From Adlercreutzia hattorii (GTDB lineage Bacteria > Actinomycetota > Coriobacteriia > Coriobacteriales > Eggerthellaceae): DNA of 64,000 nt. Location of the stretch: NCBI RefSeq assembly GCF_011405655.1, contig NZ_AP022829.1, positions 2,403,001-2,467,000 of the forward strand. Reading direction: 5' to 3'. The position numbers were made by a program, and so were the translations under genes. Shown here piece by piece: positions 1-64,000 of the stretch. The notes under the pieces were generated by a model. It was not told the origin of the DNA, ran no database searches, and worked only from the letters and a program-made list of their open reading frames with translations. The stretch's first letter is position 1; each line of letters begins with the position of its first letter.

Positions 1-786
1 GAGCGTTGGAACGATCCAGACTGGTGGAACACCCCCGCTTCCACGCTCATCAACGTGCGCGGCTGGCCGGTGCACCATGCCCATGAGTGCTTCGGTCAGG
101 TGGGCCTGCTCTACAACATGGTCTTCAACCGCGACGACATGATCCACTCTGCCGTGAACTTCCAGGGCTGCGGCTTGCCTTTCGAGCTGAAGCAGCAGAT
201 CGCGGCCGAAGTGTGGGGCGACGCGAGCGCCATCGATCCGGACAAGAACTACACCCCCATGAATGAGTATAAAGCGAACTTCGCCTGGTGGTCTATCGTC
301 ACTGACGTGCTGCACGACTCGCTCACGCTGTGCAACTGGGTATGGCCCATGACGATGAGCCCCACGAAGGCTCGCGACTATCGCGGCGACCTGGATCTGG
401 AGGCCAAATTCATGAAGGCCGTCACCGGCGAAGACGTGACGACGGAAGACCTGTACAAGATGGGTGCGAAAATCACCACGCTACAGCGAGCCAACACCGC
501 GCGCGGCATGGTGGGTGCCAACGGGCAAATGGGTACCAATGACTTCCGCAACGTGCACGACGTCGTTACCGAGTGGCCCTTCACCATGGATCCGGACATC
601 GAAGTGTTCACCGAAGGCACCAACAAGATGGACAAAGAGGATTTCCAAACGGCCCTCACCATGATGTACGAATGCTTTGGCTGGGATCCCGAGCTGGGTT
701 GCCCGACGGCCGAGTGCCTGGACTACTACGACATGCCCGACGTGAAGGAAGACCTCGCCGCCCTCGGCCTGCTTCCCGACGCCTAG
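1..786 (+). CDS. Aldehyde:ferredoxin oxidoreductase, C-terminal part
   Basis: The frame is open from base 1, so the gene starts to the left of the window; 261 codons are visible. The protein resembles the C-terminal domain of tungsten- or molybdenum-pterin aldehyde:ferredoxin oxidoreductases, with the region beginning RGWPVHHAHE and a Cys-containing segment (FQGCGLPFE, TLCNWVW) before an acidic end that names no further domain. Family members oxidise aldehydes to carboxylic acids using ferredoxin. Cofactor-binding residues would lie mostly upstream and cannot be judged. A strong terminator follows, so this is the last gene of its transcript. The true substrate and metal are unknown; other AOR-family oxidoreductases (for example YdhV-like) are possible. 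Confidence 0.8.
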   Translation, partial: ERWNDPDWWNTPASTLINVRGWPVHHAHECFGQVGLLYNMVFNRDDMIHSAVNFQGCGLPFELKQQIAAEVWGDASAIDPDKNYTPMNEYKANFAWWSIVTDVLHDSLTLCNWVWPMTMSPTKARDYRGDLDLEAKFMKAVTGEDVTTEDLYKMGAKITTLQRANTARGMVGANGQMGTNDFRNVHDVVTEWPFTMDPDIEVFTEGTNKMDKEDFQTALTMMYECFGWDPELGCPTAECLDYYDMPDVKEDLAALGLLPDA

Positions 787-923
787 GGAGATGCGCAGAG
801 CAAAACCAATCTGCGCTGAAGGCTGATCCATGGGGGGCGACCTCGGTCGCCCCCCATGCGGCATCACCTCACCTGATAGCCGACCCCTTCTAACGCGAGC
901 TCCGAAGGAGCTCCCCCTTCGTG

Positions 924-963
924 AAAGGAGCCCCCGCAAACCGGTTGCGGGGGCTCCTTTTTT
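924..963 (+). terminator. Rho-independent terminator after the AOR gene
   Basis: A 16-bp perfect stem (924-939 with 945-960) and a 5-base loop run into a T tract. An earlier perfect 11-bp inverted repeat at 830-840/847-857 lacks a T run and may be an RNA-stabilising hairpin. Confidence 0.9.
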
Positions 964-1240
964 GCACGCACCCGTAGCACGAGGCGTGTTTTTGCCATCA
1001 GAGAAGAGCGCCTACGACATTTTTGCCTCTCGGGCTGCGGGTCGTCTTCGCCCGAACAACAAGCCCGATGCCCTGAACAGGTATTTCTTGTTCTTTTGGA
1101 AAGTTAGTCGCCTAAAACACCGCAGCCCGACCCACAAAAATGTCCAACTCATCTGAAAAGCGCGACAAAAATACGGGTCGAGCTACGGTTTCGACAGCGC
1201 AGCTCACAGACTGAACCGCCGAGACTTGGGCAGGCAAGTC
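964..1240. other. Intergenic stretch with no gene seen
   Basis: Lies between two convergent transcripts. I see no supported ORF. A short block near 1174-1205 reads like the 5' end of a tmRNA (contains CGGTTTCGACAG), but no matching 3' acceptor half is visible nearby. Confidence 0.5.
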
Positions 1241-2293
1241 TTACACGTTGCGAATGCGCTCGACGGCGTCCCACTCGGCGAGGGCCTGGGCGCGGCGAGG
1301 AGTCAAATACGTCGTGGAATAGAAGTAGACGTCGCCGTTGGAAGCCTCCACGCGCTCGATGTCGTCGGCGCGACCCTGCGCGCGGGCCTCAGCGAAGGCC
1401 GCCTCCACCGCTTCGGCCTTCATGCGAAACGGGTCGTTGGCCAAGCTCTCCCGCGCCATGGGGCGGGGGTAGACCGACGACTCCTCGCGCACGCATTCGA
1501 TGAAGGTGGCCACGGGGTCGTCCTCAGCGGCGAGGAACGCCCAGCGGGCGTAGGCGTCGGTCATGGCCGAATCGTCGTAGAGGTAGTAGCTCTCGGCACC
1601 CATGAGCAGGCGGATGTGCGCGAACTCGGGATGCGGGTCTTCCTCGGGAATCTGGTTGGAAGTCTCCTGGGGCGGGGCTGGCGGGTGCCCTGATTCGCTC
1701 AGACAGTCCTCGCTTGGTGGAACAGCCCACTGGGCTGTTCCAGTCGCTGCGGAACTCGCTCGATCAGGGCACCCGCCAGCCCCTTGGACGTCCCCCATGG
1801 CCGGATCATCGGCTCGAGGTTTCTTGTGCTTGAAGGGGGATGCGCCTACGGGGCGACCGTTGGAGGAGGAGAAGGCGGACTTCACGTGCTTATTGGCGGC
1901 GCGGCGAGGGGCGGCTCCGGCGTCAGGGCCCCCAACACCGGCCGCCTCGCGCGAACCGTTGGGGTCGCCGAACTCCATAAGCGCATCGTAGACGGCCATT
2001 TCCAAGTCTTCGGGCATCATCGACGGGGGCACCAGACCGGCAGCCTCCCATTCGCAGGGACACGATAGGAGGCTTTCCCGCGAGGCCGCGCGCACCACGT
2101 CAAGCACTGCCAGGATGGCCTCCCGACGCGCCTGCTCGGGGTCGAGGGCGTCATCTGCGACCTCACCATCGGCCGCTGCACCCGCAGTGGCCAGAGCCTC
2201 GCCATGAGGCAGCGCGTCGGCGATGTCCTCGCCGGCCGCCTGGGCGCGGGCCAACTCAATCACCGCAGCGCGGATCTCGTCTTCCTCGCGCAC
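1241..2293 (-). CDS. Hypothetical protein with in-frame palindromic insert
   Basis: 350 codons, no family recognised with confidence. The N-terminal about 115 residues are acidic and helical (motif SCPCEWEAAGL, with two Cys). The middle, about residues 120-215, is low-complexity, and part of it is encoded by a 110-bp palindromic element (1674-1783). The C-terminal about 130 residues (from EFAHIRLLMG to AEWDAVERIRNV) look like a folded helical domain rich in aromatic residues. It starts 2 bp after the stop of the NifU-like gene, so the two are probably one operon. Neighbouring AOR and scaffold genes suggest a role in maturation of a metal enzyme, perhaps TorD-like, but this is only context. 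Confidence 0.6.
   Translation of the reverse strand: MREEDEIRAAVIELARAQAAGEDIADALPHGEALATAGAAADGEVADDALDPEQARREAILAVLDVVRAASRESLLSCPCEWEAAGLVPPSMMPEDLEMAVYDALMEFGDPNGSREAAGVGGPDAGAAPRRAANKHVKSAFSSSNGRPVGASPFKHKKPRADDPAMGDVQGAGGCPDRASSAATGTAQWAVPPSEDCLSESGHPPAPPQETSNQIPEEDPHPEFAHIRLLMGAESYYLYDDSAMTDAYARWAFLAAEDDPVATFIECVREESSVYPRPMARESLANDPFRMKAEAVEAAFAEARAQGRADDIERVEASNGDVYFYSTTYLTPRRAQALAEWDAVERIRNV
1674..1783. repeat. REP/MITE-like palindromic element inside a coding region
   Basis: Perfect 21-bp inverted arms at 1674-1694 and 1763-1783 enclose a second perfect 11-bp dyad (1719-1729/1731-1741). The whole block keeps the host reading frame open on the minus strand and encodes Pro/Ser/Gly-rich sequence. 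Confidence 0.8.
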
Positions 2294-2295
2294 GG

Positions 2296-2895
2296 CTACT
2301 CACCGTCCATGGCAGCCACGAGCAGGTCGGTGCGGGTGTCGCGCAGCGAGCAATGCTCGCACATCAGGCAGGCGACGCTGTAGGAGTCGCAGGGCACCAC
2401 CGCATCAAGCTCGGCCAGACCGGCCCCCTCCCGCGCAAGGAAGTCGCCGATGAGCGCCCGCACCGCTTCCACGGAGAACGTCAGTGTGTTCGCCTTCCCG
2501 GCGGGAACGCCACCCACGGCCTCCCGCACATCCTCAATGGTGAGCGCCAGCGCCTCGTCGAAAGTGCGCCCCTCGATCATCGAGCAGGTGGCGCTCGCGC
2601 ACCCCGTCATCGCCAGGCATCCGCGCGTCTTGAAGCCGGCGGCCTCGATGACGCGCGTCTCGGGATTGATGCGTCCGAACAAGCGGAACGCCACCTCGCC
2701 GCGCTTCGACTTGCCGACCATCGCCTGGGCGTTCATCCCCTCGGGGCGACCGCCGTTGTGGTAGTCAGCCACAATGGCCAAAAGCTTGTCCGAGTATCCG
2801 GCCACTTCGTCGTCCACTTCGGTTTGGTACACATCGGCCGTGCGCAGCAGCACTTTCTGCTTCGGCTCGTGGTAGATATCGCGACCCTCGCTCAT
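2296..2895 (-). CDS. NifU/IscU-like iron-sulfur scaffold protein, divergent
   Basis: 199 codons. Residues about 30-155 follow the NifU_N/IscU fold: start with GYSDKLL, then AGFKTRGCLAMTGCASATCSM in place of the usual cluster-Cys loop, then GRTFDEALALT and GGVPAGKAN. Family members build Fe-S clusters on three Cys; here the central Cys is kept, but the first (normally in a GCGD-type turn) and the third (normally HCS) positions are not Cys. Instead a Cys-rich tail, PCDSYSVACLMCEHCS, follows, which may supply ligands. It starts its operon and is followed after 2 bp by the hypothetical gene. Upstream DNA is divergent to a LuxR regulator. A role in serving the nearby AOR is plausible but unproven. 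Confidence 0.75.
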   Translation of the reverse strand: MSEGRDIYHEPKQKVLLRTADVYQTEVDDEVAGYSDKLLAIVADYHNGGRPEGMNAQAMVGKSKRGEVAFRLFGRINPETRVIEAAGFKTRGCLAMTGCASATCSMIEGRTFDEALALTIEDVREAVGGVPAGKANTLTFSVEAVRALIGDFLAREGAGLAELDAVVPCDSYSVACLMCEHCSLRDTRTDLLVAAMDGE

Positions 2896-3112
2896 GGGCT
2901 CCTCCTCTTCTTCGATTGTTCACTTGCAAGATTACCAGAACCCCCTCAATGCCCCTCCCCTCTTTCAGGCGATGTCAGATTGCGGAAACGTAACGGCTCT
3001 CTCGGCAGATGCGCCGCAGCCAAGATTCCCCGCGCACAAGCCCGAAAAAGAGCTATGATGGGGAATCGCGGGAAAGCCATGATGGAACATGCATCGGGCG
3101 AAAGGGGGATTC

Positions 3113-4909
3113 ATGAGCGTTGTCGTGAGCGGACTTTTGAGTCGCGCAAAGGCATTCTGGCCCATGCTCGCAGGCATCATCTGCGCACGCACAGCTCTCA
3201 TCGTGGCGTGCTACGGCAGCTACGCCTCCACCGACGACGGCATCTTCACCGACGGCTCCATGTTCGTCACCTGCGCGCTCTTCATCGTGGCGCTGCTCAT
3301 CTTCTCGCGATCTCGCCGCGAGCTCGGCGCTACCGCCGTGCAATGGATCATGGTGGGAAGCATCATCGTCGCTGCTGGAGCCTCCATGGCCCTCTCCCTG
3401 CTCGACAGCGCCGACCAAATCCTTGTGGCCACGGCTTTTGCCCTCAGCATTGCAAACACCCTGGCCCTGTCGCTGTGCATGTTCTACTGGCTGCGCTGCC
3501 TGCGCGGCACCGACGAAGTGACGGCCGCCCTGTTCGTGTTCTCGGCCTTCTTCATCAGCGTCGGCATCGTTTACCTACTTTCGTTTCTGCCCACCCGAGC
3601 GCAGAACATCATCGGTATGGCGCTCATCGTGGCCCAGTTCGCCTTCCTCGGCCCGGCCGGCCTGCGCGCCGAGCATCCGACGGAGCGGCCGCACCGTCGG
3701 GCGCGCACCTTCTTCACCTTCGCCCGCAGCAACATCCAGGACTCCCGATTCCTCGCCGCCTGCGCTGTCGGCATGGCGCTTCTGGGATTCGTCGACGGCT
3801 TTCTCCGCGGTTATCCCGACGGCCTGCCCATCCCCTTCACCTGGAGCTCGCGACTGGCCTACGCCTTGTGCTCCATGCTGATATGCGCCCTGCTCATGCT
3901 TCTCGTCGTGCGCCGCCGCGAGCGCGTCATGACCGTGGACGCGTTTATCACCATGGCGCTTTTGGCCTCCCTCAGCCTCGTCCTGTTCGGCGCCTTCCCC
4001 TACCACTGGGAGATCGGGGCCGTGGCCGTCAACACGCTGAACATCGTCATCTGCGCCTACTGCTGGTACGTCATCATCGCCTTCACCAGCTTCGGAACTC
4101 GCGACCCCTATATTTACGCCATGGGCGGCTGGGTGATCTGCTTCGGCTCGCGCTCCCTCGCCCGTATGCTGCTGTACTTCACTTACCCGTTGGCCGGCAA
4201 CGATCTGCTCATCAACTCGCTTCTCGGGGCTCTTGTCCTCATTTCCACCCAAGTGGTTCTCGTGCAGTTCATGCACGCCGAGCGCGGAGAATCGTCTGCG
4301 GAAGCCGATCGCCTGGAGGCCGAGAACGAGCGAGTCATGCGCCAGGCCGAAGCCGATGCGGCCGAGTCGGCGGCGGCGCTGGCCGAAGCTGAGCAAACGC
4401 TGCAGAGCGTCGTATTCAACGCCGCGAGACGCGAGGCCACCGCCCAGCAAACAGCCTCCGAGGCTTTGAAGGCCGCCGAGGCGCGCCAGTGCATCCGCTG
4501 CAACGAGGAGTGCGCCGCTATCCGGGAGCAGCTTTTCCAGATCGACCCCGCCTCAGCCTCCCCCGGTTCCACGCCCTCGCCTTCCCCCTCGGCGACAATG
4601 CCGTCGCCTCTCGGCTCTTCGCCCTCCTCTGCCCTGGAGTCTTCCCTCGCCCCTTCCCCGTCCACCATGGGCGAGCTGTCCGATTCCATGCGTCGCAACG
4701 TGGAGCGCATGGGCGAGCATTTCCTGCTCACGAGCCGCGAAATGGACGTGCTCACCCTCTACGCCTTGGGTCACACGCAGAAAAAGGTGGCCGAGGAGCT
4801 GTTCATCACCCCCGCCACCGCCCACAGCCACATCAAGCGCATCTACAGCAAGTGCGGCATGCACTCGCGCCAGGAAATCCTCGAGTACCTCAATTCTTAC
4901 GGAAGCTAG
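3113..4909 (+). CDS. Membrane-anchored LuxR-family regulator
   Basis: 598 residues from the ATG at 3113, preferred over the in-frame ATG at 3089 because AAAGGGGGA lies just before it. About 12 hydrophobic helices fill residues 1-390, then an Ala/Glu-rich probable coiled coil (about 395-475) carrying a CIRCNEEC cluster, a Pro/Ser-rich linker, and a C-terminal LuxR helix-turn-helix (LTSREMDVLTLYALG to HSRQEILEYL). This is the membrane-LuxR architecture common in Eggerthellaceae, thought to sense a substrate or redox state and control a nearby reductase. It is divergent from the NifU-like operon and followed after 9 bp by a small membrane protein. Ligand and targets are unknown. Confidence 0.85.
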   Translation: MSVVVSGLLSRAKAFWPMLAGIICARTALIVACYGSYASTDDGIFTDGSMFVTCALFIVALLIFSRSRRELGATAVQWIMVGSIIVAAGASMALSLLDSADQILVATAFALSIANTLALSLCMFYWLRCLRGTDEVTAALFVFSAFFISVGIVYLLSFLPTRAQNIIGMALIVAQFAFLGPAGLRAEHPTERPHRRARTFFTFARSNIQDSRFLAACAVGMALLGFVDGFLRGYPDGLPIPFTWSSRLAYALCSMLICALLMLLVVRRRERVMTVDAFITMALLASLSLVLFGAFPYHWEIGAVAVNTLNIVICAYCWYVIIAFTSFGTRDPYIYAMGGWVICFGSRSLARMLLYFTYPLAGNDLLINSLLGALVLISTQVVLVQFMHAERGESSAEADRLEAENERVMRQAEADAAESAAALAEAEQTLQSVVFNAARREATAQQTASEALKAAEARQCIRCNEECAAIREQLFQIDPASASPGSTPSPSPSATMPSPLGSSPSSALESSLAPSPSTMGELSDSMRRNVERMGEHFLLTSREMDVLTLYALGHTQKKVAEELFITPATAHSHIKRIYSKCGMHSRQEILEYLNSYGS

Positions 4910-4918
4910 GACGCCCTC

Positions 4919-5101
4919 ATGGAAGAGAAGCAACGTTACCTGCGCTGGCTCGGCATTCTCTGCGTCATCATGGCCGCCTTCTGCCTCGGCGTCTTCGCCA
5001 TCGGCTACAAAGACCCCAGCGTAGGCCGCGTGGCGACCCTCGCCGGTCTCATCGTCGCCAGCGCCGGCTTCTTCTGGCTCGCTCACCGCAAGCGTAAGTA
5101 G
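4919..5101 (+). CDS. Small two-helix membrane protein
   Basis: 60 residues: a basic N-terminus, a hydrophobic helix (about 10-27), a short polar loop, a second helix (about 38-54) and an HRKRK tail that should stay in the cytoplasm. It begins 9 bp after the LuxR gene and lacks a strong ribosome-binding site of its own, so translation may be coupled. No family recognised. A partner of the membrane regulator is possible from position alone. Confidence 0.6.
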   Translation: MEEKQRYLRWLGILCVIMAAFCLGVFAIGYKDPSVGRVATLAGLIVASAGFFWLAHRKRK

Positions 5102-5195
5102 AGCCACTTTCTTTGGAAAATGACGAGAAGCGCACCAACCAAATTCCTAAAGCGGTCGGCTTGGATAAATCTGAGAAAACGAGGGCGCGCTATGG

Positions 5196-6389
5196 CTACG
5201 AACTCAATTTGGCTTCGTAGCTCTCCTTCAGGGCTTTGAATGCGGGCATCGAGCGTTCGATGGTGTCGCGGGCGATGCAGTAGGACAGGCGCACCCAGCC
5301 GCCGACGCCGAAGCTGTCCGAAGGAACGATGAGCAGCTCGTATTCCTTCGCGCGATCGGAAAACGCCTGGGCATCCTCTTCCAAGGCGCGCACCCACAGG
5401 TAGAAAGCGCCGTCGGGCTCCACGTACTCGTAGCCCAGCGCGGAAAGCCCCTCAGTCAGCAGACGGCGGTTCTCCGCGTAGGCGGCCACGTCCGACGGCT
5501 CCCCCACGCAGCGAGCCGCCACGCGCTGCAGCAGCACCGGCGCGCACACGTAGCCGAGCGCCCGTCCCGCGCCCGCCACGGCCACCGCCACCGCATCGCC
5601 GTCGTCAGCGGCATCGGACACGTACACCCACCCGATGCGCTCGCCGGGAAGCGAGAGCGCCTTGGAATAGGAGTAGCACACAATGGTCCGCGCGTAGATC
5701 GACGGCACCCAGGGCACCTCGATGCCGTAGGTGATCTCGCGATAGGGCTCGTCGCTGATGAGGTACAGCGGACGTCCCAGCGCTTCCTCGCGCTCGCGCA
5801 GCATGGCCGCCAGGGCTTCAAGGCTCTCGCGGGTGTACACGGCGCCCACCGGGTTGTTCGGCGTGTTGATAATCACGGCACTCGTCTTCGGCCCGATGGC
5901 CGCGCGCAGCGCCTCGATGCCGGGCTGGAAGCTCGGAACCGCCGCCGGCACCTCCACGATGGTGCAGCCGGCCGCCTCGATCCACGTGCGGTACTCGGGG
6001 AAGTACGGTGACACCACGACCACCTCATCACCCGGATGGGTCACAGCGGCAACGGATGAAGCCAAAGCCGCCGCCGCACCGGCCGTCAGGTACAAGTGAC
6101 CCGACGTCGCCGTCGTGTCGTAGCGCTCAGACAGATACGCCGCAATGGCCTCCTTCACCTCGGGCAGCCCCGCCGCCGGCGAATAGGCGTGAAGGGCCAC
6201 CGGATCCATATCCAGAAGCTCCAGCATGGTTTCGCGCACCAGCTCGGGCGCCGGCACCGAGGGATTGCCGATCGAGAAATCGAACACGTTCTCGGCACCG
6301 ATCTCGGCCTTGCGCGCCATCCCGTAGGCAAACAGCTCGCGGATGGCACTCGGCTCATCGCCCAATCCGTACATCTTCTCGTTGATCAT
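5196..6389 (-). CDS. PLP-dependent class I/II aminotransferase
   Basis: 397 residues, the usual length for fold-type I aspartate-aminotransferase-like enzymes. Visible landmarks are the N-terminal FSIGNPSVPAP, the AYSPAAGLPEVKEAI segment, NTPNNPVGAVY, ISDEPYREITYG and the PLP-lysine motif SYSKALSLPGERIG near residue 240, followed by a C-terminal GGWVRLSYC with the carboxylate-binding Arg. It moves amino groups between an amino acid and a 2-oxo acid in the cytoplasm; the amino-acid preference cannot be read from the sequence. It stands alone on the minus strand, upstream neighbour in the same direction 88 bp away. Confidence 0.9.
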   Translation of the reverse strand: MINEKMYGLGDEPSAIRELFAYGMARKAEIGAENVFDFSIGNPSVPAPELVRETMLELLDMDPVALHAYSPAAGLPEVKEAIAAYLSERYDTTATSGHLYLTAGAAAALASSVAAVTHPGDEVVVVSPYFPEYRTWIEAAGCTIVEVPAAVPSFQPGIEALRAAIGPKTSAVIINTPNNPVGAVYTRESLEALAAMLREREEALGRPLYLISDEPYREITYGIEVPWVPSIYARTIVCYSYSKALSLPGERIGWVYVSDAADDGDAVAVAVAGAGRALGYVCAPVLLQRVAARCVGEPSDVAAYAENRRLLTEGLSALGYEYVEPDGAFYLWVRALEEDAQAFSDRAKEYELLIVPSDSFGVGGWVRLSYCIARDTIERSMPAFKALKESYEAKLSS

Positions 6390-6477
6390 GGCAATCCCTT
6401 TCGCACGCTCTCGCCAGCCGCAGCGCGCGGGCTGGCCTCAAGGCGGCCCTCAACGCCACCGCCCTCTCAGTTCCCCC

Positions 6478-7866
6478 TCAGGATACTACAAGGGGCGTCG
6501 CATCCAGGCTCGCTTCCGCCGAGCCGACCACGGCGGCCCCCAGCTGGACGATCTTCTCCTGCAAGTCGGGATGAGCGCGGAAGGCGAAGGCGCGCCCCTC
6601 CTGCTCCCGCACCAGATACCCCTCGCGTTCGAGCCCCAGGAAATCGGCCCGGGCCGTGCCGTAGGCGATGCGGAATGCGCGCTGATGCGGCGCGATGCGC
6701 AAAAGAGCTCCCGGCTCGCGGCACAGCGCCACCAAAATAGACTTCTGCCGCGCGTTGATATGGGATTCGAAGATGCGCTCGATCTGCTCGTTCAGCTGCT
6801 CGAGATAGGTGATGGATGCCGCCAAGCCCTCCAGCTCGCGCAGGTACAGGCACACGTTCAGCTCGAAATAGGGCGTGAAGTCGAAGCCGAAGCCATAGTC
6901 GGTCGACCACGATTCGAACACTGCCTCGTAGCGAGCCGCATCCACCGGCGCCTCCGCCAAGGTCGGATCGAAGCCCTCCGGTATCCAGCTGAGCACGGGA
7001 AAACCCCACTTCAACGCCAGGATATTCCGCAAAAGCAGTCCCACGAGCACGTTCAGGCGCGGCAGCACGTTGAAGTAGCGAAAGAACCAGCTGATGTTGA
7101 GCAGCCGCAATACGGGACCGAAGCGCATGTCGTCCCCTGCGGCACAGGCCCGCTGGCACACCAGATCCATCAGCACCTGGGACTCCGGGGGCGCCAAGCG
7201 CGGATCCAACGGCGCGAGCACCCGCTCGGGCAGCTCGGACAAATCCACCCCCTCGGAAAGCTCGTAGTACAGCGTCTCGATGAGCCCGTGGGTCACCGCG
7301 CGCCGCGCCAAGCTGTCGCAATCGCTCGAAAGACGAAAGTAGTTGGCCACCAACTGATCGAGAGACGTCAGCGGGGGCGCCCCCGCGAACAGCTCGTGCA
7401 CCCGCTCCTCGTCCACCGCGATGCCCTCGTCCGCCAGGCCGCGCACCAGCGTGCGCTCGATGAAGCGCGTCACGAACGGCGACCCTTGCATGTCCTTGAG
7501 CGATCGCGCCAGCGAGGAGTCCTCCTTCGAGCGCACCTCCAGCATCTCGGTGTTGAAGGACAGCGAGCTCGTGGTCACCATCCACATGTCGGCCGTGCGC
7601 TCCGGATCCTCGGGGACGAACACGGCGGCCTGCTTGCGCACAGCGAGCAGGATGCGCCAGATATCCTCCTTCGAGTAGCCCTCGGGAAGATCGTATTCGT
7701 CCAAGTCGTCAAAGAGCAGGATGCCCACGTCCACCGCCGTGCGCAGCTCGTAGAATATGGGCAGGCTCATAAAGGCCACCAGTTCGTCCACAGAGAGCCG
7801 CTTTGTCGCCTTCGTCGACCGAGGCACCGCCTCCGTCTTTCCCCGCATCGCAGACTTCCCCGCCAT
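6478..7866 (-). CDS. Hypothetical protein with Fic-tail-like winged helix
   Basis: 462 residues. The last about 90 residues (FESHINARQKSILVALCREPG to FAFRAHPD) resemble the winged helix found at the C-terminus of many Fic proteins, including the TARxDFLxLEREGYL pattern. The rest is helical and contains no Fic catalytic motif (HPFxxGNGR), so AMP-transfer activity is not expected. AAAGG sits 7 bases before the ATG. It is probably a DNA-binding or regulatory protein. The opposite side of its promoter carries the AT-rich region with the mini-ORF. Function unknown. Confidence 0.6.
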   Translation of the reverse strand: MAGKSAMRGKTEAVPRSTKATKRLSVDELVAFMSLPIFYELRTAVDVGILLFDDLDEYDLPEGYSKEDIWRILLAVRKQAAVFVPEDPERTADMWMVTTSSLSFNTEMLEVRSKEDSSLARSLKDMQGSPFVTRFIERTLVRGLADEGIAVDEERVHELFAGAPPLTSLDQLVANYFRLSSDCDSLARRAVTHGLIETLYYELSEGVDLSELPERVLAPLDPRLAPPESQVLMDLVCQRACAAGDDMRFGPVLRLLNISWFFRYFNVLPRLNVLVGLLLRNILALKWGFPVLSWIPEGFDPTLAEAPVDAARYEAVFESWSTDYGFGFDFTPYFELNVCLYLRELEGLAASITYLEQLNEQIERIFESHINARQKSILVALCREPGALLRIAPHQRAFRIAYGTARADFLGLEREGYLVREQEGRAFAFRAHPDLQEKIVQLGAAVVGSAEASLDATPLVVS

Positions 7867-7916
7867 CGCGCCGCCTTTCCTTGAGCTTGCCCTCTCGCTC
7901 CCATTCTATCAGCTTC

Positions 7917-8079
7917 GGGGTCTCCTATTATCAAAAGTTGATCTTAAAGATAGTTATAACTGAGAATGTTATTATTATTTTATACCAAAGTTATTATCAG
8001 GAATTTAGATATTGATAATTGAAGAACGGGACTTTATAGTGAAATCAGCGAATACGCAAACGACCAGAGGAGGCCCATT
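7917..8079 (+). promoter_or_regulatory. AT-rich promoter-like region
   Basis: Strikingly AT-rich compared with both flanks, with repeated TTATTAT blocks (7967-8001). It lies between the divergent Fic-tail gene and the mini-ORF and could serve either. No single -35/-10 pair stands out. Confidence 0.4.
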
Positions 8080-8109
8080 ATGGGAGACTGGCCCGTCATC
8101 ATCCGCTAA
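8080..8109 (+). CDS. Nine-residue mini-ORF (MGDWPVIIR)
   Basis: ATG at 8080 follows AGAGGAGG by 6 bases, an unusually good ribosome-binding site for such a short frame. The frame ends at 8109. A hairpin (8136-8142/8150-8156) and a strong terminator (8172-8208) follow, and no plus-strand gene lies downstream, so the transcript would be about 130-200 bases. It could be a small peptide gene, a leader whose downstream gene was lost, or a small RNA with a chance ORF. Confidence 0.35.
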   Translation: MGDWPVIIR

Positions 8110-8171
8110 TTCCAGGGCGCTAACCGCCCAAATCCCCTGCGGCTGCCCTCCGCAGGACTCTCTGAGGTGAG

Positions 8172-8213
8172 AACCCCGCTGCGAAAGCCCTTGAAACGCA
8201 GCGGGGTTTCTTG
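8172..8213 (+). terminator. Terminator of the mini-ORF transcript
   Basis: Perfect 12-bp stem (8172-8183 with 8197-8208) and T-rich tail. Confidence 0.8.
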
Positions 8214-8238
8214 CGTCTGGAGAGCGCCCCCCCGTCGC

Positions 8239-8267
8239 AAAAAAAGGGCCTCACGCAGGAGGCCCTT
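8239..8267 (-). terminator. Terminator of the first MFS gene
   Basis: 9-bp stem 8244-8252/8259-8267 followed on the minus strand by a T run (A run at 8238-8245). Confidence 0.85.
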
Positions 8268-8297
8268 CACTTAATGCAGTCAAATGGGCGGCAAAGC

Positions 8298-9665
8298 TTA
8301 CTTCACGTCGTCCAGCTTCTTGCCGGAATGGTCGTGGGTCATGCACATGGCGATGAACGCGACAACCGCGATGGCTACCATGTACCAGGCCGGCGCGATG
8401 GCGTTGCCCGTGAGGTCGATCAACCAGAACGAGATGAACGAGGCCGAGCCGCCGAAGATGGCGTTCGCCAGATTGAACGAGAGGGCAAAGCCGGAGTAGC
8501 GCACATCGGTCGGGAACGTCTCGGTAAGGTAGCTGGCCAGAGTGCCGTCGTTGATGGTGAGCAGAAGGCACATGAGCAGCTCGACGAGCAAAATGACCCA
8601 GAAGTTCATCGTGCCGAGCAGCATGAACGCCGGCACCGTGAACACGATGAAGCCCACACAGGCGCCGATGAGCATCTTCTTGCGGCCCACCTTGTCGGAG
8701 ATGCGGCCGGACAGGAAGATGAAGGCGATGTAGACGACGAGCACGATAGTGGTGATGGTCGACGCGTCGCTCGGCGGGTAGTTCAGCGTCGTCTCCAAGT
8801 AGTTCGGGAGGTACGTGAGCACCGCATAGAATCCCACGGCATTCAGCACGCAGGCGCCGAACGAGATGAGCAGCACCTTGAGATGCTTGGTGAACAGCGT
8901 GCGGATGGGATGCTCCACCTTCTCGCCCATTTCCTTCATGCGCTCCTGCATTTGGGCATATACCGGGGAATCCTCCAGATGGGTACGGATATAGTGGGTG
9001 ATGTAGCCCAAGGGAAGCGCCAGCCAGAACGGGATGCGCCAGCCCCAATCGACGACGAAGGCCGAGTCGGCTCCCCAGACGGAGAACATGAACGTGGCCA
9101 GAAGCGAGCCGACGAGCAGGCCCGTAGCCGTGGAGGCGGGCACCATCGAGCAGTAGAACCCGCGATGATTGTGCGGCGCGTACTCCGCGATGAAGGTGGC
9201 AGCGCCAGCGTACTCGCCTGCCGCCGAGAACGACTGCACCATGCGCAGCAGCAGAAGCAGCAGCGGCGCTCCCACGCCGATAACGGCATAGCCGGGCAAG
9301 CATCCGATCAGGAACGTAGCGCCGCTCATGAGGAGAATAGATACCGACAGGGCCCACTTGCGACCCTTCTTGTCGCCCATGTTGCCCCAGAAAATCGCGC
9401 CGATGGGGCGCACGAGGAACGAGAGCGCGAACACGCCGAACGTGCTCATCACTGCCACCGCGTGGTCTTCCGCGGGGAAGAACACCATGGCGATAACCGT
9501 GGCCAGATACGAATAACTTGCGTAGTCGAACCATTCGATGAAGTTACCGAGGAAGGAAGACCCCGTCACCTTGCGCAGGACGGCATGTTTCTCTGCTTCG
9601 GTCGCCTCAGCGTACGTCGTTGCCGGCCGTACCGCTTCCTTAGTGCTAGATGCCATGGTAATCAC
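8298..9665 (-). CDS. MFS transporter, metabolite:H+ symporter type (copy 1)
   Basis: 455 residues from the GTG at 9665. Twelve hydrophobic helices, with family signatures GNFIEWFDYASYSYLA in helix 1, GDKKGRKWAL in loop 2-3 and the repeat SGRISDKVGRKKML in loop 8-9, as in ProP/KgtP/ShiA-type symporters for betaines, organic acids or amino-acid-like solutes. The paralogue at 12130-13476 is highly similar along the full length. A good ribosome-binding site (GAAAGGAG) upstream serves a short overlapping ORF (9646-9702) rather than this GTG, which has a weaker CGGAG. It lies downstream of amidinotransferase copy 1 with a terminator between. Substrate unknown; a guanidino or related compound is suggested by context. 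Confidence 0.88.
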   Translation of the reverse strand: MITMASSTKEAVRPATTYAEATEAEKHAVLRKVTGSSFLGNFIEWFDYASYSYLATVIAMVFFPAEDHAVAVMSTFGVFALSFLVRPIGAIFWGNMGDKKGRKWALSVSILLMSGATFLIGCLPGYAVIGVGAPLLLLLLRMVQSFSAAGEYAGAATFIAEYAPHNHRGFYCSMVPASTATGLLVGSLLATFMFSVWGADSAFVVDWGWRIPFWLALPLGYITHYIRTHLEDSPVYAQMQERMKEMGEKVEHPIRTLFTKHLKVLLISFGACVLNAVGFYAVLTYLPNYLETTLNYPPSDASTITTIVLVVYIAFIFLSGRISDKVGRKKMLIGACVGFIVFTVPAFMLLGTMNFWVILLVELLMCLLLTINDGTLASYLTETFPTDVRYSGFALSFNLANAIFGGSASFISFWLIDLTGNAIAPAWYMVAIAVVAFIAMCMTHDHSGKKLDDVK

Positions 9666-9702
9666 CCAACCCCAAGCGCTCCGTTGTAAAAGTTCCGGTC
9701 AT
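9646..9702 (-). CDS. Upstream ORF overlapping the MFS 1 start
   Basis: 18 residues ending LGDYHGI. GAAAGGAG lies 5 bases before its ATG. The frame overlaps the first codons of the transporter in another frame and stops 20 bases inside it. The second MFS gene has a uORF of similar size ending LGDFHGV, so the arrangement is repeated. Probable translational coupling; part of the likeness is forced by the overlapping transporter codons. Confidence 0.45.
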   Translation of the reverse strand: MTGTFTTERLGLGDYHGI

Positions 9703-9876
9703 GGCTTCTCCTTTCAATAAGGCCCTGACTTAAGCGTTTACCTTACCATAGGAATCAATTTATGCAGGCGGGATTAGCAAAATAGTTAGTCGCACAAATC
9801 CGCTTTTTCCATTTTGACCTGGAATCTCGCCGAAAAAGAAGGGAGCTTGATCCAACTTATGACAACGAGGACGCGC

Positions 9877-9907
9877 AAAAAAGGAGCCCGCACGATGCGG
9901 GCTCCTT
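9877..9907 (-). terminator. Terminator of amidinotransferase copy 1
   Basis: 11-bp stem 9881-9891/9897-9907 followed on the minus strand by six T. It separates this gene from the MFS gene downstream. Confidence 0.88.
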
Positions 9908-9937
9908 GCACAGATGCCGTAGGCTGATGCGAAATGC

Positions 9938-11083
9938 TTACTTCCACATCTCGGGGCGCACGAGGGTGGGATCCTCGACGCGGTTCGGGAAGTAGTCGAG
10001 GCACTCGCCCTCGCGGTAGACGTCGGCGGTGGAGCAGTGCAGGCCGCCGCCGAACGGGTAGGCGTCGCGCAGGTCGCAGGGGATGACGTTCATGCCCAGC
10101 TTGTCCATCTGCTCCTGCTGGTAGACCTCGGAGGCCTCCACGATGACGGTCTTCGGGTCGAGGACCAGGCAGTTCATGGACAGCCACACGGAGGAGTAGC
10201 ACAGCGCCGGCGGCTCGGTGTGCGCGGGCTGGGCGGCCTCGACGATCTGCCAGTCGTTGGCCTCGAAGATGGCGCGCTGCGGCTCGGGCAGCGGGCGGTG
10301 CGGGTTGTTGATGATCAGGCCCGGGCGCAGCGGCACGAAGGTCGCGTCGATGTGGATCGGGTAGGGGTCGCCGGGGAAGTTCACGGCGTGCACGCGGTAC
10401 TCGGGGTAGTAGCGCTGGAACCAGTCCATGGCGGCGCGGTTGGTGGTCAGGCCGTGCTGGATGAACAGGTCCTTGCCCATGCGCATCACGTCGGCGGCGT
10501 CCCACATCGGCTCGACCTCGGTGGTCACGAAGTCCTTAGCAGCCGTACGCTCGAGACGCTCCTCCAGGGAGATCTTCTCGTCGTAGTAGTTGTGCTTGTA
10601 GGAGCGGTCGGTCAGGCGCGGACGGGGGGCCTGGGTCCACTTGAAGTCGGGATCCTGCTCGAAGTACTCCTCCATGAGCGGCCAGTAGGCGAGATACTCA
10701 TAGTAGCGGCAGCGGAAGGAGTTGGCGGCGGCCATGATCTCGTTGCCGATGGTCAGCAGGATGTCGCGCGGAGGCATGCAGGTCATCATGGAGTCGTTGC
10801 GGAAGTCCGGCGTGCCGATGGCCTGGTTCCACTGCAGCGGGGTCGGGCGGTCGACGACGACGCCGCGGTCCTCGAGGATCTTCACGAGGTTCTCGAGGCA
10901 CTCGTTGCCGCGAGCCACGGTGTCGGAGGGACGCAGGCCCCACATGCCGCGCATCTCGGAGTCAACCGGCACCTTCTCAGAAGTGGCGGGCTCCTCCGGC
11001 GGGATGACGGAGTTGTCGCAGCGGCCGACGATGACGCGCTTCAGCGGATCCCAGTCGTTCCAAGAGCTGACGATCTTTGCCAT
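9938..11083 (-). CDS. Glycine-amidinotransferase-type enzyme (copy 1)
   Basis: 381 residues matching the GATM/AGAT amidinotransferase family along its whole length: WDPLKRVIVGR at the start, GTPDFRNDSM, MPPRDILLTIGNEI, VEPMWDAADVMRMGKD, YPIHIDATF and GGGLHCSTADV. The catalytic triad of human AGAT (Asp, His, Cys) maps to Asp195, His244 and Cys350. Such enzymes move the amidino group between arginine and an amine, giving ornithine and a guanidino compound, reversibly. No signal peptide; cytoplasmic. AGGAG lies 8 bases before the ATG. The acceptor amine cannot be told from sequence. About seven residues differ from copy 2 at 15705-16850. Arginine deiminase is a distant fold relative but is ruled out by the motifs. 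Confidence 0.92.
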   Translation of the reverse strand: MAKIVSSWNDWDPLKRVIVGRCDNSVIPPEEPATSEKVPVDSEMRGMWGLRPSDTVARGNECLENLVKILEDRGVVVDRPTPLQWNQAIGTPDFRNDSMMTCMPPRDILLTIGNEIMAAANSFRCRYYEYLAYWPLMEEYFEQDPDFKWTQAPRPRLTDRSYKHNYYDEKISLEERLERTAAKDFVTTEVEPMWDAADVMRMGKDLFIQHGLTTNRAAMDWFQRYYPEYRVHAVNFPGDPYPIHIDATFVPLRPGLIINNPHRPLPEPQRAIFEANDWQIVEAAQPAHTEPPALCYSSVWLSMNCLVLDPKTVIVEASEVYQQEQMDKLGMNVIPCDLRDAYPFGGGLHCSTADVYREGECLDYFPNRVEDPTLVRPEMWK

Positions 11084-11147
11084 AACATGTGCTCCTATCT
11101 CATAGGCACTCTTCCGTCTCTTTTGAGACTAGGGGCACTATATCATT

Positions 11148-11163
11148 TTTTGCACGTGCACAA
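11148..11163. promoter_or_regulatory. Operator-like dyad before amidinotransferase 1
   Basis: TTTTGCACGTGCACAA, 15 of 16 bases matching the perfect dyad TTGTGCACGTGCACAA, about 65 bp before the ATG. A half-site copy is at 11240-11255 (TTGTGCAAGTGC). Likely target of the adjacent TetR regulator. Confidence 0.5.
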
Positions 11164-11348
11164 AACCCTTTTACCGAAGAAAGTTTTCAATTTCCCAAAA
11201 AATCATTGTCATCTCGTCAATCACTGGGTTAAGGCCTTTTTGTGCAAGTGCTTCGGTCATTAAGAAATAGGGATGCTGCTCTAGCCGAGCGGAGTTGCTG
11301 CCGTAGCTGAGCGCGAGACGCTGTTCTTGCCGAGCGGAAGATGCCGCG

Positions 11349-11930
11349 CTAGCCGAGCGCGACGGCGGAATCCAGCAGCATGCGCGCGATCTCGCGCACG
11401 TCGTACCCTTCGGAAATGGCCTTGACCGCTCCCCCGTCCACCAGGGCGACCACCAATGACGGCGTCAAGCTGACACCGGCGCGAACGAGAATGCGGTTCA
11501 CGGCCGCGTCCAGCGCCTCGCGACCCTTGCGGTAGGCCTCGGTGACGACGGGGGCCTCGGAGGCGGCGATGAGCTGAGCGTAATGGGCGGGCATGGAAAC
11601 CGTGTCGTCGGGAAGGCAGGCCTCCAGCAGAAGGTCGACCAAGCGCTCGCGGCATTCCTCGGGATCGAGGGCGTCAGCCGCCTGGGCCACCTTCTCGGCG
11701 CGCGCGATCCACAGTTCAATGTTGTAGCAGCCGGCCTCGTAGAGAAGCTCGGTAACGGAATCGAAGTAGTAACCGACCGAAGAAGAGGCCGCACCGGCCC
11801 ATTCTGCCACTTTGCGGTAGGTAACGGCCTCGGGACCACGCTCGCGAAGCAGGGCGGCCGCAGCCAGCACCAGCGAGGTTCGCGTAATCTGAGCTTTCAG
11901 GGATTTGGGCTTGGACAACGGCTTAGTCAT
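11349..11930 (-). CDS. TetR-family transcriptional regulator
   Basis: 193 residues. The N-terminal helix-turn-helix runs about residues 15-60 (LLRERGPEAVTYRKVAEWAG, SSSVGYYFDSVTELL), typical of TetR; the helical C-terminal part should bind a ligand and form the dimer. It sits between amidinotransferase 1 and MFS 2, all on the minus strand, and near-palindromic sites on both sides (11148-11163, 12051-12066) could be its operators, so it is the best candidate for local control of guanidino genes. Ligand unknown. Confidence 0.88.
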   Translation of the reverse strand: MTKPLSKPKSLKAQITRTSLVLAAAALLRERGPEAVTYRKVAEWAGAASSSVGYYFDSVTELLYEAGCYNIELWIARAEKVAQAADALDPEECRERLVDLLLEACLPDDTVSMPAHYAQLIAASEAPVVTEAYRKGREALDAAVNRILVRAGVSLTPSLVVALVDGGAVKAISEGYDVREIARMLLDSAVALG

Positions 11931-12050
11931 GAGAGACTCGCTTCCTTATTGATTACTTGGCGTGACTCTACCAGAAAATGCCCAACAATGAAACCCCAGA
12001 TGAGAGTTATTTTCTGGAAATATTTGGAGTGCCGTCAAAGTTTCGCTTCA

Positions 12051-12066
12051 TTGTGCAAGTGCACAA
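12051..12066. promoter_or_regulatory. Operator-like dyad before the TetR gene
   Basis: TTGTGCAAGTGCACAA: perfect TTGTGC/GCACAA arms, 15 of 16 to the consensus dyad. About 120 bp before the TetR start; suggests autoregulation. Confidence 0.55.
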
Positions 12067-12070
12067 GCAA

Positions 12071-12110
12071 GCGGCAGCCGGGCGACCCTCCCCGATCGCC
12101 CGGCTGCCGC
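12071..12110 (-). terminator. Strong hairpin after MFS 2
   Basis: Perfect 15-bp GC-rich stem (12071-12085/12096-12110). T-poor tail on the minus strand, so it may be a terminator or an RNA-end stabiliser. Confidence 0.55.
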
Positions 12111-12129
12111 AGAAATTGTCGCTTCCCGA

Positions 12130-13476
12130 CTACTGGATCTCGGTCAGCTTCTTCTTGGAGTTGTCGTGGGTCATGCACATGGCGATGAACGCGACTACAG
12201 AGATGGCCACCATGTACCAGGCCGGCGCAATGGCGTTGCCCGTCGCCTCGATGAGGGCGATGGAGATAAACGACGCCGAGCCGCCGAAGATGGCGTTGGC
12301 GAAGTTAAAGGACAGCGCGAACCCGGAGTAGCGCACCTCGGTGGGGAACGTCTCGGACAGATAGCTCGACAACGTGCCGTCGTTGATGGTGAGCAGAAGG
12401 CACATGACAAGCTCCACGATCAGGATGATCGCGAAGTTCTGCGAGTTCAACAGGTAGAACGCTGGCACCGTAAACACGATGAAACCCACGCAGGCGATGA
12501 TGAGCATCTTCTTGCGGCCCACCTTGTCGGAGATGCGGCCCGAAAGGAAGATGAAGGCGATGTAGGCCACCAGGCAGATCGTCGTGATGAGCGACGAGGA
12601 GCCGGCGTCGTAGCCCACGGTGTCCTGCAGGTAGTTGGGCAGGTAGGTGAGCACGGCGTAGAAGCCCACGGCGTTCAGCATGCAAGCACCGAAGGACACG
12701 AGCAGAGGCCGCAGGTGCTTGGTGAGCAGAAGCTTGATGGGTTTGTCGTCGGACTCGCCCTTCGCCTCCAGCTTCTCCTGCATCTCCTGGTACACCGGCG
12801 AGTCGGACACGCGAGTACGAATGTAGTGCGTGATGAGTCCGAGGGGACCCGCCAGAAGGAACGGGATGCGCCAGCCCCACTCGGTCACGAAGGACGAGTC
12901 GTGGCCCCAGGTCATGAACATGAACGTGGCGAGCGCGGAGCCGATGAGCAGGCCCGTGGCCGTCGAGGCGGGCACGAGCGAGCAGTACAGGCCGCGGTGG
13001 TTGGACGGCGCGTACTCGGCCAGGAAGGTGGCCGCGCCGGCGTACTCACCGGAAGCCGAGAACGACTGCACCATGCGCAGGCACAGCAGCAGGATCGGCG
13101 CCAGAATGCCCACGGCCTCGAAGGTGGGCAGAAGCCCGATCACGAAGGTGGCCGCCGACATCATGAGGATGGAGGTGGCCAGCGCCCACTTGCGACCTTT
13201 CTTGTCGCCCATGTGCCCCCAGAAGAAGGCACCCACCGGACGCATGAGGAAGGACAACGCGAACACGCCGAAGGTCTCCAGCAGCGCCACCGTGGGATCG
13301 CCCGGAGGCATGAGCACGAGCGCGATGACCGTCGCGAAGTAGGAATAGGACGCGTAGTCGAACCATTCGATGAAGTTCCCGAGGAAGGAGGAGACCGCCA
13401 CGCGCCTCAGTGTCGCGTGTTCCTCGCTATCGCGCTGGACTGCAACCGCTGTTTCGCTAGACGCCATGGAAATCAC
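12130..13476 (-). CDS. MFS transporter, metabolite:H+ symporter type (copy 2)
   Basis: 448 residues from the GTG at 13476, chosen because AAGGATCTGG gives a ribosome-binding site at correct distance and because the N-terminus (VISMASSE) matches copy 1 (VITMASST); the longer open frame to 13647 is rejected. Same helices and loops as copy 1: SSFLGNFIEWFDYASYSY, GDKKGRKWAL, SGRISDKVGRKKML, ending THDNSKKKLTEIQ. A short upstream ORF (13457-13519) overlaps its start. It follows the EamA carrier and a hypothetical gene downstream of amidinotransferase 2. Substrate unknown. Confidence 0.88.
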   Translation of the reverse strand: MISMASSETAVAVQRDSEEHATLRRVAVSSFLGNFIEWFDYASYSYFATVIALVLMPPGDPTVALLETFGVFALSFLMRPVGAFFWGHMGDKKGRKWALATSILMMSAATFVIGLLPTFEAVGILAPILLLCLRMVQSFSASGEYAGAATFLAEYAPSNHRGLYCSLVPASTATGLLIGSALATFMFMTWGHDSSFVTEWGWRIPFLLAGPLGLITHYIRTRVSDSPVYQEMQEKLEAKGESDDKPIKLLLTKHLRPLLVSFGACMLNAVGFYAVLTYLPNYLQDTVGYDAGSSSLITTICLVAYIAFIFLSGRISDKVGRKKMLIIACVGFIVFTVPAFYLLNSQNFAIILIVELVMCLLLTINDGTLSSYLSETFPTEVRYSGFALSFNFANAIFGGSASFISIALIEATGNAIAPAWYMVAISVVAFIAMCMTHDNSKKKLTEIQ

Positions 13477-13519
13477 CCAGATCCTTTCCGAACCCCTTTT
13501 TATTTTGTGTTTTCCGCAT
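13457..13519 (-). CDS. Upstream ORF overlapping the MFS 2 start
   Basis: 20 residues, MRKTQNKKGFGKDLGDFHGV. AAGGGGG lies 9 bases before its ATG. It overlaps the transporter start and ends inside it, like the uORF of MFS 1. The N-terminal halves of the two peptides differ; the ends agree, partly because they share DNA with the conserved carrier start. Confidence 0.45.
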   Translation of the reverse strand: MRKTQNKKGFGKDLGDFHGV

Positions 13520-13726
13520 CGGGAAACACCCCCTTTAGAAACGAGGGAGGCCCGGCATCCGTGTCTCGCAGATGCGCGAACCTCCCCATCTTCGTGCAAG
13601 CTGGCACATCCCGGGGTCGGGAGGTTACACCTCGTGCCAGCCAGCACACGTGCCGCACCTTTTGGGCCGTGCGCGCCCTTAATGCGCCGAGGCCGCGCGA
13701 AAGCTTCGCACGGCCCCAGTTACATC

Positions 13727-14287
13727 CTAGTAGTCGCCCATGTAGTCAACTTGGGCCTTGCTGGCACGCAGCACGAACGCCTTCTCGGCCTTCTTGCCGC
13801 CGGCAGCCAGCTTGGAGAGCACCACGCGCTTCAGACGCGGATACGGATTCATGCCATACCACGCGAAGGCGGTGCCCCCAGTGTAGCACTCCACGATGCT
13901 GTGCACGGGAAGCGAGGCATCGCGCTCGGCATCGAGCTTGATGTACTCGGCGATCTCGTCGGCGCACACATCGCGGATTACTTCCACGCTGATCTCGAGG
14001 TCGCGGGCCAGCTGCTTGAGCTGGTACTCCACCTCGGCCTCGTCGGCATGGGGGAAATAGGTCACGTCGTAGGTGACGGCAGAGAGCCCGGACGCCTTGG
14101 CGAAGGCGATGAACTTCTCCAGCGACACCATCTGCACATGCTCCTCGGTGCGCTCGGCGATGTCGAGCTCGGCGGGGAAGCCGGCCACGCCGTTCTGGGC
14201 GAACACGGCCTCCAGCTGCTCCTCGGACATCGCGGGCTCGAACTCCACCTTCGAGGCGATGTGCGTCAGGTTCTTAGTCATCTTCAT
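13727..14287 (-). CDS. Hypothetical protein in the guanidino cluster
   Basis: 186 residues, start ATG at 14287 with AGAGG six bases before. No signal peptide or membrane helix. The sequence is acidic and helical with a Cys/Gly patch near the end (VECYTGGTAFAWYGMNPYPRLKR). No family recognised. It lies 43 bp after the EamA carrier and about 250 bp before MFS 2 on the same strand, so it is probably co-transcribed with the carrier and linked to the same substrate. Confidence 0.65.
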   Translation of the reverse strand: MKMTKNLTHIASKVEFEPAMSEEQLEAVFAQNGVAGFPAELDIAERTEEHVQMVSLEKFIAFAKASGLSAVTYDVTYFPHADEAEVEYQLKQLARDLEISVEVIRDVCADEIAEYIKLDAERDASLPVHSIVECYTGGTAFAWYGMNPYPRLKRVVLSKLAAGGKKAEKAFVLRASKAQVDYMGDY

Positions 14288-14329
14288 AAGAAGCCTCTTC
14301 CTATACGGCAGTCATTTCTGACGCGCTGC

Positions 14330-15445
14330 TTACAGACCCTCGATGTCCTCTTGCTCGGCAATGCGGGCGGTGAGGTTCTCGGCGATCTCCTCCTGCTGCT
14401 TCGCTTTGCGCTCGGCCACCATGCCCTTGACGGACGGGATGGCGCCGCCGGCGATGATCATGAGGCCGCCGATGATGGTGTTCACAGTCAGCGCCTCGCC
14501 GAAGACGACCAGGCCCACGAAGATGGCCACGGGCACCTCCCAGTAGGCGATGGTGCCGTAGTCAGCAGCCGGCAGGTTGCGGCCGGCCACCAGCAAAAAG
14601 CCCAGGGCGATAGGACCGCAGATGATCCACAGCAGCACCGCACCGATCCAGTTGAAAGTGGTGAAGTGCACGGACAGCGCCCAGTTCTCCATGCCGGGCT
14701 GAGAGCCCAGGGAGTTCAGGATGATGGTGATGAGGCCGGCGCCCAGCACGGCGAAGATGAAGTTCCACACGCCGCGGGCCGTGGTGTCGGCGTCCTTGCG
14801 GTAGCCGTTGAAGAACATCGACAGGCCGTAGAACAGGCCAGACAGAAGGCCGAAGGCGTCGCCCACGCCCTTCTGCGGGAACTCGGGCGTCGAGGTCTCG
14901 AGGCTGAAATCGAGGCCAAAGACCTGACCGCCCACGCCGAAGCCGAGCAGACCCTCGCCGAACAACATGCCGATGAACACGACGAGCAGGCAGATCCACT
15001 GCAGGCCGCTCATGGGCTCCTTGCGGAAGATACGGGCCGCCAGCACGCAGATCACGGGGCCGGTGTAGATGAACAGTACGGCATTGGCAACGGTCGTGAG
15101 CAGCGTCGAGGTCACGTAGCATGCCAAGGACATACCAATCATCAAACCGCCGAGAGCGATGGCGGGAGTGAGCTTGAGCTCCTTGAAGGTCTTCACCTTG
15201 TGGGTGGCGACCATCAGGATGACGAAGAACAGCACGCCCATGCCCATGCGGCCGCAGGCCATGAGAGCGCCGATGGAGTCGCCGGCGTTCAGGCCCATGG
15301 TGCCGTCGAACATATCCGTTCGCGTGGCCCAGCGGCTGAACAGGGGCACAAGGCCCATGCCGGTTGCAGAGATGAGCATGGCAATGGTACCCCACCCGGT
15401 CTTCATCTGGTAGCCCTCGGTGGCGTTGGTGTTTTCCTGTGCCAT
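14330..15445 (-). CDS. DMT-superfamily (EamA-type) transporter
   Basis: 371 residues from the ATG at 15445, chosen for AAGGAGGG directly before; the frame is open further to 15526. Ten hydrophobic helices in two EamA repeats (first with GMGLVPLFSRWAT, second with AADYGTIAYWEVPVAIFVGLV) and a charged cytoplasmic tail. EamA proteins export or import amino acids and small metabolites. Its place directly after amidinotransferase 2 suggests movement of a reactant or product of that enzyme, such as an amino acid or guanidino compound. Confidence 0.85.
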   Translation of the reverse strand: MAQENTNATEGYQMKTGWGTIAMLISATGMGLVPLFSRWATRTDMFDGTMGLNAGDSIGALMACGRMGMGVLFFVILMVATHKVKTFKELKLTPAIALGGLMIGMSLACYVTSTLLTTVANAVLFIYTGPVICVLAARIFRKEPMSGLQWICLLVVFIGMLFGEGLLGFGVGGQVFGLDFSLETSTPEFPQKGVGDAFGLLSGLFYGLSMFFNGYRKDADTTARGVWNFIFAVLGAGLITIILNSLGSQPGMENWALSVHFTTFNWIGAVLLWIICGPIALGFLLVAGRNLPAADYGTIAYWEVPVAIFVGLVVFGEALTVNTIIGGLMIIAGGAIPSVKGMVAERKAKQQEEIAENLTARIAEQEDIEGL

Positions 15446-15558
15446 AATCCCTCCTTTTTCTTTCCTCTGAGGTGAGATAGGTTGAATAGGACGTCCCCTC
15501 GCCCTTAAGAGAGGCGCCCCGGACACGGAACATGCCCTTAGTTCCGTGAAACAAAGAA

Positions 15559-15597
15559 GGAGAACAGGCCGCGCCTTTGCGTTGAAACCTGTTCCCC
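15559..15597 (-). terminator. Terminator of amidinotransferase 2
   Basis: Stem 15559-15568/15588-15597 (9 of 10 pairs) followed on the minus strand by a T-rich tract. Confidence 0.6.
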
Positions 15598-15704
15598 TTT
15601 CTTTTCTAACTTGTGCTTCTCAGGCAGCTGCCCTTAGCTGCTGATCGGCGATTCTAGCTCTCAGGCTGCTTTTCGAGCCCAGGAGCCCACGATAAGCGTC
15701 GTGC

Positions 15705-16850
15705 TTACTTCCACATCTCGGGGCGCACGAGGGTGGGATCCTCGACGCGGTTCGGGAAGTAGTCGAGGCACTCGCCCTCGCGGTAGACGTCGGCGGTGGA
15801 GCAGTGCAGGCCGCCGCCGAACGGGTAGGCGTCGCGCAGGTCGCAGGGGATGACGTTCATGCCCAGCTTGTCCATCTGCTCCTGCTGGTAGACCTCGGAG
15901 GCCTCCACGATGACGGTCTTCGGGTCGAGGACCAGGCAGTTCATGGACAGCCACACGGAGGAGTAGCACAGCGCCGGCGGCTCGGTGTGCGCGGGCTGGG
16001 CGGCCTCGACGATTTGCCAGTCGTTGGCCTCGAAGATGGCGCGCTGCGGCTCGGGCAGCGGGCGGTGCGGGTTGTTGATGATCAGGCCCGGGCGCAGCGG
16101 CACGAAGGTCGCGTCGATGTGGATCGGGTAGGGGTCGCCGGGGAAGTTCACGGCGTGCACGCGGTACTCGGGGTAGTAGCGCTGGAACCAGTCCATGGCG
16201 GCGCGGTTGGTGGTCAGGCCGTGCTGGATGAACAGGTCCTTGCCCATGCGCATCACGTCGGCGGCGTCCCACATCGGCTCGACCTCGGTGGTCACGAAGT
16301 CCTTGTTGGCGGTGCGCACCAGGCGCTCCTCAAGGGTGATCTTCTCGTCGTAGTAGTTGTGCTTGTAGGAGCGGTCGGTCAGGCGCGGGCGGGGGGCCTG
16401 GGTCCACTTGAAGTCGGGATCCTGCTCGAAGTACTCCTCCATGAGGGGCCAGTAGGCCAGGTACTCAAAGTAGCGGCAGCGGAAGGAGTTGGCGGCGGCC
16501 ATGATCTCGTTGCCGATGGTCAACAGGATGTCGCGCGGAGGCATGCAGGTCATCATGGAGTCGTTGCGGAAGTCCGGGGTGCCGATGGCCTGGTTCCACT
16601 GCAGCGGGGTCGGGCGGTCGACGACGACGCCGCGGTCCTCGAGGATCTTCACGAGGTTCTCGAGGCACTCGTTGCCGCGCTCGACGGTCTCCAGCGGACG
16701 GAGGCCCCACATGCCGCGCATCTCGGAATCGACGGGCACCTTCTCAGAGGTGGCGGGCTCCTCCGGCGGGATGACGGAGTTGTCGCAGCGGCCGACGATG
16801 ACGCGCTTCAGCGGATCCCAGTCGTTCCAAGAGCTGACGATTTTAGCCAT
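15705..16850 (-). CDS. Glycine-amidinotransferase-type enzyme (copy 2)
   Basis: 381 residues, about seven different from copy 1 (for example RPLETVE for RPSDTVA, RYFEYL for RYYEYL, LVRTANK for LERTAAK); catalytic Asp195, His244 and Cys350 are all kept. The last about 590 bp of the two genes are almost identical in DNA while the 5' half has scattered changes, suggesting recent duplication or gene conversion. AAGGA stands before the ATG at proper distance. It has its own promoter (16956-16984) and terminator. Role as for copy 1; two copies could differ in expression rather than chemistry. Confidence 0.92.
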   Translation of the reverse strand: MAKIVSSWNDWDPLKRVIVGRCDNSVIPPEEPATSEKVPVDSEMRGMWGLRPLETVERGNECLENLVKILEDRGVVVDRPTPLQWNQAIGTPDFRNDSMMTCMPPRDILLTIGNEIMAAANSFRCRYFEYLAYWPLMEEYFEQDPDFKWTQAPRPRLTDRSYKHNYYDEKITLEERLVRTANKDFVTTEVEPMWDAADVMRMGKDLFIQHGLTTNRAAMDWFQRYYPEYRVHAVNFPGDPYPIHIDATFVPLRPGLIINNPHRPLPEPQRAIFEANDWQIVEAAQPAHTEPPALCYSSVWLSMNCLVLDPKTVIVEASEVYQQEQMDKLGMNVIPCDLRDAYPFGGGLHCSTADVYREGECLDYFPNRVEDPTLVRPEMWK

Positions 16851-16955
16851 GGTTCATTCCTTTCTTGAGCACGCCCTAACCGTGCTCGCGACGATGAGGA
16901 ATAATTACTATCGACAAAACCGATGAGTTGATCGGTCGGCTTTATCGATGGGTTC

Positions 16956-16986
16956 AATATAGCACCATTTTTGTTCACCTGCAACA
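16956..16986 (-). promoter_or_regulatory. Promoter of amidinotransferase 2 with overlapping dyad
   Basis: On the minus strand TTGCAG (16984-16979), 17 bp, TATATT (16961-16956). The dyad-like TTGTTCACCTGCAACA (16971-16986) covers the -35 box. A weaker copy is at 17016-17031. The arcA promoter has the same layout. Confidence 0.55.
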
Positions 16987-17048
16987 AAAAATTCCCCAGT
17001 TGAGCAACTATTTTTTTGTTGACCTGTTGCGCATACGAACAGAATAGG

Positions 17049-17086
17049 AAGAGCGCGTTCTCCACCTTCGCGGAGAACGCGCTCTT
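17049..17086 (-). terminator. Terminator after arcC
   Basis: Perfect 15-bp stem, 17049-17063/17072-17086. The T tract is better on the plus strand, but the nearest gene end is arcC. Confidence 0.7.
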
Positions 17087-17152
17087 TTAATGCATTAAGT
17101 TAATGTCAAAGGGCGCCTATCGCACTCCCCCTGACAGGTTGCGCATCGGTGC

Positions 17153-18109
17153 CTAGTCGGCGACGATGACGGTGCCCGTCTCGCCGCGCAGGCCGGCGGC
17201 GGCGCACTCGAGCGACGTGATGAGCGCCTTGCCCTCCGGGTAGGCCTCGACGTACTCGATGCAGGCCTCGACCTTCGGGAGCATCGAGCCGGGGGCGAAC
17301 TGGCCCTGGGCGATGTACTCGCGGGCCTGGGACACGGTCATCTCGGAGATCTGCTCCTGCTCGGGCGTGTTGAAGTTGATGCACACCTTCTCCACGGCGG
17401 TCAGGATGATCAGCATGTCGGCGCCGAGCTCGGCGGCCATGAGGGCGCTGGAGCGGTCCTTGTCGATGACCGCGGGGGTGCCCACGTAGCCGTTCTCGGT
17501 CTCGAAGACCGGCACCCCGCCGCCGCCGGTGGACACGACCACGTAGCCGTCCTCCACCAGGTCGCGCACGGCGTCGAACTCCACGATGCGCTTGGGGATC
17601 GGGGAGGCGACCACCTGGCGCCAGCCGCGGCCGGCGTCCTCCTTCACGGTGATGCCCATGGCCTCGGCCTTGGCCTTGGCGGTCTCCTCGTCCATGAACG
17701 CGCCCACGGGCTTGGTGGGGTTCTGGAACGCCGGGTCGTCCTCGTCGACGACGGTCTGGGTCACGATGCAGGCGGTCGAGCGCATGATGTCGCGGGACTT
17801 CAGGTCGTTCAGGATGGCCTGGGACAGCTGGTAGCCGATGTAGCCCTGGGACATGGCGCCGGCCTCGGGGAAGGGCATGTCCGGGGTCTTGTCGTCGTTG
17901 GCCGCCGCGTAGGCGAAGGCGTTGTTGATCATGCCGACCTGCGGGCCGTTGCCGTGGGAGACGACGACGTTGGTGCCGTCCTGGATCATGTCCACGATGT
18001 GCTTGGCGGTGTTCTGCACGAGCTCGAGCTGCTCCTGCGGGGTGTTGCCGAGGGCGTTGCCGCCCAGGGCGATGACAGCGGTCTTGCCGTTGCCCTTTTC
18101 ATAAGCCAT
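17153..18109 (-). CDS. arcC: Carbamate kinase
   Basis: 318 residues from the ATG at 18109 (a GTG three codons upstream is also possible but sits within the AGGTG ribosome-binding site). Signatures of the amino-acid-kinase fold: VIALGGNALG, SHGNGPQVG, and the ATP-site STGGGGVPVF and DKDRSSALMA. The enzyme makes ATP from carbamoyl phosphate in the last step of the arginine deiminase pathway. It follows arcB by about 250 bp, with a hairpin in between, and is followed by a terminator. Together with arcA and arcB it completes the pathway. Confidence 0.95.
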   Translation of the reverse strand: MAYEKGNGKTAVIALGGNALGNTPQEQLELVQNTAKHIVDMIQDGTNVVVSHGNGPQVGMINNAFAYAAANDDKTPDMPFPEAGAMSQGYIGYQLSQAILNDLKSRDIMRSTACIVTQTVVDEDDPAFQNPTKPVGAFMDEETAKAKAEAMGITVKEDAGRGWRQVVASPIPKRIVEFDAVRDLVEDGYVVVSTGGGGVPVFETENGYVGTPAVIDKDRSSALMAAELGADMLIILTAVEKVCINFNTPEQEQISEMTVSQAREYIAQGQFAPGSMLPKVEACIEYVEAYPEGKALITSLECAAAGLRGETGTVIVAD

Positions 18110-18310
18110 AGATTTCACCTCAATCTTTCGGTGAACCAGCCAATCTCGCTTCTAGGTTGCATGTAAGAGAGACGAGACTGCGGTTCCAAACGGAACAAAA
18201 CATGCAACGGATGTGATTCTAGGTTTCAGGGCGATGACGACGCCGCGCAGAAGCATTCCGTTGTCAAATCGTAGGGGCGGAGCGCTTGTCCCCGCCCACT
18301 ACTTCCAGCA

Positions 18311-18334
18311 GGGGCGAGCGCTCTCACTCGCCCC
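18311..18334. repeat. GC-rich hairpin between arcB and arcC
   Basis: 8-bp perfect arms 18311-18318/18327-18334, next to another partial dyad at about 18282-18304 (GGGGCGG/CCCCGCCC). REP-like; may stabilise the upstream mRNA or lower arcC output. No T tail. Confidence 0.4.
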
Positions 18335-18356
18335 GATAAAGCATGTTCTGGGCAGA

Positions 18357-19355
18357 TTAGCCGCAGAGGGTGGCGTACATAACGGCCTTGATGGTGTGCA
18401 TGCGGTTCTCGGCCTCGTCGAAGACCTTGGAGGCCTTGGACTCGAACACCTCGTCCTCCACTTCCATCTCGGTGACGCCGAAGCGCTCGGCGATGTCGGC
18501 GCCGATGGTGGTGTTGGTGTCGTGGAAGGCCGGCAGGCAGTGCAGGAAGATGGCGCCCTCGTTGGCCATGGCCATGACTTCCTTGGTCACGCGGAACTTC
18601 TCGAGGTGCTTGATGCGCTCGGCCCACACCTCGTCGGGCTCGCCCATGGACACCCACACGTCGGTGTAGATGACGTCGGCGCCGGTGCAGGCGTCCTTCA
18701 CGTCGTCGGTGCACTTCACGGTGCAGCCGTTCTCGGCGGCGATGGCCTCGCAGGTCTTCACGAGCTCGGCGTCGGGCATGTTCTCCTTCGGGCCGCAGGC
18801 CACGAAGTTCATGCCGAGCTTGGAGCACACGACCATCAGCGAGCGGGCCACGTTGTTGGCGGCGTCGCCCATGAACACGAGGGTCTTGCCCTTGATGTCG
18901 TAGTTGAAGTTCTCCTGCACGGTGAGGATGTCGGCGAGCATCTGGGTGGGGTGCCACTCGGTGGTCAGACCGTTCCACACGGGCACGCCGGCGTTCTCGG
19001 CCAGGTCCTCGACGTCGGTCTGGGCGAAGCCGCGGAACTCGATGCCGTCGTAGAAGCGGCCGAGCACGCGGGCGGTGTCCTCGATGGACTCCTTCTTGCC
19101 CATCTGGGAGCTGCCCGGATCAAGGTAGGTCACGCCCATGCCGAGGTCCATGGCGCCGACCTCGAAGGCGCAGCGGGTGCGCGTGGAGGTCTTCTGGAAC
19201 AAGAGAACGATGTTCTTGCCCTCGAGGTAGCGGTGCGGGGTGCCGGTGCGCTTGAGATCCTTGAAGTTCTTGGAGAGCTTCAGCAGGTACTCGATCTCCT
19301 CGGTGGAGAAGTCGAGCAGGCGGAGGAACGGACGACCGCTGAGATTGATAGGCAT
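18357..19355 (-). CDS. arcB: Ornithine carbamoyltransferase (catabolic)
   Basis: 332 residues from the ATG at 19355 (AAGGA eight bases before); the ORF is open to 19385. The carbamoyl-phosphate site [13 protein letters not shown], the HPTQ motif (EWHPTQML) and the ornithine-site HCLPAFHD are present. It converts citrulline plus phosphate to ornithine and carbamoyl phosphate in this setting. It lies between arcA and arcC on one strand. The anabolic ArgF assignment is possible from sequence alone; the ADI context favours the catabolic role. Confidence 0.93.
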
Positions 19356-19513
19356 GTTCTGTTTCCTTTCCCTTGAAAGAGACATTTGTATCGCGCGGGG
19401 CCCCCGAGAACCGGGGAACCCGCGCCTCTTTTACGGCCCAGCGCTGGCTGGCTAGACTGGGCCGGAAAAGACGGACGTAAGAGTGCTCCTTGACGGAGCG
19501 GGCGCCTTGCGGC

Positions 19514-20737
19514 TTACAGAGCCTCGCGCCAGGCCGGCATGGACATGCAGCGCGGGCCGCCACGGCCGCGGGAGAGCTCGGCCGAGGGCATCTCCAGGCA
19601 GTTGATGCCCTGCTTGTACAGCACGTCGTTGGTGACGTTGTTGCGCTGGTACACCACCACGGTGCCGGGGCGGACGCACAGGGTGTTGGAGCCGTCGTTC
19701 CACTGCTCGCGCTCGGCCGCGATGCGGTCGCCGCCGCCGCAGGGGATGAGCTTCACGGCCTGGCCGACGTACTCGGAGAGCACCTTCTCGAGATCCTCGT
19801 TGCGCTCGCGGATCTTGGTGCCGCCCTTGCCGTCCGGGGTGATCTCGAACACGGTGAGCGGACCCATGATGCCGGGATGGATGGTGAACTTGTCGTAGTC
19901 GATCTGGGTGAACACCGTGTCCAGGTGCATGAAGGCGCGGGAGGACGGAATGTTGAAGGCCAGAATCGTGTCGATGGTCGAGGTCTCATCGTTGAACACG
20001 TTGTGGGCGATGGCGTCGATGGCGTCGGGCTCGGTGCGCTGGGAGATGCCGATGGCCAGCACGTGCTCGTTGATGTTCAGGATGTCGCCGCCCTCGATGT
20101 GGAAGGTGTCGTTGCGATCGTAGTAGGTCGGCGTGCCGGCGAAGTCCGGATGATACTTGAAGATGTAGTCGCCGTAGATGGTCTCGCGGTTGCGCGTCAC
20201 CGAGTACATGCGGTTGATGGACACGCCGTTGCCGATCATCGCGAACGGGTCGCGGGTGAAGTACAGGTTCGGCATCGGGGCGCAGACCAGCTTGCAGCGG
20301 TCGGACACCATGTCCACCAGCAGGTGGGTGTCCTTCTGGGGCAGCTCCTGCAGGTTGATGCCGGCCATGGTCTTCATGACCATGTCCTTGGTGCCCGCGT
20401 AGTTGGAGTTGATGTAGTCGGTGATGATGTCGTGGTACATGTCGGTGCGGATGCCGGCCTCGTAGATCCATTGATCGAGGAACTGCTGGCGCAGCTCGGG
20501 CTTGGCGTCCAGAACCTCGGCCATGAGGTCCTCCAGGTACACGACCTCGACACCCTCGCCGCGAAGAATGTTCGCGAAGGCGTCGTGCTCCTCCTGGGCC
20601 ACCGGGAGGAACGGGATGTCGTCGAACAAGAGCTCCTCAAGCGTACTGGGGGTGAGGTTCAGCAGCTCGTCGCCGGGGCGGTGAAGGATGACCTTCTTGA
20701 GGTTGCCGATTTCGCTCTTGACGTTTACTCCTTGCAT
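19514..20737 (-). CDS. arcA: Arginine deiminase
   Basis: 407 residues from the ATG at 20737, where GGAGA precedes and the N-terminus fits the family (VKSEIGNLKKVILHRPG); the in-frame ATG at 20776 has no such support. Other landmarks: FTRDPFAMI, HLDTVFTQID and the catalytic-Cys end RGRGGPRCMSMP. It hydrolyses arginine to citrulline and ammonia. First gene of the arc set, with a long leader and a promoter at 21084-21112. About 160 bp separate it from arcB; a hairpin lies there (19393-19425). No arginine/ornithine antiporter (arcD) is seen in this window. Confidence 0.95.
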   Translation of the reverse strand: MQGVNVKSEIGNLKKVILHRPGDELLNLTPSTLEELLFDDIPFLPVAQEEHDAFANILRGEGVEVVYLEDLMAEVLDAKPELRQQFLDQWIYEAGIRTDMYHDIITDYINSNYAGTKDMVMKTMAGINLQELPQKDTHLLVDMVSDRCKLVCAPMPNLYFTRDPFAMIGNGVSINRMYSVTRNRETIYGDYIFKYHPDFAGTPTYYDRNDTFHIEGGDILNINEHVLAIGISQRTEPDAIDAIAHNVFNDETSTIDTILAFNIPSSRAFMHLDTVFTQIDYDKFTIHPGIMGPLTVFEITPDGKGGTKIRERNEDLEKVLSEYVGQAVKLIPCGGGDRIAAEREQWNDGSNTLCVRPGTVVVYQRNNVTNDVLYKQGINCLEMPSAELSRGRGGPRCMSMPAWREAL

Positions 20738-21078
20738 GTGACTCTCCAATCCGGCGGTTTTGAGATCCGCCATCATAGTTGAGAAGCTGCGGGCGCGTTT
20801 CAGCCCTCAGCCCATCGCGGTCGGCGCGATGGATGCACCCAATGTCTCAGAATCCGAGCCAGGGGGAAGAGGTAAAGCGGTATTAGATGAGGGTTTAACT
20901 TGTCATTACCAACCCTCTGCCAACCTTACACCCTTAGTAAACGCCCCTTGCTACGCCTCCTTCGCCCCAGGTCAAGCGTGCGACCCGAAGCTTCTGCATC
21001 GGATATCTTCCTCGCGCATCGACGGTGTTTCGTTTTCGGCGCCTTAACAGTTACAGCCGAGGTCACAATTCGTCGATG
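20738..21078 (-). other. Long untranslated leader of arcA
   Basis: If transcription starts at the promoter 21084-21112, the mRNA has about 340 bases before the ATG. It contains GC-rich hairpin candidates, no convincing coding frame, and no riboswitch I can name. Could hold a regulatory RNA element. Confidence 0.35.
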
Positions 21079-21083
21079 GCCCT

Positions 21084-21114
21084 AAAGTACCATCATTTTT
21101 GTTCACATGCAATA
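21084..21114 (-). promoter_or_regulatory. Promoter of arcA with overlapping dyad
   Basis: Minus-strand TTGCAT (21112-21107), 17 bp, TACTTT (21089-21084). The sequence TTGTTCACATGCAATA (21099-21114) covers the -35 box and matches the amidinotransferase 2 promoter closely. Confidence 0.5.
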
Positions 21115-21368
21115 AAAAAGTTCCAATCGTTTAGGGATTCAATCAAATTTCATGAATGCATAAGATAACGCTGCCTTCCTCTTGAGTTCACTCAAGCTTA
21201 GAAGACGATCTCTTTTAATTATTTCACCAGTTAAATTGAGTGTTTCCAAATTGGTTCACCTCTTATGTACTCTTATTGACATTATGATTCAACTTGTCAA
21301 CTAGCAGAGCATGCATCATCTCAAAGCTCTTGCTTTCATCTTTTTCCAGTCCACAACTACAAATTTCG

Positions 21369-21384
21369 TAGTGCAGATGAACAA
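21369..21384 (+). promoter_or_regulatory. Dyad-like site before the amidohydrolase
   Basis: Minus-strand TTGTTCATCTGCACTA, 12 of 16 to the shared consensus, 95 bp before the ATG at 21479. The 21115-21478 stretch otherwise holds only AT-rich promoter DNA. Confidence 0.3.
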
Positions 21385-21478
21385 TTTTATTTCATGGCGT
21401 ATACTGCACCTGAAAACAAGGCTGCCCTTCACGGGTCGGCCGGCCGCTCCGTCGCTCGCCTTCGGAAGGAGACGCACC

Positions 21479-23107
21479 ATGGCAACTTCCTGCCCTGCCG
21501 ATCGAATCCTCGTTACCACCGCCTTGTTCACGGGCGCCGACGATGAGCCCGCGCCCGGAGCCGTGGCCCTCGGAGACGACCGCATTCTATGGGCCGGCCC
21601 CCTTGAGGCAATGCCCGAAGCTCTGCGCGGCGACGCTACTGAAGTCATCGATTACGGCGACGCCCTTATCATGCCGGGCTTTCACGACGCCCACCTTCAT
21701 TACTTCCATTCCGCGCTGTACCTCTCCCCTCTGGCCGAGCGCTTCGTGGGCGAAAACGAGGCCGATGCCGTGGCACGGCTGGCGCCCCTGGCTGCCCGGC
21801 GTCCTGCCGACTCATGGCTGCTTACCCAAGGCTGGCGCGACTACTTGTGGAATCCCGCCGGTATGCCGAGCCGCGCGTCACTGGATGCGGCCTACCCCAC
21901 ACGTCCCGTGGCCATGTACTCCGGGGACGCCCACACGCTGTGGCTGAACAGCTGCGCCCTGGAACGTTTGGGCATCACGGAGGACAGCGAGTCGCCCGCC
22001 GGCGGCAGCTACGACAAAGATGCCGACGGGCACCTTACGGGCATCGTGCGCGAGGCAGCGGCCATGGAGCTCATGCCGCGCATCGTAGCGGAGTTCTCGC
22101 GCGAGGAGCTTTTGTGCGCCTACCGCTCCTTCGAGCGGTATCTGAACGAGCACGGCATCACGGGCGTGTGCGACGTGTCGCTCATGGCCATGCCCGGCCT
22201 CGATTTCGTGCGCGACGACCTGTTCGGCGCCCTAGAGGAGGCCGGCGAGCTCACCGTGCGCGTGTCCATGTTCCCCACGCTTCTGGAAGACCGCAGCCGT
22301 CTGGCCGACCTGCAAGCCGCCCACACGGGCCCCCTCCTTTCGGCTCGGGGCTTCAAGCAGTTCTTCGATGGCGTTTCCAGCCAGCACACCGCCTGGGTTC
22401 ACGACCCCTACACCAACGCTCGCTTCGAGGGCGACTGCGGGCGCCCCACCGTGGGCGCCGAAGTGATGGAGGCGCTCGTGGCCCCGGCCGCGGACGAGGG
22501 ATCGCCCGTGCGCATCCACGCCATCGGCGATGAGGCCATCCACCGCTGCCTCGACATCTTCGAAGCGCACCCCGTCGCCGCCCCCGCCCATCACACCATC
22601 GAGCATTTGGAGAACTTCCAACCCGACGACATCGCGCGACTTGCGCGGGCAGACGTCATCGCCAGCGTGCAGCCCCGCCACATCACCCTGGATCCCGGTG
22701 GCCCGGAGCGCGATTTGGGGCCCGAGCGCGTCCCTTATATGTGGCCCTTCCGCACGCTTTTGGATTCCGGCGCCACCCTGGCCTTCGGCACCGACTCCCC
22801 CGTTACCGATATCGATCCCATCGACGCTGTCTACACCGCCGTCACCCGCCGCGATGCCGATACCCACGAGCCGCTTGGGGGCTGGCTGCCCGAGGAGCGC
22901 ATCACTCTGGCCGAGGCCCTGCGCGCCTACACCGCCGGCAGCGCCGCCGCCGCCCAGCGCGAGGGCGAGCTAGGGCAGCTGGCCCCGGGCATGTTCGCCG
23001 ATATCGTCGTGCTGGACCCGAACCCCTTCGAGCTGGCCCCCGAGGACATCCAGCAAGCAAAGGTGCAAGCCACCTACGTCGCCGGCAAGAAGGCGTACGA
23101 GCGATAG
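21479..23107 (+). CDS. Amidohydrolase family 3 (YtcJ-like)
   Basis: 542 residues from the ATG at 21479 with GGAAGGAG before it; an in-frame extension to 21311 is not supported. The metal site HDAHLHY near residue 75, a histidine pair AHHTIEHLENF, SVQPRHITLDPG and the late FGTDSPVTD are those of amidohydrolase-3 metal enzymes that hydrolyse C-N bonds in amides, ureas, guanidines or formamides. Monocistronic and divergent from the arc genes, with a matching dyad upstream, so it may belong to the same regulon. Exact substrate cannot be deduced. Confidence 0.85.
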   Translation: MATSCPADRILVTTALFTGADDEPAPGAVALGDDRILWAGPLEAMPEALRGDATEVIDYGDALIMPGFHDAHLHYFHSALYLSPLAERFVGENEADAVARLAPLAARRPADSWLLTQGWRDYLWNPAGMPSRASLDAAYPTRPVAMYSGDAHTLWLNSCALERLGITEDSESPAGGSYDKDADGHLTGIVREAAAMELMPRIVAEFSREELLCAYRSFERYLNEHGITGVCDVSLMAMPGLDFVRDDLFGALEEAGELTVRVSMFPTLLEDRSRLADLQAAHTGPLLSARGFKQFFDGVSSQHTAWVHDPYTNARFEGDCGRPTVGAEVMEALVAPAADEGSPVRIHAIGDEAIHRCLDIFEAHPVAAPAHHTIEHLENFQPDDIARLARADVIASVQPRHITLDPGGPERDLGPERVPYMWPFRTLLDSGATLAFGTDSPVTDIDPIDAVYTAVTRRDADTHEPLGGWLPEERITLAEALRAYTAGSAAAAQREGELGQLAPGMFADIVVLDPNPFELAPEDIQQAKVQATYVAGKKAYER

Positions 23108-23205
23108 AAGGCGTGCTGTCCGAATCGTCACATCCGTCAGAAAACAAACCGTGCAGTTGCGCCGTATTCGATTTCTGCGCGGCCCATATTTCTCATAAAG
23201 CACCT

Positions 23206-23244
23206 TTTAGGCTAAAATACGCTCAATCTGTATTTTAGCCTAAA
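23206..23244 (+). promoter_or_regulatory. Perfect 14-bp dyad before the DUF4143 gene
   Basis: Arms 23206-23219 and 23231-23244 (TTTAGGCTAAAATA and complement) with an 11-base spacer end 11 bases before the ATG. Could be an autoregulatory operator overlapping the promoter and the ribosome-binding site, or an mRNA hairpin masking AGGAGG. Confidence 0.6.
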
Positions 23245-23255
23245 CAGGAGGACTC

Positions 23256-24429
23256 ATGCGCTATATCGATCGCTCCATGGAGCCACTCATCGGCAGCATA
23301 GCCGACGAGTTCTCGGTCATCCTCGTCACCGGTCCTCGCCAAGTGGGCAAATCGACGATGCTCGAGCACGTGCTTGAAAAGCGCCACGAACCTATCGAGG
23401 TTGTCACCCTGGACAACCTCACCGACCGCCAGCTGGCAGCCACCGATCCTGCAATGTTCTTCCAAGTTCATCGGCCACCCGTAATGGTGGACGAAGTACA
23501 GTATGCGCCGGAGCTTTTCAGCGAAATCAAGATGATGGTCGATCGCGGGGCGCCTCCCGGCTCTTTCTGGCTCACGGGCTCGCAGCAGTTCAAGCTTATG
23601 GAACTGGCCGGCGAATCGCTTGCGGGCCGCGCGGCCGTTCTCCCTCTCTCGTCGCTGACTCAGGTTGAATTCCTGGGCCTCGTCCCCGGTGCCTTCTCTT
23701 TCGACATTGATTTCTGGAAGCAGCGCGAAGCTGAAACTCGCCCGCGCTCGGTGACGGAGCTGTTCTCCGCCATGGTCACCGGCTCGATGCCAGGTGTCCT
23801 TTCGGGGAAGCACTCGAACCTCCCGGTATTCTACGAGAGCTATATCCGCACCTATATCGAGCGCGACGTACGGCGGCTGCTCGGCAATGTGGACGCGCTG
23901 CAATACGCCGACTTCATGCGCGCCGTCGCCGCCCGCTGTGCGCAGATGCTCAACGTGGCGGCCATAGCCGAGGATGTGGGCATACGCCAGGAAAAGGCGA
24001 AGACGTGGCTTTCGGTGCTAGAGCGGTCGGGTATCATCTTCTACCTGCATCCCTACTCTAACAACCAGCTCAAACGCACCGTGAAAGCCCCGAAGCTCTA
24101 CTGCCATGACTGCGGACTCATGGCGCACCTGACCCGTTGGACGAGCCCCGAGACCATGGAAGCCGGCGCCATGGCAGGCGCCTTCATGGAGAACTTCGTC
24201 GTGTCGGAAATATACAAGAGCTACCTGAATACGGGCGTTGAGCCGCCGCTGTACTACTACCGCGACCGCAATGCCAAGGAGATAGACGTCGTTATTGAAT
24301 GCGACGGCGAGCTGCACCCCATCGAGATTAAGAAGACCGCCTCGCCCAACCTTTCCATGACGCGCTCCTTCAGCGTGCTCGACAAAAGCGCGATTCCTCG
24401 CGGCCGCGGCGCCATCATATGCGGATCGC
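23256..24429 (+). pseudogene. DUF4143 AAA ATPase, C-terminus lost to an IS element
   Basis: About 391 codons remain. Walker A is GPRQVGKSTML, Walker B MVDEVQY, then the DUF4143 DNA-binding/nuclease-like region ending in IEIKKTASPN. AGGAGG precedes the ATG. The IS256-family element begins at 24430, so the last about 20 residues, usually after GAIIC, are missing. The same frame runs on through the element to 25859, giving foreign residues. Such ATPases are common accessory genes of unknown role, sometimes linked to autoregulated toxin-like loci. The upstream dyad is intact. Confidence 0.8.
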
Positions 24430-25930
24430 GTCCCGAACGTTGGTGTAGCGGACGTTTCGCGTGCCGAATAGTCGCGGCACGAGAAACGGCCATCGCTAGA
24501 ATCGTTTGTTGCGAAGTAAACCGATTCGAGAAAGGCGATGACCGCAATGGACACTTTAGCAGCAATCGGCGCCGACGCGCCCGAGATTCCCAGATTCGAC
24601 GACGGCATGGTCAACATCAACGAGCTCGTCAGGACCCTCGCCGAGGCGATCGTCAACGAGATCATGGACGCGCAGGCCGAGGACGCCTGCGCCGAGGGCA
24701 ACCAGCGCAACGGCTACCGGGAGCGCCGGCTCCTCACCAGCGTCGGGCGCATCACGCTGCGCATCCCGAAGCTCAGGCGGGGGACCTACTTCCCCGAGGA
24801 CCTCATCGAGCGCTACAGCCGAGTCGACCGCGCCGTGGTGGCCGCGGTGGCCGAGATGGTCACCAGCGGGGTGTCCACCCGCAAGGTGGAGAAGGTGGCC
24901 CGCGCGCTGGGGGTCGACCGCATGAGCGCCAGCCAGGTGTCCCGCATCTGCGAGTCCCTGGACGCCGCCGTGGCCGACCTGCGGGGGCGACCCCTCGGCG
25001 GCGCGCGCTTCCCCTATCTCTGGATAGACGCCACCTACCTCAAGTGCCGCGACGGCGGCCACGTCTCCAGCTGCGCCGTGGTCACCGCCATCGGGGCCGC
25101 CGACACCGGCCACCGGGTCCTCCTGGGCGTGGACTCCGCCGACACCGAGGACTACGCCTCGTGGCGGGCCTTCCTGCTCTCGCTGCGCGAGCGGGGCGTC
25201 GCCGGCGTGCGCTGCGTCACCTCGGACGCCCACGCGGGCCTGAGGCGCGCCATCGAGGAGGTGTTCCCCGGCGCGGCCTGGCAGCGCTGCGTCGTGCACC
25301 TGGAGCGCAACGTGTGCGCGCTGGCCCGCAACAGGCGCGAGCGGGCGCTCCTGGGCTCGGTGATGCGGGCGGTGTTCGCGGAGTCGGACCCCGCGCTCGT
25401 GCGCGAGCTCTACCACCTGGCGGTCGACGAGATCGGCGCGGTCAGCGCCGCGGCCGGCGCGCTTTTGGAGGAGGCCGAGGCCGACGCGCTGGCCTACCTG
25501 GACTTCCCGCCGGCGCACCACCGCAGGCTGCGCACCAACAACGTCCAGGAGAGGATGAACCGGGAGATCAAGCGCCGCGCCAACGTCGTCCAGGTGTTCC
25601 CATCCAGGAAGTCGCTGATCCGGCTCCTGGGCGCGGTGCTGTCCGAGATGGACGAGGACTGGGCGGCGCGGCGCTGGTTCACCGAGGAGTCGATATCGGA
25701 GGTCTTCGAGGACAGGCGCCGCTGGAGGCCCGGACGGCCGCCGGCGTACGAGGGCACCGCGGCGGAGCACGCCGCGCGCATCATCGCCGTGGTGATGGCC
25801 GACGGGGGCGCCGTCAGGAAGGCGGCGTGATCCAATGGTGTAGAATAGCAGCGTTCTAGGGATGGTTCGATCTCCTCGGACGGCCTCCGGCCGCCCTCGC
25901 AGATCGAATCGCTACACCAACAATCGGGAC
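24430..25930 (+). mobile_element. IS256-family insertion sequence
   Basis: Ends are imperfect inverted repeats: 24430-24450 and 25910-25930 agree at 19 of 21 bases, including the perfect core TTGGTGTAGCG. One transposase gene fills it. The flanking bases show no obvious 8-9 bp duplication, so one flank was probably lost by deletion or recombination after insertion. High GC, like the host. Confidence 0.85.
24538..25830 (+). CDS. IS256-family (MULE-type) transposase
   Basis: 430 residues. DDE residues are likely in LWIDATYLKC, VTSDAHAGL and NNVQERMNREIKRRANVV, in typical Mutator-like order, with GNQRNGYRERRLLTSVG near the start. Two ATGs, at 24538 and 24547, are possible; AAAGG lies 2 and 11 bases before them. 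The frame is intact, so the element may be active. It ends about 100 bp before the right terminal repeat. Confidence 0.95.
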   Translation: MTAMDTLAAIGADAPEIPRFDDGMVNINELVRTLAEAIVNEIMDAQAEDACAEGNQRNGYRERRLLTSVGRITLRIPKLRRGTYFPEDLIERYSRVDRAVVAAVAEMVTSGVSTRKVEKVARALGVDRMSASQVSRICESLDAAVADLRGRPLGGARFPYLWIDATYLKCRDGGHVSSCAVVTAIGAADTGHRVLLGVDSADTEDYASWRAFLLSLRERGVAGVRCVTSDAHAGLRRAIEEVFPGAAWQRCVVHLERNVCALARNRRERALLGSVMRAVFAESDPALVRELYHLAVDEIGAVSAAAGALLEEAEADALAYLDFPPAHHRRLRTNNVQERMNREIKRRANVVQVFPSRKSLIRLLGAVLSEMDEDWAARRWFTEESISEVFEDRRRWRPGRPPAYEGTAAEHAARIIAVVMADGGAVRKAA

Positions 25931-26034
25931 ACTACCGCGGGAGGCCCCTTTCCGCGTGTACCGAAAGTGGGTCTATGTCAATGGTGGTTTAACAGCGGGA
26001 CAAACTTTTATTATTTAGAAGAAAGGATATAAAA

Positions 26035-27022
26035 ATGAAACGTTTACCTAAATATACGCCTGCGGAAGTACGGAATGATCCATACGGATTTACTTACAAA
26101 GAAATGTCGGAAGTTATTGGCGAGAATGAAGCAAAAGCCTTATATGAAGAATTATATAAGCAATTACCACGCAAAAAAAAATCTATCAATGTTGGTAAAA
26201 AATATTTGCAAAAGCAGTGATACTGAAAAGTATGTTTACGAACTGAAAGACAACAAATACATTGAAACGGTTTTTATCAAGCGGCGAGATGGTGGAACTG
26301 TTTGCGTGAGCACACAAGTCGGTTGTCCTGTTGGTTGTATTTTTTGTGAGTCCGGGCGAAATGGCTTTGTTCGTAATCTAACATCGTCAGAAATCGTACA
26401 ACAGATTATATTGTTGCGTCGAAAAGTAAACCGTATCGTTTTTATGGGTATGGGAGAGCCTTTATTCAATTATGACAACTTGATAAAAGCAATCCATATT
26501 CTCCGAGATAGATATGGGCTCAACTTTCCAACCGACGGCATTACCATATCAACAGTTGGTCCGGTCGATCAATTAAAAAAATTGCGCGAGGAACATCTTA
26601 AAATTCAGTTGACAATATCTTTACACGCAGCAACACAATCTGCAAGAAATCGTATTATTCCTCACATGCGCATATATGCTATTGAAGATGTTGTTAAGCA
26701 AGCCTTATCCTATTCTGAAAGGCATAATCGCAAAATTGTCTTTGCGTATTTGCTTTTACCGGGTATAAATGACCGGCCCTCAGATGTAAGACAACTTGCA
26801 AAATGGTTTCGGGGCAAAAAAGTTATGATTAACGTGTTACAATACAACCCAACAAGCAATTCAAGAATTAAAGCACCACAGAAACGGGAAATAGTTGCAT
26901 TCAAACATCAATTAGAGCAAGCAGGACTTGAAGTTACTATGAGAGTTTCTCATGGCAGAGAGATTAACGCGGCTTGTGGACAGTTAGCTAACACATATAA
27001 TAAATTCAAAAAAAATGATTAA
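26035..27022 (+). pseudogene. Cfr/RlmN-like radical SAM methyltransferase, frameshifted
   Basis: Two frames make one protein. Frame 1 (26035-26220) starts MKRLPKYTPAEV with AAAGGA before the ATG; the rest is in frame 2 to 27022. The shift falls in a run of nine A at 26173-26181; eight A would give LPRKKNLSMLVKN, a smooth join. Catalytic features are intact: CPVGCIFC (CxxxCxxC), MGMGEPLFNY, and INAACGQL with the methyl-carrying Cys. Relatives methylate 23S rRNA A2503; Cfr types methylate C8 and give resistance to several ribosome drugs. Which type this is cannot be settled. AT-rich, foreign, terminator after. RNA-polymerase slippage on A9 could restore some product. Confidence 0.8.
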
Positions 27023-27045
27023 AAGTGCCAGACGCATAGACGCAG

Positions 27046-27093
27046 AGCCGATAACGCATTAGGTCAAAAAACCTATGTGTTATCGGCTTTTTT
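27046..27093 (+). terminator. Terminator after the Cfr-like gene
   Basis: Long stem (27046-27064 with 27071-27088) capped by a CAAAAA loop and followed by T6. Confidence 0.88.
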
Positions 27094-27254
27094 ATTTAAT
27101 ATTGCGCAAAAGCCGCTGTTCCCTATTATAGAATGGATTGCGGGTAGTGTATTAAAGTCGCCCTTTTTTAAGGATACGGCGGTATCGGGGAGGTATCGCC
27201 GTGTCCATTTTTATTTACTGTAACCCGCCTAATGCTTTGCGGTCAAAAAAAGCT

Positions 27255-27308
27255 ATGCTCCGCAAGCGGGATATTCCGGCTATGAATGTGAACTGTCAAT
27301 ACATTTAG
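27255..27308 (+). CDS. 17-residue leader-like ORF (MLRKRDIPAMN...)
   Basis: Short ORF inside an imperfect stem (about 27221-27239 pairing with 27258-27270). It precedes a strong terminator. Layout resembles transcription-attenuation leaders ahead of tetracycline ribosomal-protection genes on mobile elements; no such gene follows here. Confidence 0.3.
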   Translation: MLRKRDIPAMNVNCQYI

Positions 27309-27327
27309 CTACTGCTTACATTTCCTT

Positions 27328-27369
27328 TGCGCCCGTCCGCGTCTTGCGGACGGGCGCATTTTGCTTTTT
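27328..27369 (+). terminator. Attenuator-like terminator
   Basis: Perfect 13-bp stem 27328-27340/27346-27358 followed by a T-rich tract. The AT-rich foreign DNA ends about here. Confidence 0.7.
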
Positions 27370-27379
27370 TCAACTTTTT

Positions 27380-27907
27380 TCTGAAAAGCGCACTCAAGAG
27401 CCATCTCCCGAACGGGTACGGAGCGAAAGGGGCAGAGAGGACAAGCCCTTAACTCCCGTCCTCTACTCCACGCGGGAAGGAGGTGAACTCTATGGAGCTA
27501 TCTTCTCCGTTCCCGAAAACCTCTACATCATCGGCATGATGAACACGGCGGACAGGAGCCTTGCCATGATCGACTACGCCCTGCGCAGGCGCTTCTCGTT
27601 CTACGAGATGGAGCCTGCGTTCGATTCGGAGGGCTTCAAAAGAGAGCTCTCTGAACACGACTCCCCGCAGCTTCAGAAACTGGTCGGTGCGCTGCGAAGC
27701 CTGAATCGGGAGATCGAACAGGATCAGTCACTCGGTAAGGGCTTCCGAATCGGGCACAGCTACCTGTGCGGACTCGAGGATGGATCGGTTGAGGAGCTGT
27801 CCAACATCGTAGAGCTTGAGATAGCGCCTATGCTCGAAGAGTACTGGTACGACGACGAAGAGAAAGTCGCAGACTGGACAGAGCAGCTCGGGGCCGCGCT
27901 CAAATGA
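27380..27907 (+). pseudogene. mcrB: mcrB remnant, N-terminal part deleted
   Basis: About 176 codons of the C-terminal part of a 5-methylcytosine-specific restriction GTPase. The family region FSVPENLYIIGMMNTADRS, then LAMIDYALRRRFSFYEMEP, is clear; the GTP-binding Walker motifs and DNA-recognition domain are absent. The left edge abuts the AT-rich segment. The frame stays open and overlaps mcrC by ATGA, the native arrangement. No good start with a ribosome-binding site in frame. The left boundary is approximate. Confidence 0.8.
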
Positions 27908-28962
27908 GAACCCACAAGGGCATACCGATCTCCAACCTCTACTACATGCTCGCCTATGCATTCGAGTTCGTCGACAAGAGCAAACTTATAGACGTCGGGA
28001 CGGATGATTTCGACAACGCACTTGATCTCCTGGCCTTCCTGCTCGAAACGGGCATTGCGAGCCAGGTGAAGCACGGCCTCTACAAGGAGTACGTTTCAAA
28101 AAGGGAGGAGCTGCTTACGGTCAGGGGCAAGATCGACATGCTACCAACCGCCCGTAGCAGGTTCGCCAGAAAGCAGACCATATCCTGTGAGTTCGACGAG
28201 CTTTCCGAGAACAATCTAATGAATCAGATCCTGAAGACGACGTGCCTGCTCCTCGTGAGAAGCGACGACGTTGACCGAAGTCGCAGGGATGCCATCAAGA
28301 AAACCATGCTCTACTTCTCGGAAGTGGAACCGATCCCCCTGCGATCGGTGGATTGGGCGAGGATCGACTTCACGCGCAGCAACCGGTCGTACCGCTTCCT
28401 CCTAAGCATCTGCCAGCTCATCGCCGAGGGCATGCTCATCGACGATTCCAAGGGCGGATTCGTCCTTGCCCCGTACATAGACGAAGGCACGCTCAACAGG
28501 CTGTTCGAGAAGTTCGTGCTGCGCTACTACAAAGTTCACCATCCGGAGCTGAGCTCCTCGTCGCCCAAGATCGCTTGGGCGCTGGACGAAGAGTACTCGG
28601 GAACCATGCTTCCGACGATGCAGACCGACATCGCCCTGTCCAACGCTGGAAGATTCTTGATCATCGATGCGAAATTCTACGCAAGTTCGCTTCTGAGCCA
28701 GGAGCGATACGGCACGAAAAGGGTTCATTCCGGCAACCTCTACCAGATCTTCTCCTACGTGAAGAACAAGGCGTCGTCCTCCCCCGAGCTCGAAGTTCTC
28801 GGCATGCTTCTCTATGCCAGAACCCGAGAAGCCGTCCAGCCCAACGAGAGGTTCCTGATGGACGGGAACGAGATACATGTCAGAACCCTCGACCTGGCAG
28901 GCCAGTTCGGCGACATATCGAGCGAGCTCGAGGACATAGCCGCCCTGATGGGGTCAAAGTAG
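27904..28962 (+). CDS. mcrC: McrC, nuclease subunit of McrBC-type restriction
   Basis: 352 residues, full length. The start IPISNLYYMLAYAFEF and the nuclease core QTDIALSNAGRFLIIDAKFY (D...DxK) agree with McrC of the McrBC system, which cuts DNA with methylated cytosine using the McrB motor. It overlaps the mcrB remnant by 4 bp. Without McrB the enzyme should be inactive unless another McrB works with it. Followed after 11 bp by an unknown protein. Confidence 0.9.
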   Translation: MRTHKGIPISNLYYMLAYAFEFVDKSKLIDVGTDDFDNALDLLAFLLETGIASQVKHGLYKEYVSKREELLTVRGKIDMLPTARSRFARKQTISCEFDELSENNLMNQILKTTCLLLVRSDDVDRSRRDAIKKTMLYFSEVEPIPLRSVDWARIDFTRSNRSYRFLLSICQLIAEGMLIDDSKGGFVLAPYIDEGTLNRLFEKFVLRYYKVHHPELSSSSPKIAWALDEEYSGTMLPTMQTDIALSNAGRFLIIDAKFYASSLLSQERYGTKRVHSGNLYQIFSYVKNKASSSPELEVLGMLLYARTREAVQPNERFLMDGNEIHVRTLDLAGQFGDISSELEDIAALMGSK

Positions 28963-28973
28963 GGAGACTGCTC

Positions 28974-29723
28974 ATGCCAAACAAAGTGAGAATCGATATC
29001 GAGCATCCATGCATCCGTTTGTTCGACAAGCGGGAGTACGCCGAGCAATTCGTAGAGGGCCGCTTCAGGATGTCCATGTTGAAATGCTACCGCAAGATGG
29101 CGGAAGATGACTCCGGCATCGGCGACCTCTACGAGGGGATCAGGATGGTTGAGGCTTCAGTGTTTCCGAGCAACGAGAACCCCGAACTAGGGAATACGCC
29201 GGAAAAGGTGTCTCTACCTTTGCGAATTCCGGAAGTGGAAGAATCGGTCGTGCTGTGCGCTACCAGTTTTCGGGAAGGCGCACTTGAGAGCGCTGGAGAG
29301 GTAGATGGGCGGCATCTGGCCCGAATGTCGGAAAGATTCTCGGATTTCGTTGACCGTCAAGGGAATGAGGCGTCCAAGGTTTATTGCGCCGTATTCTCCG
29401 CAAGCGAAATGGCGAATGCCCTCAGGGACTATGCGGAGCAGCGAGGACTCGCTTTTATCTGTAATGAAATTGAATATGGGCTCCTGCCTCTCACTGAGAA
29501 GGAAATCAAGGAGCTGAAGCAGGGCCAGCCTGCGATCTACAAGTTCCTCTTCCATAAGAGGGAGGGCTACAGCGATCAGTTCGAGTACCGCTATGCGATC
29601 CTTCCCAAACCCGGCGACGACACTGGCATTCTGGCGGAAATGCTGGGATCCGAGGAGTTCATCAATGTGGAGATACCGCCGCTCAAGCAATACCAGCTTT
29701 TGGAATACCAGGTCGGCGGGTGA
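28974..29723 (+). CDS. Hypothetical protein after mcrC
   Basis: 249 residues from the ATG at 28974 (GGGAGA before it), 11 bp after mcrC. Begins VRIDIEHPCIRLFDKREYAEQFVEGRFRMS; no membrane segment, no recognised family. A conserved-looking C-terminal part (HKREGYSDQFEYRYAIL, VEIPPLKQYQLLEY). Probably co-transcribed with mcrC, so a defence-linked accessory protein is possible but unproven. Confidence 0.65.
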   Translation: MPNKVRIDIEHPCIRLFDKREYAEQFVEGRFRMSMLKCYRKMAEDDSGIGDLYEGIRMVEASVFPSNENPELGNTPEKVSLPLRIPEVEESVVLCATSFREGALESAGEVDGRHLARMSERFSDFVDRQGNEASKVYCAVFSASEMANALRDYAEQRGLAFICNEIEYGLLPLTEKEIKELKQGQPAIYKFLFHKREGYSDQFEYRYAILPKPGDDTGILAEMLGSEEFINVEIPPLKQYQLLEYQVGG

Positions 29724-29738
29724 TACGGCGCGGGCGGA

Positions 29739-30098
29739 TCAGATAAGGGAGCCGGTCAGCTCTCGGCAGATGTTCGTCATTCCTACGAAGCGACGGCGGA
29801 GGTCGTCGCTTGCCCAGCATAGGCACGAACCCTCAGCTGCTCCTGTCTTGAAGGAACTCGGAAGCACGTTTTCTGCTTCATCGAGGTTTACGGCACCGCG
29901 CCTGCATCTTAGAGCACCATCCTCATTCCATACCAAGATGTCGTCTCTTTCGAACCTGAAGATCATTGCTATGGGCTCATGCCAGCACTTAAGATCGCAG
30001 TCCCAGAGCCTGAACACATCCGCAAGGTAGTCGTCGTCAAACGCCATGAAGGCAGCGCACACATCGTCAGGAATGGTTCTCGCGGTATCTCCAGTCAT
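29739..30098 (-). CDS. Small hypothetical protein
   Basis: 119 residues from the ATG at 30098, with AGG five bases before it; a GTG at 30104 is possible. Contains DCDLKCWHEP and a tail GSCLCWASDDLRR with several Cys. Faces the hypothetical gene to its left and shares direction with the integrase block to its right. No family recognised. Frame length and composition support a gene, but weakly. Confidence 0.45.
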   Translation of the reverse strand: MTGDTARTIPDDVCAAFMAFDDDYLADVFRLWDCDLKCWHEPIAMIFRFERDDILVWNEDGALRCRRGAVNLDEAENVLPSSFKTGAAEGSCLCWASDDLRRRFVGMTNICRELTGSLI

Positions 30099-30185
30099 CT
30101 TCACCTAGCAATCTCTCGTTTTCGGCAAGCATACATTGCCAGTCGAATGTTGTATGCCCCTAAATGGGACACCCAACGATTTTCC

Positions 30186-31265
30186 CTATTCTCTGATGTT
30201 CTTTGCGCTGTTGAGGGCATCGGCCATCGCTCCTTGTGAGTTGGGGAGCAGGTGCGCATAGCGAAACGTGATGTCAGTCGTCTCGTGACCCATGCGCTCG
30301 GCTATCGCAACCACGCTGAAGCCCATATGGATGAGCATGGAGACATGGCTGTGCCTAAGGTCATGCACCCTGATGCGCTTCACGCCGGATAGCTTGCAGC
30401 CACGATCCAACTCGTGGCAGAGGAACGACTTCGACATTCCCTTGAAGATCCTCTCGTCTGGCTCTATCTTCAGTATCAATTCGACGTACTCCCTGATCTC
30501 CTCGCATAGGAATTCGGATATGGCTATCTTCCTATACGACTTCTTCGTCTTCGGCGGGCCAACGATCGCCTCACCATCTTTCCTTGAGAGGCTCTTGTCT
30601 ATGGTGAGGATGCGGTTCTCGAAATCGAAGTCGGCGGGCGTGAGTGCCAGAAGCTCGCCTTCTCGAATGCCCGTCCAGAACAGGAGGTCGAACGCGTAGT
30701 AGCTTTTTGCCTTGTCGCAGATCGCGTCCAGGAACCTGTTGAACTCGTCCTTGCTCCATATCTGCATCTCGCCTGATCTCGTTTTGCCCGTCTTGGCGAC
30801 CTTCTTCATCGGGTTCGGTTTAAGCCCATAGTTACGCTCGGCGTGGTTGAGCAGGGACGCCAGATCGCTGTTGAGTTTTCTGACATAGGTCGGCGATAAG
30901 CGATTGCCGTTCTTGAGCCTCTGCTCGTCTAGCCATCCCTGCCAATGCAGGATGTCTATGGGCTCGATGTCTCCAAGCAGCTTCTCTCCGAAGTAGGGCT
31001 TGATCCATTTCTCGATGGACAGCTTCTTGGTATCGTAGGTCGTCCAGCGGATGCGTGGCTTCACATCACCCAAGTAGACGTCTACGAAGGCTGAGAACGG
31101 GAAGCTGCACGGGTTCTCGGCGCGCGCCCTGAACTCTTTTTCATAGCGGAGCGCATCGTCCTCCGTGTCGAAGCTTCTCTTGAACTTCTGCTTGAGCGAG
31201 CCATCGGGCAGGCGGTAATAGAACGATGCGGACCATTTTCCGTTATCCAGCTTGTATGCAGGCAT
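30186..31265 (-). CDS. Tyrosine recombinase/integrase (second of two)
   Basis: 359 residues. N-terminal arm-binding region (PDGSLKQKFKRSF), core-binding SAM-like domain, and the catalytic part with TGIREGELLALTPADF, VHDLRHSHVSML and GHETTDITFRYAHL: Arg, HxxR, His and the terminal Tyr are present. Such enzymes insert or excise mobile elements. A paralogue is 3 genes upstream. Its end is followed by no obvious att repeat in view. Confidence 0.93.
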   Translation of the reverse strand: MPAYKLDNGKWSASFYYRLPDGSLKQKFKRSFDTEDDALRYEKEFRARAENPCSFPFSAFVDVYLGDVKPRIRWTTYDTKKLSIEKWIKPYFGEKLLGDIEPIDILHWQGWLDEQRLKNGNRLSPTYVRKLNSDLASLLNHAERNYGLKPNPMKKVAKTGKTRSGEMQIWSKDEFNRFLDAICDKAKSYYAFDLLFWTGIREGELLALTPADFDFENRILTIDKSLSRKDGEAIVGPPKTKKSYRKIAISEFLCEEIREYVELILKIEPDERIFKGMSKSFLCHELDRGCKLSGVKRIRVHDLRHSHVSMLIHMGFSVVAIAERMGHETTDITFRYAHLLPNSQGAMADALNSAKNIRE

Positions 31266-31268
31266 CGA

Positions 31269-31637
31269 CTAGCACCTCCCCATGTTCTTGAGGATCTCGT
31301 CCTCGTCCTCGATCTCCGACCTGGTCTCGTCTCCGCGCAGCCCGAGCATGACATCAGCCAGAAGGTCGCATGTCTCCAGCAGGTGTTCGCTGGGGTTGTC
31401 GCCCTTACGGAGCCGGTTGAGCTGCTTGCAGACCTCGCGCACCTCGTCACGCAGCGCTTTCAGCGCCCTGGGCGAGGGCACGACGGTGACCTCCATGTCG
31501 CATAGCTTGGACATTATGTAGTCCTGCTTGGTTAGCCCGCTCATGGCGGCCATGAGGTCTATCCTCTTGCTCATCTCCTTGGTGACTCTGAATGCGACGG
31601 TTATTGGCCTCGCTCTGTCTTCGTTTTTGCAAACCAT
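31269..31637 (-). CDS. Ribbon-helix-helix, MobC-like protein
   Basis: 122 residues from the ATG at 31637 (AGAGGA before). Start region ARPITVAFRVTKEMSKRIDLMA-type resembles ribbon-helix-helix DNA-binding domains of mobilisation accessory proteins; the rest is helical and acidic. Packed between two integrases: 1 bp from the first and 3 bp from the second. It may direct recombination or repress the operon. No relaxase is seen nearby. Confidence 0.6.
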   Translation of the reverse strand: MVCKNEDRARPITVAFRVTKEMSKRIDLMAAMSGLTKQDYIMSKLCDMEVTVVPSPRALKALRDEVREVCKQLNRLRKGDNPSEHLLETCDLLADVMLGLRGDETRSEIEDEDEILKNMGRC

Positions 31638-31638
31638 G

Positions 31639-32712
31639 TCAGTCCTCTCTATACGATTGCAAGGCATCGGCCATCTTCTCCTGCGAGCCCGGGAACATGT
31701 GGCCGTAGCGGAACGTGATCTCTGCGGACTCGTGGCCCGTCCTGTCGCCGATGGCCACGGCCGAGAATCCCATCTCTATCAGTAGGGAAACATGGCTGTG
31801 ACGAAGGTCGTGCACCCTGATGACAGGAACGCCCGTCATGGCGCATCCCTTTGCGATGGCCGCCTTCAGCTTTGCCGAGCTGAGGTCGGCAAAGATGCGC
31901 TCGTCATGAGCCGTCGGGGACACGTTGTAGACGAAGTCCCGAAGCTCGTCGCGCAGGAACTCCGGGAGGGCTATCTGCCTGATCGACTTCTCGGTCTTGG
32001 GGTCGGTGATGAGGTCCTTCCGCTTAAGCCGCCGATAGGAATGCCTGACATACAAAGTCGATCCCACGAAGTCTATGTCGGCGGGAGTGAGCGCGAGGAG
32101 CTCTCCTGTTCGCACGCCCGTCCAATAGAGGACCTCGAAGGCGATGTAGAGCAGTTTGTCGTCGGTCTGGGACTCGGAGAACCTCAGATACTGCTCCTTG
32201 GACCAGATGTTTATTCCGCGAGCGTTCTTGGAGCCGATGCGCGGCGCTTTCTTGATCGGGTTGGGATGGAGCCCGTAATATCGCTCGGCGTGGTTCATGA
32301 TCGAGGCGAATGCGCTGTTAACCGTTCGCACGTACGTCTCCGAGTAGGGCTCGCCGTTTTCCTTCCTGAAGGCGAGGATCTCGTTCTGCCAGTCGATGAC
32401 GTCGAGCACGGTTATGTCCCTCATGCGCTTGGTGCCGAACTTCGGGATGATCTTGTCGTTGATGATGTACTCGCGAGTGGCCCAGGTATACTCCCGGATG
32501 GTCGGTTTCACATCTTCGGCGTAGACGTCTACAAAGTCTGCGAGCCTCATGTCCATGGAGCCGCGCGCCCTGTTCGTGTAGTCAAGCTCGAACGCCTCGG
32601 CATCGGCTTTCGTCCCGAAGCCGCGCTTGCACTTGTGCTTGCGCTTCCCGTAGATATCCTTGTACCAGAACTGGCTCGTCCAGCTCCCGTTCTCCTCTCT
32701 CACCGCAGTCAT
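31639..32712 (-). CDS. Tyrosine recombinase/integrase (first of two)
   Basis: 357 residues. Same domain order as its neighbour with TGVRTGELLALTPADI, VHDLRHSHVSLLIEM and GHESAEITFRYGHMF; all catalytic residues are there. Clearly paralogous to the gene at 30186-31265 but far from identical. Start overlaps the excisionase-like gene by 4 bp (ATGA), so the four genes form one operon: HTH, integrase, RHH, integrase. Confidence 0.93.
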   Translation of the reverse strand: MTAVREENGSWTSQFWYKDIYGKRKHKCKRGFGTKADAEAFELDYTNRARGSMDMRLADFVDVYAEDVKPTIREYTWATREYIINDKIIPKFGTKRMRDITVLDVIDWQNEILAFRKENGEPYSETYVRTVNSAFASIMNHAERYYGLHPNPIKKAPRIGSKNARGINIWSKEQYLRFSESQTDDKLLYIAFEVLYWTGVRTGELLALTPADIDFVGSTLYVRHSYRRLKRKDLITDPKTEKSIRQIALPEFLRDELRDFVYNVSPTAHDERIFADLSSAKLKAAIAKGCAMTGVPVIRVHDLRHSHVSLLIEMGFSAVAIGDRTGHESAEITFRYGHMFPGSQEKMADALQSYRED

Positions 32713-32906
32713 CGGATACCTTCCTTCCAGCCGAAATAGCGCTGCTCGAAGTAGTCCTTGCTCACCTTTCCCGTTACCGTCATGTAGCCTTTCTCGGCAA
32801 GCTCACGGTTCAGTTCCTTGATGACCGAGTAGGCGGAGGTTCGTGAGATTCCCAGCCTCTCCGCCACCTCCTCGGCTCTGATCATCTCTGGCTTGTGGTT
32901 TACCAT
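32709..32906 (-). CDS. Excisionase-like helix-turn-helix protein
   Basis: 65 residues from the ATG at 32906, AAAGGAG five bases before. EMIRAEEVAERLGISRTSAYSVIKELN is a small winged-type helix-turn-helix as in Xis proteins. First gene of the integrase operon; its promoter region is shared with a divergent XRE repressor and carries dyad operators. Likely recombination directionality factor; transcription factor is an alternative. Confidence 0.7.
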   Translation of the reverse strand: MVNHKPEMIRAEEVAERLGISRTSAYSVIKELNRELAEKGYMTVTGKVSKDYFEQRYFGWKEGIR

Positions 32907-32922
32907 GTATGCTCCTTTCAGA

Positions 32923-33006
32923 CAGTTCACTATTGAACTGTTTCATTCAGGGAATACTAACAGTTCAGTTTCGTACGGTCAATACATTGCGTTCATTTGT
33001 GAACTG
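32923..33006. promoter_or_regulatory. Operator cluster between excisionase and XRE genes
   Basis: Dyad CAGTTCA-CTAT-TGAACTG at 32923-32940, half site CAGTTCA at 32961-32967 and dyad GTTCA-TTTG-TGAAC at 32991-33004. The same motif three times in a divergent promoter is the usual form of a phage-like repressor switch. Confidence 0.75.
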
Positions 33007-33042
33007 TTTTAGAATTCGTAGGACAACGCGCTAAGGAGCCTT

Positions 33043-33459
33043 ATGAACACCGGAGAACTGATTCGCTTCTACAGGAAGCGCAAGCATATGACACAGGCCG
33101 GATTGGGCGAGGCCGCAGGCTTCTCCGAACCAGCCATCAGAAACTACGAGCTGGGCAACAGGACGCCCGACAGAGGCCAGCTGGAGAAGATATCGAAGGC
33201 TCTAGGAGTAACGCCCGACTCCCTTGTCAGACACGAGATCGCAAGCGCGAAGGACGCGCTTGGAGTCTTGTTCCAGCTGGAGGACGAGTTCGGATTAGTT
33301 CCCCAGGAAGATGGATCGCTCAGGATCGATCCCAAGGCCGACAATGCCCAGAAGCTCGATGCAGCCATCAAGGCTTGGGTGAATGCGCGCGATGAGCTCG
33401 CGCGTGGCGACATGGCAGAGGAGGACTACAGGGCCTGGCGCGCAGGCCTCCGGGTCTGA
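33043..33459 (+). CDS. XRE-family repressor
   Basis: 138 residues. Helix-turn-helix in residues 1-60 (LIRFYRKRKHMTQAGLGEAAGFSEPAIRNYELGNR); acidic C-terminal part. AAGGAG lies 6 bases before the ATG. Divergent from the integrase operon with dyad sites between, so it most likely represses integrase/excisionase expression and itself. Followed by a terminator. Confidence 0.85.
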   Translation: MNTGELIRFYRKRKHMTQAGLGEAAGFSEPAIRNYELGNRTPDRGQLEKISKALGVTPDSLVRHEIASAKDALGVLFQLEDEFGLVPQEDGSLRIDPKADNAQKLDAAIKAWVNARDELARGDMAEEDYRAWRAGLRV

Positions 33460-33486
33460 CATAAGCATCAATTTGCATCGTTCACG

Positions 33487-33509
33487 GGCGCTCAAAGAGC
33501 GCCTTTTCT
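33487..33509 (+). terminator. Terminator after the XRE gene
   Basis: Stem 33487-33493/33497-33503 and T-rich tail. Confidence 0.75.
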
Positions 33510-34099
33510 TTTCCTCTTGCACATGCCGTTCGCAAAATATGCCATCTACCTCGTAGTATCGGTAATTGTATTTACTCCTGCATACATCTGCTCCAGTTTT
33601 CACGTAACTCCTGAGGCGATTTGAACGCGCACCGATACTGTAAATCGTAGGAAGATCTGGTCTAGAAATGTGCCCGAAATGCCCTGATTCATAGTATCGG
33701 ACGCATTTTTTACACCCCTATCTTTCCTGGGCAAACATCCAATTTGGAGCTCGATTTCGGGGGTGAGTACAAAACGATACTGTTCTCCATAATTGCCCAC
33801 TTTTCCCATTGCCAGTGATGGTATCAAGCGGCTGGATTCAGTCCATTTCTCTCGACCACTTTTGAATGCTTTGTAAAACTATCGAACTCCCATGCCGATA
33901 TAGAATCGAAAGCTGCACAAAAACAGTATCGGAACTGGGAAAAGAACGACCCGCCATGGTGTTGGCGGGTCATTTCACTGAGAATCAAAAGTGAGAGGAT
34001 ATTCGAGTGGCTTGCAAAATCCTTGTGGAGAATTACACAGTTTTACAAAGAATTAGAAAGTAATAGTGAAGCTAAATAGTGCCTCTGAACTGGTAATTC
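33510..34099. other. Gene-free region with dispersed GTATCGG repeats
   Basis: About 590 bp, less GC-rich than the flanks, no supported ORF. Core AGTATCG recurs: 33555-33562, 33632-33640 (inverted), 33693-33700, 33775-33782 (inverted) and 33924-33932. Arrangement could be protein-binding sites of the mobile element, for example integrase arm sites. It abuts the 3' end of guaA. Confidence 0.5.
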
Positions 34100-35704
34100 T
34101 CACTCCCACTCGATCGTTGCGGGCGGTTTGCTGGTGATATCATACACCACTCGGTTCACGCCGGGGACTTCGGCTACGATGCGGCCGGAGATGCGGGCTA
34201 GGACGTCATAGGGCAGGCGGGCCCAGTCGGCGGTCATGGCATCCGAGCTTTCTACGGCGCGCAGGATCACCGGGCGCGCGTAGGTGCGCTCGTCGCCCAT
34301 GACGCCAACGGACTTGATGTCTGGCAGCACGGCGAAGTACTGCCAGACACTGTGCTCGCTGTTGCGCTCGCCTGTCTCGGCGAACAGGCGCTCGTTGTAG
34401 GTGTCCAGCTCCTCGCGGACGATGGCGTCGGCGTTCTTCAGGATGCTCAGCTTCTCGGCGTCCACGTCGCCGATGATGCGGATGGCCAGGCCCGGCCCCG
34501 GGAAGGGCTGGCGGTGCACGATGTAGTCGGGCAGCCCCAGCGCCGTGCCCAGCGCGCGTACCTCGTCCTTGAAGAAATGATCCAAGGGCTCAATCAGGTC
34601 GAAATGCACGCCCTCGGGGAACGGAATCAAATTATGGTGCGACTTGATGGTGCTTGCCTTCCCGCCGGTCTTGCGCGCGCCGCTCTCGATGATGTCGGGG
34701 TAGATGGTGCCCTGGGCCAGGTACTTCACCGGACGCCCGTCCTGGGCCAGATCCTCCGCCACGGCGAAGAACTCCTTCCAGAACTGCGTGCCGATGATGC
34801 GACGCTTCTGCTCCGGGTCGGTCACGCCTCGCAGAAGCTCAAGATAGCGCTCCTCGGCGTGCACGTGGATGAAGTCCACGTCGAACTGCTTCGTGAACAC
34901 CTCTTCCACTTCCTCGGGCTCGCCCTTGCGCAGAAAGCCGTGGTTCACGAACACGCAGGTCAACTGTTTGCCAATGGCGCGGGCGCACAGCGCCGCCACC
35001 ACGGACGAGTCCACGCCGCCCGAAAGGCCTAAAATGACGCGGTCGTCCCCCACCTCGGCGCGGATGGCCTCGATGGAGTCGTCGATGATGGAGTCCATCG
35101 TCCAATCGGGCTCAAGCTCGCACACGCCGAACAGGAAGTTCCGCAGCATGGTCTGGCCGAACTCGGTGTGGCGCACCTCGGGGTGGAACTGCGTGGCGAA
35201 CAGGCGCCGCTCGGGGTATTCCATGGACGCCACCGGGCACACCTCGGTGCGCGACGTGATGGAGAAGCCCTCGGGCACGCGGCTCACAGCATCGCGGTGG
35301 CTCATCCACACGGTCTGTTCGCCGGGGGTGCCGTCGAACAGCGCCGACTCGCCCGCCCGCGTGATGACCGCTGGGCCGTACTCGCCCTTCTCGGTGTGGC
35401 CCACTTCCCCGCCGAGCGCCACGGCCATGGCCTGCTGCCCGTAGCAGAAGCCGAGCACGGGAATACCCAGGGCGAGAATCTCCGGGTCGATGGAAGGGGC
35501 GTCCTCCGCGTACACCGACGCCGGGCCGCCGGACAGGATGATGGCCGCCGGCGCGATGGCGCGCACCTCCTCGGCCGTGATGTCGCAGGGCACGATTTCG
35601 GAATACACGTGCAAATCGCGCACGCGACGGGCGATGAGCTGCCCGTACTGGGCGCCGAAATCGACGACGATGACTTTCTGTTCCGGGGTAGCGGACTCGG
35701 CCAC
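34100..35704 (-). CDS. guaA: GMP synthase (glutamine-hydrolysing)
   Basis: 534 residues from the GTG at 35704 with AAGGAGG before; the longer open frame to 35833 lacks support. Glutamine amidotransferase domain (residues 10-200) with GFCYGQQ nucleophile and FHPEV; ATP-pyrophosphatase domain with LGLSGGVDSSVVAAL; C-terminal dimer domain ending SKPPATIEWE. It makes GMP from XMP, ATP and glutamine. The 3' end is a common integration site for tyrosine-recombinase elements, and an integrase island lies directly beyond it. Confidence 0.97.
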   Translation of the reverse strand: MAESATPEQKVIVVDFGAQYGQLIARRVRDLHVYSEIVPCDITAEEVRAIAPAAIILSGGPASVYAEDAPSIDPEILALGIPVLGFCYGQQAMAVALGGEVGHTEKGEYGPAVITRAGESALFDGTPGEQTVWMSHRDAVSRVPEGFSITSRTEVCPVASMEYPERRLFATQFHPEVRHTEFGQTMLRNFLFGVCELEPDWTMDSIIDDSIEAIRAEVGDDRVILGLSGGVDSSVVAALCARAIGKQLTCVFVNHGFLRKGEPEEVEEVFTKQFDVDFIHVHAEERYLELLRGVTDPEQKRRIIGTQFWKEFFAVAEDLAQDGRPVKYLAQGTIYPDIIESGARKTGGKASTIKSHHNLIPFPEGVHFDLIEPLDHFFKDEVRALGTALGLPDYIVHRQPFPGPGLAIRIIGDVDAEKLSILKNADAIVREELDTYNERLFAETGERNSEHSVWQYFAVLPDIKSVGVMGDERTYARPVILRAVESSDAMTADWARLPYDVLARISGRIVAEVPGVNRVVYDITSKPPATIEWE

Positions 35705-35821
35705 AATGCCTCCTTGGGTCGCGAAATGTTCGAGGGCGATTTTACACCTCCCCGCGCGCTGAGGTATTTCTACGAGGTGAAATGTCGAGAAAGTGCGGAA
35801 TGGATGGAGGATAGGGAGATT

Positions 35822-35843
35822 AGGGCAGACCAAGGTCTGCCCT
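35822..35843. repeat. Short perfect hairpin
   Basis: 10-bp arms 35822-35831/35834-35843 with an AA loop, between guaA and the phosphatase gene. REP-like; no T tail. Confidence 0.4.
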
Positions 35844-35906
35844 TACGGGCGGACGGGCGAGATTGCTCAAGGCCGCACGAGCAGACGCAGCGCGAGGGAG
35901 GGCGGG

Positions 35907-36782
35907 CTACCGGAGATACTTCGCGCGGAGAGCTTGGCGTTTTTCGGGGCCAAAATCCAGGGCCTCGGCGAGGTAGGCATCGAAAGAGCCGTAGTTGGCG
36001 TTCACCGCCGCCATGGCGCAATCGTAGTAGTCGTTGTAGGCGTAGAACAGCGAGTCGATGTCCGCGTCGAGCCCCTTCATGAGACCCAGCTTCTTGCTGA
36101 TGGCGTCGACGATCCCCTCGGCGCGGTTGCGCACGAACAAGTTCGTGGCCAGGTAATCGGCGCGCACGTAGGCCTCGGGCACCCCGAGCGCCCGCTCCAC
36201 GATAACCGCGCCCAGGCCAGCCCGGTCCTTGCCCTCGGAGCAGTGCCACAGGTACGCTCCACCGTCGCCTTCCAAAAGCACCTCGAGAAACGACGTGTAG
36301 GCAACCCGCCCCGCGTCGTCCAGCAAAATCTGGGGGTACATGCCCCGCACCAGCTCGTGAGGACTGGCGTTGTAGCTGGCGAAGGTCTTCAAGTCCTGGG
36401 CCACGCCCGCACCGTGAGTGATGCCGATGGTCTCGCCGGACAGCGCCGGGAAGTCGTAGAACACCACGCCTTCCATAAGCTCGCGGGGGTCGGGCTCCTT
36501 GTCGCGCTCGAGCTGGGTGCGGAAATCGATGACGCCGGCCAGGTCGTAGTCGCCCACAAGCCGCGCCAGGTCCTGCTCGCTCGCCTTGTGAAGGCACCCG
36601 CTGCGGATGAGTTTCGCCGGCGCGATGCGGCGTCCATCGGCCGCCGGCATGCCGCCCAAATCGCGCGTGTTGTGCAGCCCCTCGAAGGGGATGTGCCCGA
36701 ATTCGGGGAACCCGGGAATGGGCTCGGGCATATCCAACGGCGAGGACTCTTCCTCGTCGACGCGCTTCTCTTCCGTGGTCAT
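35907..36782 (-). CDS. Tyrosine-protein phosphatase (IphP/Y_phosphatase3 type)
   Basis: 291 residues. The active-site loop HCSEGKDRAGLGAV (HCx5R) near residue 188 and the N-terminal GLHNTRDLGGMPAADGRRI are diagnostic. No signal peptide. Family members remove phosphate from tyrosine residues or phosphoinositides. AGGAGG precedes the ATG. Stands alone between guaA and the rhodanese gene, all on the minus strand. Target unknown. Confidence 0.9.
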   Translation of the reverse strand: MTTEEKRVDEEESSPLDMPEPIPGFPEFGHIPFEGLHNTRDLGGMPAADGRRIAPAKLIRSGCLHKASEQDLARLVGDYDLAGVIDFRTQLERDKEPDPRELMEGVVFYDFPALSGETIGITHGAGVAQDLKTFASYNASPHELVRGMYPQILLDDAGRVAYTSFLEVLLEGDGGAYLWHCSEGKDRAGLGAVIVERALGVPEAYVRADYLATNLFVRNRAEGIVDAISKKLGLMKGLDADIDSLFYAYNDYYDCAMAAVNANYGSFDAYLAEALDFGPEKRQALRAKYLR

Positions 36783-36956
36783 GGCCGCCTCCTGTCTCGG
36801 CGAGCGCGGGATGCGCCCGCATCGATATCTCCCGCTTATGGTAGAGCAGCGAAGGGCCGCCCGCTACAAGCAGACGGCCCTTGTCATCGTTTCGTCGCGA
36901 CGAACGCGCCGACATCGGCAGCGTCGAACGCTCGGCCGCAGGTCTTCGTGCTCTCC

Positions 36957-37334
36957 CTAGGACGCCTTCGCGAAGGCGACCGACGAGGCCTCCACAGGAC
37001 GCGCCGAATCGCGCATCCAATCGTTCATACTGCCGGCGTACAGATACAGCTTGCTGTAACCCGCCGACGCCAGGTAATCGCAGGCGATCTTGGCGTGCAC
37101 GCCCATCTGGCAGTACACGATGACCGCGTCCTCGGGGAAAATGCCGTTGTCCTGGAACATCTCGGCCAGCTCCTCGGCCGGATCGTCCGAAGCGGCGGCC
37201 ACATCGAGCCGAATATTGATAGCCGAGGGAATATGGGCCGTGTCATAGCGCAGCGGCGGTCGCACGTCCACGATGGGCATGCGTCCTATCTCGCGCTTCA
37301 CGAAGTCGGCATCGACGATTTGGTAAGCCTTCAT
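36957..37334 (-). CDS. Rhodanese-domain sulfurtransferase
   Basis: 125 residues from the ATG at 37334 (GAAAGGTG before); a longer frame to 37379 is not supported. Single rhodanese domain: IVDVRPPLRYDTAHIPSAIN and the active-site loop VYCQMGVHAK with the persulfide Cys. Moves sulfur to cyanide or other acceptors in vitro; the true acceptor is unknown. The ArsR-type metal regulator is divergent from it across about 300 bp. Confidence 0.88.
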   Translation of the reverse strand: MKAYQIVDADFVKREIGRMPIVDVRPPLRYDTAHIPSAINIRLDVAAASDDPAEELAEMFQDNGIFPEDAVIVYCQMGVHAKIACDYLASAGYSKLYLYAGSMNDWMRDSARPVEASSVAFAKAS

Positions 37335-37571
37335 TGCAACACCTTTCAAAACTCGCATCGAGCACGATGGGACGGCCATCCGCGCCTTCTTCCCCGCCTC
37401 GTATCAATGATTGGGAGATAGCCGGATCGTGCACGAGACAAAGGCATGCGACACTGCGTCCTATCGCGTTTTCTGCCTTCAATGGTAGCTTTGACACGCC
37501 TTCCGATGGCGACGGAGCCGTTACGCTTCCCCTTCCGTTGCTCTTCCAAACGGGATCTTTTATTCCTCCCC

Positions 37572-37617
37572 TTGACAGGTCGATGGCGGTGTTTATACTT
37601 ATGAACAGTTGCTCATA
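37572..37617 (+). promoter_or_regulatory. Promoter and operator of the metal-efflux operon
   Basis: TTGACA (37572-37577), 16 bp, TATACT (37594-37599), then a near-perfect dyad TATGAACAGTTGCTCATA (37600-37617), placed as expected for an ArsR/SmtB repressor blocking the start. The rest of 37335-37571 holds nothing I can name. Confidence 0.75.
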
Positions 37618-37643
37618 TGTTTAATAGTTTGCAAGGAGTCAAG

Positions 37644-38048
37644 ATGGGCGAACCGACAGCCATAGAGAAAGAAGCCGGCAAAATCGTGGAGGGCGCCTGC
37701 GCATCGCTGGAGGCTTGCCCCTGCGGCTGCAATCGCGAGGCCACGGCCAATCTGTTCGCGGAGATGCCCGACGAGGAGCTGCTGTTCGATGTGGCTGACC
37801 TGTTCAAGGCCTTCTCCGACACCACCCGCATCAAGATCCTGTTCGCGCTCATGGGCGGCGGTCTATCGGTCACGGAAATCACCGAGACCGTCGGCTGCAC
37901 CCAAAGCGCCGTGAGCCACCAGCTGCGCACGTTGAAGCAGGCGCGCCTCGTGAAGGCCACCCGCGACGGCAAAAACGTCATCTACGCCCTGTCCGATGAC
38001 CACGTCTACACCATGCTCGCCCAGGGCATGACCCACGTGTGCGAGTAA
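37644..38048 (+). CDS. ArsR/SmtB-family metal-responsive repressor
   Basis: 134 residues from the ATG at 37644 (AAGGAG before); in-frame ATG 27 bases earlier is less likely. N-terminal Cys-rich patch ACASLEACPCGCN, then winged helix AFSDTTRIKILFAL, VGCTQSAVSHQLRTLKQA. ArsR proteins leave DNA when soft metals bind; the N-terminal Cys, as in CadC types, suggests Cd/Pb/Zn. First gene of the HMA/P1B-ATPase operon with an operator at 37600-37617. Confidence 0.92.
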   Translation: MGEPTAIEKEAGKIVEGACASLEACPCGCNREATANLFAEMPDEELLFDVADLFKAFSDTTRIKILFALMGGGLSVTEITETVGCTQSAVSHQLRTLKQARLVKATRDGKNVIYALSDDHVYTMLAQGMTHVCE

Positions 38049-38118
38049 CCCTGTCCCCCTTGCGATTCACCGAACCGCCCGCCACTATCGAGTGGGAACA
38101 ACATTGAAAGGAACCATC

Positions 38119-38346
38119 ATGCGCAAGTCATTCAAACTGGAGAACCTCGATTGCGCCAACTGCGCCGCGAAGATGGAGGCCGGCATCAATGAGCTGCCCG
38201 GCGTGAACAAAGCATCCATCAGCTTCATGACGAGCAAGCTGATGATCGACGCGGACGCCGCCGACGAGGAGGCCCTAGCCGCCATTGTCGACGCCGCCCA
38301 GGCCGTCTGCACCAGCTACGAGAAAGACTGCCGCATCGTCCGTTAG
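38119..38346 (+). CDS. Small HMA-domain metal-binding protein
   Basis: 75 residues from the ATG at 38119 (GAAAGGA before). Ferredoxin-like HMA fold with LENLDCANCAAKME near the start, a CxxC that binds a soft metal. The downstream ATPase lacks an N-terminal HMA domain, so this protein may take its place in trans, 8 bp upstream in the same operon. Confidence 0.9.
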   Translation: MRKSFKLENLDCANCAAKMEAGINELPGVNKASISFMTSKLMIDADAADEEALAAIVDAAQAVCTSYEKDCRIVR

Positions 38347-38354
38347 GATTCCCC

Positions 38355-40382
38355 ATGAACCCGAAGCAGAAGAAACTCCTCACCCGCATCATCGTCGCGC
38401 TCGTGCTGTTCGTCATCATCGAGGTGGCGGCCCAGACCGGCATCCTGCGCGCCGCCTTCGGCACCCCCGGCGACGTGTACGCCGAGTTCGCGTTGTTCCT
38501 CATCCCCTACCTCATCGCCGGCTACGACGTCATCGCCGGCGCCCTGCGCGGACTCGTTCACGGACACGCGCTGGACGAGGACTTCCTCATGACCGTGGCC
38601 ACCTTCGGCGCGTTTGCGCTGGTGCTGTTCCCCGACACCGAGCCGCACATGGCCGAAGGCGCGGCCGTGATGCTGTTCTTCCAGGTGGGCGAGCTATTCC
38701 AAAGCTACGCCGTGGACAAGTCGCGCCAGTCCATCGCGGACATGATGGATATCGCGCCCGAGTACGCGAACGTCATGGAGGAGGGCAAGCTGAAGCAGGT
38801 GGATCCCTTCGAGCTCGCCCCCGATGACGAGTTCATCGTCATGCCCGGCGAGCGCATCCCGCTTGACGGCACGGTGCTGACCGGCGAAAGCCAAATTGAC
38901 ACGGCGGCGCTCACCGGCGAGTCGGTGCCCCGCACGGCGCGCCCAGGCGACGAGGTCATCTCCGGCTGCGTGAACCTGACGGCCAAACTCGTCGTACGCG
39001 CCACCAAGCCCTTCGAGGACTCCACGGTAAGCCGCATCTTGGAATTGGTGGAAAACGCCGCCGAGAAGAAGGCACGCACCGAGAACTTCATCACCCGCTT
39101 CGCCCGCGTGTACACCCCCATCGTCGTGGGCGTGGCCGCTGTACTCGCCATCGCGCCCCCGCTGTTGTTCGGCGGTCAGTGGTCCGACTGGATCCTGCGC
39201 GGACTCACCTTCCTCGTGGTGTCGTGCCCCTGTGCGCTCGTGATTTCGGTACCGCTGTCGTTCTTCGGCGGCATCGGCGGGGCGTCGCGCCTTGGCATTT
39301 TGGTGAAAGGGTCGAACTACCTGGAAGCTTTAGGATCTACCGAAACCGTCGTGTTCGACAAGACCGGCACCTTGACCGACGGCACCTTCTCCGTGACCGA
39401 GCTCATCGGCGCCCCTGGCGTAAGCGAGACCGAGCTTATCGACATCGCCGCCGCAGCCGAGACCTTTTCCACCCATCCCATCGCGCAATCGGTGCGCGCC
39501 TATCGCGACTCCCTGACGACCGACGCGCGACCGGACAGCGACAACGACGCGAATCTGGCGCAACCGGACAGCGACTCCACCACGACTGGCGCGCGGCCCG
39601 GAAGCAGCTCCACCACAACCGCCGAACGGGTGCGCGACGTCCGCGAGATCAGCGGCCAGGGCGTGGAAGCGGTCGTGGACGGACGAAACGTGCTCGTGGG
39701 CAACGGCAAGCTCATGGCGGCCCATGACATCGCCTTCACGGCCACCGACGTGCCGGGCACCGTGCTCTACGTGGCCGCCGACGGCACCTACCTGGGCGCC
39801 ATCGTCATCGCCGACACCGTGAAGCCCGACGCCGCCCGCGCCATCGCCGATTTGCGCGCGGCCGGCGTGAAGAAGACCGTCATGCTCACGGGCGACCGCA
39901 CACCCGTGGCCCGGGCCGTCGCCGCCGAACTCGGCATCGACGAGGTGCACGCCGAGCTGCTTCCCCAAGACAAGGTGGCCGAGGTGGAGGCGCTTCTCGC
40001 CCAAACCGAGCGCGACACCAATGGCAAGGGCAAGCTCGCCTTCGTGGGCGATGGCATCAACGACGCACCCGTGCTCACCCGCGCCGACATCGGCATCGCC
40101 ATGGGCGCCATGGGTTCGGACGCCGCCATCGAGGCCGCCGACATCGTGCTCATGAACGACGACCCCGACGACATCGCCCGCGCCATTCACCTGGCGCGGC
40201 GCACCATGGGCATCGTCTGGCAGAACATCGTGTTTGCCCTGGGCGTCAAGTTTGCCGTGCTGGTGCTGGCCGCCTTCGGCATCGCCAACATGTGGATGGC
40301 CGTCTTCGCCGACGTGGGCGTGGCCGTCATCGCCATCTTGAACGCCATGCGCGCCATGAACGTGAAGCGCTACCTCGACTAA
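38355..40382 (+). CDS. P1B-type heavy-metal-efflux ATPase
   Basis: 675 residues. Membrane helices, TGES actuator loop (AALTGESVPR), CPC motif in VVSCPCALVIS, phosphorylation DKTGTLTDG, HP pair STHPIAQ, MLTGDRT and GDGINDAP. The CPC motif, ArsR partner and lack of a Cu-type N-terminal tandem fit Zn/Cd/Pb export (CadA/ZntA class). Insert of about 40 Asp/Thr/Ser residues (near 392-430) lies in the nucleotide domain and is not usual. Third gene of the operon, 8 bp after the HMA gene. Metal specificity is inferred. Confidence 0.93.
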   Translation: MNPKQKKLLTRIIVALVLFVIIEVAAQTGILRAAFGTPGDVYAEFALFLIPYLIAGYDVIAGALRGLVHGHALDEDFLMTVATFGAFALVLFPDTEPHMAEGAAVMLFFQVGELFQSYAVDKSRQSIADMMDIAPEYANVMEEGKLKQVDPFELAPDDEFIVMPGERIPLDGTVLTGESQIDTAALTGESVPRTARPGDEVISGCVNLTAKLVVRATKPFEDSTVSRILELVENAAEKKARTENFITRFARVYTPIVVGVAAVLAIAPPLLFGGQWSDWILRGLTFLVVSCPCALVISVPLSFFGGIGGASRLGILVKGSNYLEALGSTETVVFDKTGTLTDGTFSVTELIGAPGVSETELIDIAAAAETFSTHPIAQSVRAYRDSLTTDARPDSDNDANLAQPDSDSTTTGARPGSSSTTTAERVRDVREISGQGVEAVVDGRNVLVGNGKLMAAHDIAFTATDVPGTVLYVAADGTYLGAIVIADTVKPDAARAIADLRAAGVKKTVMLTGDRTPVARAVAAELGIDEVHAELLPQDKVAEVEALLAQTERDTNGKGKLAFVGDGINDAPVLTRADIGIAMGAMGSDAAIEAADIVLMNDDPDDIARAIHLARRTMGIVWQNIVFALGVKFAVLVLAAFGIANMWMAVFADVGVAVIAILNAMRAMNVKRYLD

Positions 40383-40443
40383 AGGCGAGCGGTCAAATCA
40401 ACTTTAAACTGCATTTCGGCAACCGCCCGTTCACAGGCTGGCT

Positions 40444-40482
40444 CATAGCCCCCGATTTTCCCAGTCGGGGGCTATGCTCTTT
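40444..40482 (+). terminator. Terminator of the metal operon
   Basis: Perfect 12-bp stem 40444-40455/40465-40476, short T-rich tail. Confidence 0.65.
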
Positions 40483-40583
40483 CCAGCACATCAGTTGCAC
40501 CACGCGCCGTCGCCTTCCAACGTCAACGGCGCGGCGACACTGCTGCGCGCACTTTGTGTTCCCGACCACTTTGGAGGTTCGTC

Positions 40584-41834
40584 ATGAAAGACGAGAAGGA
40601 GACCTTGCGGAAGACCGCCGATAGCATTCACGTGATGGAAAAGTTCGATCCGGCCATCCTCGCTGATGTGACCGCGCCCGTCGTGTCGCTCTATATTCCC
40701 GTGCACCACACCGAGCGCGAGGAGCGCCGCGATATCTGGGATCGCGACATGTTCAAGGATCTGATGAAGGATGCCGAGCGCACGCTCGCCGAAACCTACG
40801 ACAAAGATGCCTATAAGGGCATCGTCGAGAAGGCCGACTACCTGCTCGAGCATCCGGACATGCCGCTTTGGCTGCATGCCGGCGAGGGTCTGGGCTTCCT
40901 CATGAACAACGACGACATCTACGTGTACAACCTGTTCTTCGCCCCCGAGCCCATGGTGGCCGCCGGCGACACCTACTTCGTCAAGCCCCTGCTGCGCAAC
41001 TTCCAGTACGGCACCGAGTACTACGTGCTGGAGCTGGGCAACGACCGCTTCAGCTGGGTGAAGGGCGACCGCACCCACGTGGAGCGCCAGCAGCTGCCGC
41101 AGGAAGTGCACGACTTCTTCAGCGAGCTGTTCGCCAACAGTGACGACACCGCCGCCGACGCCCGCAAGGGCGAGAAGGGCGCGCTGGACTACATCTCGCT
41201 GGAGGGCCACATGGGCCAGTACCACGACCATCAGTCCCGCAATGAGGTGAAGAAGGACGACGCCCTGCCCTGGTTCCGCTATGTGAACAAGGCCGTGAAC
41301 GACTACCTCGTGCGCGATGACACCACCCCCATCATCCTGTGCTGCGACGAGGAGTACGAGCACGCCTTCCGCAAGCTCTCCACGCTGCGCCACCTCCTGC
41401 CCGTCGGCATCAAGAAGGATCCCGCCGGTCTTGACGGCAAGGCGCTTCTGGAAGAGTCGCTGACCGTGATGGACGGCATCCGCGATGCGAACATCAAGGA
41501 AACCGCCGAGAAGTTCGGCGCCGATGCGGCCCACGGCAAGGCCTCGGACGACTTCGACGCCATCGGCATGGCACTGGCCGAGCGCCGCGTGGGAGCGCTG
41601 TTCCTCGTGAAGGGCAAAATCCTCCCCGGCGGCTTCGACATCAACACCGGCACCGTCACCTTCGACGGGAACCCCAACCCAGTCGACGACGGCTACATCG
41701 ACCCGGCCGCGCCCGACATCACCGACGCCTTCGCCCAGGCGGCACTGGCCCAAGACGCCCACATCTACATCGTCGAGCAGGATCAGATGCCCACCGACCA
41801 ACCCGTCGCCGCCCTCTTCCGCTACGCGGAGTAA
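40584..41834 (+). CDS. baeRF-like (bacterial archaeo-eukaryotic release-factor-like) protein
   Basis: 416 residues from the ATG at 40584 with GGAGG before. VVSLYIPVHHTEREERRD near the start, LLEHPDMPLWLHAGEGLGFL, PEPMVAAGDTYFVKPLLRNF and a late GALFLVKGKILPGG agree with baeRF families, which are related to eRF1 domains and are proposed to act on ribosomes or stress responses. No signal peptide. Monocistronic. The family is known from comparative genomics; its role here is unknown. Confidence 0.65.
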   Translation: MKDEKETLRKTADSIHVMEKFDPAILADVTAPVVSLYIPVHHTEREERRDIWDRDMFKDLMKDAERTLAETYDKDAYKGIVEKADYLLEHPDMPLWLHAGEGLGFLMNNDDIYVYNLFFAPEPMVAAGDTYFVKPLLRNFQYGTEYYVLELGNDRFSWVKGDRTHVERQQLPQEVHDFFSELFANSDDTAADARKGEKGALDYISLEGHMGQYHDHQSRNEVKKDDALPWFRYVNKAVNDYLVRDDTTPIILCCDEEYEHAFRKLSTLRHLLPVGIKKDPAGLDGKALLEESLTVMDGIRDANIKETAEKFGADAAHGKASDDFDAIGMALAERRVGALFLVKGKILPGGFDINTGTVTFDGNPNPVDDGYIDPAAPDITDAFAQAALAQDAHIYIVEQDQMPTDQPVAALFRYAE

Positions 41835-41866
41835 CTCGCCCGACATCGCGACGAATAGCTATACTG

Positions 41867-41896
41867 AAAGGGAGCTCTTATGGGCTCCCTTTTTTC
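41867..41896 (+). terminator. Terminator before the patatin gene
   Basis: 9-bp stem 41867-41875/41884-41892 followed by T6. Confidence 0.75.
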
Positions 41897-41915
41897 GCGC
41901 CTCGAAGGAGTCCTC

Positions 41916-42833
41916 ATGACCGACCCCGCCAAATATGCCGGCCTCACCATCAACCAGCCCGATGTGGCGCTCATCTTCGAGGGCGGCGGCATGCGCAACA
42001 GCTACACTGCCGGCATGGTGGTGGAGCTGCTCGCGCGCAACCTGAACTTCGGGCGCGTCTACGGCATCTCGGCCGGATCCAGCCATACGGTGAACTACCT
42101 GGTGCGCGACGCCACCCGTGCCCGTGCCTCCTTCGTCGATCTGGTGAAGTACCCGCGCTTCGGCGGCTGGGGCAGCTTCTTGCGGGGCACCGGCTACTTC
42201 AACAGCCCTTACCTTTACGAGGAGCTGATCGAGAACGCGGCCGCCGGCGACCCCATGGCCTTCGACTGGGACACCTTCGCCGCCAACCCGGCCGAGATGC
42301 ATATCGAGGCCATGGATTGGAACACCGGCGAGACCGTCGCCTGGACCCGCGCCGATGTGAAAGACGCCCACGACCTGGGACTGAAAGTGCGCGCGTCGTC
42401 CACCATGCCCATCTTCATGCCGCCTACCACCATCGATGGGCGCACCTATATGGACGGCGGCATGGGAGATAGCTGGGGCATCCTGCTGAATGCCGCCCGC
42501 GCCGACGGCTACGAGCGCTTCTGCATCATCCGCACCCAGCCGCGCGGTTATCGCAAGCGCCCCATGAGCCGCGCCGCCCAAGCGCTCTTCCGCGCCGCCT
42601 TCCGCGCGCATCCCATCGTGGCCGAGCGCACCATCGCGCGCTGGCAGCCCTACAACGAGCTCTGCGACGAGATAGAGCACCTGGAAGAGGCGGCCGCCGC
42701 CTGGGTCTTCTACCCCGACACCATGGACGTCACCAACAAGACCACCGACTACGACGCCCTCGTCCGCTCCTACGAGACCGGCCTCGCCCAGGCCAAACGC
42801 GATATCGGCTCCCTCATCGAGTGGCTCGGCTAA
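41916..42833 (+). CDS. Patatin-like phospholipase
   Basis: 305 residues from the ATG at 41916 (AAGGAG five bases before). Oxyanion loop FEGGGMRNSY, serine motif GISAGSSH (GxSxG) and the second catalytic motif DGGMGDSW (DGG/DGA type) are present, so a Ser-Asp hydrolase acting on lipids is expected. No signal peptide. A separate 3' fragment of the same family, with high similarity in the last 45 residues, is found in the pseudogene at 49006-49288. Follows a terminator, so likely has its own promoter. Confidence 0.92.
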   Translation: MTDPAKYAGLTINQPDVALIFEGGGMRNSYTAGMVVELLARNLNFGRVYGISAGSSHTVNYLVRDATRARASFVDLVKYPRFGGWGSFLRGTGYFNSPYLYEELIENAAAGDPMAFDWDTFAANPAEMHIEAMDWNTGETVAWTRADVKDAHDLGLKVRASSTMPIFMPPTTIDGRTYMDGGMGDSWGILLNAARADGYERFCIIRTQPRGYRKRPMSRAAQALFRAAFRAHPIVAERTIARWQPYNELCDEIEHLEEAAAAWVFYPDTMDVTNKTTDYDALVRSYETGLAQAKRDIGSLIEWLG

Positions 42834-42940
42834 ACCGCCTATAAAGCAAGAGCACCCCGCAAAGGAGAGTACAGGCAAATCGCCAGGTGCTCTTTCGGAA
42901 GCCGAGAAGACGCCATCCTAGGGGTAGAACGAACGACCTT

Positions 42941-44464
42941 TTAATATTGCTCAATGAACGAAGCTAAGTCACTGCGGCTATGGACATCAAGTTTTTGGTA
43001 GATGTTCTGTACATGGGTCCGCACGGTGTTCAGCCCCATACAAAGCTCTTCCGCGATTTCTTTGTTCCCACGTCCCGCAGCCAGCATTCCCAATACCTCA
43101 GCTGTGCGTGGAGGCAAGTGATACTGCGCCGCAATGCGCTCGCATTTGTGGTTGAGATACTCTTCTCTGGCTTGCTGAAGATCAAACGCAGAGCGATCAG
43201 TTACCTCAGGGGCTTCCTGAATCGATACCTGGGTCAGCTCCACAAGGTTTCCCCCCGAGAGAACTACCGTCGCGCAACACACCACGACTAGAACAAGAGC
43301 AACCCAAAGATATTCGCCCCCTTGGAAGCTGTAAATCGACTTTAGATAGCCTGCACCGAGCAAATACCCCGCTATCGACCCCGCCAAAAATGCGGCGCGG
43401 CCAAACGCAACGATACAAAGTGCCCGCTTTCGACCCACGAAGGCAGCCGCGGCAATGAGGCACCATGACAAAACATCGAGAACCAGGTAGAGCGCATTAG
43501 TCAGTTCGAACATCCAATGAGCGTCTACCCCGACCGCAAACACCAGAAGTAACGCAAAAACGCAGCTGACCACAACCAAATAGTAAACTCCACGTAGCAT
43601 GGATACCGAGAGACCCTTAACTGCCAGCAGCATAAGCGACAAGCAGGAAACCAGGGCGAGGAACATCATCGAATGGAGATAACCCTCCTGAGAGGCGTCT
43701 AGGAACAGCACACGCCCCATGCCAGCCACAGCCGCAAACACGAAGAACGCCGAGAAGAACCGCCAGAAATCGACAAGCGATACGCGCAGTCCCCTCTCGC
43801 CTTCCTCAGCCTCGTCAGCTCGCTTCCCTCCCTTTCTATAAGGGCCAGTGAGCACCAGCGCCGTCGTTGTCATCGGGAGCAAAGCCAACACGAGCCCTGC
43901 TGATATCAGAGTGACGCACGAAACCACAAACCAAATAAGCATTGAGAGAACCGACGATGCCGAGATAAAGAGAAACGCACGCTTGGGCCCCTCTTCAGCA
44001 AGATCAAGACCAATCCTCACGGCAAGTGGAGCCATTCCCGCAGCCGAAACGCATGAGCCGAGGCCGAAGAAGAAGGGGGTCAAAAACCCTACGGAGAACA
44101 GCATGAGCAGCGATCCCGCAGTCGCAACAAGAGCGAAGCCGGAAATAGCCAGCGGAAGCGAAAGAACCCTCAACGTTCGACGAGGAAGGAACGCCGCTGC
44201 TACGAAAGCTGCCACAAGAGTCAGAGAGGGAGCCACGAAGAGAAAGATGCGCTCTACGGGACCCGCCGCATTGAAGCGAATCCACGACTCCCCGAAAAAC
44301 GTCATATGGTACCAAGCCATATAAAACGCCAGGGCGAAGCAATGAATGCCGGGCCACTTCTTCCCCTCGTCCGACAAAGCCGCAAACAAACCGCCCATGC
44401 TCTTTGTAGATGCCGCGCCTCTCGCCAATTTGCCAGCACCTCCAAAGTATCGCCGGCTACGCAC
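42941..44464 (-). CDS. Membrane-anchored LuxR regulator of the DMSO-reductase operon
   Basis: 507 residues from the GTG at 44464, which overlaps the torD stop (TAG at 44457-44459); a later ATG or TTG start is possible, since no strong ribosome-binding site marks one. About 12 hydrophobic helices, a charged break near residue 225 (RKGGKRADEAEEGERG), and a C-terminal LuxR domain (LPPRTAEVLGMLAAGRGNKEIAEELCMG). It is the last gene of the reductase operon, so it likely senses the substrate or redox state for it. Similar in plan but not sequence to the regulators at 3.1 and 50.8 kb. Confidence 0.85.
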   Translation of the reverse strand: MRSRRYFGGAGKLARGAASTKSMGGLFAALSDEGKKWPGIHCFALAFYMAWYHMTFFGESWIRFNAAGPVERIFLFVAPSLTLVAAFVAAAFLPRRTLRVLSLPLAISGFALVATAGSLLMLFSVGFLTPFFFGLGSCVSAAGMAPLAVRIGLDLAEEGPKRAFLFISASSVLSMLIWFVVSCVTLISAGLVLALLPMTTTALVLTGPYRKGGKRADEAEEGERGLRVSLVDFWRFFSAFFVFAAVAGMGRVLFLDASQEGYLHSMMFLALVSCLSLMLLAVKGLSVSMLRGVYYLVVVSCVFALLLVFAVGVDAHWMFELTNALYLVLDVLSWCLIAAAAFVGRKRALCIVAFGRAAFLAGSIAGYLLGAGYLKSIYSFQGGEYLWVALVLVVVCCATVVLSGGNLVELTQVSIQEAPEVTDRSAFDLQQAREEYLNHKCERIAAQYHLPPRTAEVLGMLAAGRGNKEIAEELCMGLNTVRTHVQNIYQKLDVHSRSDLASFIEQY

Positions 44465-45092
44465 ACTCCTTCAGGACGAGGAGACATGCCTCCAGCCCCT
44501 TCGCCCAATTAGCATAATACCCCGTTTTGTCCCGCTCCTGCAGCGACTTAGAAAAAATGGGAGTCCAGCGGGCAAGGTGCTCATCGGCAAAACGGGCCGC
44601 ATCTGCAACGAGAGCACGGCCCTCCTCCTCTTCGTCGGCTAAGGCGGCTCTTAGACAGAGGGCGGAAAGAAAGCCAAGCTCGATGGCGATATGGTCATCG
44701 GCCACCTGTTGAAACTTATCGGCTACATAGCCAAGTGACTTATAGAAATTGCGAACATCGAGGGTACTTTCCTGAAAGAGGAGCTGAGGGTTGCCAACAT
44801 ACGTGGATTCCCAGGGAGAAACCTCGAGCGAAGGGCTTACGAATAAGCGATAGTATCCCTCCCCGATGCGCTGGAAGTCATTCTCATCTGTCAAAAACTG
44901 GTCCATAGCGCAGGCAATAGCCTCGTTGCCTCCCAACCCAAGAAGGGCAAGAGCTTCCTGGAAGGTATCTTCGCGCAACGCATTGACCTGTCCAACACTG
45001 GGCTCTGCGCCGAATACGCTCTGTAACACCTTCAGCACCAAACCGAAGGCAGCCGCCTTTTGCCGATCAAATACGCTTACGTCTGTGCTCAT
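44457..45092 (-). CDS. TorD-family chaperone
   Basis: 211 residues from the ATG at 45092 (GGAAAGG before). All-helical, with the TorD/DmsD-family motif YYRLFVSPSLEVSPWESTY and AIELGFLSALC-type segment. Such chaperones bind the Tat signal and fold the Mo cofactor enzyme. It serves the DmsA-type protein in the same operon. The longer open frame to 45260 has no support. Overlaps the LuxR gene by 8 bp. Confidence 0.88.
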   Translation of the reverse strand: MSTDVSVFDRQKAAAFGLVLKVLQSVFGAEPSVGQVNALREDTFQEALALLGLGGNEAIACAMDQFLTDENDFQRIGEGYYRLFVSPSLEVSPWESTYVGNPQLLFQESTLDVRNFYKSLGYVADKFQQVADDHIAIELGFLSALCLRAALADEEEEGRALVADAARFADEHLARWTPIFSKSLQERDKTGYYANWAKGLEACLLVLKECA

Positions 45093-45291
45093 TGGCCTTT
45101 CCTTTCCTTCGGCTCGGTAGACAGTTCTCCGAACATTTTCAGATTTGAAAACTTCAGCATATGGAAGGCGACCGCGCACAATTGCAATCGCCTTCCATCT
45201 CGCACGCTCATTTCGCGAACACTCGCCTTCGCGGCTTTTCAAATCGCATCTTTCCAGCAAGCATCCCTATAGACGAACGCTGGCGATTCTC

Positions 45292-45873
45292 TTAATAGAC
45301 GCTCTGAACAGTGAATTCTTCTTCAAGAGCACAGGCACGCGGGTTTATAAGCAGCGAAGGGTTCGTCTCGCTAGCGGAGGGCAGCACCGGAATCTCCGAC
45401 ACCAAGCCTTCGCCATGAAGAGCGCGCAGATCGTCCAAATCGCCGAACTCCAAGCAGCGCATCAGGCAAGAATCGACACAGACGGGGTTCCCTCCAGCGG
45501 CAGTTAAATCCGAACAACCGTCGCACTTACGGCTCACACTTGCCTCCGCGTCATACTGGGGTTGGCCATAGGGGCACGACATTACGCAAGACCGACAACC
45601 AATGCATACCTCTTCATCGATAGTTACCAGTCCCTGCTCGTTCTTCGCGCAAGCTCCCGAAGGGCAGTTGCTCACACACGCAGGGTCTTCGCAGTGATTG
45701 CAGCCTTCGGAAATGTGGAAGAATGACCCCTCGGGGAAGCGTCCCGCTTCTACCGTCACCACACGGCGGAACAACATTCCCACCGGAAGAGCATTCTTGT
45801 CCTTGCAGGCAATCTGACAGGTTCGGCAACCAATGCAATTGACTGCGTCGAAGTAAAATCCCATACGTCCCAT
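45292..45873 (-). CDS. DmsB-type four-cluster ferredoxin subunit
   Basis: 193 residues from the ATG at 45873, GAGGAGG before. Four Cys clusters in usual order: CIGCRTCQIACK, CNHCEDPACVSNCP, CIGCRSCVMSCPYG and CDGCSDL...CVDSC, each for a [4Fe-4S] centre. It passes electrons to the molybdenum subunit just 2 bp upstream. No signal peptide, so it should be exported with the catalytic partner. No membrane anchor gene (DmsC/NrfD) lies in the operon. Confidence 0.93.
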   Translation of the reverse strand: MGRMGFYFDAVNCIGCRTCQIACKDKNALPVGMLFRRVVTVEAGRFPEGSFFHISEGCNHCEDPACVSNCPSGACAKNEQGLVTIDEEVCIGCRSCVMSCPYGQPQYDAEASVSRKCDGCSDLTAAGGNPVCVDSCLMRCLEFGDLDDLRALHGEGLVSEIPVLPSASETNPSLLINPRACALEEEFTVQSVY

Positions 45874-45875
45874 CG

Positions 45876-48572
45876 TTACTCCTCCTCGTCTTTCTGGCAT
45901 TCGGGCATCGCCACAGGACGCTCCCAATCTTCAGGGCTGCCATCCACCTTGGTCACCGAGCAAATCTGGGTGTTGTATCCCGAGACGCCCGTGCCGCCCG
46001 TCACCGAGCCGCACAGCGTGGCGCCGGATCCGCCTAGATCGTTTCCTTGCTCGTCCATCTCAAACCATCCTCCATGGGGTAGCCCAACCACGCCAGGCAT
46101 GATGCGGTTGGTCACACAAGCCTGACGCACCACCCGACCGTAATCGTTCTCAACGAGAACCGTGTCGCCGGTCTCAATGCCTAACGACTCGGCATCTTCC
46201 AGACTTATGAACAGCGGGCGTTTGAATGCCTCGCGAAGCTCCAAGATGTTATCGAAGTGAGCGTGCGCTGTACGGGGGTAGTGAGGATTGAAGAGCTGGA
46301 AGGGATACGGGCCTTTTTCGCGTGCCTCATAGTTCGCAAATGTCGCCTTATAGCCGAACTTCTGATCATCGACGTATTCGGGCACGGGGGACACGACGCC
46401 CCATCCTGCGCGAGAGGTTTGCTCTTCCAGGCGACGACAGTACAGTTCCATCTTGCCGCTTTCGCTCGCGAGGGGATTTTCCTCGGGAGCAGTTCGGAAC
46501 GCCTCGTATGCGATGTGCCCGTGATTGTCAGATTCAGAACGGGGTACGGTTATCACGCCCTGCTTTAGCGCGTCCCGGTAGGAAATCTTACCTTCTTGGG
46601 GCTCACCTTCCACGCCGAGGGCTGCGATGTCCTCTGCGGTAAAGGTAACAAGGGGCGAGAAGGTCTTTCCGTCGTCCTCAATAATCTGCGTCCCGGAAAT
46701 CTGATAGAACGATTGCTGCTCGTCGGAGTACGGATAGGCCAAATCGGGGTCGATGCCCCAGCGCGCGAGGAGTTCGCGTCCAATCCACGTGACCGACTTC
46801 GACTCCCAGAGCGGATCACACACCTTATCGCCCAAGAAAGCCGCCTCTCGCCCCGTGAACATACCCAACTGGGGCGGCAGCTCCCAGGGCGAGCACACGG
46901 GAAGTACGATATCGGAGTACTGGGCGTTCGGATTGAACGTAAGCGCATGGGTCACCACAAAATCCATCTTTCGGTAGGCCTCGATACCCTTTATCTGGTC
47001 TTCCGTACGGCTGAGCATATTGAGCGAATAGTTGTAGATACAGCGAACATCAATCTCGCGCTCTTCGCCTTCGAGAAATTGGCCAAGGCCGTTGTACACG
47101 TAGCGACCCTCCAGAATCGCGGGCCACAGCAGCGGATCCTGAATGCAATCATCAACGGGGTCGGGCACGCATGGCAACTTTCTCCAGCCCGGGTTGATGA
47201 GCGCATTGCCGCCACTTGCCGAGGTGTCGCGCAAGCTGCTGCCGGTCATATGGCCCGACTTGCCGAAATGTCCACCGAGCACGCACCCCACTGCCATAAG
47301 AATCTGAGGAAGGTTATCTACGTCGTTGCAGCGCCCCGGACCCCATCCACAAAGCAGGGCCGTCTTGTTTTCCATACCCAGCACATAGGCAATCTCTCGA
47401 ATCTTGCCTGCAGGAACGCCGCAAATCTCCTCTGCCCACTCGGGATTTTTGGCACAACCGTCATAAATTCCCAGAATATGGTCTTTGAAGTTCCTCTCGG
47501 TGTCGGCGCCCTCCGGCATGGATTCGGCATCGAAGCCGATGGAGCAGCGATTGACCACGTCCCAATCAATAAGCGGATTACTCTTGGGATCATCCTCGGT
47601 GATCATCACGTAGGCGCACGCCATGAGAAACGCGATATCAGTGCCAGGGCGAATGGGCACCCATTCCGCACCCAAGACCTCTGCCGTGTCCGTATGCATG
47701 GGGTCGATGCAGTAAAACTTGCATCCGGCGTCTCTCATGGGCACGAAATTCGCCCACAAGGTTGTGCCGTCAGAGCTCCAAGCAGGGTTCACGCCAACCA
47801 TGACCGCGTATTCGCAGTTGCGTGCGTCAAGTCGATCATTAAGCATGTCGATGCCGCCACCAGCATTAGCTGTTCCAAAACCCACCAGTTCGGGAACGTT
47901 CTGGAAAGAGCCCGCCGAGCCCGTGCCGTAATGGGACACTTGACCGCCGTAAAGATTCAGCACATTGAAGAATTCCAGCCCCTTGATGAAGAAGTCAGGA
48001 AAATCGATGTACATTTCATAATCAACATAAGTACGGTTCGTGGGCTGTTGACCACTTCCGAGAATGGCACGGTTTCCATAGGTTTCCTTGATGCGCGTTA
48101 TTTCGTCTGCCACCATATCGAGAGCTTCGTCCCACGAGATGCGCTCCCACTCGTCAATGCCACGTAGGTCACCGTTGACGTTATCGCCGCCACCCGGCTG
48201 CCAGTGCTTCCGCTTCATAGGGAAGCGAACGCGGTCCTTCGAGAACACGTCAAACTTTCTCGAGCGGCCACGCAAGCAGGCGCGGTGCTGAGGATGATTG
48301 AAAGAATCGTCGTGGGTGTCGTCAGTTTTAAGCCTGAGGACGGTGCCGTCTTTCACATAGGCTTTGAGTCCACATTTGCCGCCGCAATGCGCCCAGCACA
48401 CTACTGGCTTCCACTCCGGTTCAACTTCTTCCAACTCTCCTGTCTCTGCCATTCGGACGTTGTTTTCGGAGCACCCTAGGCTTGTAGCGCCCAAGGCAGC
48501 AACCGTGGCGGCACACGCGCCAATGAAGCCCCTTCGAGACAAATCTGACAATCTCTTCTCCGTATTAGACAT
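45876..48572 (-). CDS. DMSO-reductase-family molybdenum catalytic subunit, Tat-exported
   Basis: 898 residues from the ATG at 48572 with GAAAAGGGG before it. The Tat motif SRRGFIGA with hydrophobic run, [4Fe-4S] Cys (CWAHCGGKCG...CLRG), and HYGTGSAGSF, where the Ser matches the DmsA ligand position. Molybdopterin domains run to the end. It reduces an S-oxide, N-oxide or other acceptor; the exact acceptor is unknown and the class has many paralogues in Eggerthellaceae. First gene of dmsA-dmsB-torD-luxR, with about 200 bp before torD. Confidence 0.93.
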   Translation of the reverse strand: MSNTEKRLSDLSRRGFIGACAATVAALGATSLGCSENNVRMAETGELEEVEPEWKPVVCWAHCGGKCGLKAYVKDGTVLRLKTDDTHDDSFNHPQHRACLRGRSRKFDVFSKDRVRFPMKRKHWQPGGGDNVNGDLRGIDEWERISWDEALDMVADEITRIKETYGNRAILGSGQQPTNRTYVDYEMYIDFPDFFIKGLEFFNVLNLYGGQVSHYGTGSAGSFQNVPELVGFGTANAGGGIDMLNDRLDARNCEYAVMVGVNPAWSSDGTTLWANFVPMRDAGCKFYCIDPMHTDTAEVLGAEWVPIRPGTDIAFLMACAYVMITEDDPKSNPLIDWDVVNRCSIGFDAESMPEGADTERNFKDHILGIYDGCAKNPEWAEEICGVPAGKIREIAYVLGMENKTALLCGWGPGRCNDVDNLPQILMAVGCVLGGHFGKSGHMTGSSLRDTSASGGNALINPGWRKLPCVPDPVDDCIQDPLLWPAILEGRYVYNGLGQFLEGEEREIDVRCIYNYSLNMLSRTEDQIKGIEAYRKMDFVVTHALTFNPNAQYSDIVLPVCSPWELPPQLGMFTGREAAFLGDKVCDPLWESKSVTWIGRELLARWGIDPDLAYPYSDEQQSFYQISGTQIIEDDGKTFSPLVTFTAEDIAALGVEGEPQEGKISYRDALKQGVITVPRSESDNHGHIAYEAFRTAPEENPLASESGKMELYCRRLEEQTSRAGWGVVSPVPEYVDDQKFGYKATFANYEAREKGPYPFQLFNPHYPRTAHAHFDNILELREAFKRPLFISLEDAESLGIETGDTVLVENDYGRVVRQACVTNRIMPGVVGLPHGGWFEMDEQGNDLGGSGATLCGSVTGGTGVSGYNTQICSVTKVDGSPEDWERPVAMPECQKDEEE

Positions 48573-49005
48573 AGTTCCCCTTTTCTCTCTACGGGATAAA
48601 GCGTTCTTGCAAACATCCCGGTTTGCAAGCGCCGACAATCCGCAAGATAGAACGCGGGGCTATACTTGTCCTCATCTATTCAGACGTTTGCGGGTTTTGG
48701 GACTAGTTCTTTTGGATGAGTCCAGTTTTGACCTGGGTTTTTTGTTATTTAGCTATAGTGAAGTTGCCGTCAATGCGACCATCTGATGGCGCGAGCGAAG
48801 GCAGCGACGAGGCGAACGCAATATTTAGAGCACCGTACTACTATCTCCCAAATGCCCTCGCTCGCTTCTAATGCCAACAAATAAGCACGACTAACCATTT
48901 CCAAATATCAAGGCTCGGTCATTCGCTATTGTTCGCAATGTCCATCCATTGCGTTCACGGACCACCCGTACGCGAACGCCAGCAAATGAAAGACTCGGAA
49001 CCCTC
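48573..49005. other. Promoter region upstream of the reductase operon
   Basis: Contains T-rich stretches at 48690-48755 that could hold promoter elements and a regulator site; no ORF is supported. No clear dyad beyond a short GGACT...AGTCC pair at 48699-48722. Confidence 0.4.
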
Positions 49006-49288
49006 ATGAGCATCTATGATTTCAGCGTTAGAGTCTAAGGCGACACCGACGTGCCGCTGTCCAAATACAAGGATAAGGTGCTTCTTATCGTTAACACCGC
49101 CACCAGTCACGGTTTCACCCCACAGTACGAAGGCCCGGAGAAGACGGGCGCCGCCTGGATCTTCTATCCCGACAAGATGGAAGTCACCAACAAGACCACC
49201 GACTACGATGCCCTCGTGAAAATCCTACAAGGACGGCCTCGCCCAAACCCAGCGCGACATCACATCCCTCGTAGAATGGCTGGGCTAA
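49006..49288 (+). pseudogene. Chimeric remnant: glutathione-peroxidase head fused to patatin tail
   Basis: Starts MSIYDFSVRV, then a stop at 49036-49038, then VPLSKYKDKVLLIVNTATSHGF, as in glutathione peroxidases, where the catalytic Cys (or Sec) position is His. After TPQYEGPE the sequence becomes GAAWIFYPDKMEVTNKTTDY, the same tail as the patatin at 41916-42833, with one extra base near 49218 so the end VEWLG is out of frame. So two fragments of different genes joined, both broken. No functional product expected. Confidence 0.8.
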
Positions 49289-49318
49289 GCCGACCGAGAG
49301 CCGGCAATCCTCCGAAGA

Positions 49319-49351
49319 CAAAAAAGGACCCCTCTCGTAAGCGGGGTCCTT
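49319..49351 (-). terminator. Terminator of rplJL
   Basis: 9-bp stem 49324-49332/49343-49351 followed on the minus strand by a T run. Confidence 0.85.
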
Positions 49352-49395
49352 GTGTTCAACCGTGATGGTTGGGAGAAGTCTTCGCGAAAGCGAAT

Positions 49396-49773
49396 TTACT
49401 TCAGGGTCACAGCGGCGCCGGCCTCTTCCAGCTTGCCCTTGATCTCCTCGGCCTTCTCCTTGTTCACGCCCTCGGCGACAGCCTTCGGAGCGCCCTCGAC
49501 GACCTCCTTGGCCTCCTTCAGGCCCAGGCCGGTGATCTCGCGGACAACCTTGATGACGGCGATCTTGTTGTCGCCGAAGCCCTCGAGCACGACGTCGAAG
49601 TCGGACTTCTCCTCGGCGGCAGCGCCACCCTCAGCCGGAGCGGCGGCGGCCACGGCCACCGGAGCGGCGGCGGACACGCCAAAGGTCTCCTCGATGTCCT
49701 TCACGAGCTCGGAAGCCTCGAGCAGGGACATCTCCTTCAAAGCCTCAATGATCTCTTCACGAGTAACAGCCAT
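49396..49773 (-). CDS. rplL: Ribosomal protein L7/L12
   Basis: 125 residues. N-terminal helix domain ([20 protein letters not shown]), Ala/Pro hinge, and C-terminal [41 protein letters not shown] as in all L7/L12. It forms the ribosomal stalk that recruits translation GTPases. Follows rplJ by 91 bp; GAAAGGA lies before the ATG. Confidence 0.98.
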
Positions 49774-49864
49774 GTTAGTTTCCTTTCAAAGGGGGCCGGC
49801 ACCTCTTCGCGCCGACCGTTATTTCTTCTTGCGTTACGCGACCCGTCTCAGGCCGCCCGAGCTG

Positions 49865-50386
49865 TTAGGCAGCTTCCTTCTGCTCGGCCACGGCCTTGAC
49901 GACCTGGGCCAAACCGCGCGGCACACCGTTGATGGTGGTAGCCAGACCGCGAGCGACGCCGGAGATGGCACCGGCGATCTGAGCCATGAGCTGCTCGCGA
50001 GAGGGCAGAGAAGCGATGGCCTCCACCTCTGCGGCCGACACGGCAGCGCCTTCCATCAGGCCGCCCTTGATCTCAAGGTTCTCGTTGGCCTTAGCGAAGG
50101 TCTTCAGGGCCTTAGCCGATGCGGCCACGTCGTTGCCGGAGAACACGAACGCGCTGGGGCCGGCGAGCATATCGTCGAGCGTCGGCAGTTCGGCCTCAGC
50201 GAGCGCCAGGTGAACCAGCGTGTTCTTGTAGACCTTCATCACCGAGCCGGTCTCGCGAATGTCGCGGCGCAGCTGCTGCATCTCCTTCACGGTAAGGCCG
50301 CGGTAATCCACGACCCACATGGCGGAAACGCCGTCGAGATCCTCCTTGATGCTGGCGAGCATCTCCTTGTTCTGAGCGTTGGGCAT
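49865..50386 (-). CDS. rplJ: Ribosomal protein L10
   Basis: 173 residues from the ATG at 50386, GGAGGTG upstream. WVVDYRGLTVKEMQQLRRDIRE and TLVHLALAE; a C-terminal helix for L12 dimers (VVKAVAEQ). L10 holds the L7/L12 stalk and in many bacteria binds its own leader RNA. The longer frame to 50449 is rejected by position of the ribosome-binding site. Confidence 0.97.
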   Translation of the reverse strand: MPNAQNKEMLASIKEDLDGVSAMWVVDYRGLTVKEMQQLRRDIRETGSVMKVYKNTLVHLALAEAELPTLDDMLAGPSAFVFSGNDVAASAKALKTFAKANENLEIKGGLMEGAAVSAAEVEAIASLPSREQLMAQIAGAISGVARGLATTINGVPRGLAQVVKAVAEQKEAA

Positions 50387-50389
50387 GTT

Positions 50390-50660
50390 GTACGTACACC
50401 TCCTTCTCAAAGCTTTCCGGGTTCCGCACCTGTGCTGGGTGGGCCGCAAGCCTTAAGATGAGAAAAGCGGCCCCCGCCCATAAGACGGAGGCCGCAGAAA
50501 TTCACGGTTGCGAATCTTCGACCACCTCGGCGGGCCGCTTTCGCGATTAAACCGAGCCGTTGCGCCAGGTGTCGCCCCTTCCGGAACGCCCCGCAGGCGG
50601 TTGCAGACTCGGTACCTGCTGTCTTAAGTAGCGGAACATATCTGTTCGTTGCACTGCCCA
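50390..50660 (-). promoter_or_regulatory. Putative L10 leader
   Basis: About 260 bases upstream of rplJ with several stems, including a terminator-like hairpin (50467-50477 pairing with 50484-50495) followed by T4 on the minus strand. Position fits the autoregulatory L10 leader. 50661-50807 has no further feature. Confidence 0.5.
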
Positions 50661-50807
50661 CCTTTGGGCAGCTCGTCTATTCTAGAGCGAATCCCGCCCG
50701 TGTCAACGGGTTTTTCTCCCCTCTCCAAAAAACCCGCGCGAGCGGCAGCCTGCGCAGCCCGGCCAGCGGCAGCCTGCGCAACCCAATCAGCAGCAACCTG
50801 CAGTTGC

Positions 50808-52226
50808 TTACGAACGAAGGCCCAGCAGCTCGAACAGCTCCTTGCGGGAGTTGATGCCCATCTTCTCGTAAATGTGGCGCGTGTGGGCCTTGAACGTACC
50901 CTCGGCGATAAACAGCTCCTGCTGAATGACGCGGCCGGTCTTCCCCTCGGCCAGAAGCGTCAGCACCTCCTGCTCGCGAGGGCTTAGACGATAGGTGCGC
51001 GAGAACTCCTCCACGCGCTCGGCGGCGCGCTCCTCCTCGGCCGTGCGCTGCACGAGGCCGCCCTCCTCCAGGATGGACACGCCCCACTTGCTAGCCAGCT
51101 CCTTCTCGGAGAACAGCAGCACCGTGGCCGCCAAAATGAGTACCGACACGATGACCGTCACCGCCAGAGCCTCGGTGGACGCCGGCAGCCCGAGCATGCC
51201 CAGCGCATCGGTGGCGCCGCCACCAGCCAGCTGCAGCAACTGCTCGGCGTTCTTGATGGCCATGAACGCCACGATAGCCACACCCAAGCGCTTGGCGATG
51301 TCGAACAGCAGGAACATCACGAGGGAGGACATGAGCGAGTAGCTGATGGCGATGAGGTAGCTGGACGCCGCCGTGCCGAACAGACTCTCGGCCGGCACCA
51401 GCAGAAAGCCGCACACCATGAGCACCACGGGAGATCGGTACAGAAGCCCGATATTGAACCGCTTCGACGCGAAATAGGCCGTGGCGAACAGCACCGCCAT
51501 GAGAATGAACGTCGAGGCCGACGAGTGCCTCCCCGCGCCCGCCACCAGCTGGTTCGCCCGCATGCCGTAGGCGAAGGCGTACAGGCCGTACAGCACGAAC
51601 AGCTTCCACGGGTAGGAGAACTTCGGCACGCCCCGCTTGGGACGATCGGCCGCAGGCACATGCTCGTAGGCGCCCTGCAGGCACAGCGTCGCCAGCAAAG
51701 GCAAAAGCACGAGCATGGCCTGGGCCTGAAGGCCGACAAGCCCCTCGCAGAAGAACGTGATGACCGAGCCTAGAAGCATCGCGCCCGACAGGAACAGGAA
51801 GATGCGCAACAGACTGAAGGTGGCCAGCACTTCCGCGGCCAGCAGCAGGAAGAGACCATAGCCCACGCCCGCCGCCAGCGATCCCGCGACCATGAGCCCC
51901 AAGGACGCCCCCGGGATCCAGGCAGTCGCCACGCACAGCAGCGATGCAGCCGCCATACAGCCGGAGGAGACCGCCTTCACCACGCGATTCTCGTTCAGGG
52001 GCACCAGACGCCGGAACAGCAGCACCACGAGAATGCTGACGGCAATGAAAGCGATGTCGAACGTGAGGTGAGAATCGAAGTCGCTCGACGGCGCGCCCAG
52101 CACGCCCGCGCCCGACGTTCCCGTGAACGTCAGCGTCGCCCACGCCCGAGCGCACCCGTAAGCGCAGACGTAGCGCCGCCCGCCCCTCAAGAGCGCCCGA
52201 CGATCTTCCGCATTCTCGCTCTTCAC
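50808..52226 (-). CDS. Membrane-anchored LuxR regulator of the flavoprotein
   Basis: 472 residues. About 12 hydrophobic helices (residues 20-385), a charged linker (RTAEEERAAERVEEF) and LuxR helix-turn-helix (LSPREQEVLTLLAEGKTGRVIQQELF). Same direction as the Tat flavoprotein gene upstream of it with about 350 bp between, where a 20-bp inverted repeat lies. Likely senses the flavoprotein substrate. No nearby terminator separates them clearly. Confidence 0.85.
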   Translation of the reverse strand: MKSENAEDRRALLRGGRRYVCAYGCARAWATLTFTGTSGAGVLGAPSSDFDSHLTFDIAFIAVSILVVLLFRRLVPLNENRVVKAVSSGCMAAASLLCVATAWIPGASLGLMVAGSLAAGVGYGLFLLLAAEVLATFSLLRIFLFLSGAMLLGSVITFFCEGLVGLQAQAMLVLLPLLATLCLQGAYEHVPAADRPKRGVPKFSYPWKLFVLYGLYAFAYGMRANQLVAGAGRHSSASTFILMAVLFATAYFASKRFNIGLLYRSPVVLMVCGFLLVPAESLFGTAASSYLIAISYSLMSSLVMFLLFDIAKRLGVAIVAFMAIKNAEQLLQLAGGGATDALGMLGLPASTEALAVTVIVSVLILAATVLLFSEKELASKWGVSILEEGGLVQRTAEEERAAERVEEFSRTYRLSPREQEVLTLLAEGKTGRVIQQELFIAEGTFKAHTRHIYEKMGINSRKELFELLGLRS

Positions 52227-52278
52227 ACTCAGCCCCTTTGCAACCCTCGTGTCAATCTCGCCCGTCTATTATGGCAGA

Positions 52279-52425
52279 AATTTCGAGTTGTTAGACATAT
52301 CCTCTGTCTACGCCTGAACCTAACTGCGCTTTTTGTCTTTCAAAAGGCGGAAAGTCTTTTCCGAGCTCCTCTTTCGACGAAATCAGGCCATCCTCAGGGA
52401 ACCGAATGTCTAACAACTCGAAATT
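52279..52425. repeat. MITE-like element with 20-bp inverted ends
   Basis: Perfect arms 52279-52298 and 52406-52425, 107 bp apart, in the gap between the LuxR and flavoprotein genes. A smaller dyad TAGACA-N7-TGTCTA (52292-52310) overlaps the left arm. Either a small non-autonomous element or a paired regulator site. Confidence 0.6.
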
Positions 52426-52577
52426 ATTCCCAGAAAACATGCCCCACATTTTCCAGAAGTCCCAATCCGTGGCAAGTCCCGCTTTTTCCACGTCCCCAAT
52501 TCGGCGGAAACGGCAAAGCCGACGCCCGGTGAGGGGCGTCGGCTCAGAGGGAGGGCACGAAAGGGTCGCTTGCGAAC

Positions 52578-54206
52578 CTACAGGCCGGCGACGTAGCGGC
52601 CCGTGGCGAAGCCGGTGGTGATGGCTCGGCCCACCGACAGGCCCTCGATGTCCATGGGGTAGTTGCTGTTGCCGAAGAAGGGACCGGAAGCGTTTCCGAC
52701 GGCGAACAGGCCCTCGATCGGCTTCATGTCGACGTCCAGGCACTGGAAGTTGCCGTCGCACCACAAGCCGTCCACCAGGGCGTCGATGTTGTTCGCGCCG
52801 CGCGGCACCGCGTAGCAGGGGGCCTCGATCGGCACCATGTACTCGTCGCGCTTGCCGAAGTCCTCATCGCCGTTGCCAGCGGTCACCAGCTCGTTGTAGC
52901 GGTTGATGGACTCGACGATGGCCTCCACGGTGTAGTCGTGGGCCCAGCCCTCCTCGTCGGCATAGGCGATCATGCCCTCGGCCAGCTCCTCCAGCGTGTC
53001 GCCCTTGATCCAGGCTTCGGGATCGACGTTGCGGTAGGCGTTGTGGATGGAGATGTCGGAGAAGTCCTTCCAAGCGTCGTAGTGATCCTGCCAGTTTGTC
53101 GGCACGATGGAGAAGAACTTCGCGGCCGTGGACTCGGCGAAATCGACTTCGGCCAGGTACTTATTGGTGAACTCGTTTAGGTAACCCATGCGGCAACACC
53201 CCTCGTCCATGAAGCGCTTGCCGTGACGGTCGAGGAACAAATACGGCATCTCGAAGCGCACCTTCGGGCCCTCGCCGTGCACCATCTTGGTGTGGGAGGC
53301 GGGGCACATCTGGGCGCCGGCCCACATGGCGGCCTTCAGGCCCGTGCCGTTGCGGAAGTCGACGGCCTGGTGCAGGCCCTTCGCGTCGGGGGTGTAGTAG
53401 TACAGCATCTCGGAATCGCCCACATAGTCGCCGGCGGCCATGATGACGCCCTTGTTGGCACGCAGCAGCACATGAGCGCCGTCCTTGGTCTCGCCGATGG
53501 CACCCGCCACGCGGCCGTCCTCCACGAGCAACTGCACGCAGGGGGTCTCGAAGAAGATCTCGGCGCCCTCGGCCTGCACGGCGTCGCCGATGACGAGCGC
53601 GCCCTTCTGATGGCCCTCGTCATGGAAGTAGGTGTTGGCATGGAAGAACACCTCATGCCCGTTGCAGTTCACCGTGTAGTCGTAGGGCTTCGACTCGCTG
53701 CCGCCCTTGGCCGCAGCCTCGGCCCACCAGGCCAGCGCCTCCTGGGAGTTGCGGGCCCAGGTCTCTACCTGGCCCAGGTTGGCGCGGTAGTCGCTCTTGT
53801 AGTTGATGAAGGACAGCACCGCCTTGATGCCGGCCTCGTTCGTCTTCGTCAGGTCGATGGAAGCGCCCATGTTGCCGGCGGTCTGCACGATGGACAGACT
53901 CTGCAGCGCGCCCACCGTGGCGCCCGCCTCGAGCGCGGCGTGCATGGCGGAAAGCCCCGACTCGCCCGCGCCGACGACCACGACGTCGTAGGTGTGCTCT
54001 TCGTCGAACTCGGTGATCTCGGCCGGCTTCTGCAAAAAGCTCGGGCCCACGTAGGTAGAGCCGTCCTCGGCCGCTGCAGCGCCCGTGTTCGCCATCTTCT
54101 GCTGGGGAGCGCAGCCCGCCAGCGCGCCGGCGCCGGCGGCGGTGATGGCGGCGAGGCCGCCGAACTTGAACAGGTCGCGGCGAGAAACATTCATTCCGTT
54201 AGTCAT
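52578..54206 (-). CDS. Tat-exported FAD-dependent reductase (fumarate-reductase-like)
   Basis: 542 residues from the ATG at 54206 (GAAAGGG before; open to 54329). Tat signal SRRDLFKFGG with Cys after the hydrophobic part (AGCAP), so possibly a lipoprotein. FAD-binding DVVVVGAGESGLSAMHAA, a fumarate-reductase/urocanate-reductase-like core and a C-terminal IEGLFAVGNASGPFFGNSNY. The classic GGNR-like end of fumarate reductases is changed, so another acceptor is likely. No heme or FeS partner is nearby, so electrons may come from a quinol-linked protein elsewhere. Adjacent LuxR probably regulates it. Confidence 0.88.
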   Translation of the reverse strand: MTNGMNVSRRDLFKFGGLAAITAAGAGALAGCAPQQKMANTGAAAAEDGSTYVGPSFLQKPAEITEFDEEHTYDVVVVGAGESGLSAMHAALEAGATVGALQSLSIVQTAGNMGASIDLTKTNEAGIKAVLSFINYKSDYRANLGQVETWARNSQEALAWWAEAAAKGGSESKPYDYTVNCNGHEVFFHANTYFHDEGHQKGALVIGDAVQAEGAEIFFETPCVQLLVEDGRVAGAIGETKDGAHVLLRANKGVIMAAGDYVGDSEMLYYYTPDAKGLHQAVDFRNGTGLKAAMWAGAQMCPASHTKMVHGEGPKVRFEMPYLFLDRHGKRFMDEGCCRMGYLNEFTNKYLAEVDFAESTAAKFFSIVPTNWQDHYDAWKDFSDISIHNAYRNVDPEAWIKGDTLEELAEGMIAYADEEGWAHDYTVEAIVESINRYNELVTAGNGDEDFGKRDEYMVPIEAPCYAVPRGANNIDALVDGLWCDGNFQCLDVDMKPIEGLFAVGNASGPFFGNSNYPMDIEGLSVGRAITTGFATGRYVAGL

Positions 54207-54430
54207 GATGGGTCCCTTTCCCTCACTCGTGACGCCGAGCTTCTCTGAAAGCTCGGTTGCAGCGTCCGTGCTGCGTTGGTTTGCGGAGAAGCTTTTCGCT
54301 TCGCCGCCGCAGCTCCCTCGCTGCACCACGCACTATGGACGCCCCGGCAAATCCACGCATCGACCAAGCGGAAAAAAGAAGTTTAAAGCTTTAAACCCTC
54401 CTATAAACCTTTACGTTGACCTGGGAAAAC

Positions 54431-54462
54431 AAAAAGCGAGCGAGATTGCTCCCGCTCGCTTT
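54431..54462 (-). terminator. Terminator of the 715-residue membrane protein gene
   Basis: 10-bp stem 54433-54442/54453-54462 followed on the minus strand by a T tract. Confidence 0.8.
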
Positions 54463-54496
54463 AAACCTTGAGAATTACGCTGGCCCCGAAGCGCCC

Positions 54497-56644
54497 CTAG
54501 GCCACTTTCTCGGTATCCTCGCCAGAGGCGACGTCGGCAGGCGTCTGGGCGGCGCCGTCCTGCTGCACCACGTCGTCCTCGGGCTCGCCGGAGGCGTTCT
54601 CGTCTCCAGCCGGCGCGCCGCTGCCCGCAGCATCCTCGGTCGCCGGCGCGTTGCCGCCCTCGCCCAGAATCTCATAGGCCGGGCTCACGTTGGAACCGGC
54701 AGCTTCCACGTAGGTGAAGTTGATCTCGTCGCCCACCTTATAGCCGACGATGTCCAGCAGCCCCGGCAGCGCGAAATCGAAGATGGAGCCGTCCTCCCCT
54801 TCCACGGTCAGGTAGAAGTGGGTGTTGCCCTCGATGACCGCCTGATTCATGGAGCGGATGGTGCCCTTCACCGTCACCACATCGGTCGCGCCGCCCTCGC
54901 CCTCGGCCACCACGCCGTTGGTGGCGAGCAGCGCCTCGTAGGCCTTCTGGGTGTCGGCCACCGTATCGCCCACGGCCACGTTCTGGTAGCGCTGGATGTC
55001 GATCATGGCGAACTTCTTCACCAGGCCCGCGCCGTCCTTCAGGGCCATGAAGTAGGTCGGCTGGTTCGACACGTTGATGAGCAGCGGGAACGTGGAGGTG
55101 TAGCGCAAGTTCTGTACCTGGCCCTCGGCGGACTGCATGGCCGAGTCCTCCGTGGCGCCCGAGACGCTGTAGAAGTGCGACTCCTGGGTGCGCTGGTTCA
55201 CCAGCACGAAGCCGATGATGGAGTTGTCGGCCGTGGCCGAGGTGACGCCGGTGTACACCCACACGTCGTCGTCCTTGGCGATGTAGTTGTAGCCCAGCGT
55301 GCCGTCGGTGCCGGGCGTCGTGCGCACCACGCCCTCCTGGCCGAGGAACGAGTTCAGCCAGCCGTTGTTGTAGGCGCCCCACCAGTTGTACTGCTGGATG
55401 AGCAGCTCGGCGGGGAACACGCGGTCGACCCACTCGGGGCAGTCGGCCACGGCGAGGTCTTGGGTCTCGCCGGTGGTGGCGTCGCACAGCACCACGCGGC
55501 TGATGGTCTCGCCACCGAAGAGTCCGATGGTGAAGTCCTTCACGGGACAGATCCACCAGGGGTGGCCGTCCTCATCGATTTCGAAGGACTTCTCGCCGAA
55601 CATGTAGAAGGGGTAGGAAAGCTGCACGTGGCGGTCGATGTTGCGCACGAGCGGCTCGGACTGCGAGTAGTGGATCGGCGAGTCGCCCAGACGCACGATC
55701 TCGGCGTCCTGGGTGGTCATGTTCACGAGCGCGTAGGCCGGGATGCCGCCCTCGCGGTTGGTGAACCACTTGAACAGGTCGGCGTAGCCCAAGGGGCTCA
55801 CGCGCACCGGCGTGCCCTGGTAGTTGATCTGCGAGTACAGGTTCGACACCTCGAACTGGCTGACGTACTCGGGGATGGAGCCCATCTCGCGGTTGCCCAG
55901 CAAAATGGCGGAATCGCGGTCGATGACGGGAATCTCCGAATAGTTCACTTCCTTGATGTCCTGGGCAAACTCCAGCGTGTCGGTCTTCAGCACGTTGGAG
56001 TACTTCTCGGCATTGCCCGGGAAGATCGCCATGGACATAAGGGCGCCAATGGCCACGAGCGCCACCACGGCCACGGGCACGAAGGACAGAATGCGGAAGG
56101 TCTTCGCCTTGCCCTCGTTTTTCGTCACTTCCTTGGTGCCCGTCTTGTACTGCTTGGAGCGCATCCAGAAAACGAGGAACAGCGGCAGCAGGATAACGAT
56201 GAAGACGAAACCCCAGAAGTCCGTGGAGTGAATGTTGATGGCCGGATGGAACCACCAGTAGGCACCGGCGATGACGAGCAGCGCCAGTACGATGATGAGC
56301 GCCAGCCATTTCTTAGAAGGCAGGTGGAAGTCGTTGGCGAGGAACTCGAAATCGACCGTAGGGCCACCATGGCCGCCATCGCCGCCGTCACCGGAGCCGG
56401 AGCCGCCATGGCCGCGACCGCCGCCGTTGCCCGCACCCCCGAACCCGCCGAAGCCTCCGAAGGGAAAGCCGCCCACACCGCCGCGCGAGCCCGACGCTCC
56501 CGCGCCGGCGCCCGAGCCGGAACCCGGCGTCTGCGGCCCGGACGACGCCGAATCCGACGCACCGGTGCCCGAGCCCACGCCATCGGTGTTCATACCCGAC
56601 TGGCGCAACGCCTCAAGCAGCGAATCCAAACCAGATTGTGCCAC
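54497..56644 (-). CDS. Large membrane protein with Gly-rich N-terminus
   Basis: 715 residues from the GTG at 56644 (GAGAGG nine bases before); the ATG at 56653 touches that site and is less likely. Residues 20-95 are Gly/Ser-rich, then three hydrophobic helices (about 113-135, 143-165, 188-210), and a long outside domain with PVKDFTIGLFGGETISRVVL, PAELLIQQYNWWGAY and SSAEGQVQNLRYTSTFPLLIN-like segments. Similar sequences of unknown role occur in Clostridia and other anaerobes. The acidic tail is low complexity. Monocistronic with terminator. Confidence 0.7.
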   Translation of the reverse strand: MAQSGLDSLLEALRQSGMNTDGVGSGTGASDSASSGPQTPGSGSGAGAGASGSRGGVGGFPFGGFGGFGGAGNGGGRGHGGSGSGDGGDGGHGGPTVDFEFLANDFHLPSKKWLALIIVLALLVIAGAYWWFHPAINIHSTDFWGFVFIVILLPLFLVFWMRSKQYKTGTKEVTKNEGKAKTFRILSFVPVAVVALVAIGALMSMAIFPGNAEKYSNVLKTDTLEFAQDIKEVNYSEIPVIDRDSAILLGNREMGSIPEYVSQFEVSNLYSQINYQGTPVRVSPLGYADLFKWFTNREGGIPAYALVNMTTQDAEIVRLGDSPIHYSQSEPLVRNIDRHVQLSYPFYMFGEKSFEIDEDGHPWWICPVKDFTIGLFGGETISRVVLCDATTGETQDLAVADCPEWVDRVFPAELLIQQYNWWGAYNNGWLNSFLGQEGVVRTTPGTDGTLGYNYIAKDDDVWVYTGVTSATADNSIIGFVLVNQRTQESHFYSVSGATEDSAMQSAEGQVQNLRYTSTFPLLINVSNQPTYFMALKDGAGLVKKFAMIDIQRYQNVAVGDTVADTQKAYEALLATNGVVAEGEGGATDVVTVKGTIRSMNQAVIEGNTHFYLTVEGEDGSIFDFALPGLLDIVGYKVGDEINFTYVEAAGSNVSPAYEILGEGGNAPATEDAAGSGAPAGDENASGEPEDDVVQQDGAAQTPADVASGEDTEKVA

Positions 56645-56817
56645 GTAACTCATCCTCTCTTATCGGCCGCAGCGCACCGCGCGGCGACCTCGTCCTGGGG
56701 CCCCGTTGGCCCCGTAGAAGGTTTCGTGACACTATACAGGAAGGCCCCGCGCCAACACCCAACCCGTCAAATACCCGAAAGAAAACCACGGGCCTGAAGA
56801 TTTTCTTCACTGCGACC

Positions 56818-57225
56818 TTAAAAGTCTACCTCCGCCCACAACTCCAGAAGCAATCCCTCGACACGCCGGAACACCCTCGTGTTGTTCGAAACGAGCGTCG
56901 CGCCATGGGCAAGGGCCGTCGCGGCAATCAGCAGATCGTTCGGCCCGATTATGCAACCGCGCCGCTTCAAGTCGGCCCGGACTCGCGCGTAGCAGGCGGC
57001 GCACCGGGAATCGAAGGGAATGATGTGCAGCGGCGACAAGAGGCTCTCTACAAAATAGCGGCCCTCTTCGGGATTGTTACTGTTCTCGGCCCCGTACAGC
57101 AGCTCGGCCTCGACGATAGCCGGCACGCCGAACAGATCCGGCGAGCTTTTCCGCATGATCTCCTGGGCCCGCGGCAGATGGCCCCGCATGATCTCGATGC
57201 ACACATCGGAGTCGAAGAAATACAT
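56818..57225 (-). CDS. vapC: PIN-domain toxin, VapC-like
   Basis: 135 residues. FFDSDVCIEIMRG with first Asp, AELLYGA (Glu), and IGPNDLLIAATAL then VSNNTRVFRRVEGL (Asp residues) form the Mg site of PIN ribonucleases. Stands 9 bp after the antitoxin gene, giving a type II toxin-antitoxin unit. The RNA target is unknown. Confidence 0.9.
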   Translation of the reverse strand: MYFFDSDVCIEIMRGHLPRAQEIMRKSSPDLFGVPAIVEAELLYGAENSNNPEEGRYFVESLLSPLHIIPFDSRCAACYARVRADLKRRGCIIGPNDLLIAATALAHGATLVSNNTRVFRRVEGLLLELWAEVDF

Positions 57226-57234
57226 GACGGCCCC

Positions 57235-57468
57235 TTACGCGAACAGAACGATCTCGTCGAGGTCTCCCTCTTCCTCGGGGACGACGAACGTCGGATCCTT
57301 CAGACAGCCGTAGACGTTATCCCAGTAGCCCGACGGCCAGCCGCGCCCTTCCCCACTCTCGCGAATGAGCCCCGTCACGTACCTCGACATCGACTGATGC
57401 GCTCGAGACGACTTCTCGCGCAGCATTTCCATGGTCGGCTCATCCAGATACAAAGACAACTGCGGCAT
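57235..57468 (-). CDS. Ribbon-helix-helix antitoxin of the VapC pair
   Basis: 77 residues from the ATG at 57468 (AGGAGG seven bases before). Start PQLSLYLDEPTMEMLREKS has the beta-strand and helix of ribbon-helix-helix proteins; the acidic C-terminal part (EEEGDLDEIVLF) should wrap the toxin. It probably represses its own promoter at the repeats 57481-57519. Confidence 0.85.
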   Translation of the reverse strand: MPQLSLYLDEPTMEMLREKSSRAHQSMSRYVTGLIRESGEGRGWPSGYWDNVYGCLKDPTFVVPEEEGDLDEIVLFA

Positions 57469-57480
57469 AGCGCACCTCCT

Positions 57481-57519
57481 GTATACTTGCAATTCAAGTA
57501 TACTTGCAGCTATACTTGC
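57481..57519 (-). promoter_or_regulatory. Operator of the VapBC-like unit
   Basis: Perfect dyad GTATACTTG-CAATT-CAAGTATAC (57481-57503) followed by further TATACTTGC copies at 57499-57507 and 57511-57519. Right in front of the antitoxin, as expected for autoregulation. Confidence 0.75.
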
Positions 57520-57609
57520 TGTCAAACCCGAAGAAACAGGAAAAGCTGTCGACGCATCGCCGCATCGACAGCTCCCTCTTTGACGCCAGAAAGCAGAACG
57601 AGAAAGTTC

Positions 57610-58926
57610 CTACGAAATCGCGCGACCTAGCTCGCCGACGACTTCTTCCAGGCGCACCTTGGCCTCGGTGTGGGTGGCCATGTCGCGCAGAGTCACCTCA
57701 CCCGCATCCAACTCGTCGGGGCCGAGGACGGCCACGCGGGCCGCACCCAGCTTGTCGGCCAGCTTGAACTGGCTCTTCAGCGAGCGCTTCTGGTGATCCA
57801 TCTCGGTCGTGAAGCCGGCGTCGCGACATTCCTGTACGAGCGCGAAGGCCCGGGCGCGCACGGAATCATCGACGCAGGCCACGAACAGGTCGCACTTCTG
57901 GGCCCGCGGGAATTCCACGCCGGCCGCTTCCAGGGCCAGCACGCAGCGCTCGAAGCCGAGCGCGAAGCCGAGACCCGGCGTGGGACGGCCCCCCACCTCC
58001 TCGGCCAGCTTGTCGTAGCGCCCGCCGCCACCGATGGCGTTCTGGGCGCCCATGCCGTTGTCCACCTGCACCTCGAACACCGTACGGGTGTAGTAATCCA
58101 GGCCGCGCACGAGCTTGTAGTCCTCCTCGTAGACAACCCCGGCGCCATCGAGCAGAACCTTCACCGCATCGTAGTGCTCGCGGCACTCGTCGCACAAGTG
58201 GTCGGTGATCTTCGGCGCGTCAGCCATAATGGCCGCGCACTGGGGATTCTTGCAGTCGAACGCCCTCAGCGGATTCACCTCGGCGCGCGTCATGCAGGTG
58301 TCGCACAGCTCGTCGGCGTGCTCGTCCATGTAGGCGCGCACGAGCTCGCGGTAGGCCGGACGGCACTGCTCGCAGCCCATGGAGTTCAACAGAAGGCGCA
58401 TGGAATCGCGCGGGATGCCCACCTTCTCGTAAAAGCGCATGAGCATGATGATGGCCTCGGCATCGATCGTAGGCTCCTCGGCGCCCAGGCACTCCACACC
58501 CACCTGATTGAACTGGCGCTGACGCCCCTTCTGCGGGCGCTCGGCGCGGAACATCGGGCCTGCGTACATGAGCTTCGCCGGGGCCGCGCCCTGCGGCACC
58601 AAATCGTGCTGCACTACGGCGCGCACCACACCGGCCGTGCCCTCGGGGCGCAAGGACAGGCGGCTCTTCGCCTTCGGGGCCTTCCCCTCTTCCACCCAGC
58701 GACGCAGATTCTCACCGGAAATGGCCGTGAACATCTCCTTGGACACCACATCGGTCGCTTCGCCGATGCCGCGGACGAAGAGCTCGGTCTGCTCCATGAT
58801 GGGCGTCTCGATGGGCAAATACCCGTAGGCGCCGAACACCTCGGCCGCCGTCTGCTTGAACTGATTCCAGAACAGCGCCTCGTCAGGCAGAAGATCGCGA
58901 GTCCCCTCGGGAGCGTTAATGGCCAT
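57610..58926 (-). CDS. hisS: Histidyl-tRNA synthetase
   Basis: 438 residues. Class II synthetase motifs: GTRDLLPDEALFWNQ, motif 2 FRAERPQKGRQRQFNQ, LVRGLDYYTRTVFEV and GLGFALGFER (motif 3); C-terminal anticodon-binding domain. Charges tRNA-His. AAAGGATATCACC before the ATG. Upstream leuB gene ends 168 bp away, with a weak hairpin between (about 58995-59023). Confidence 0.98.
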   Translation of the reverse strand: MAINAPEGTRDLLPDEALFWNQFKQTAAEVFGAYGYLPIETPIMEQTELFVRGIGEATDVVSKEMFTAISGENLRRWVEEGKAPKAKSRLSLRPEGTAGVVRAVVQHDLVPQGAAPAKLMYAGPMFRAERPQKGRQRQFNQVGVECLGAEEPTIDAEAIIMLMRFYEKVGIPRDSMRLLLNSMGCEQCRPAYRELVRAYMDEHADELCDTCMTRAEVNPLRAFDCKNPQCAAIMADAPKITDHLCDECREHYDAVKVLLDGAGVVYEEDYKLVRGLDYYTRTVFEVQVDNGMGAQNAIGGGGRYDKLAEEVGGRPTPGLGFALGFERCVLALEAAGVEFPRAQKCDLFVACVDDSVRARAFALVQECRDAGFTTEMDHQKRSLKSQFKLADKLGAARVAVLGPDELDAGEVTLRDMATHTEAKVRLEEVVGELGRAIS

Positions 58927-59094
58927 GGTGATATCCTTTTTCGTCGACGGGGCTTTGCGGCCCTGGTAAGTGAAACTTCGGGTATTGTAACGCAGAAAGG
59001 ACGACCCCGCAGGCCGCCCTTTCCCAATGGTTTTGCAAGTTTAATCCCAGCGGCGATGGCGGCGAGCCGACAGGCCGACGAAACGGGCGAGGCG

Positions 59095-60204
59095 CTACAG
59101 ATGCTCGACCACCAAGTCGCCCATCTTCGCGGTGCCCACAACCTTGTCGACCGGGGTCTCGGCGTCCTTGATGTCGCCGGTGCGCCAACCGGCGTCCAGC
59201 ACCTCGGTGACGGCGCGGCGGATGTCGTCGGCGGCCTCGCCCATGCCGAAGCTGTAGCGCAGCATCATCTCCACGGAAAGGATCTGTGCCAGCGGGTTGG
59301 CGATACCGCGCCCGGCGATGTCCGGCGCGCTGCCGTGGCTCGGCTCGTACAGGGCCACGCCGTCGCCCAAAGAAGCGCTGGCGAGCATGCCCAGCGAGCC
59401 CGTGATCTGGGCGGCCTCGTCAGAGAGAATGTCGCCGAACATGTTCTCGGTCACCACCACGTCGAAATCGGCGGGACGGTTGATGAGCTGCATGGCCGTG
59501 TTGTCCACCAGCAGGTCCTCCAGCTCCACATCGGCGTAGTCCGCGTCGTGCACGCGATGCACGATCTCGCGCCACAGGCGGCTCGTCTCCAGCACGTTGG
59601 CCTTGTCCACACTCGTCACCTTGCCGCGGCGCTTGCGGGCGATTTCGAAGGCCTGGCGGGCGATGCGCTCGATCTCGTACTCGGAGTACTCCAGCGTGTC
59701 GTAGGCGCGCTGGCCCGGCGCTCCGTTCACGCCGGCGGCCGGCTCGTCGTAGAAGCGCTCGCGGCGACCGAAGTACAAGCCACCGGTGAGCTCGCGGACG
59801 ATCATCATGTCCACGCCGTCGACGATCTCCGGGCGCAGCGTGGAGGCGTCGGCCAGAGCGTTGAAGATCTGCACGGGACGCAGGTTGGTGTACAGGCCCA
59901 GCTCCTTACGGATGCCCAAGAGCCCCTGCTCCGGGCGCGGGGCGGCAGGATCGGTGGTGTCCCACTTAGGGCCGCCCACGGCAGCCAGCAGCACCGCGTC
60001 GGAGGCGCGGGCCGCATCCAGCGTCGCCGTCGGCAAGGGCTCGCCTGTCGCATCGATGGCCGCACCGCCGATGAGCGCGTCGGTGTACTCGAAGGCGGTG
60101 TCGTACTTCGCACCCACGGCGTCCAGCACCTTCACGCCCTCGGCAATAATCTCCGGCCCGATGCCGTCGCCGGCAAGCAGGCAAATCTTGTAGGTAGTCG
60201 TCAT
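59095..60204 (-). CDS. leuB: 3-isopropylmalate dehydrogenase
   Basis: 369 residues from the ATG at 60204 (GGAAAGGA before). [23 protein letters not shown] and [15 protein letters not shown] with [16 protein letters not shown] are family motifs. Catalyses oxidative decarboxylation to the leucine precursor with NAD. Third gene after leuC and leuD, one base from the leuD stop. The longer frame to 60345 is not supported. Confidence 0.96.
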
Positions 60205-60205
60205 G

Positions 60206-60706
60206 CTACGCGTCCTTTCCGAGCTTCTTCTGCCAGCGGGGCACGAGGCCTCCCGCGTTGATGATCTCCATGAGGAACGGCGGGAAGGGCTGGGCCGTGA
60301 AGGTCTCGCCCGTGGTCTCGTCGGTGATGGTGCCCGCATCGGCATCCACGCTCACAACATCGCCGTTGCTGATGGCGTCCACGGCCTCGGGGCATTCCAT
60401 AATGGCCAACCCCGTGTTGATGGCGTTGCGGTAGAAGATGCGCGCGAAGCTCTTGGCGATGACCACGTCCACCCCGGCTGCCTTGATGGCGATGGGGGCG
60501 TGCTCGCGCGATGAGCCGCAACCGAAGTTCTCATCGGCCACGATGATGTCGCCGGGCTGCACGTTGTTCACAAATTCCGTGTCCAGATCCTCCAGGCAAT
60601 GCTTCGCCAGCTCCGCCGGATCGGAAGTGTTCAAATAGCGGGCGGGAATGATGACGTCAGTGTCGATGTCGCGCCCGTAGCGGTGCACGGTTCCCTTAAA
60701 TTTCAT
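60206..60706 (-). CDS. leuD: 3-isopropylmalate dehydratase small subunit
   Basis: 166 residues. [20 protein letters not shown] and [19 protein letters not shown] are the aconitase-swivel motifs of the archaeal/LeuD2-type small subunit. Works with LeuC 11 bp upstream. The ATG at 60706 has GGAGGAAGCTCC upstream. Confidence 0.96.
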
Positions 60707-60717
60707 GGAGCTTCCTC

Positions 60718-62004
60718 CTACTCCGCCGCGTCCGCGACGGCTTCCAAATCTTCCGGAAGGCCGATGTGGCCGAGCACGGCCGAAGCGGCGGCCACGGCCG
60801 GCGAGGAGAGGTACACCTCGCTGGTGGGGTCGCCCATACGGCCGACGAAGTTGCGGTTGGTGGTGGCGATGGCGCGCTCTCCGGCAGCGAGGATGCCCAT
60901 GTAGCCGCCCAGGCACGGCCCGCAGGTGGGGGTGGACACGGCGCAGTGGGCGTCGATGAAGATGTCCATGAGCCCCTCGGCGATGCACTGCTGGTACACC
61001 TTCTGAGTGGCGGGGATGACGATGCAGCGCACGTCCGGATGCACCGTGCGGCCCGCGAGCACGGCTGCGGCCTGGCGCATGTCGGCGAGGCGCCCGTTGG
61101 TGCAGCTGCCGATGACGGCCTGGTCGATCTTCACGTCGCGAGCCTCGGCCACCGGGCGCGTGTTGCTCGGCAGGTGCGGGAAGGCCACCGTCGGCACGAT
61201 GTCAGCGGCGTCGATTTCGACGACCTGGGCGAACTGCGCATCGTCATCGGAGTAGTAGGCGGTATAGGGCCGCTCGGCGCGCTCGTCCAGATAGGCGCGG
61301 GTCACATCGTCCACGGGGATGAGGCCCGCTTTGCCGCCGGCCTCGATGGCCATGTTCGAAATGGAGAGGCGCTCGTCCATCGGCATACTTTCGATGGCGC
61401 TGCCCGTGAACTCCATAGCCTTGTACAGGGCGCCATCCACGCCGATCATGCCGATGATGTGCAGGATGACGTCCTTGCCGGTGACGCCGGGGGCCAGCTC
61501 GCCGTCGATGACGAACTTGATGGTCTCGGGCACCTTGAACCAGGCCTTGCCCGTGGCCATGCCCACGCCGGCATCGGTGGAGCCCACCCCCGTGGAGAAC
61601 GCGCCCAGCGCGCCGTAGGTGCAGGTGTGGCTGTCGGCGCCGATGATGAGGTCGCCCGCGCCCACGACGCCCTGCTCCGGCAGAAGCGCGTGCTCCACGC
61701 CCATGCAGCCCACCTCGTAGTAGTGGGTGATGCCCTGCTCGCGCACGAAATCGCGCACGATCTTGGCTTGCTCGGCGGACTTGATGTCCTTGTTGGGGGT
61801 GTAGTGGTCGGGCACGAGGGCGATCTTAGTCGGATCGAACACCTTGTCGGTGATCTCGCGAACGGTCTTGATGGCGATGGGGGCCGTGATGTCGTTGGCG
61901 AGCACCAGATCCAGATCGCATTCGATCAACTGGCCCGGTTCCACCTCATCCAGCCCCGCATGGGCGGCGAGAATCTTCTCCGCCATGGTCATGGGACGAG
62001 TCAA
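60718..62004 (-). CDS. leuC: 3-isopropylmalate dehydratase large subunit
   Basis: 428 residues from a TTG at 62004 with AGGAG six bases before; ATG codons at 61992 and 61986 are alternatives. [36 protein letters not shown] and CGPCLGG carry the three Cys of the [4Fe-4S] cluster. The short form, as in HacA/LeuC2 types. First gene of leuCDB. Confidence 0.95.
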
Positions 62005-62405
62005 GGGATGCTCCTTTGCGCGCGATAAACATTACTCTCAAACTCGGCTATTGTAGCACCGCGCGCTTTTCCGCTTTGTTTCCTCGCACGCGAACACGGT
62101 AATTTCCACACAAAAGCGCTCGTCGCCTTTTCCGGATCTTTCAAACCCCTCTTTTCGGGATTTCGCCCGCGAATGCCACTTCGACCCCGAAATGGCCGAT
62201 CCCGATCCCCCCCTTCTGCCATTTCTGCCCTCAACTGGCATTTTTCTGCCACTTGAGGCCCGGAATGGCGCACCTCCATCCCGCAGGTCGACCATTTCGG
62301 GGTCGAACTGGCATTTAGTCCGGATAATCCGAAAATGCCGCATCTCCAATAGCGATAGTTCCGACAAGCGCAATCGATAGGCTCCCGCAGGAAGTCACCT
62401 GTCGT
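62005..62405. repeat. Gene-free region with clustered dyads
   Basis: Arms 62174-62195 and 62292-62313 are inverted at 21 of 22 bases; related copies at about 62216-62240 and 62250-62271 (TGCCACTTGAGGCCCGGAATGG). Forms a large cruciform or long RNA hairpin before leuC. No coding frame is supported. Confidence 0.6.
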
Positions 62406-63308
62406 CTACTCCTGCAAGGCGGAGCAGAGGGCGTCGAGCAGCGTGATGGCGTAGTGCTGGGCGGAGCGCTCCGGGCCGGCCTCTAGCCACATGGTGCCGG
62501 GGAGCAGCACCGACACGCGGGGCCAGCTCGCGTCTCGGGCCACATCGACGGCCGAGGCCAAACGCAGCCCTAGCGTATCCTCTTCCGCATAGGACACCAG
62601 CGGCACCCCGGCCTCGGCGTCCGTCGCGCTCAGCAGCACGTGCACGAGCATCATAGACGCGTCCGGCGGTACCGAGAGCGCGTCGGCGCTGATGATCTTG
62701 GAGGCGGGATTGGTGGCCTGAGCCACGTTCGACATGCGCGAGGCCACGGCCCGAGAGAACTCATCGGTGCCGAACAGGCACACGGCGTTGCGCTCGAGCA
62801 CATCGGCCGCACGGGCGAAGCCCAAATGGCGCACCGGGCTGTGAGTAGCTTCCTTGCCGACCCAGGAGTGGGCCAGGTTGCGCAGCGCCGCATAGGTGTA
62901 GGCACCGGCGATGCCATCGGAGGGCAAACCCAAGTTCAGCTGGAAGCGACGGAGCGCCTCTTCGGTGTGAGCACCGAAGATGGCGTCGCGGGTGCCGTAG
63001 AAGAACCCGAGCGCGCCCAGCGCCTGTTGCAGCTCAAGCACGTCGTGCCCGTGGAAGTAGGGCATGCGCAGATACAGCGTGCGGTCGCCCAGGTTGTAGG
63101 TGGCGTCCACCAAGGCCGCCCACACCTTCTCGGTCACCTCTTCGCTCGGCGGGAGCGCCGAGGCAGCGAGGAACTCGGCCAAAGCGGCGGCGGTAGCGTC
63201 ATCGAAAATGCCGGTGATGGCGTCCTCGGGAAGATGCCCGATGCGGGCCAGGCGCGTCTGCACGTCCTCGACGGCGGCGCCGGTGTCGTTTCTCTTGATA
63301 GGTTCCAT
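62406..63308 (-). CDS. Peptidoglycan-binding-domain protein
   Basis: 300 residues. Two PG_binding_1 repeats, at about residues 10-65 (AVEDVQTRLARIGHLP, GIFDDATAAALAEF) and 85-145 (VLELQQALGALGFFYGTRDAIFGAHTEEALRRFQ). The C-terminal about 140 residues resemble no family I can name, perhaps a decayed amidase-like fold. No signal peptide. One base separates it from the polyprenyl synthase gene, so co-transcription is likely. A cell-envelope role is probable. Confidence 0.8.
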   Translation of the reverse strand: MEPIKRNDTGAAVEDVQTRLARIGHLPEDAITGIFDDATAAALAEFLAASALPPSEEVTEKVWAALVDATYNLGDRTLYLRMPYFHGHDVLELQQALGALGFFYGTRDAIFGAHTEEALRRFQLNLGLPSDGIAGAYTYAALRNLAHSWVGKEATHSPVRHLGFARAADVLERNAVCLFGTDEFSRAVASRMSNVAQATNPASKIISADALSVPPDASMMLVHVLLSATDAEAGVPLVSYAEEDTLGLRLASAVDVARDASWPRVSVLLPGTMWLEAGPERSAQHYAITLLDALCSALQE

Positions 63309-63309
63309 G

Positions 63310-64000
63310 TTACTTCAACCTGTTCACGAACCAGTCGGCCATGGATACGAGCAAGTCGCGGTACTGCGAAGGGGGCAACGCCCCGGCCAACCGCGCCTTG
63401 GCATTCAGCGTCAGATCCTCGGCAAAGGTGCGGGCGTAATCGATGGACCCCGTCTCCTCCATGATGGCCACGGCCTCGGCGAGCACCTCCGGGTCGCGCT
63501 CCTTCGACGACAGGATCTCGACGAGACGCTCGCGCGCCTCGGGCGCCGCGTTCTGCAGGGCGTGCACCACAACCAGCGTGCGCTTGCCCTCGGTGATATC
63601 GCTGCGGAAGTCCTTCTTCTTGGCCTCGTCGGTGCCCACGAGGTTCAGCAAATCGTCCTGGATTTGGAAGGCGAGGCCCGTGTCCAACCCGTAGCTGCGC
63701 AGGGCCTCCACGATCTCGTCGTCGGCGCTGCCCACGATGGCGCCCACGGCCAGCGGCACCGCGCCGGAGTAATGGGCCGTCTTGTGGATGGCCATGGTGA
63801 GATAGTCCTCGGGCGTGATGTCGTAGCGGCCGTCGCGGGCCCAGCCCAGATCGAGCGCCTGACCCTCCACCGTGCGGCAGGTCATGGCGATGAGCTCCTT
63901 GATAACGCGCACCTTCACGGCGTCCTCGAGCAGCGGGTCGTTCACCACCGGACCGTTTACCATGGAAAGCGCCAAGTCGCCCATATTGATGGCCAGCCCC
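63310..64000 (-). CDS. Polyprenyl diphosphate synthase, N-terminus beyond window
   Basis: About 230 codons of the C-terminal part; the frame is open to base 64000, so the start lies to the right. The second Asp-rich motif FQIQDDLLNLVG, EGKRTLVVVHAL and YSGAVPLAVGAIVG are typical of trans-isoprenyl chain synthases, which build C15-C50 chains for quinones and wall carriers. Chain length cannot be told without the first motif. Confidence 0.92.
   Translation of the reverse strand, partial: GLAINMGDLALSMVNGPVVNDPLLEDAVKVRVIKELIAMTCRTVEGQALDLGWARDGRYDITPEDYLTMAIHKTAHYSGAVPLAVGAIVGSADDEIVEALRSYGLDTGLAFQIQDDLLNLVGTDEAKKKDFRSDITEGKRTLVVVHALQNAAPEARERLVEILSSKERDPEVLAEAVAIMEETGSIDYARTFAEDLTLNAKARLAGALPPSQYRDLLVSMADWFVNRLK

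Follow-up and report, generated by a model that had tools for sequence, protein, structure and literature searches.

A probable foreign-insertion scar: a glutathione peroxidase-patatin pseudogene beside rplL in Adlercreutzia hattorii

How did the front of a glutathione peroxidase (GPx) gene come to be joined, next to a conserved ribosomal operon, to the end of a patatin-like lipase gene? The stub in question lies at 49006-49288 of the window, the whole 64,000-nucleotide stretch analysed, which covers positions 2,403,001-2,467,000 of the single-contig, 2.91-Mb genome of Adlercreutzia hattorii. It is a dead scar, not a gene. It probably marks the right-hand end of a foreign insertion in which GPx and patatin were cut together beside rplL. 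Features are listed in Table 1, and the genomes compared represent one per species.

Table 1. Features of the stub and its surroundings (window coordinates)
Feature	Coordinates	Strand	Evidence
Intact patatin-like lipase (Patatin + DUF6363), beside baeRF as in congeners	41912..42833	+	PF01734 62.1 bits, PF19890 39.8 bits (on 41880-42833)
Foreign insert, without DNA counterpart at 8 congener loci	42834..49136	.	No blastn alignment; GC 49-56%
LuxR-type regulator	42941..44464	-	Pfam GerE 55.4 bits; order identical in G034
TorD/nitrate-reductase-delta-like chaperone	44457..45260	-	PF02613 92.9 bits; order identical in G034
4Fe-4S subunit (DmsB-like)	45292..45927	-	Fer4_11 81.6 bits; 58% identity in G034
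Molybdopterin oxidoreductase (DmsA-like), frame intact	45876..48638	-	PF00384, PF01568, PF04879; 61-62% in G034
GPx 5' part	49006..49140	+	PF00255 positions 1-41, 27.4 bits; DNA 74% over 49005-49140
GPx-patatin join	49137..49146	+	Alignments; placeable only to about 10 bases, where both relative types can match
Patatin-like lipase 3' end (47 codons + stop)	49144..49288	+	77-85% DNA to 6 congeners, 80% to own copy
Terminator stretch downstream of rplL	49320..49400	-	76-79% DNA identity beside rplL in 7 of 8 congeners; none in G003

Composition and lesions of the stub

The front of the stub is the first 43 codons of GPx, to ..FTPQYEG, and translates from the ATG at 49006 as MSIYDFSVRV*GDTDVPLSKYKDKVLLIVNTATSHGFTPQYEG. 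It matches model positions 1-41 of 108 of Pfam GSHPx (PF00255) with one internal TAA, at an E value of 5.0e-6 and a score only just above the 27-bit cut-off; domain positions 42-108 are missing. Over 49005-49140 its DNA is 74% identical to the GPx of G049, a genome from another family of the order. The TAA stop is codon 11 of the GPx front (49036-49038). The first motif of GPx carries a peroxidatic Cys or Sec. CAC (His) at 49108-49110 aligns with the Cys codon of the G049 GPx, in place of TGC, TGT or TGA. A selenoprotein GPx is ruled out, since the slot codon is CAC and the inner stop is TAA.

The back of the stub, from 49137-49146 onward, corresponds to the ~50 C-terminal codons of a patatin-like lipase gene. 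Positions 49134-49292 match the patatin ending at 42833 at 80% DNA identity (E about 1e-33), and the GPx and patatin matches are both far above chance. The C-terminal end is likewise homologous to congener patatins. The tail carries an extra base in the A run at 49219-49222 relative to all seven intact patatins aligned (own and 6 congeners); in the shifted frame after the A run it reaches the usual end, with the stop at 49288. The Patatin domain has a Ser/Asp catalytic dyad. It spans residues 31-197 of the intact PF01734 + DUF6363 protein, and the homology of the tail starts at about residue 264 or, in DNA alignments, at 49134-49145; the catalytic region is absent from the tail. The GPx and patatin parts stand in one frame across the join, as expected by chance in 1 case of 3. 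The sole other match of 48700-49600 in its own genome is the 42-kb patatin, which rules out a repeated element.

These results bear out the sequence-only reading of this stretch as a chimeric GPx/patatin pseudogene with a stop and a Cys-to-His change in its front and one base inserted in its back. The domain match and the alignments across the join also support its view that two gene families were joined illegitimately. An intact fused protein was not found outside the window's own genome: GPx and patatin matches were each collected from 59 relatives, and no GPx match lay within about 48 kb of a patatin match on one contig.

The stop, the Cys-to-His change and the extra base may have been gained in any order. 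The tail has two private changes, both G to A, at 76 positions where the other seven sequences agree, no more than the 1-7 private changes of whole genes; its GC content is 57.5% vs 62-70% in those seven sequences. Changes by codon position were 0.23/0.26/0.51 in the GPx front vs 0.25/0.19/0.55 in working genes (counted on the 14 of 15 GPx fronts found that have no gap), and 0.27/0.25/0.48 in the tail vs 0.26/0.25/0.49. Neither spectrum differs clearly from that of working genes in the direction of relaxed selection. Decay may be recent, or the tests may be weak. The loss of the gene is evident from its breaks, not from the spectrum. No promoter-like site was found in 48560-49420, which says little because shuffled sequences yield just 0.6.

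The old patatin position and the insert

A complete patatin stands tail to tail with rplL in six of the eight congeners (G001, G003, G004, G006, G007 and G008), and G002 and G005 have no match whatever to this patatin. In G003, G006, G007 and G008 baeRF lies directly before patatin; about 2 and 6 kb separate the two in G001 and G004, respectively. Other DNA fills the space between baeRF and rplL in G002 (about 7 kb) and G005 (about 1.5 kb). The order in the window is baeRF, whole patatin, LuxR, TorD, DmsB, DmsA, GPx front/patatin tail and rplL. Both patatin pieces are at ancestral borders, the whole copy next to baeRF and the tail next to rplL. Because six of eight congeners have an intact patatin ending beside rplL there, the tail is the stump at the patatin's old position; the locus is anchored by the terminator stretch on the rplL side, which is homologous to that of the congeners. 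The whole patatin lies beside baeRF together with a shared terminator-like intergenic stretch. The ATG at 41880 sits in that kind of stretch, so 41912 is the likelier start of the whole patatin, whose protein is 82-84% identical to those of six congeners.

The interval from baeRF to rplL (41834-49396 in the window) is variable in Adlercreutzia. The window, G002 and G004 carry reductase-like genes there, G001 and G005 have other DNA, and G003, G006, G007 and G008 have patatin alone. The interval is likely an insertion hot spot. At its left border, 40200-41800 (ATPase end, intergenic stretch and baeRF) is 94-100% identical to G003 in seven of eight 200-base steps and 90% in the other; the longer G003 matches over 54.4-63.9 kb have 84-89% identity. 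This region is likely a recent recombination tract, ending just before patatin.

Blastn of about 42.84-49.13 kb against the eight congener loci gave no alignment. This insert of ~6.3 kb is low in GC: the four cassette genes have 53-56%, the stretch 48640-49005 has 48.9% and the GPx front has 51.9%, with 63-66% in the flanking ATPase, baeRF, whole patatin, rplL and next LuxR gene. The reductase genes of G002 and G004 in the same interval have just 25-35% protein identity to those of the window. The nearest cassette is in G034, from another genus, with identical gene order LuxR-TorD-DmsB-DmsA (locus L139, 6512-12139) and protein identities of 61-62% for DmsA, 58% for DmsB, 34% for LuxR and 36% for TorD. 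No GPx was found in the 3.9 kb beyond DmsA in G034. No tRNA gene is present in 38-54 kb, and a Pfam scan of the four cassette genes detected no integrase or transposase domain; a tRNA-borne or integrase-borne island was rejected on these grounds. The AT-richer stretch 48640-49005 lies between the divergent DmsA and GPx starts and holds no recognised gene; its part from 48700 on has no other match in its own genome.

The sequence-only reading had proposed seeking an intact peroxidase and a second patatin in relatives at this place. An intact patatin is present there in six of eight congeners, as described above. No GPx above the PF00255 cut-off occurs anywhere in the eight congeners, two of which are incomplete (G006 79%, G003 85%); a weak match in G005 falls below the cut-off. 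A PF00255 search found no second GPx in the window's own genome. GPx is patchy, with matches in 24 of 60 genomes, 23 over the cut-off and the stub counted in both, and a search of 137 further family genomes gave DNA matches to the GPx front in 17, mostly short and at 67-85% identity. As none exceeds the cut-off in congeners, the distribution is patchy and other genomes of the family have matches, GPx most probably has an origin outside the genus and arrived with the cassette or next to it. No donor of the GPx front was found; outside the family, G049 gave the 74% match.

Formation of the join and origin of the two patatins

The window reads CCGGAGAAG at the join, with CCGGAG where some relatives have YTGGAG. 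The GPx side was compared using 24 of 30 loci, of which 9 gave no frame and 15 were readable; these fronts were picked by the motif C/U-G-x-T-x-Q-Y and are uninformative on Cys constancy. Two of the 15 have TTGGAG at the join (one TTGGAGAAG), and in the other 13 TGGAG is missing, with other bases there. On the patatin side, G001 and G004 have CTGGAGAAG, G006 CTGGAGAAA and the window's own copy CTGGAAGAG. GPx and patatin genes of relatives can share 5-8 bases at the join, from TGGAG to TGGAGAAG. In random joints between the 15 GPx and four congener patatin genes, at least 5 shared bases arose in 0.7% of draws (1.3% in frame) and at least 7 in 0.07% (0.17% in frame). Junction microhomology, which the sequence-only reading had proposed to check, is suggested by bases that relatives share, 2 of 15 on the GPx side. 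Evidence from such stand-ins for the true parents of the join is suggestive only.

The ancestral order would have been baeRF, patatin and, tail to tail with it, rplL. DNA carrying the LuxR-TorD-DmsB-DmsA cassette and at least the front of GPx would then have entered the gap between baeRF and rplL; this direction of transfer, and the arrival of GPx together with the cassette, are presumed. A short-homology, illegitimate join would have sealed the right end, where the GPx front met the ~50 C-terminal codons of the rplL-side patatin, and the remainder of both genes would have been lost. At the other end, next to baeRF, a patatin that is complete but diverged would have been kept or brought in, and the cell would not have lost its patatin. 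Homology-facilitated illegitimate recombination (HFIR) could do this in one step, with homology in baeRF or patatin anchoring one end and a few shared bases joining the other. It would leave a complete but diverged patatin at one border and a headless one at the other, with no duplication involved, and we infer it to be the likeliest single mechanism. A possible homologous anchor is baeRF, 94-100% identical to G003 in seven of eight steps; G003 itself is without the insert. ComEC and DprA families are present in all nine genomes of the genus and are compatible with transformation, but are no proof of it because the control was positive in E. coli and others too. HFIR is reported to have 3 to 10 bp shared at the joint in most cases and deletions of about the same size as the insert (PMC3240628). 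The number of shared bases may suit the join here, but the deletion size does not: the insert is ~6.3 kb vs ~0.75 kb missing from patatin.

A route in two steps is almost as likely as one-step HFIR, and is itself tentative. An insertion would first have placed an entire GPx next to an entire second patatin, and a later short-repeat deletion would have taken the GPx end and the patatin front. The end state is identical, the short shared stretch fits a deletion as well as an insertion join, and congeners carry different inserts in the interval. The cost is one more step and an intermediate that carried a pair of whole patatins, a state that none of the eight congeners shows.

The affinities of the two patatins bear on the remaining explanations. 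The tail is a direct repeat of 42700-42837, the copies lying 6.45 kb apart. Over 145 columns it is 81% identical to its own whole patatin, 83% to G006 and, over 126 columns, 82% to G007, the remaining sequences giving 74-79%; patatins of different species are 73-84% identical, except for two close pairs (96-97%). In trees the tail is placed with G006 (FastTree 0.948; IQ-TREE 84/92, not starred), and a tree constrained to unite it with its own copy loses 8.9 log units yet survives the AU test (p 0.156). G003 is the partner of both the whole patatin (support 0.998) and the baeRF locus (1.000). The window paired with G006 in 4 and with G003 in 4 (including baeRF and patatin) of 13 gene trees, and with neither alone in 5; three of these trees overlap in DNA because antisense frames were taken at baeRF (40491-41846) and rplL/rplJ (49553-50461), and some genomes are without some of the genes. 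G006 has a second, partial patatin match of 42% elsewhere in its genome.

These groupings would suit a tail that is the newcomer and a 42-kb copy that is the resident, a G006-like Adlercreutzia fragment having brought GPx, the tail and perhaps the rplL side. The low GC of the tail agrees with such an origin. The idea is nevertheless rather unlikely: rplL has no special affinity to G006 (98.1% identity to G002, 97.3% to G006 and to G004), and G006, at 79% completeness, has neither the cassette here nor a GPx match.

Less probable still is a tandem duplication of patatin in the lineage, with the cassette arriving later between the copies and the second copy decaying. Direct repeats would be its expected product, and the AU test leaves the grouping of the tail with its own copy standing. 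The copies are, however, just 81% alike although the tail has so few private changes at conserved sites, and the best match of the tail is G006. On solid grounds, the two patatins differ as orthologues of different species do, and this species-level identity speaks against recent duplication. The sequence-only suggestion that the nearby patatin, at 42.8 kb, took part in a recombination is likewise unsupported, given the tail-to-tail patatin of six congeners and the better match to G006; the resemblance of the tail to that copy holds, yet the copy is not its evident source. A 104-aa frame is readable from GTG 49051. A working short protein or fusion is nonetheless scarcely credible, given the in-frame stop, the lost Cys, the extra base and the missing lipase active-site region of the stub.

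Significance and comparison with known systems

As the probable scar of an insertion, the stub records the entry of a respiratory reductase cassette into the chromosome of a gut Adlercreutzia, with no integrase or transposase seen among the cassette genes. It also points to an interval of variable content next to a conserved ribosomal operon. Further scars of this type, were they to turn up, would reveal how reductase cassettes move through the group. A further reading, possible but not favoured, is that baeRF-rplL is a hot spot for anaerobic reductase cassettes and the stub a natural HFIR scar of integrase-free entry, with baeRF/patatin homology on one side and few shared bases on the other. 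Literature searches found no title on a stub at the baeRF-rplL locus and no match for natural competence in Adlercreutzia.

Ordinary bacterial pseudogenes at variable intervals show truncation, stops and frameshifts. The stub shares all of these, and its place in an interval variable among congeners; unlike them, it joins two unrelated genes in one frame. It would resemble HFIR scars of natural transformation in that genes in common (baeRF, patatin) could anchor one end while the other joins unrelated DNA, perhaps at a few shared bases; it differs in the great disparity of inserted and lost lengths. In Vibrio T6SS effector arrays, the front of a resident gene is reported to be displaced by an arriving module, older 3' parts stay downstream, and HFIR is proposed as a putative mechanism (PMC5361080). 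The displaced front and the 3' part kept downstream are alike here; the leftovers in Vibrio are mainly immunity genes, whereas here a lipase stump remains. The stub is a pseudogene and recombination scar of a known kind, ordinary but well preserved.
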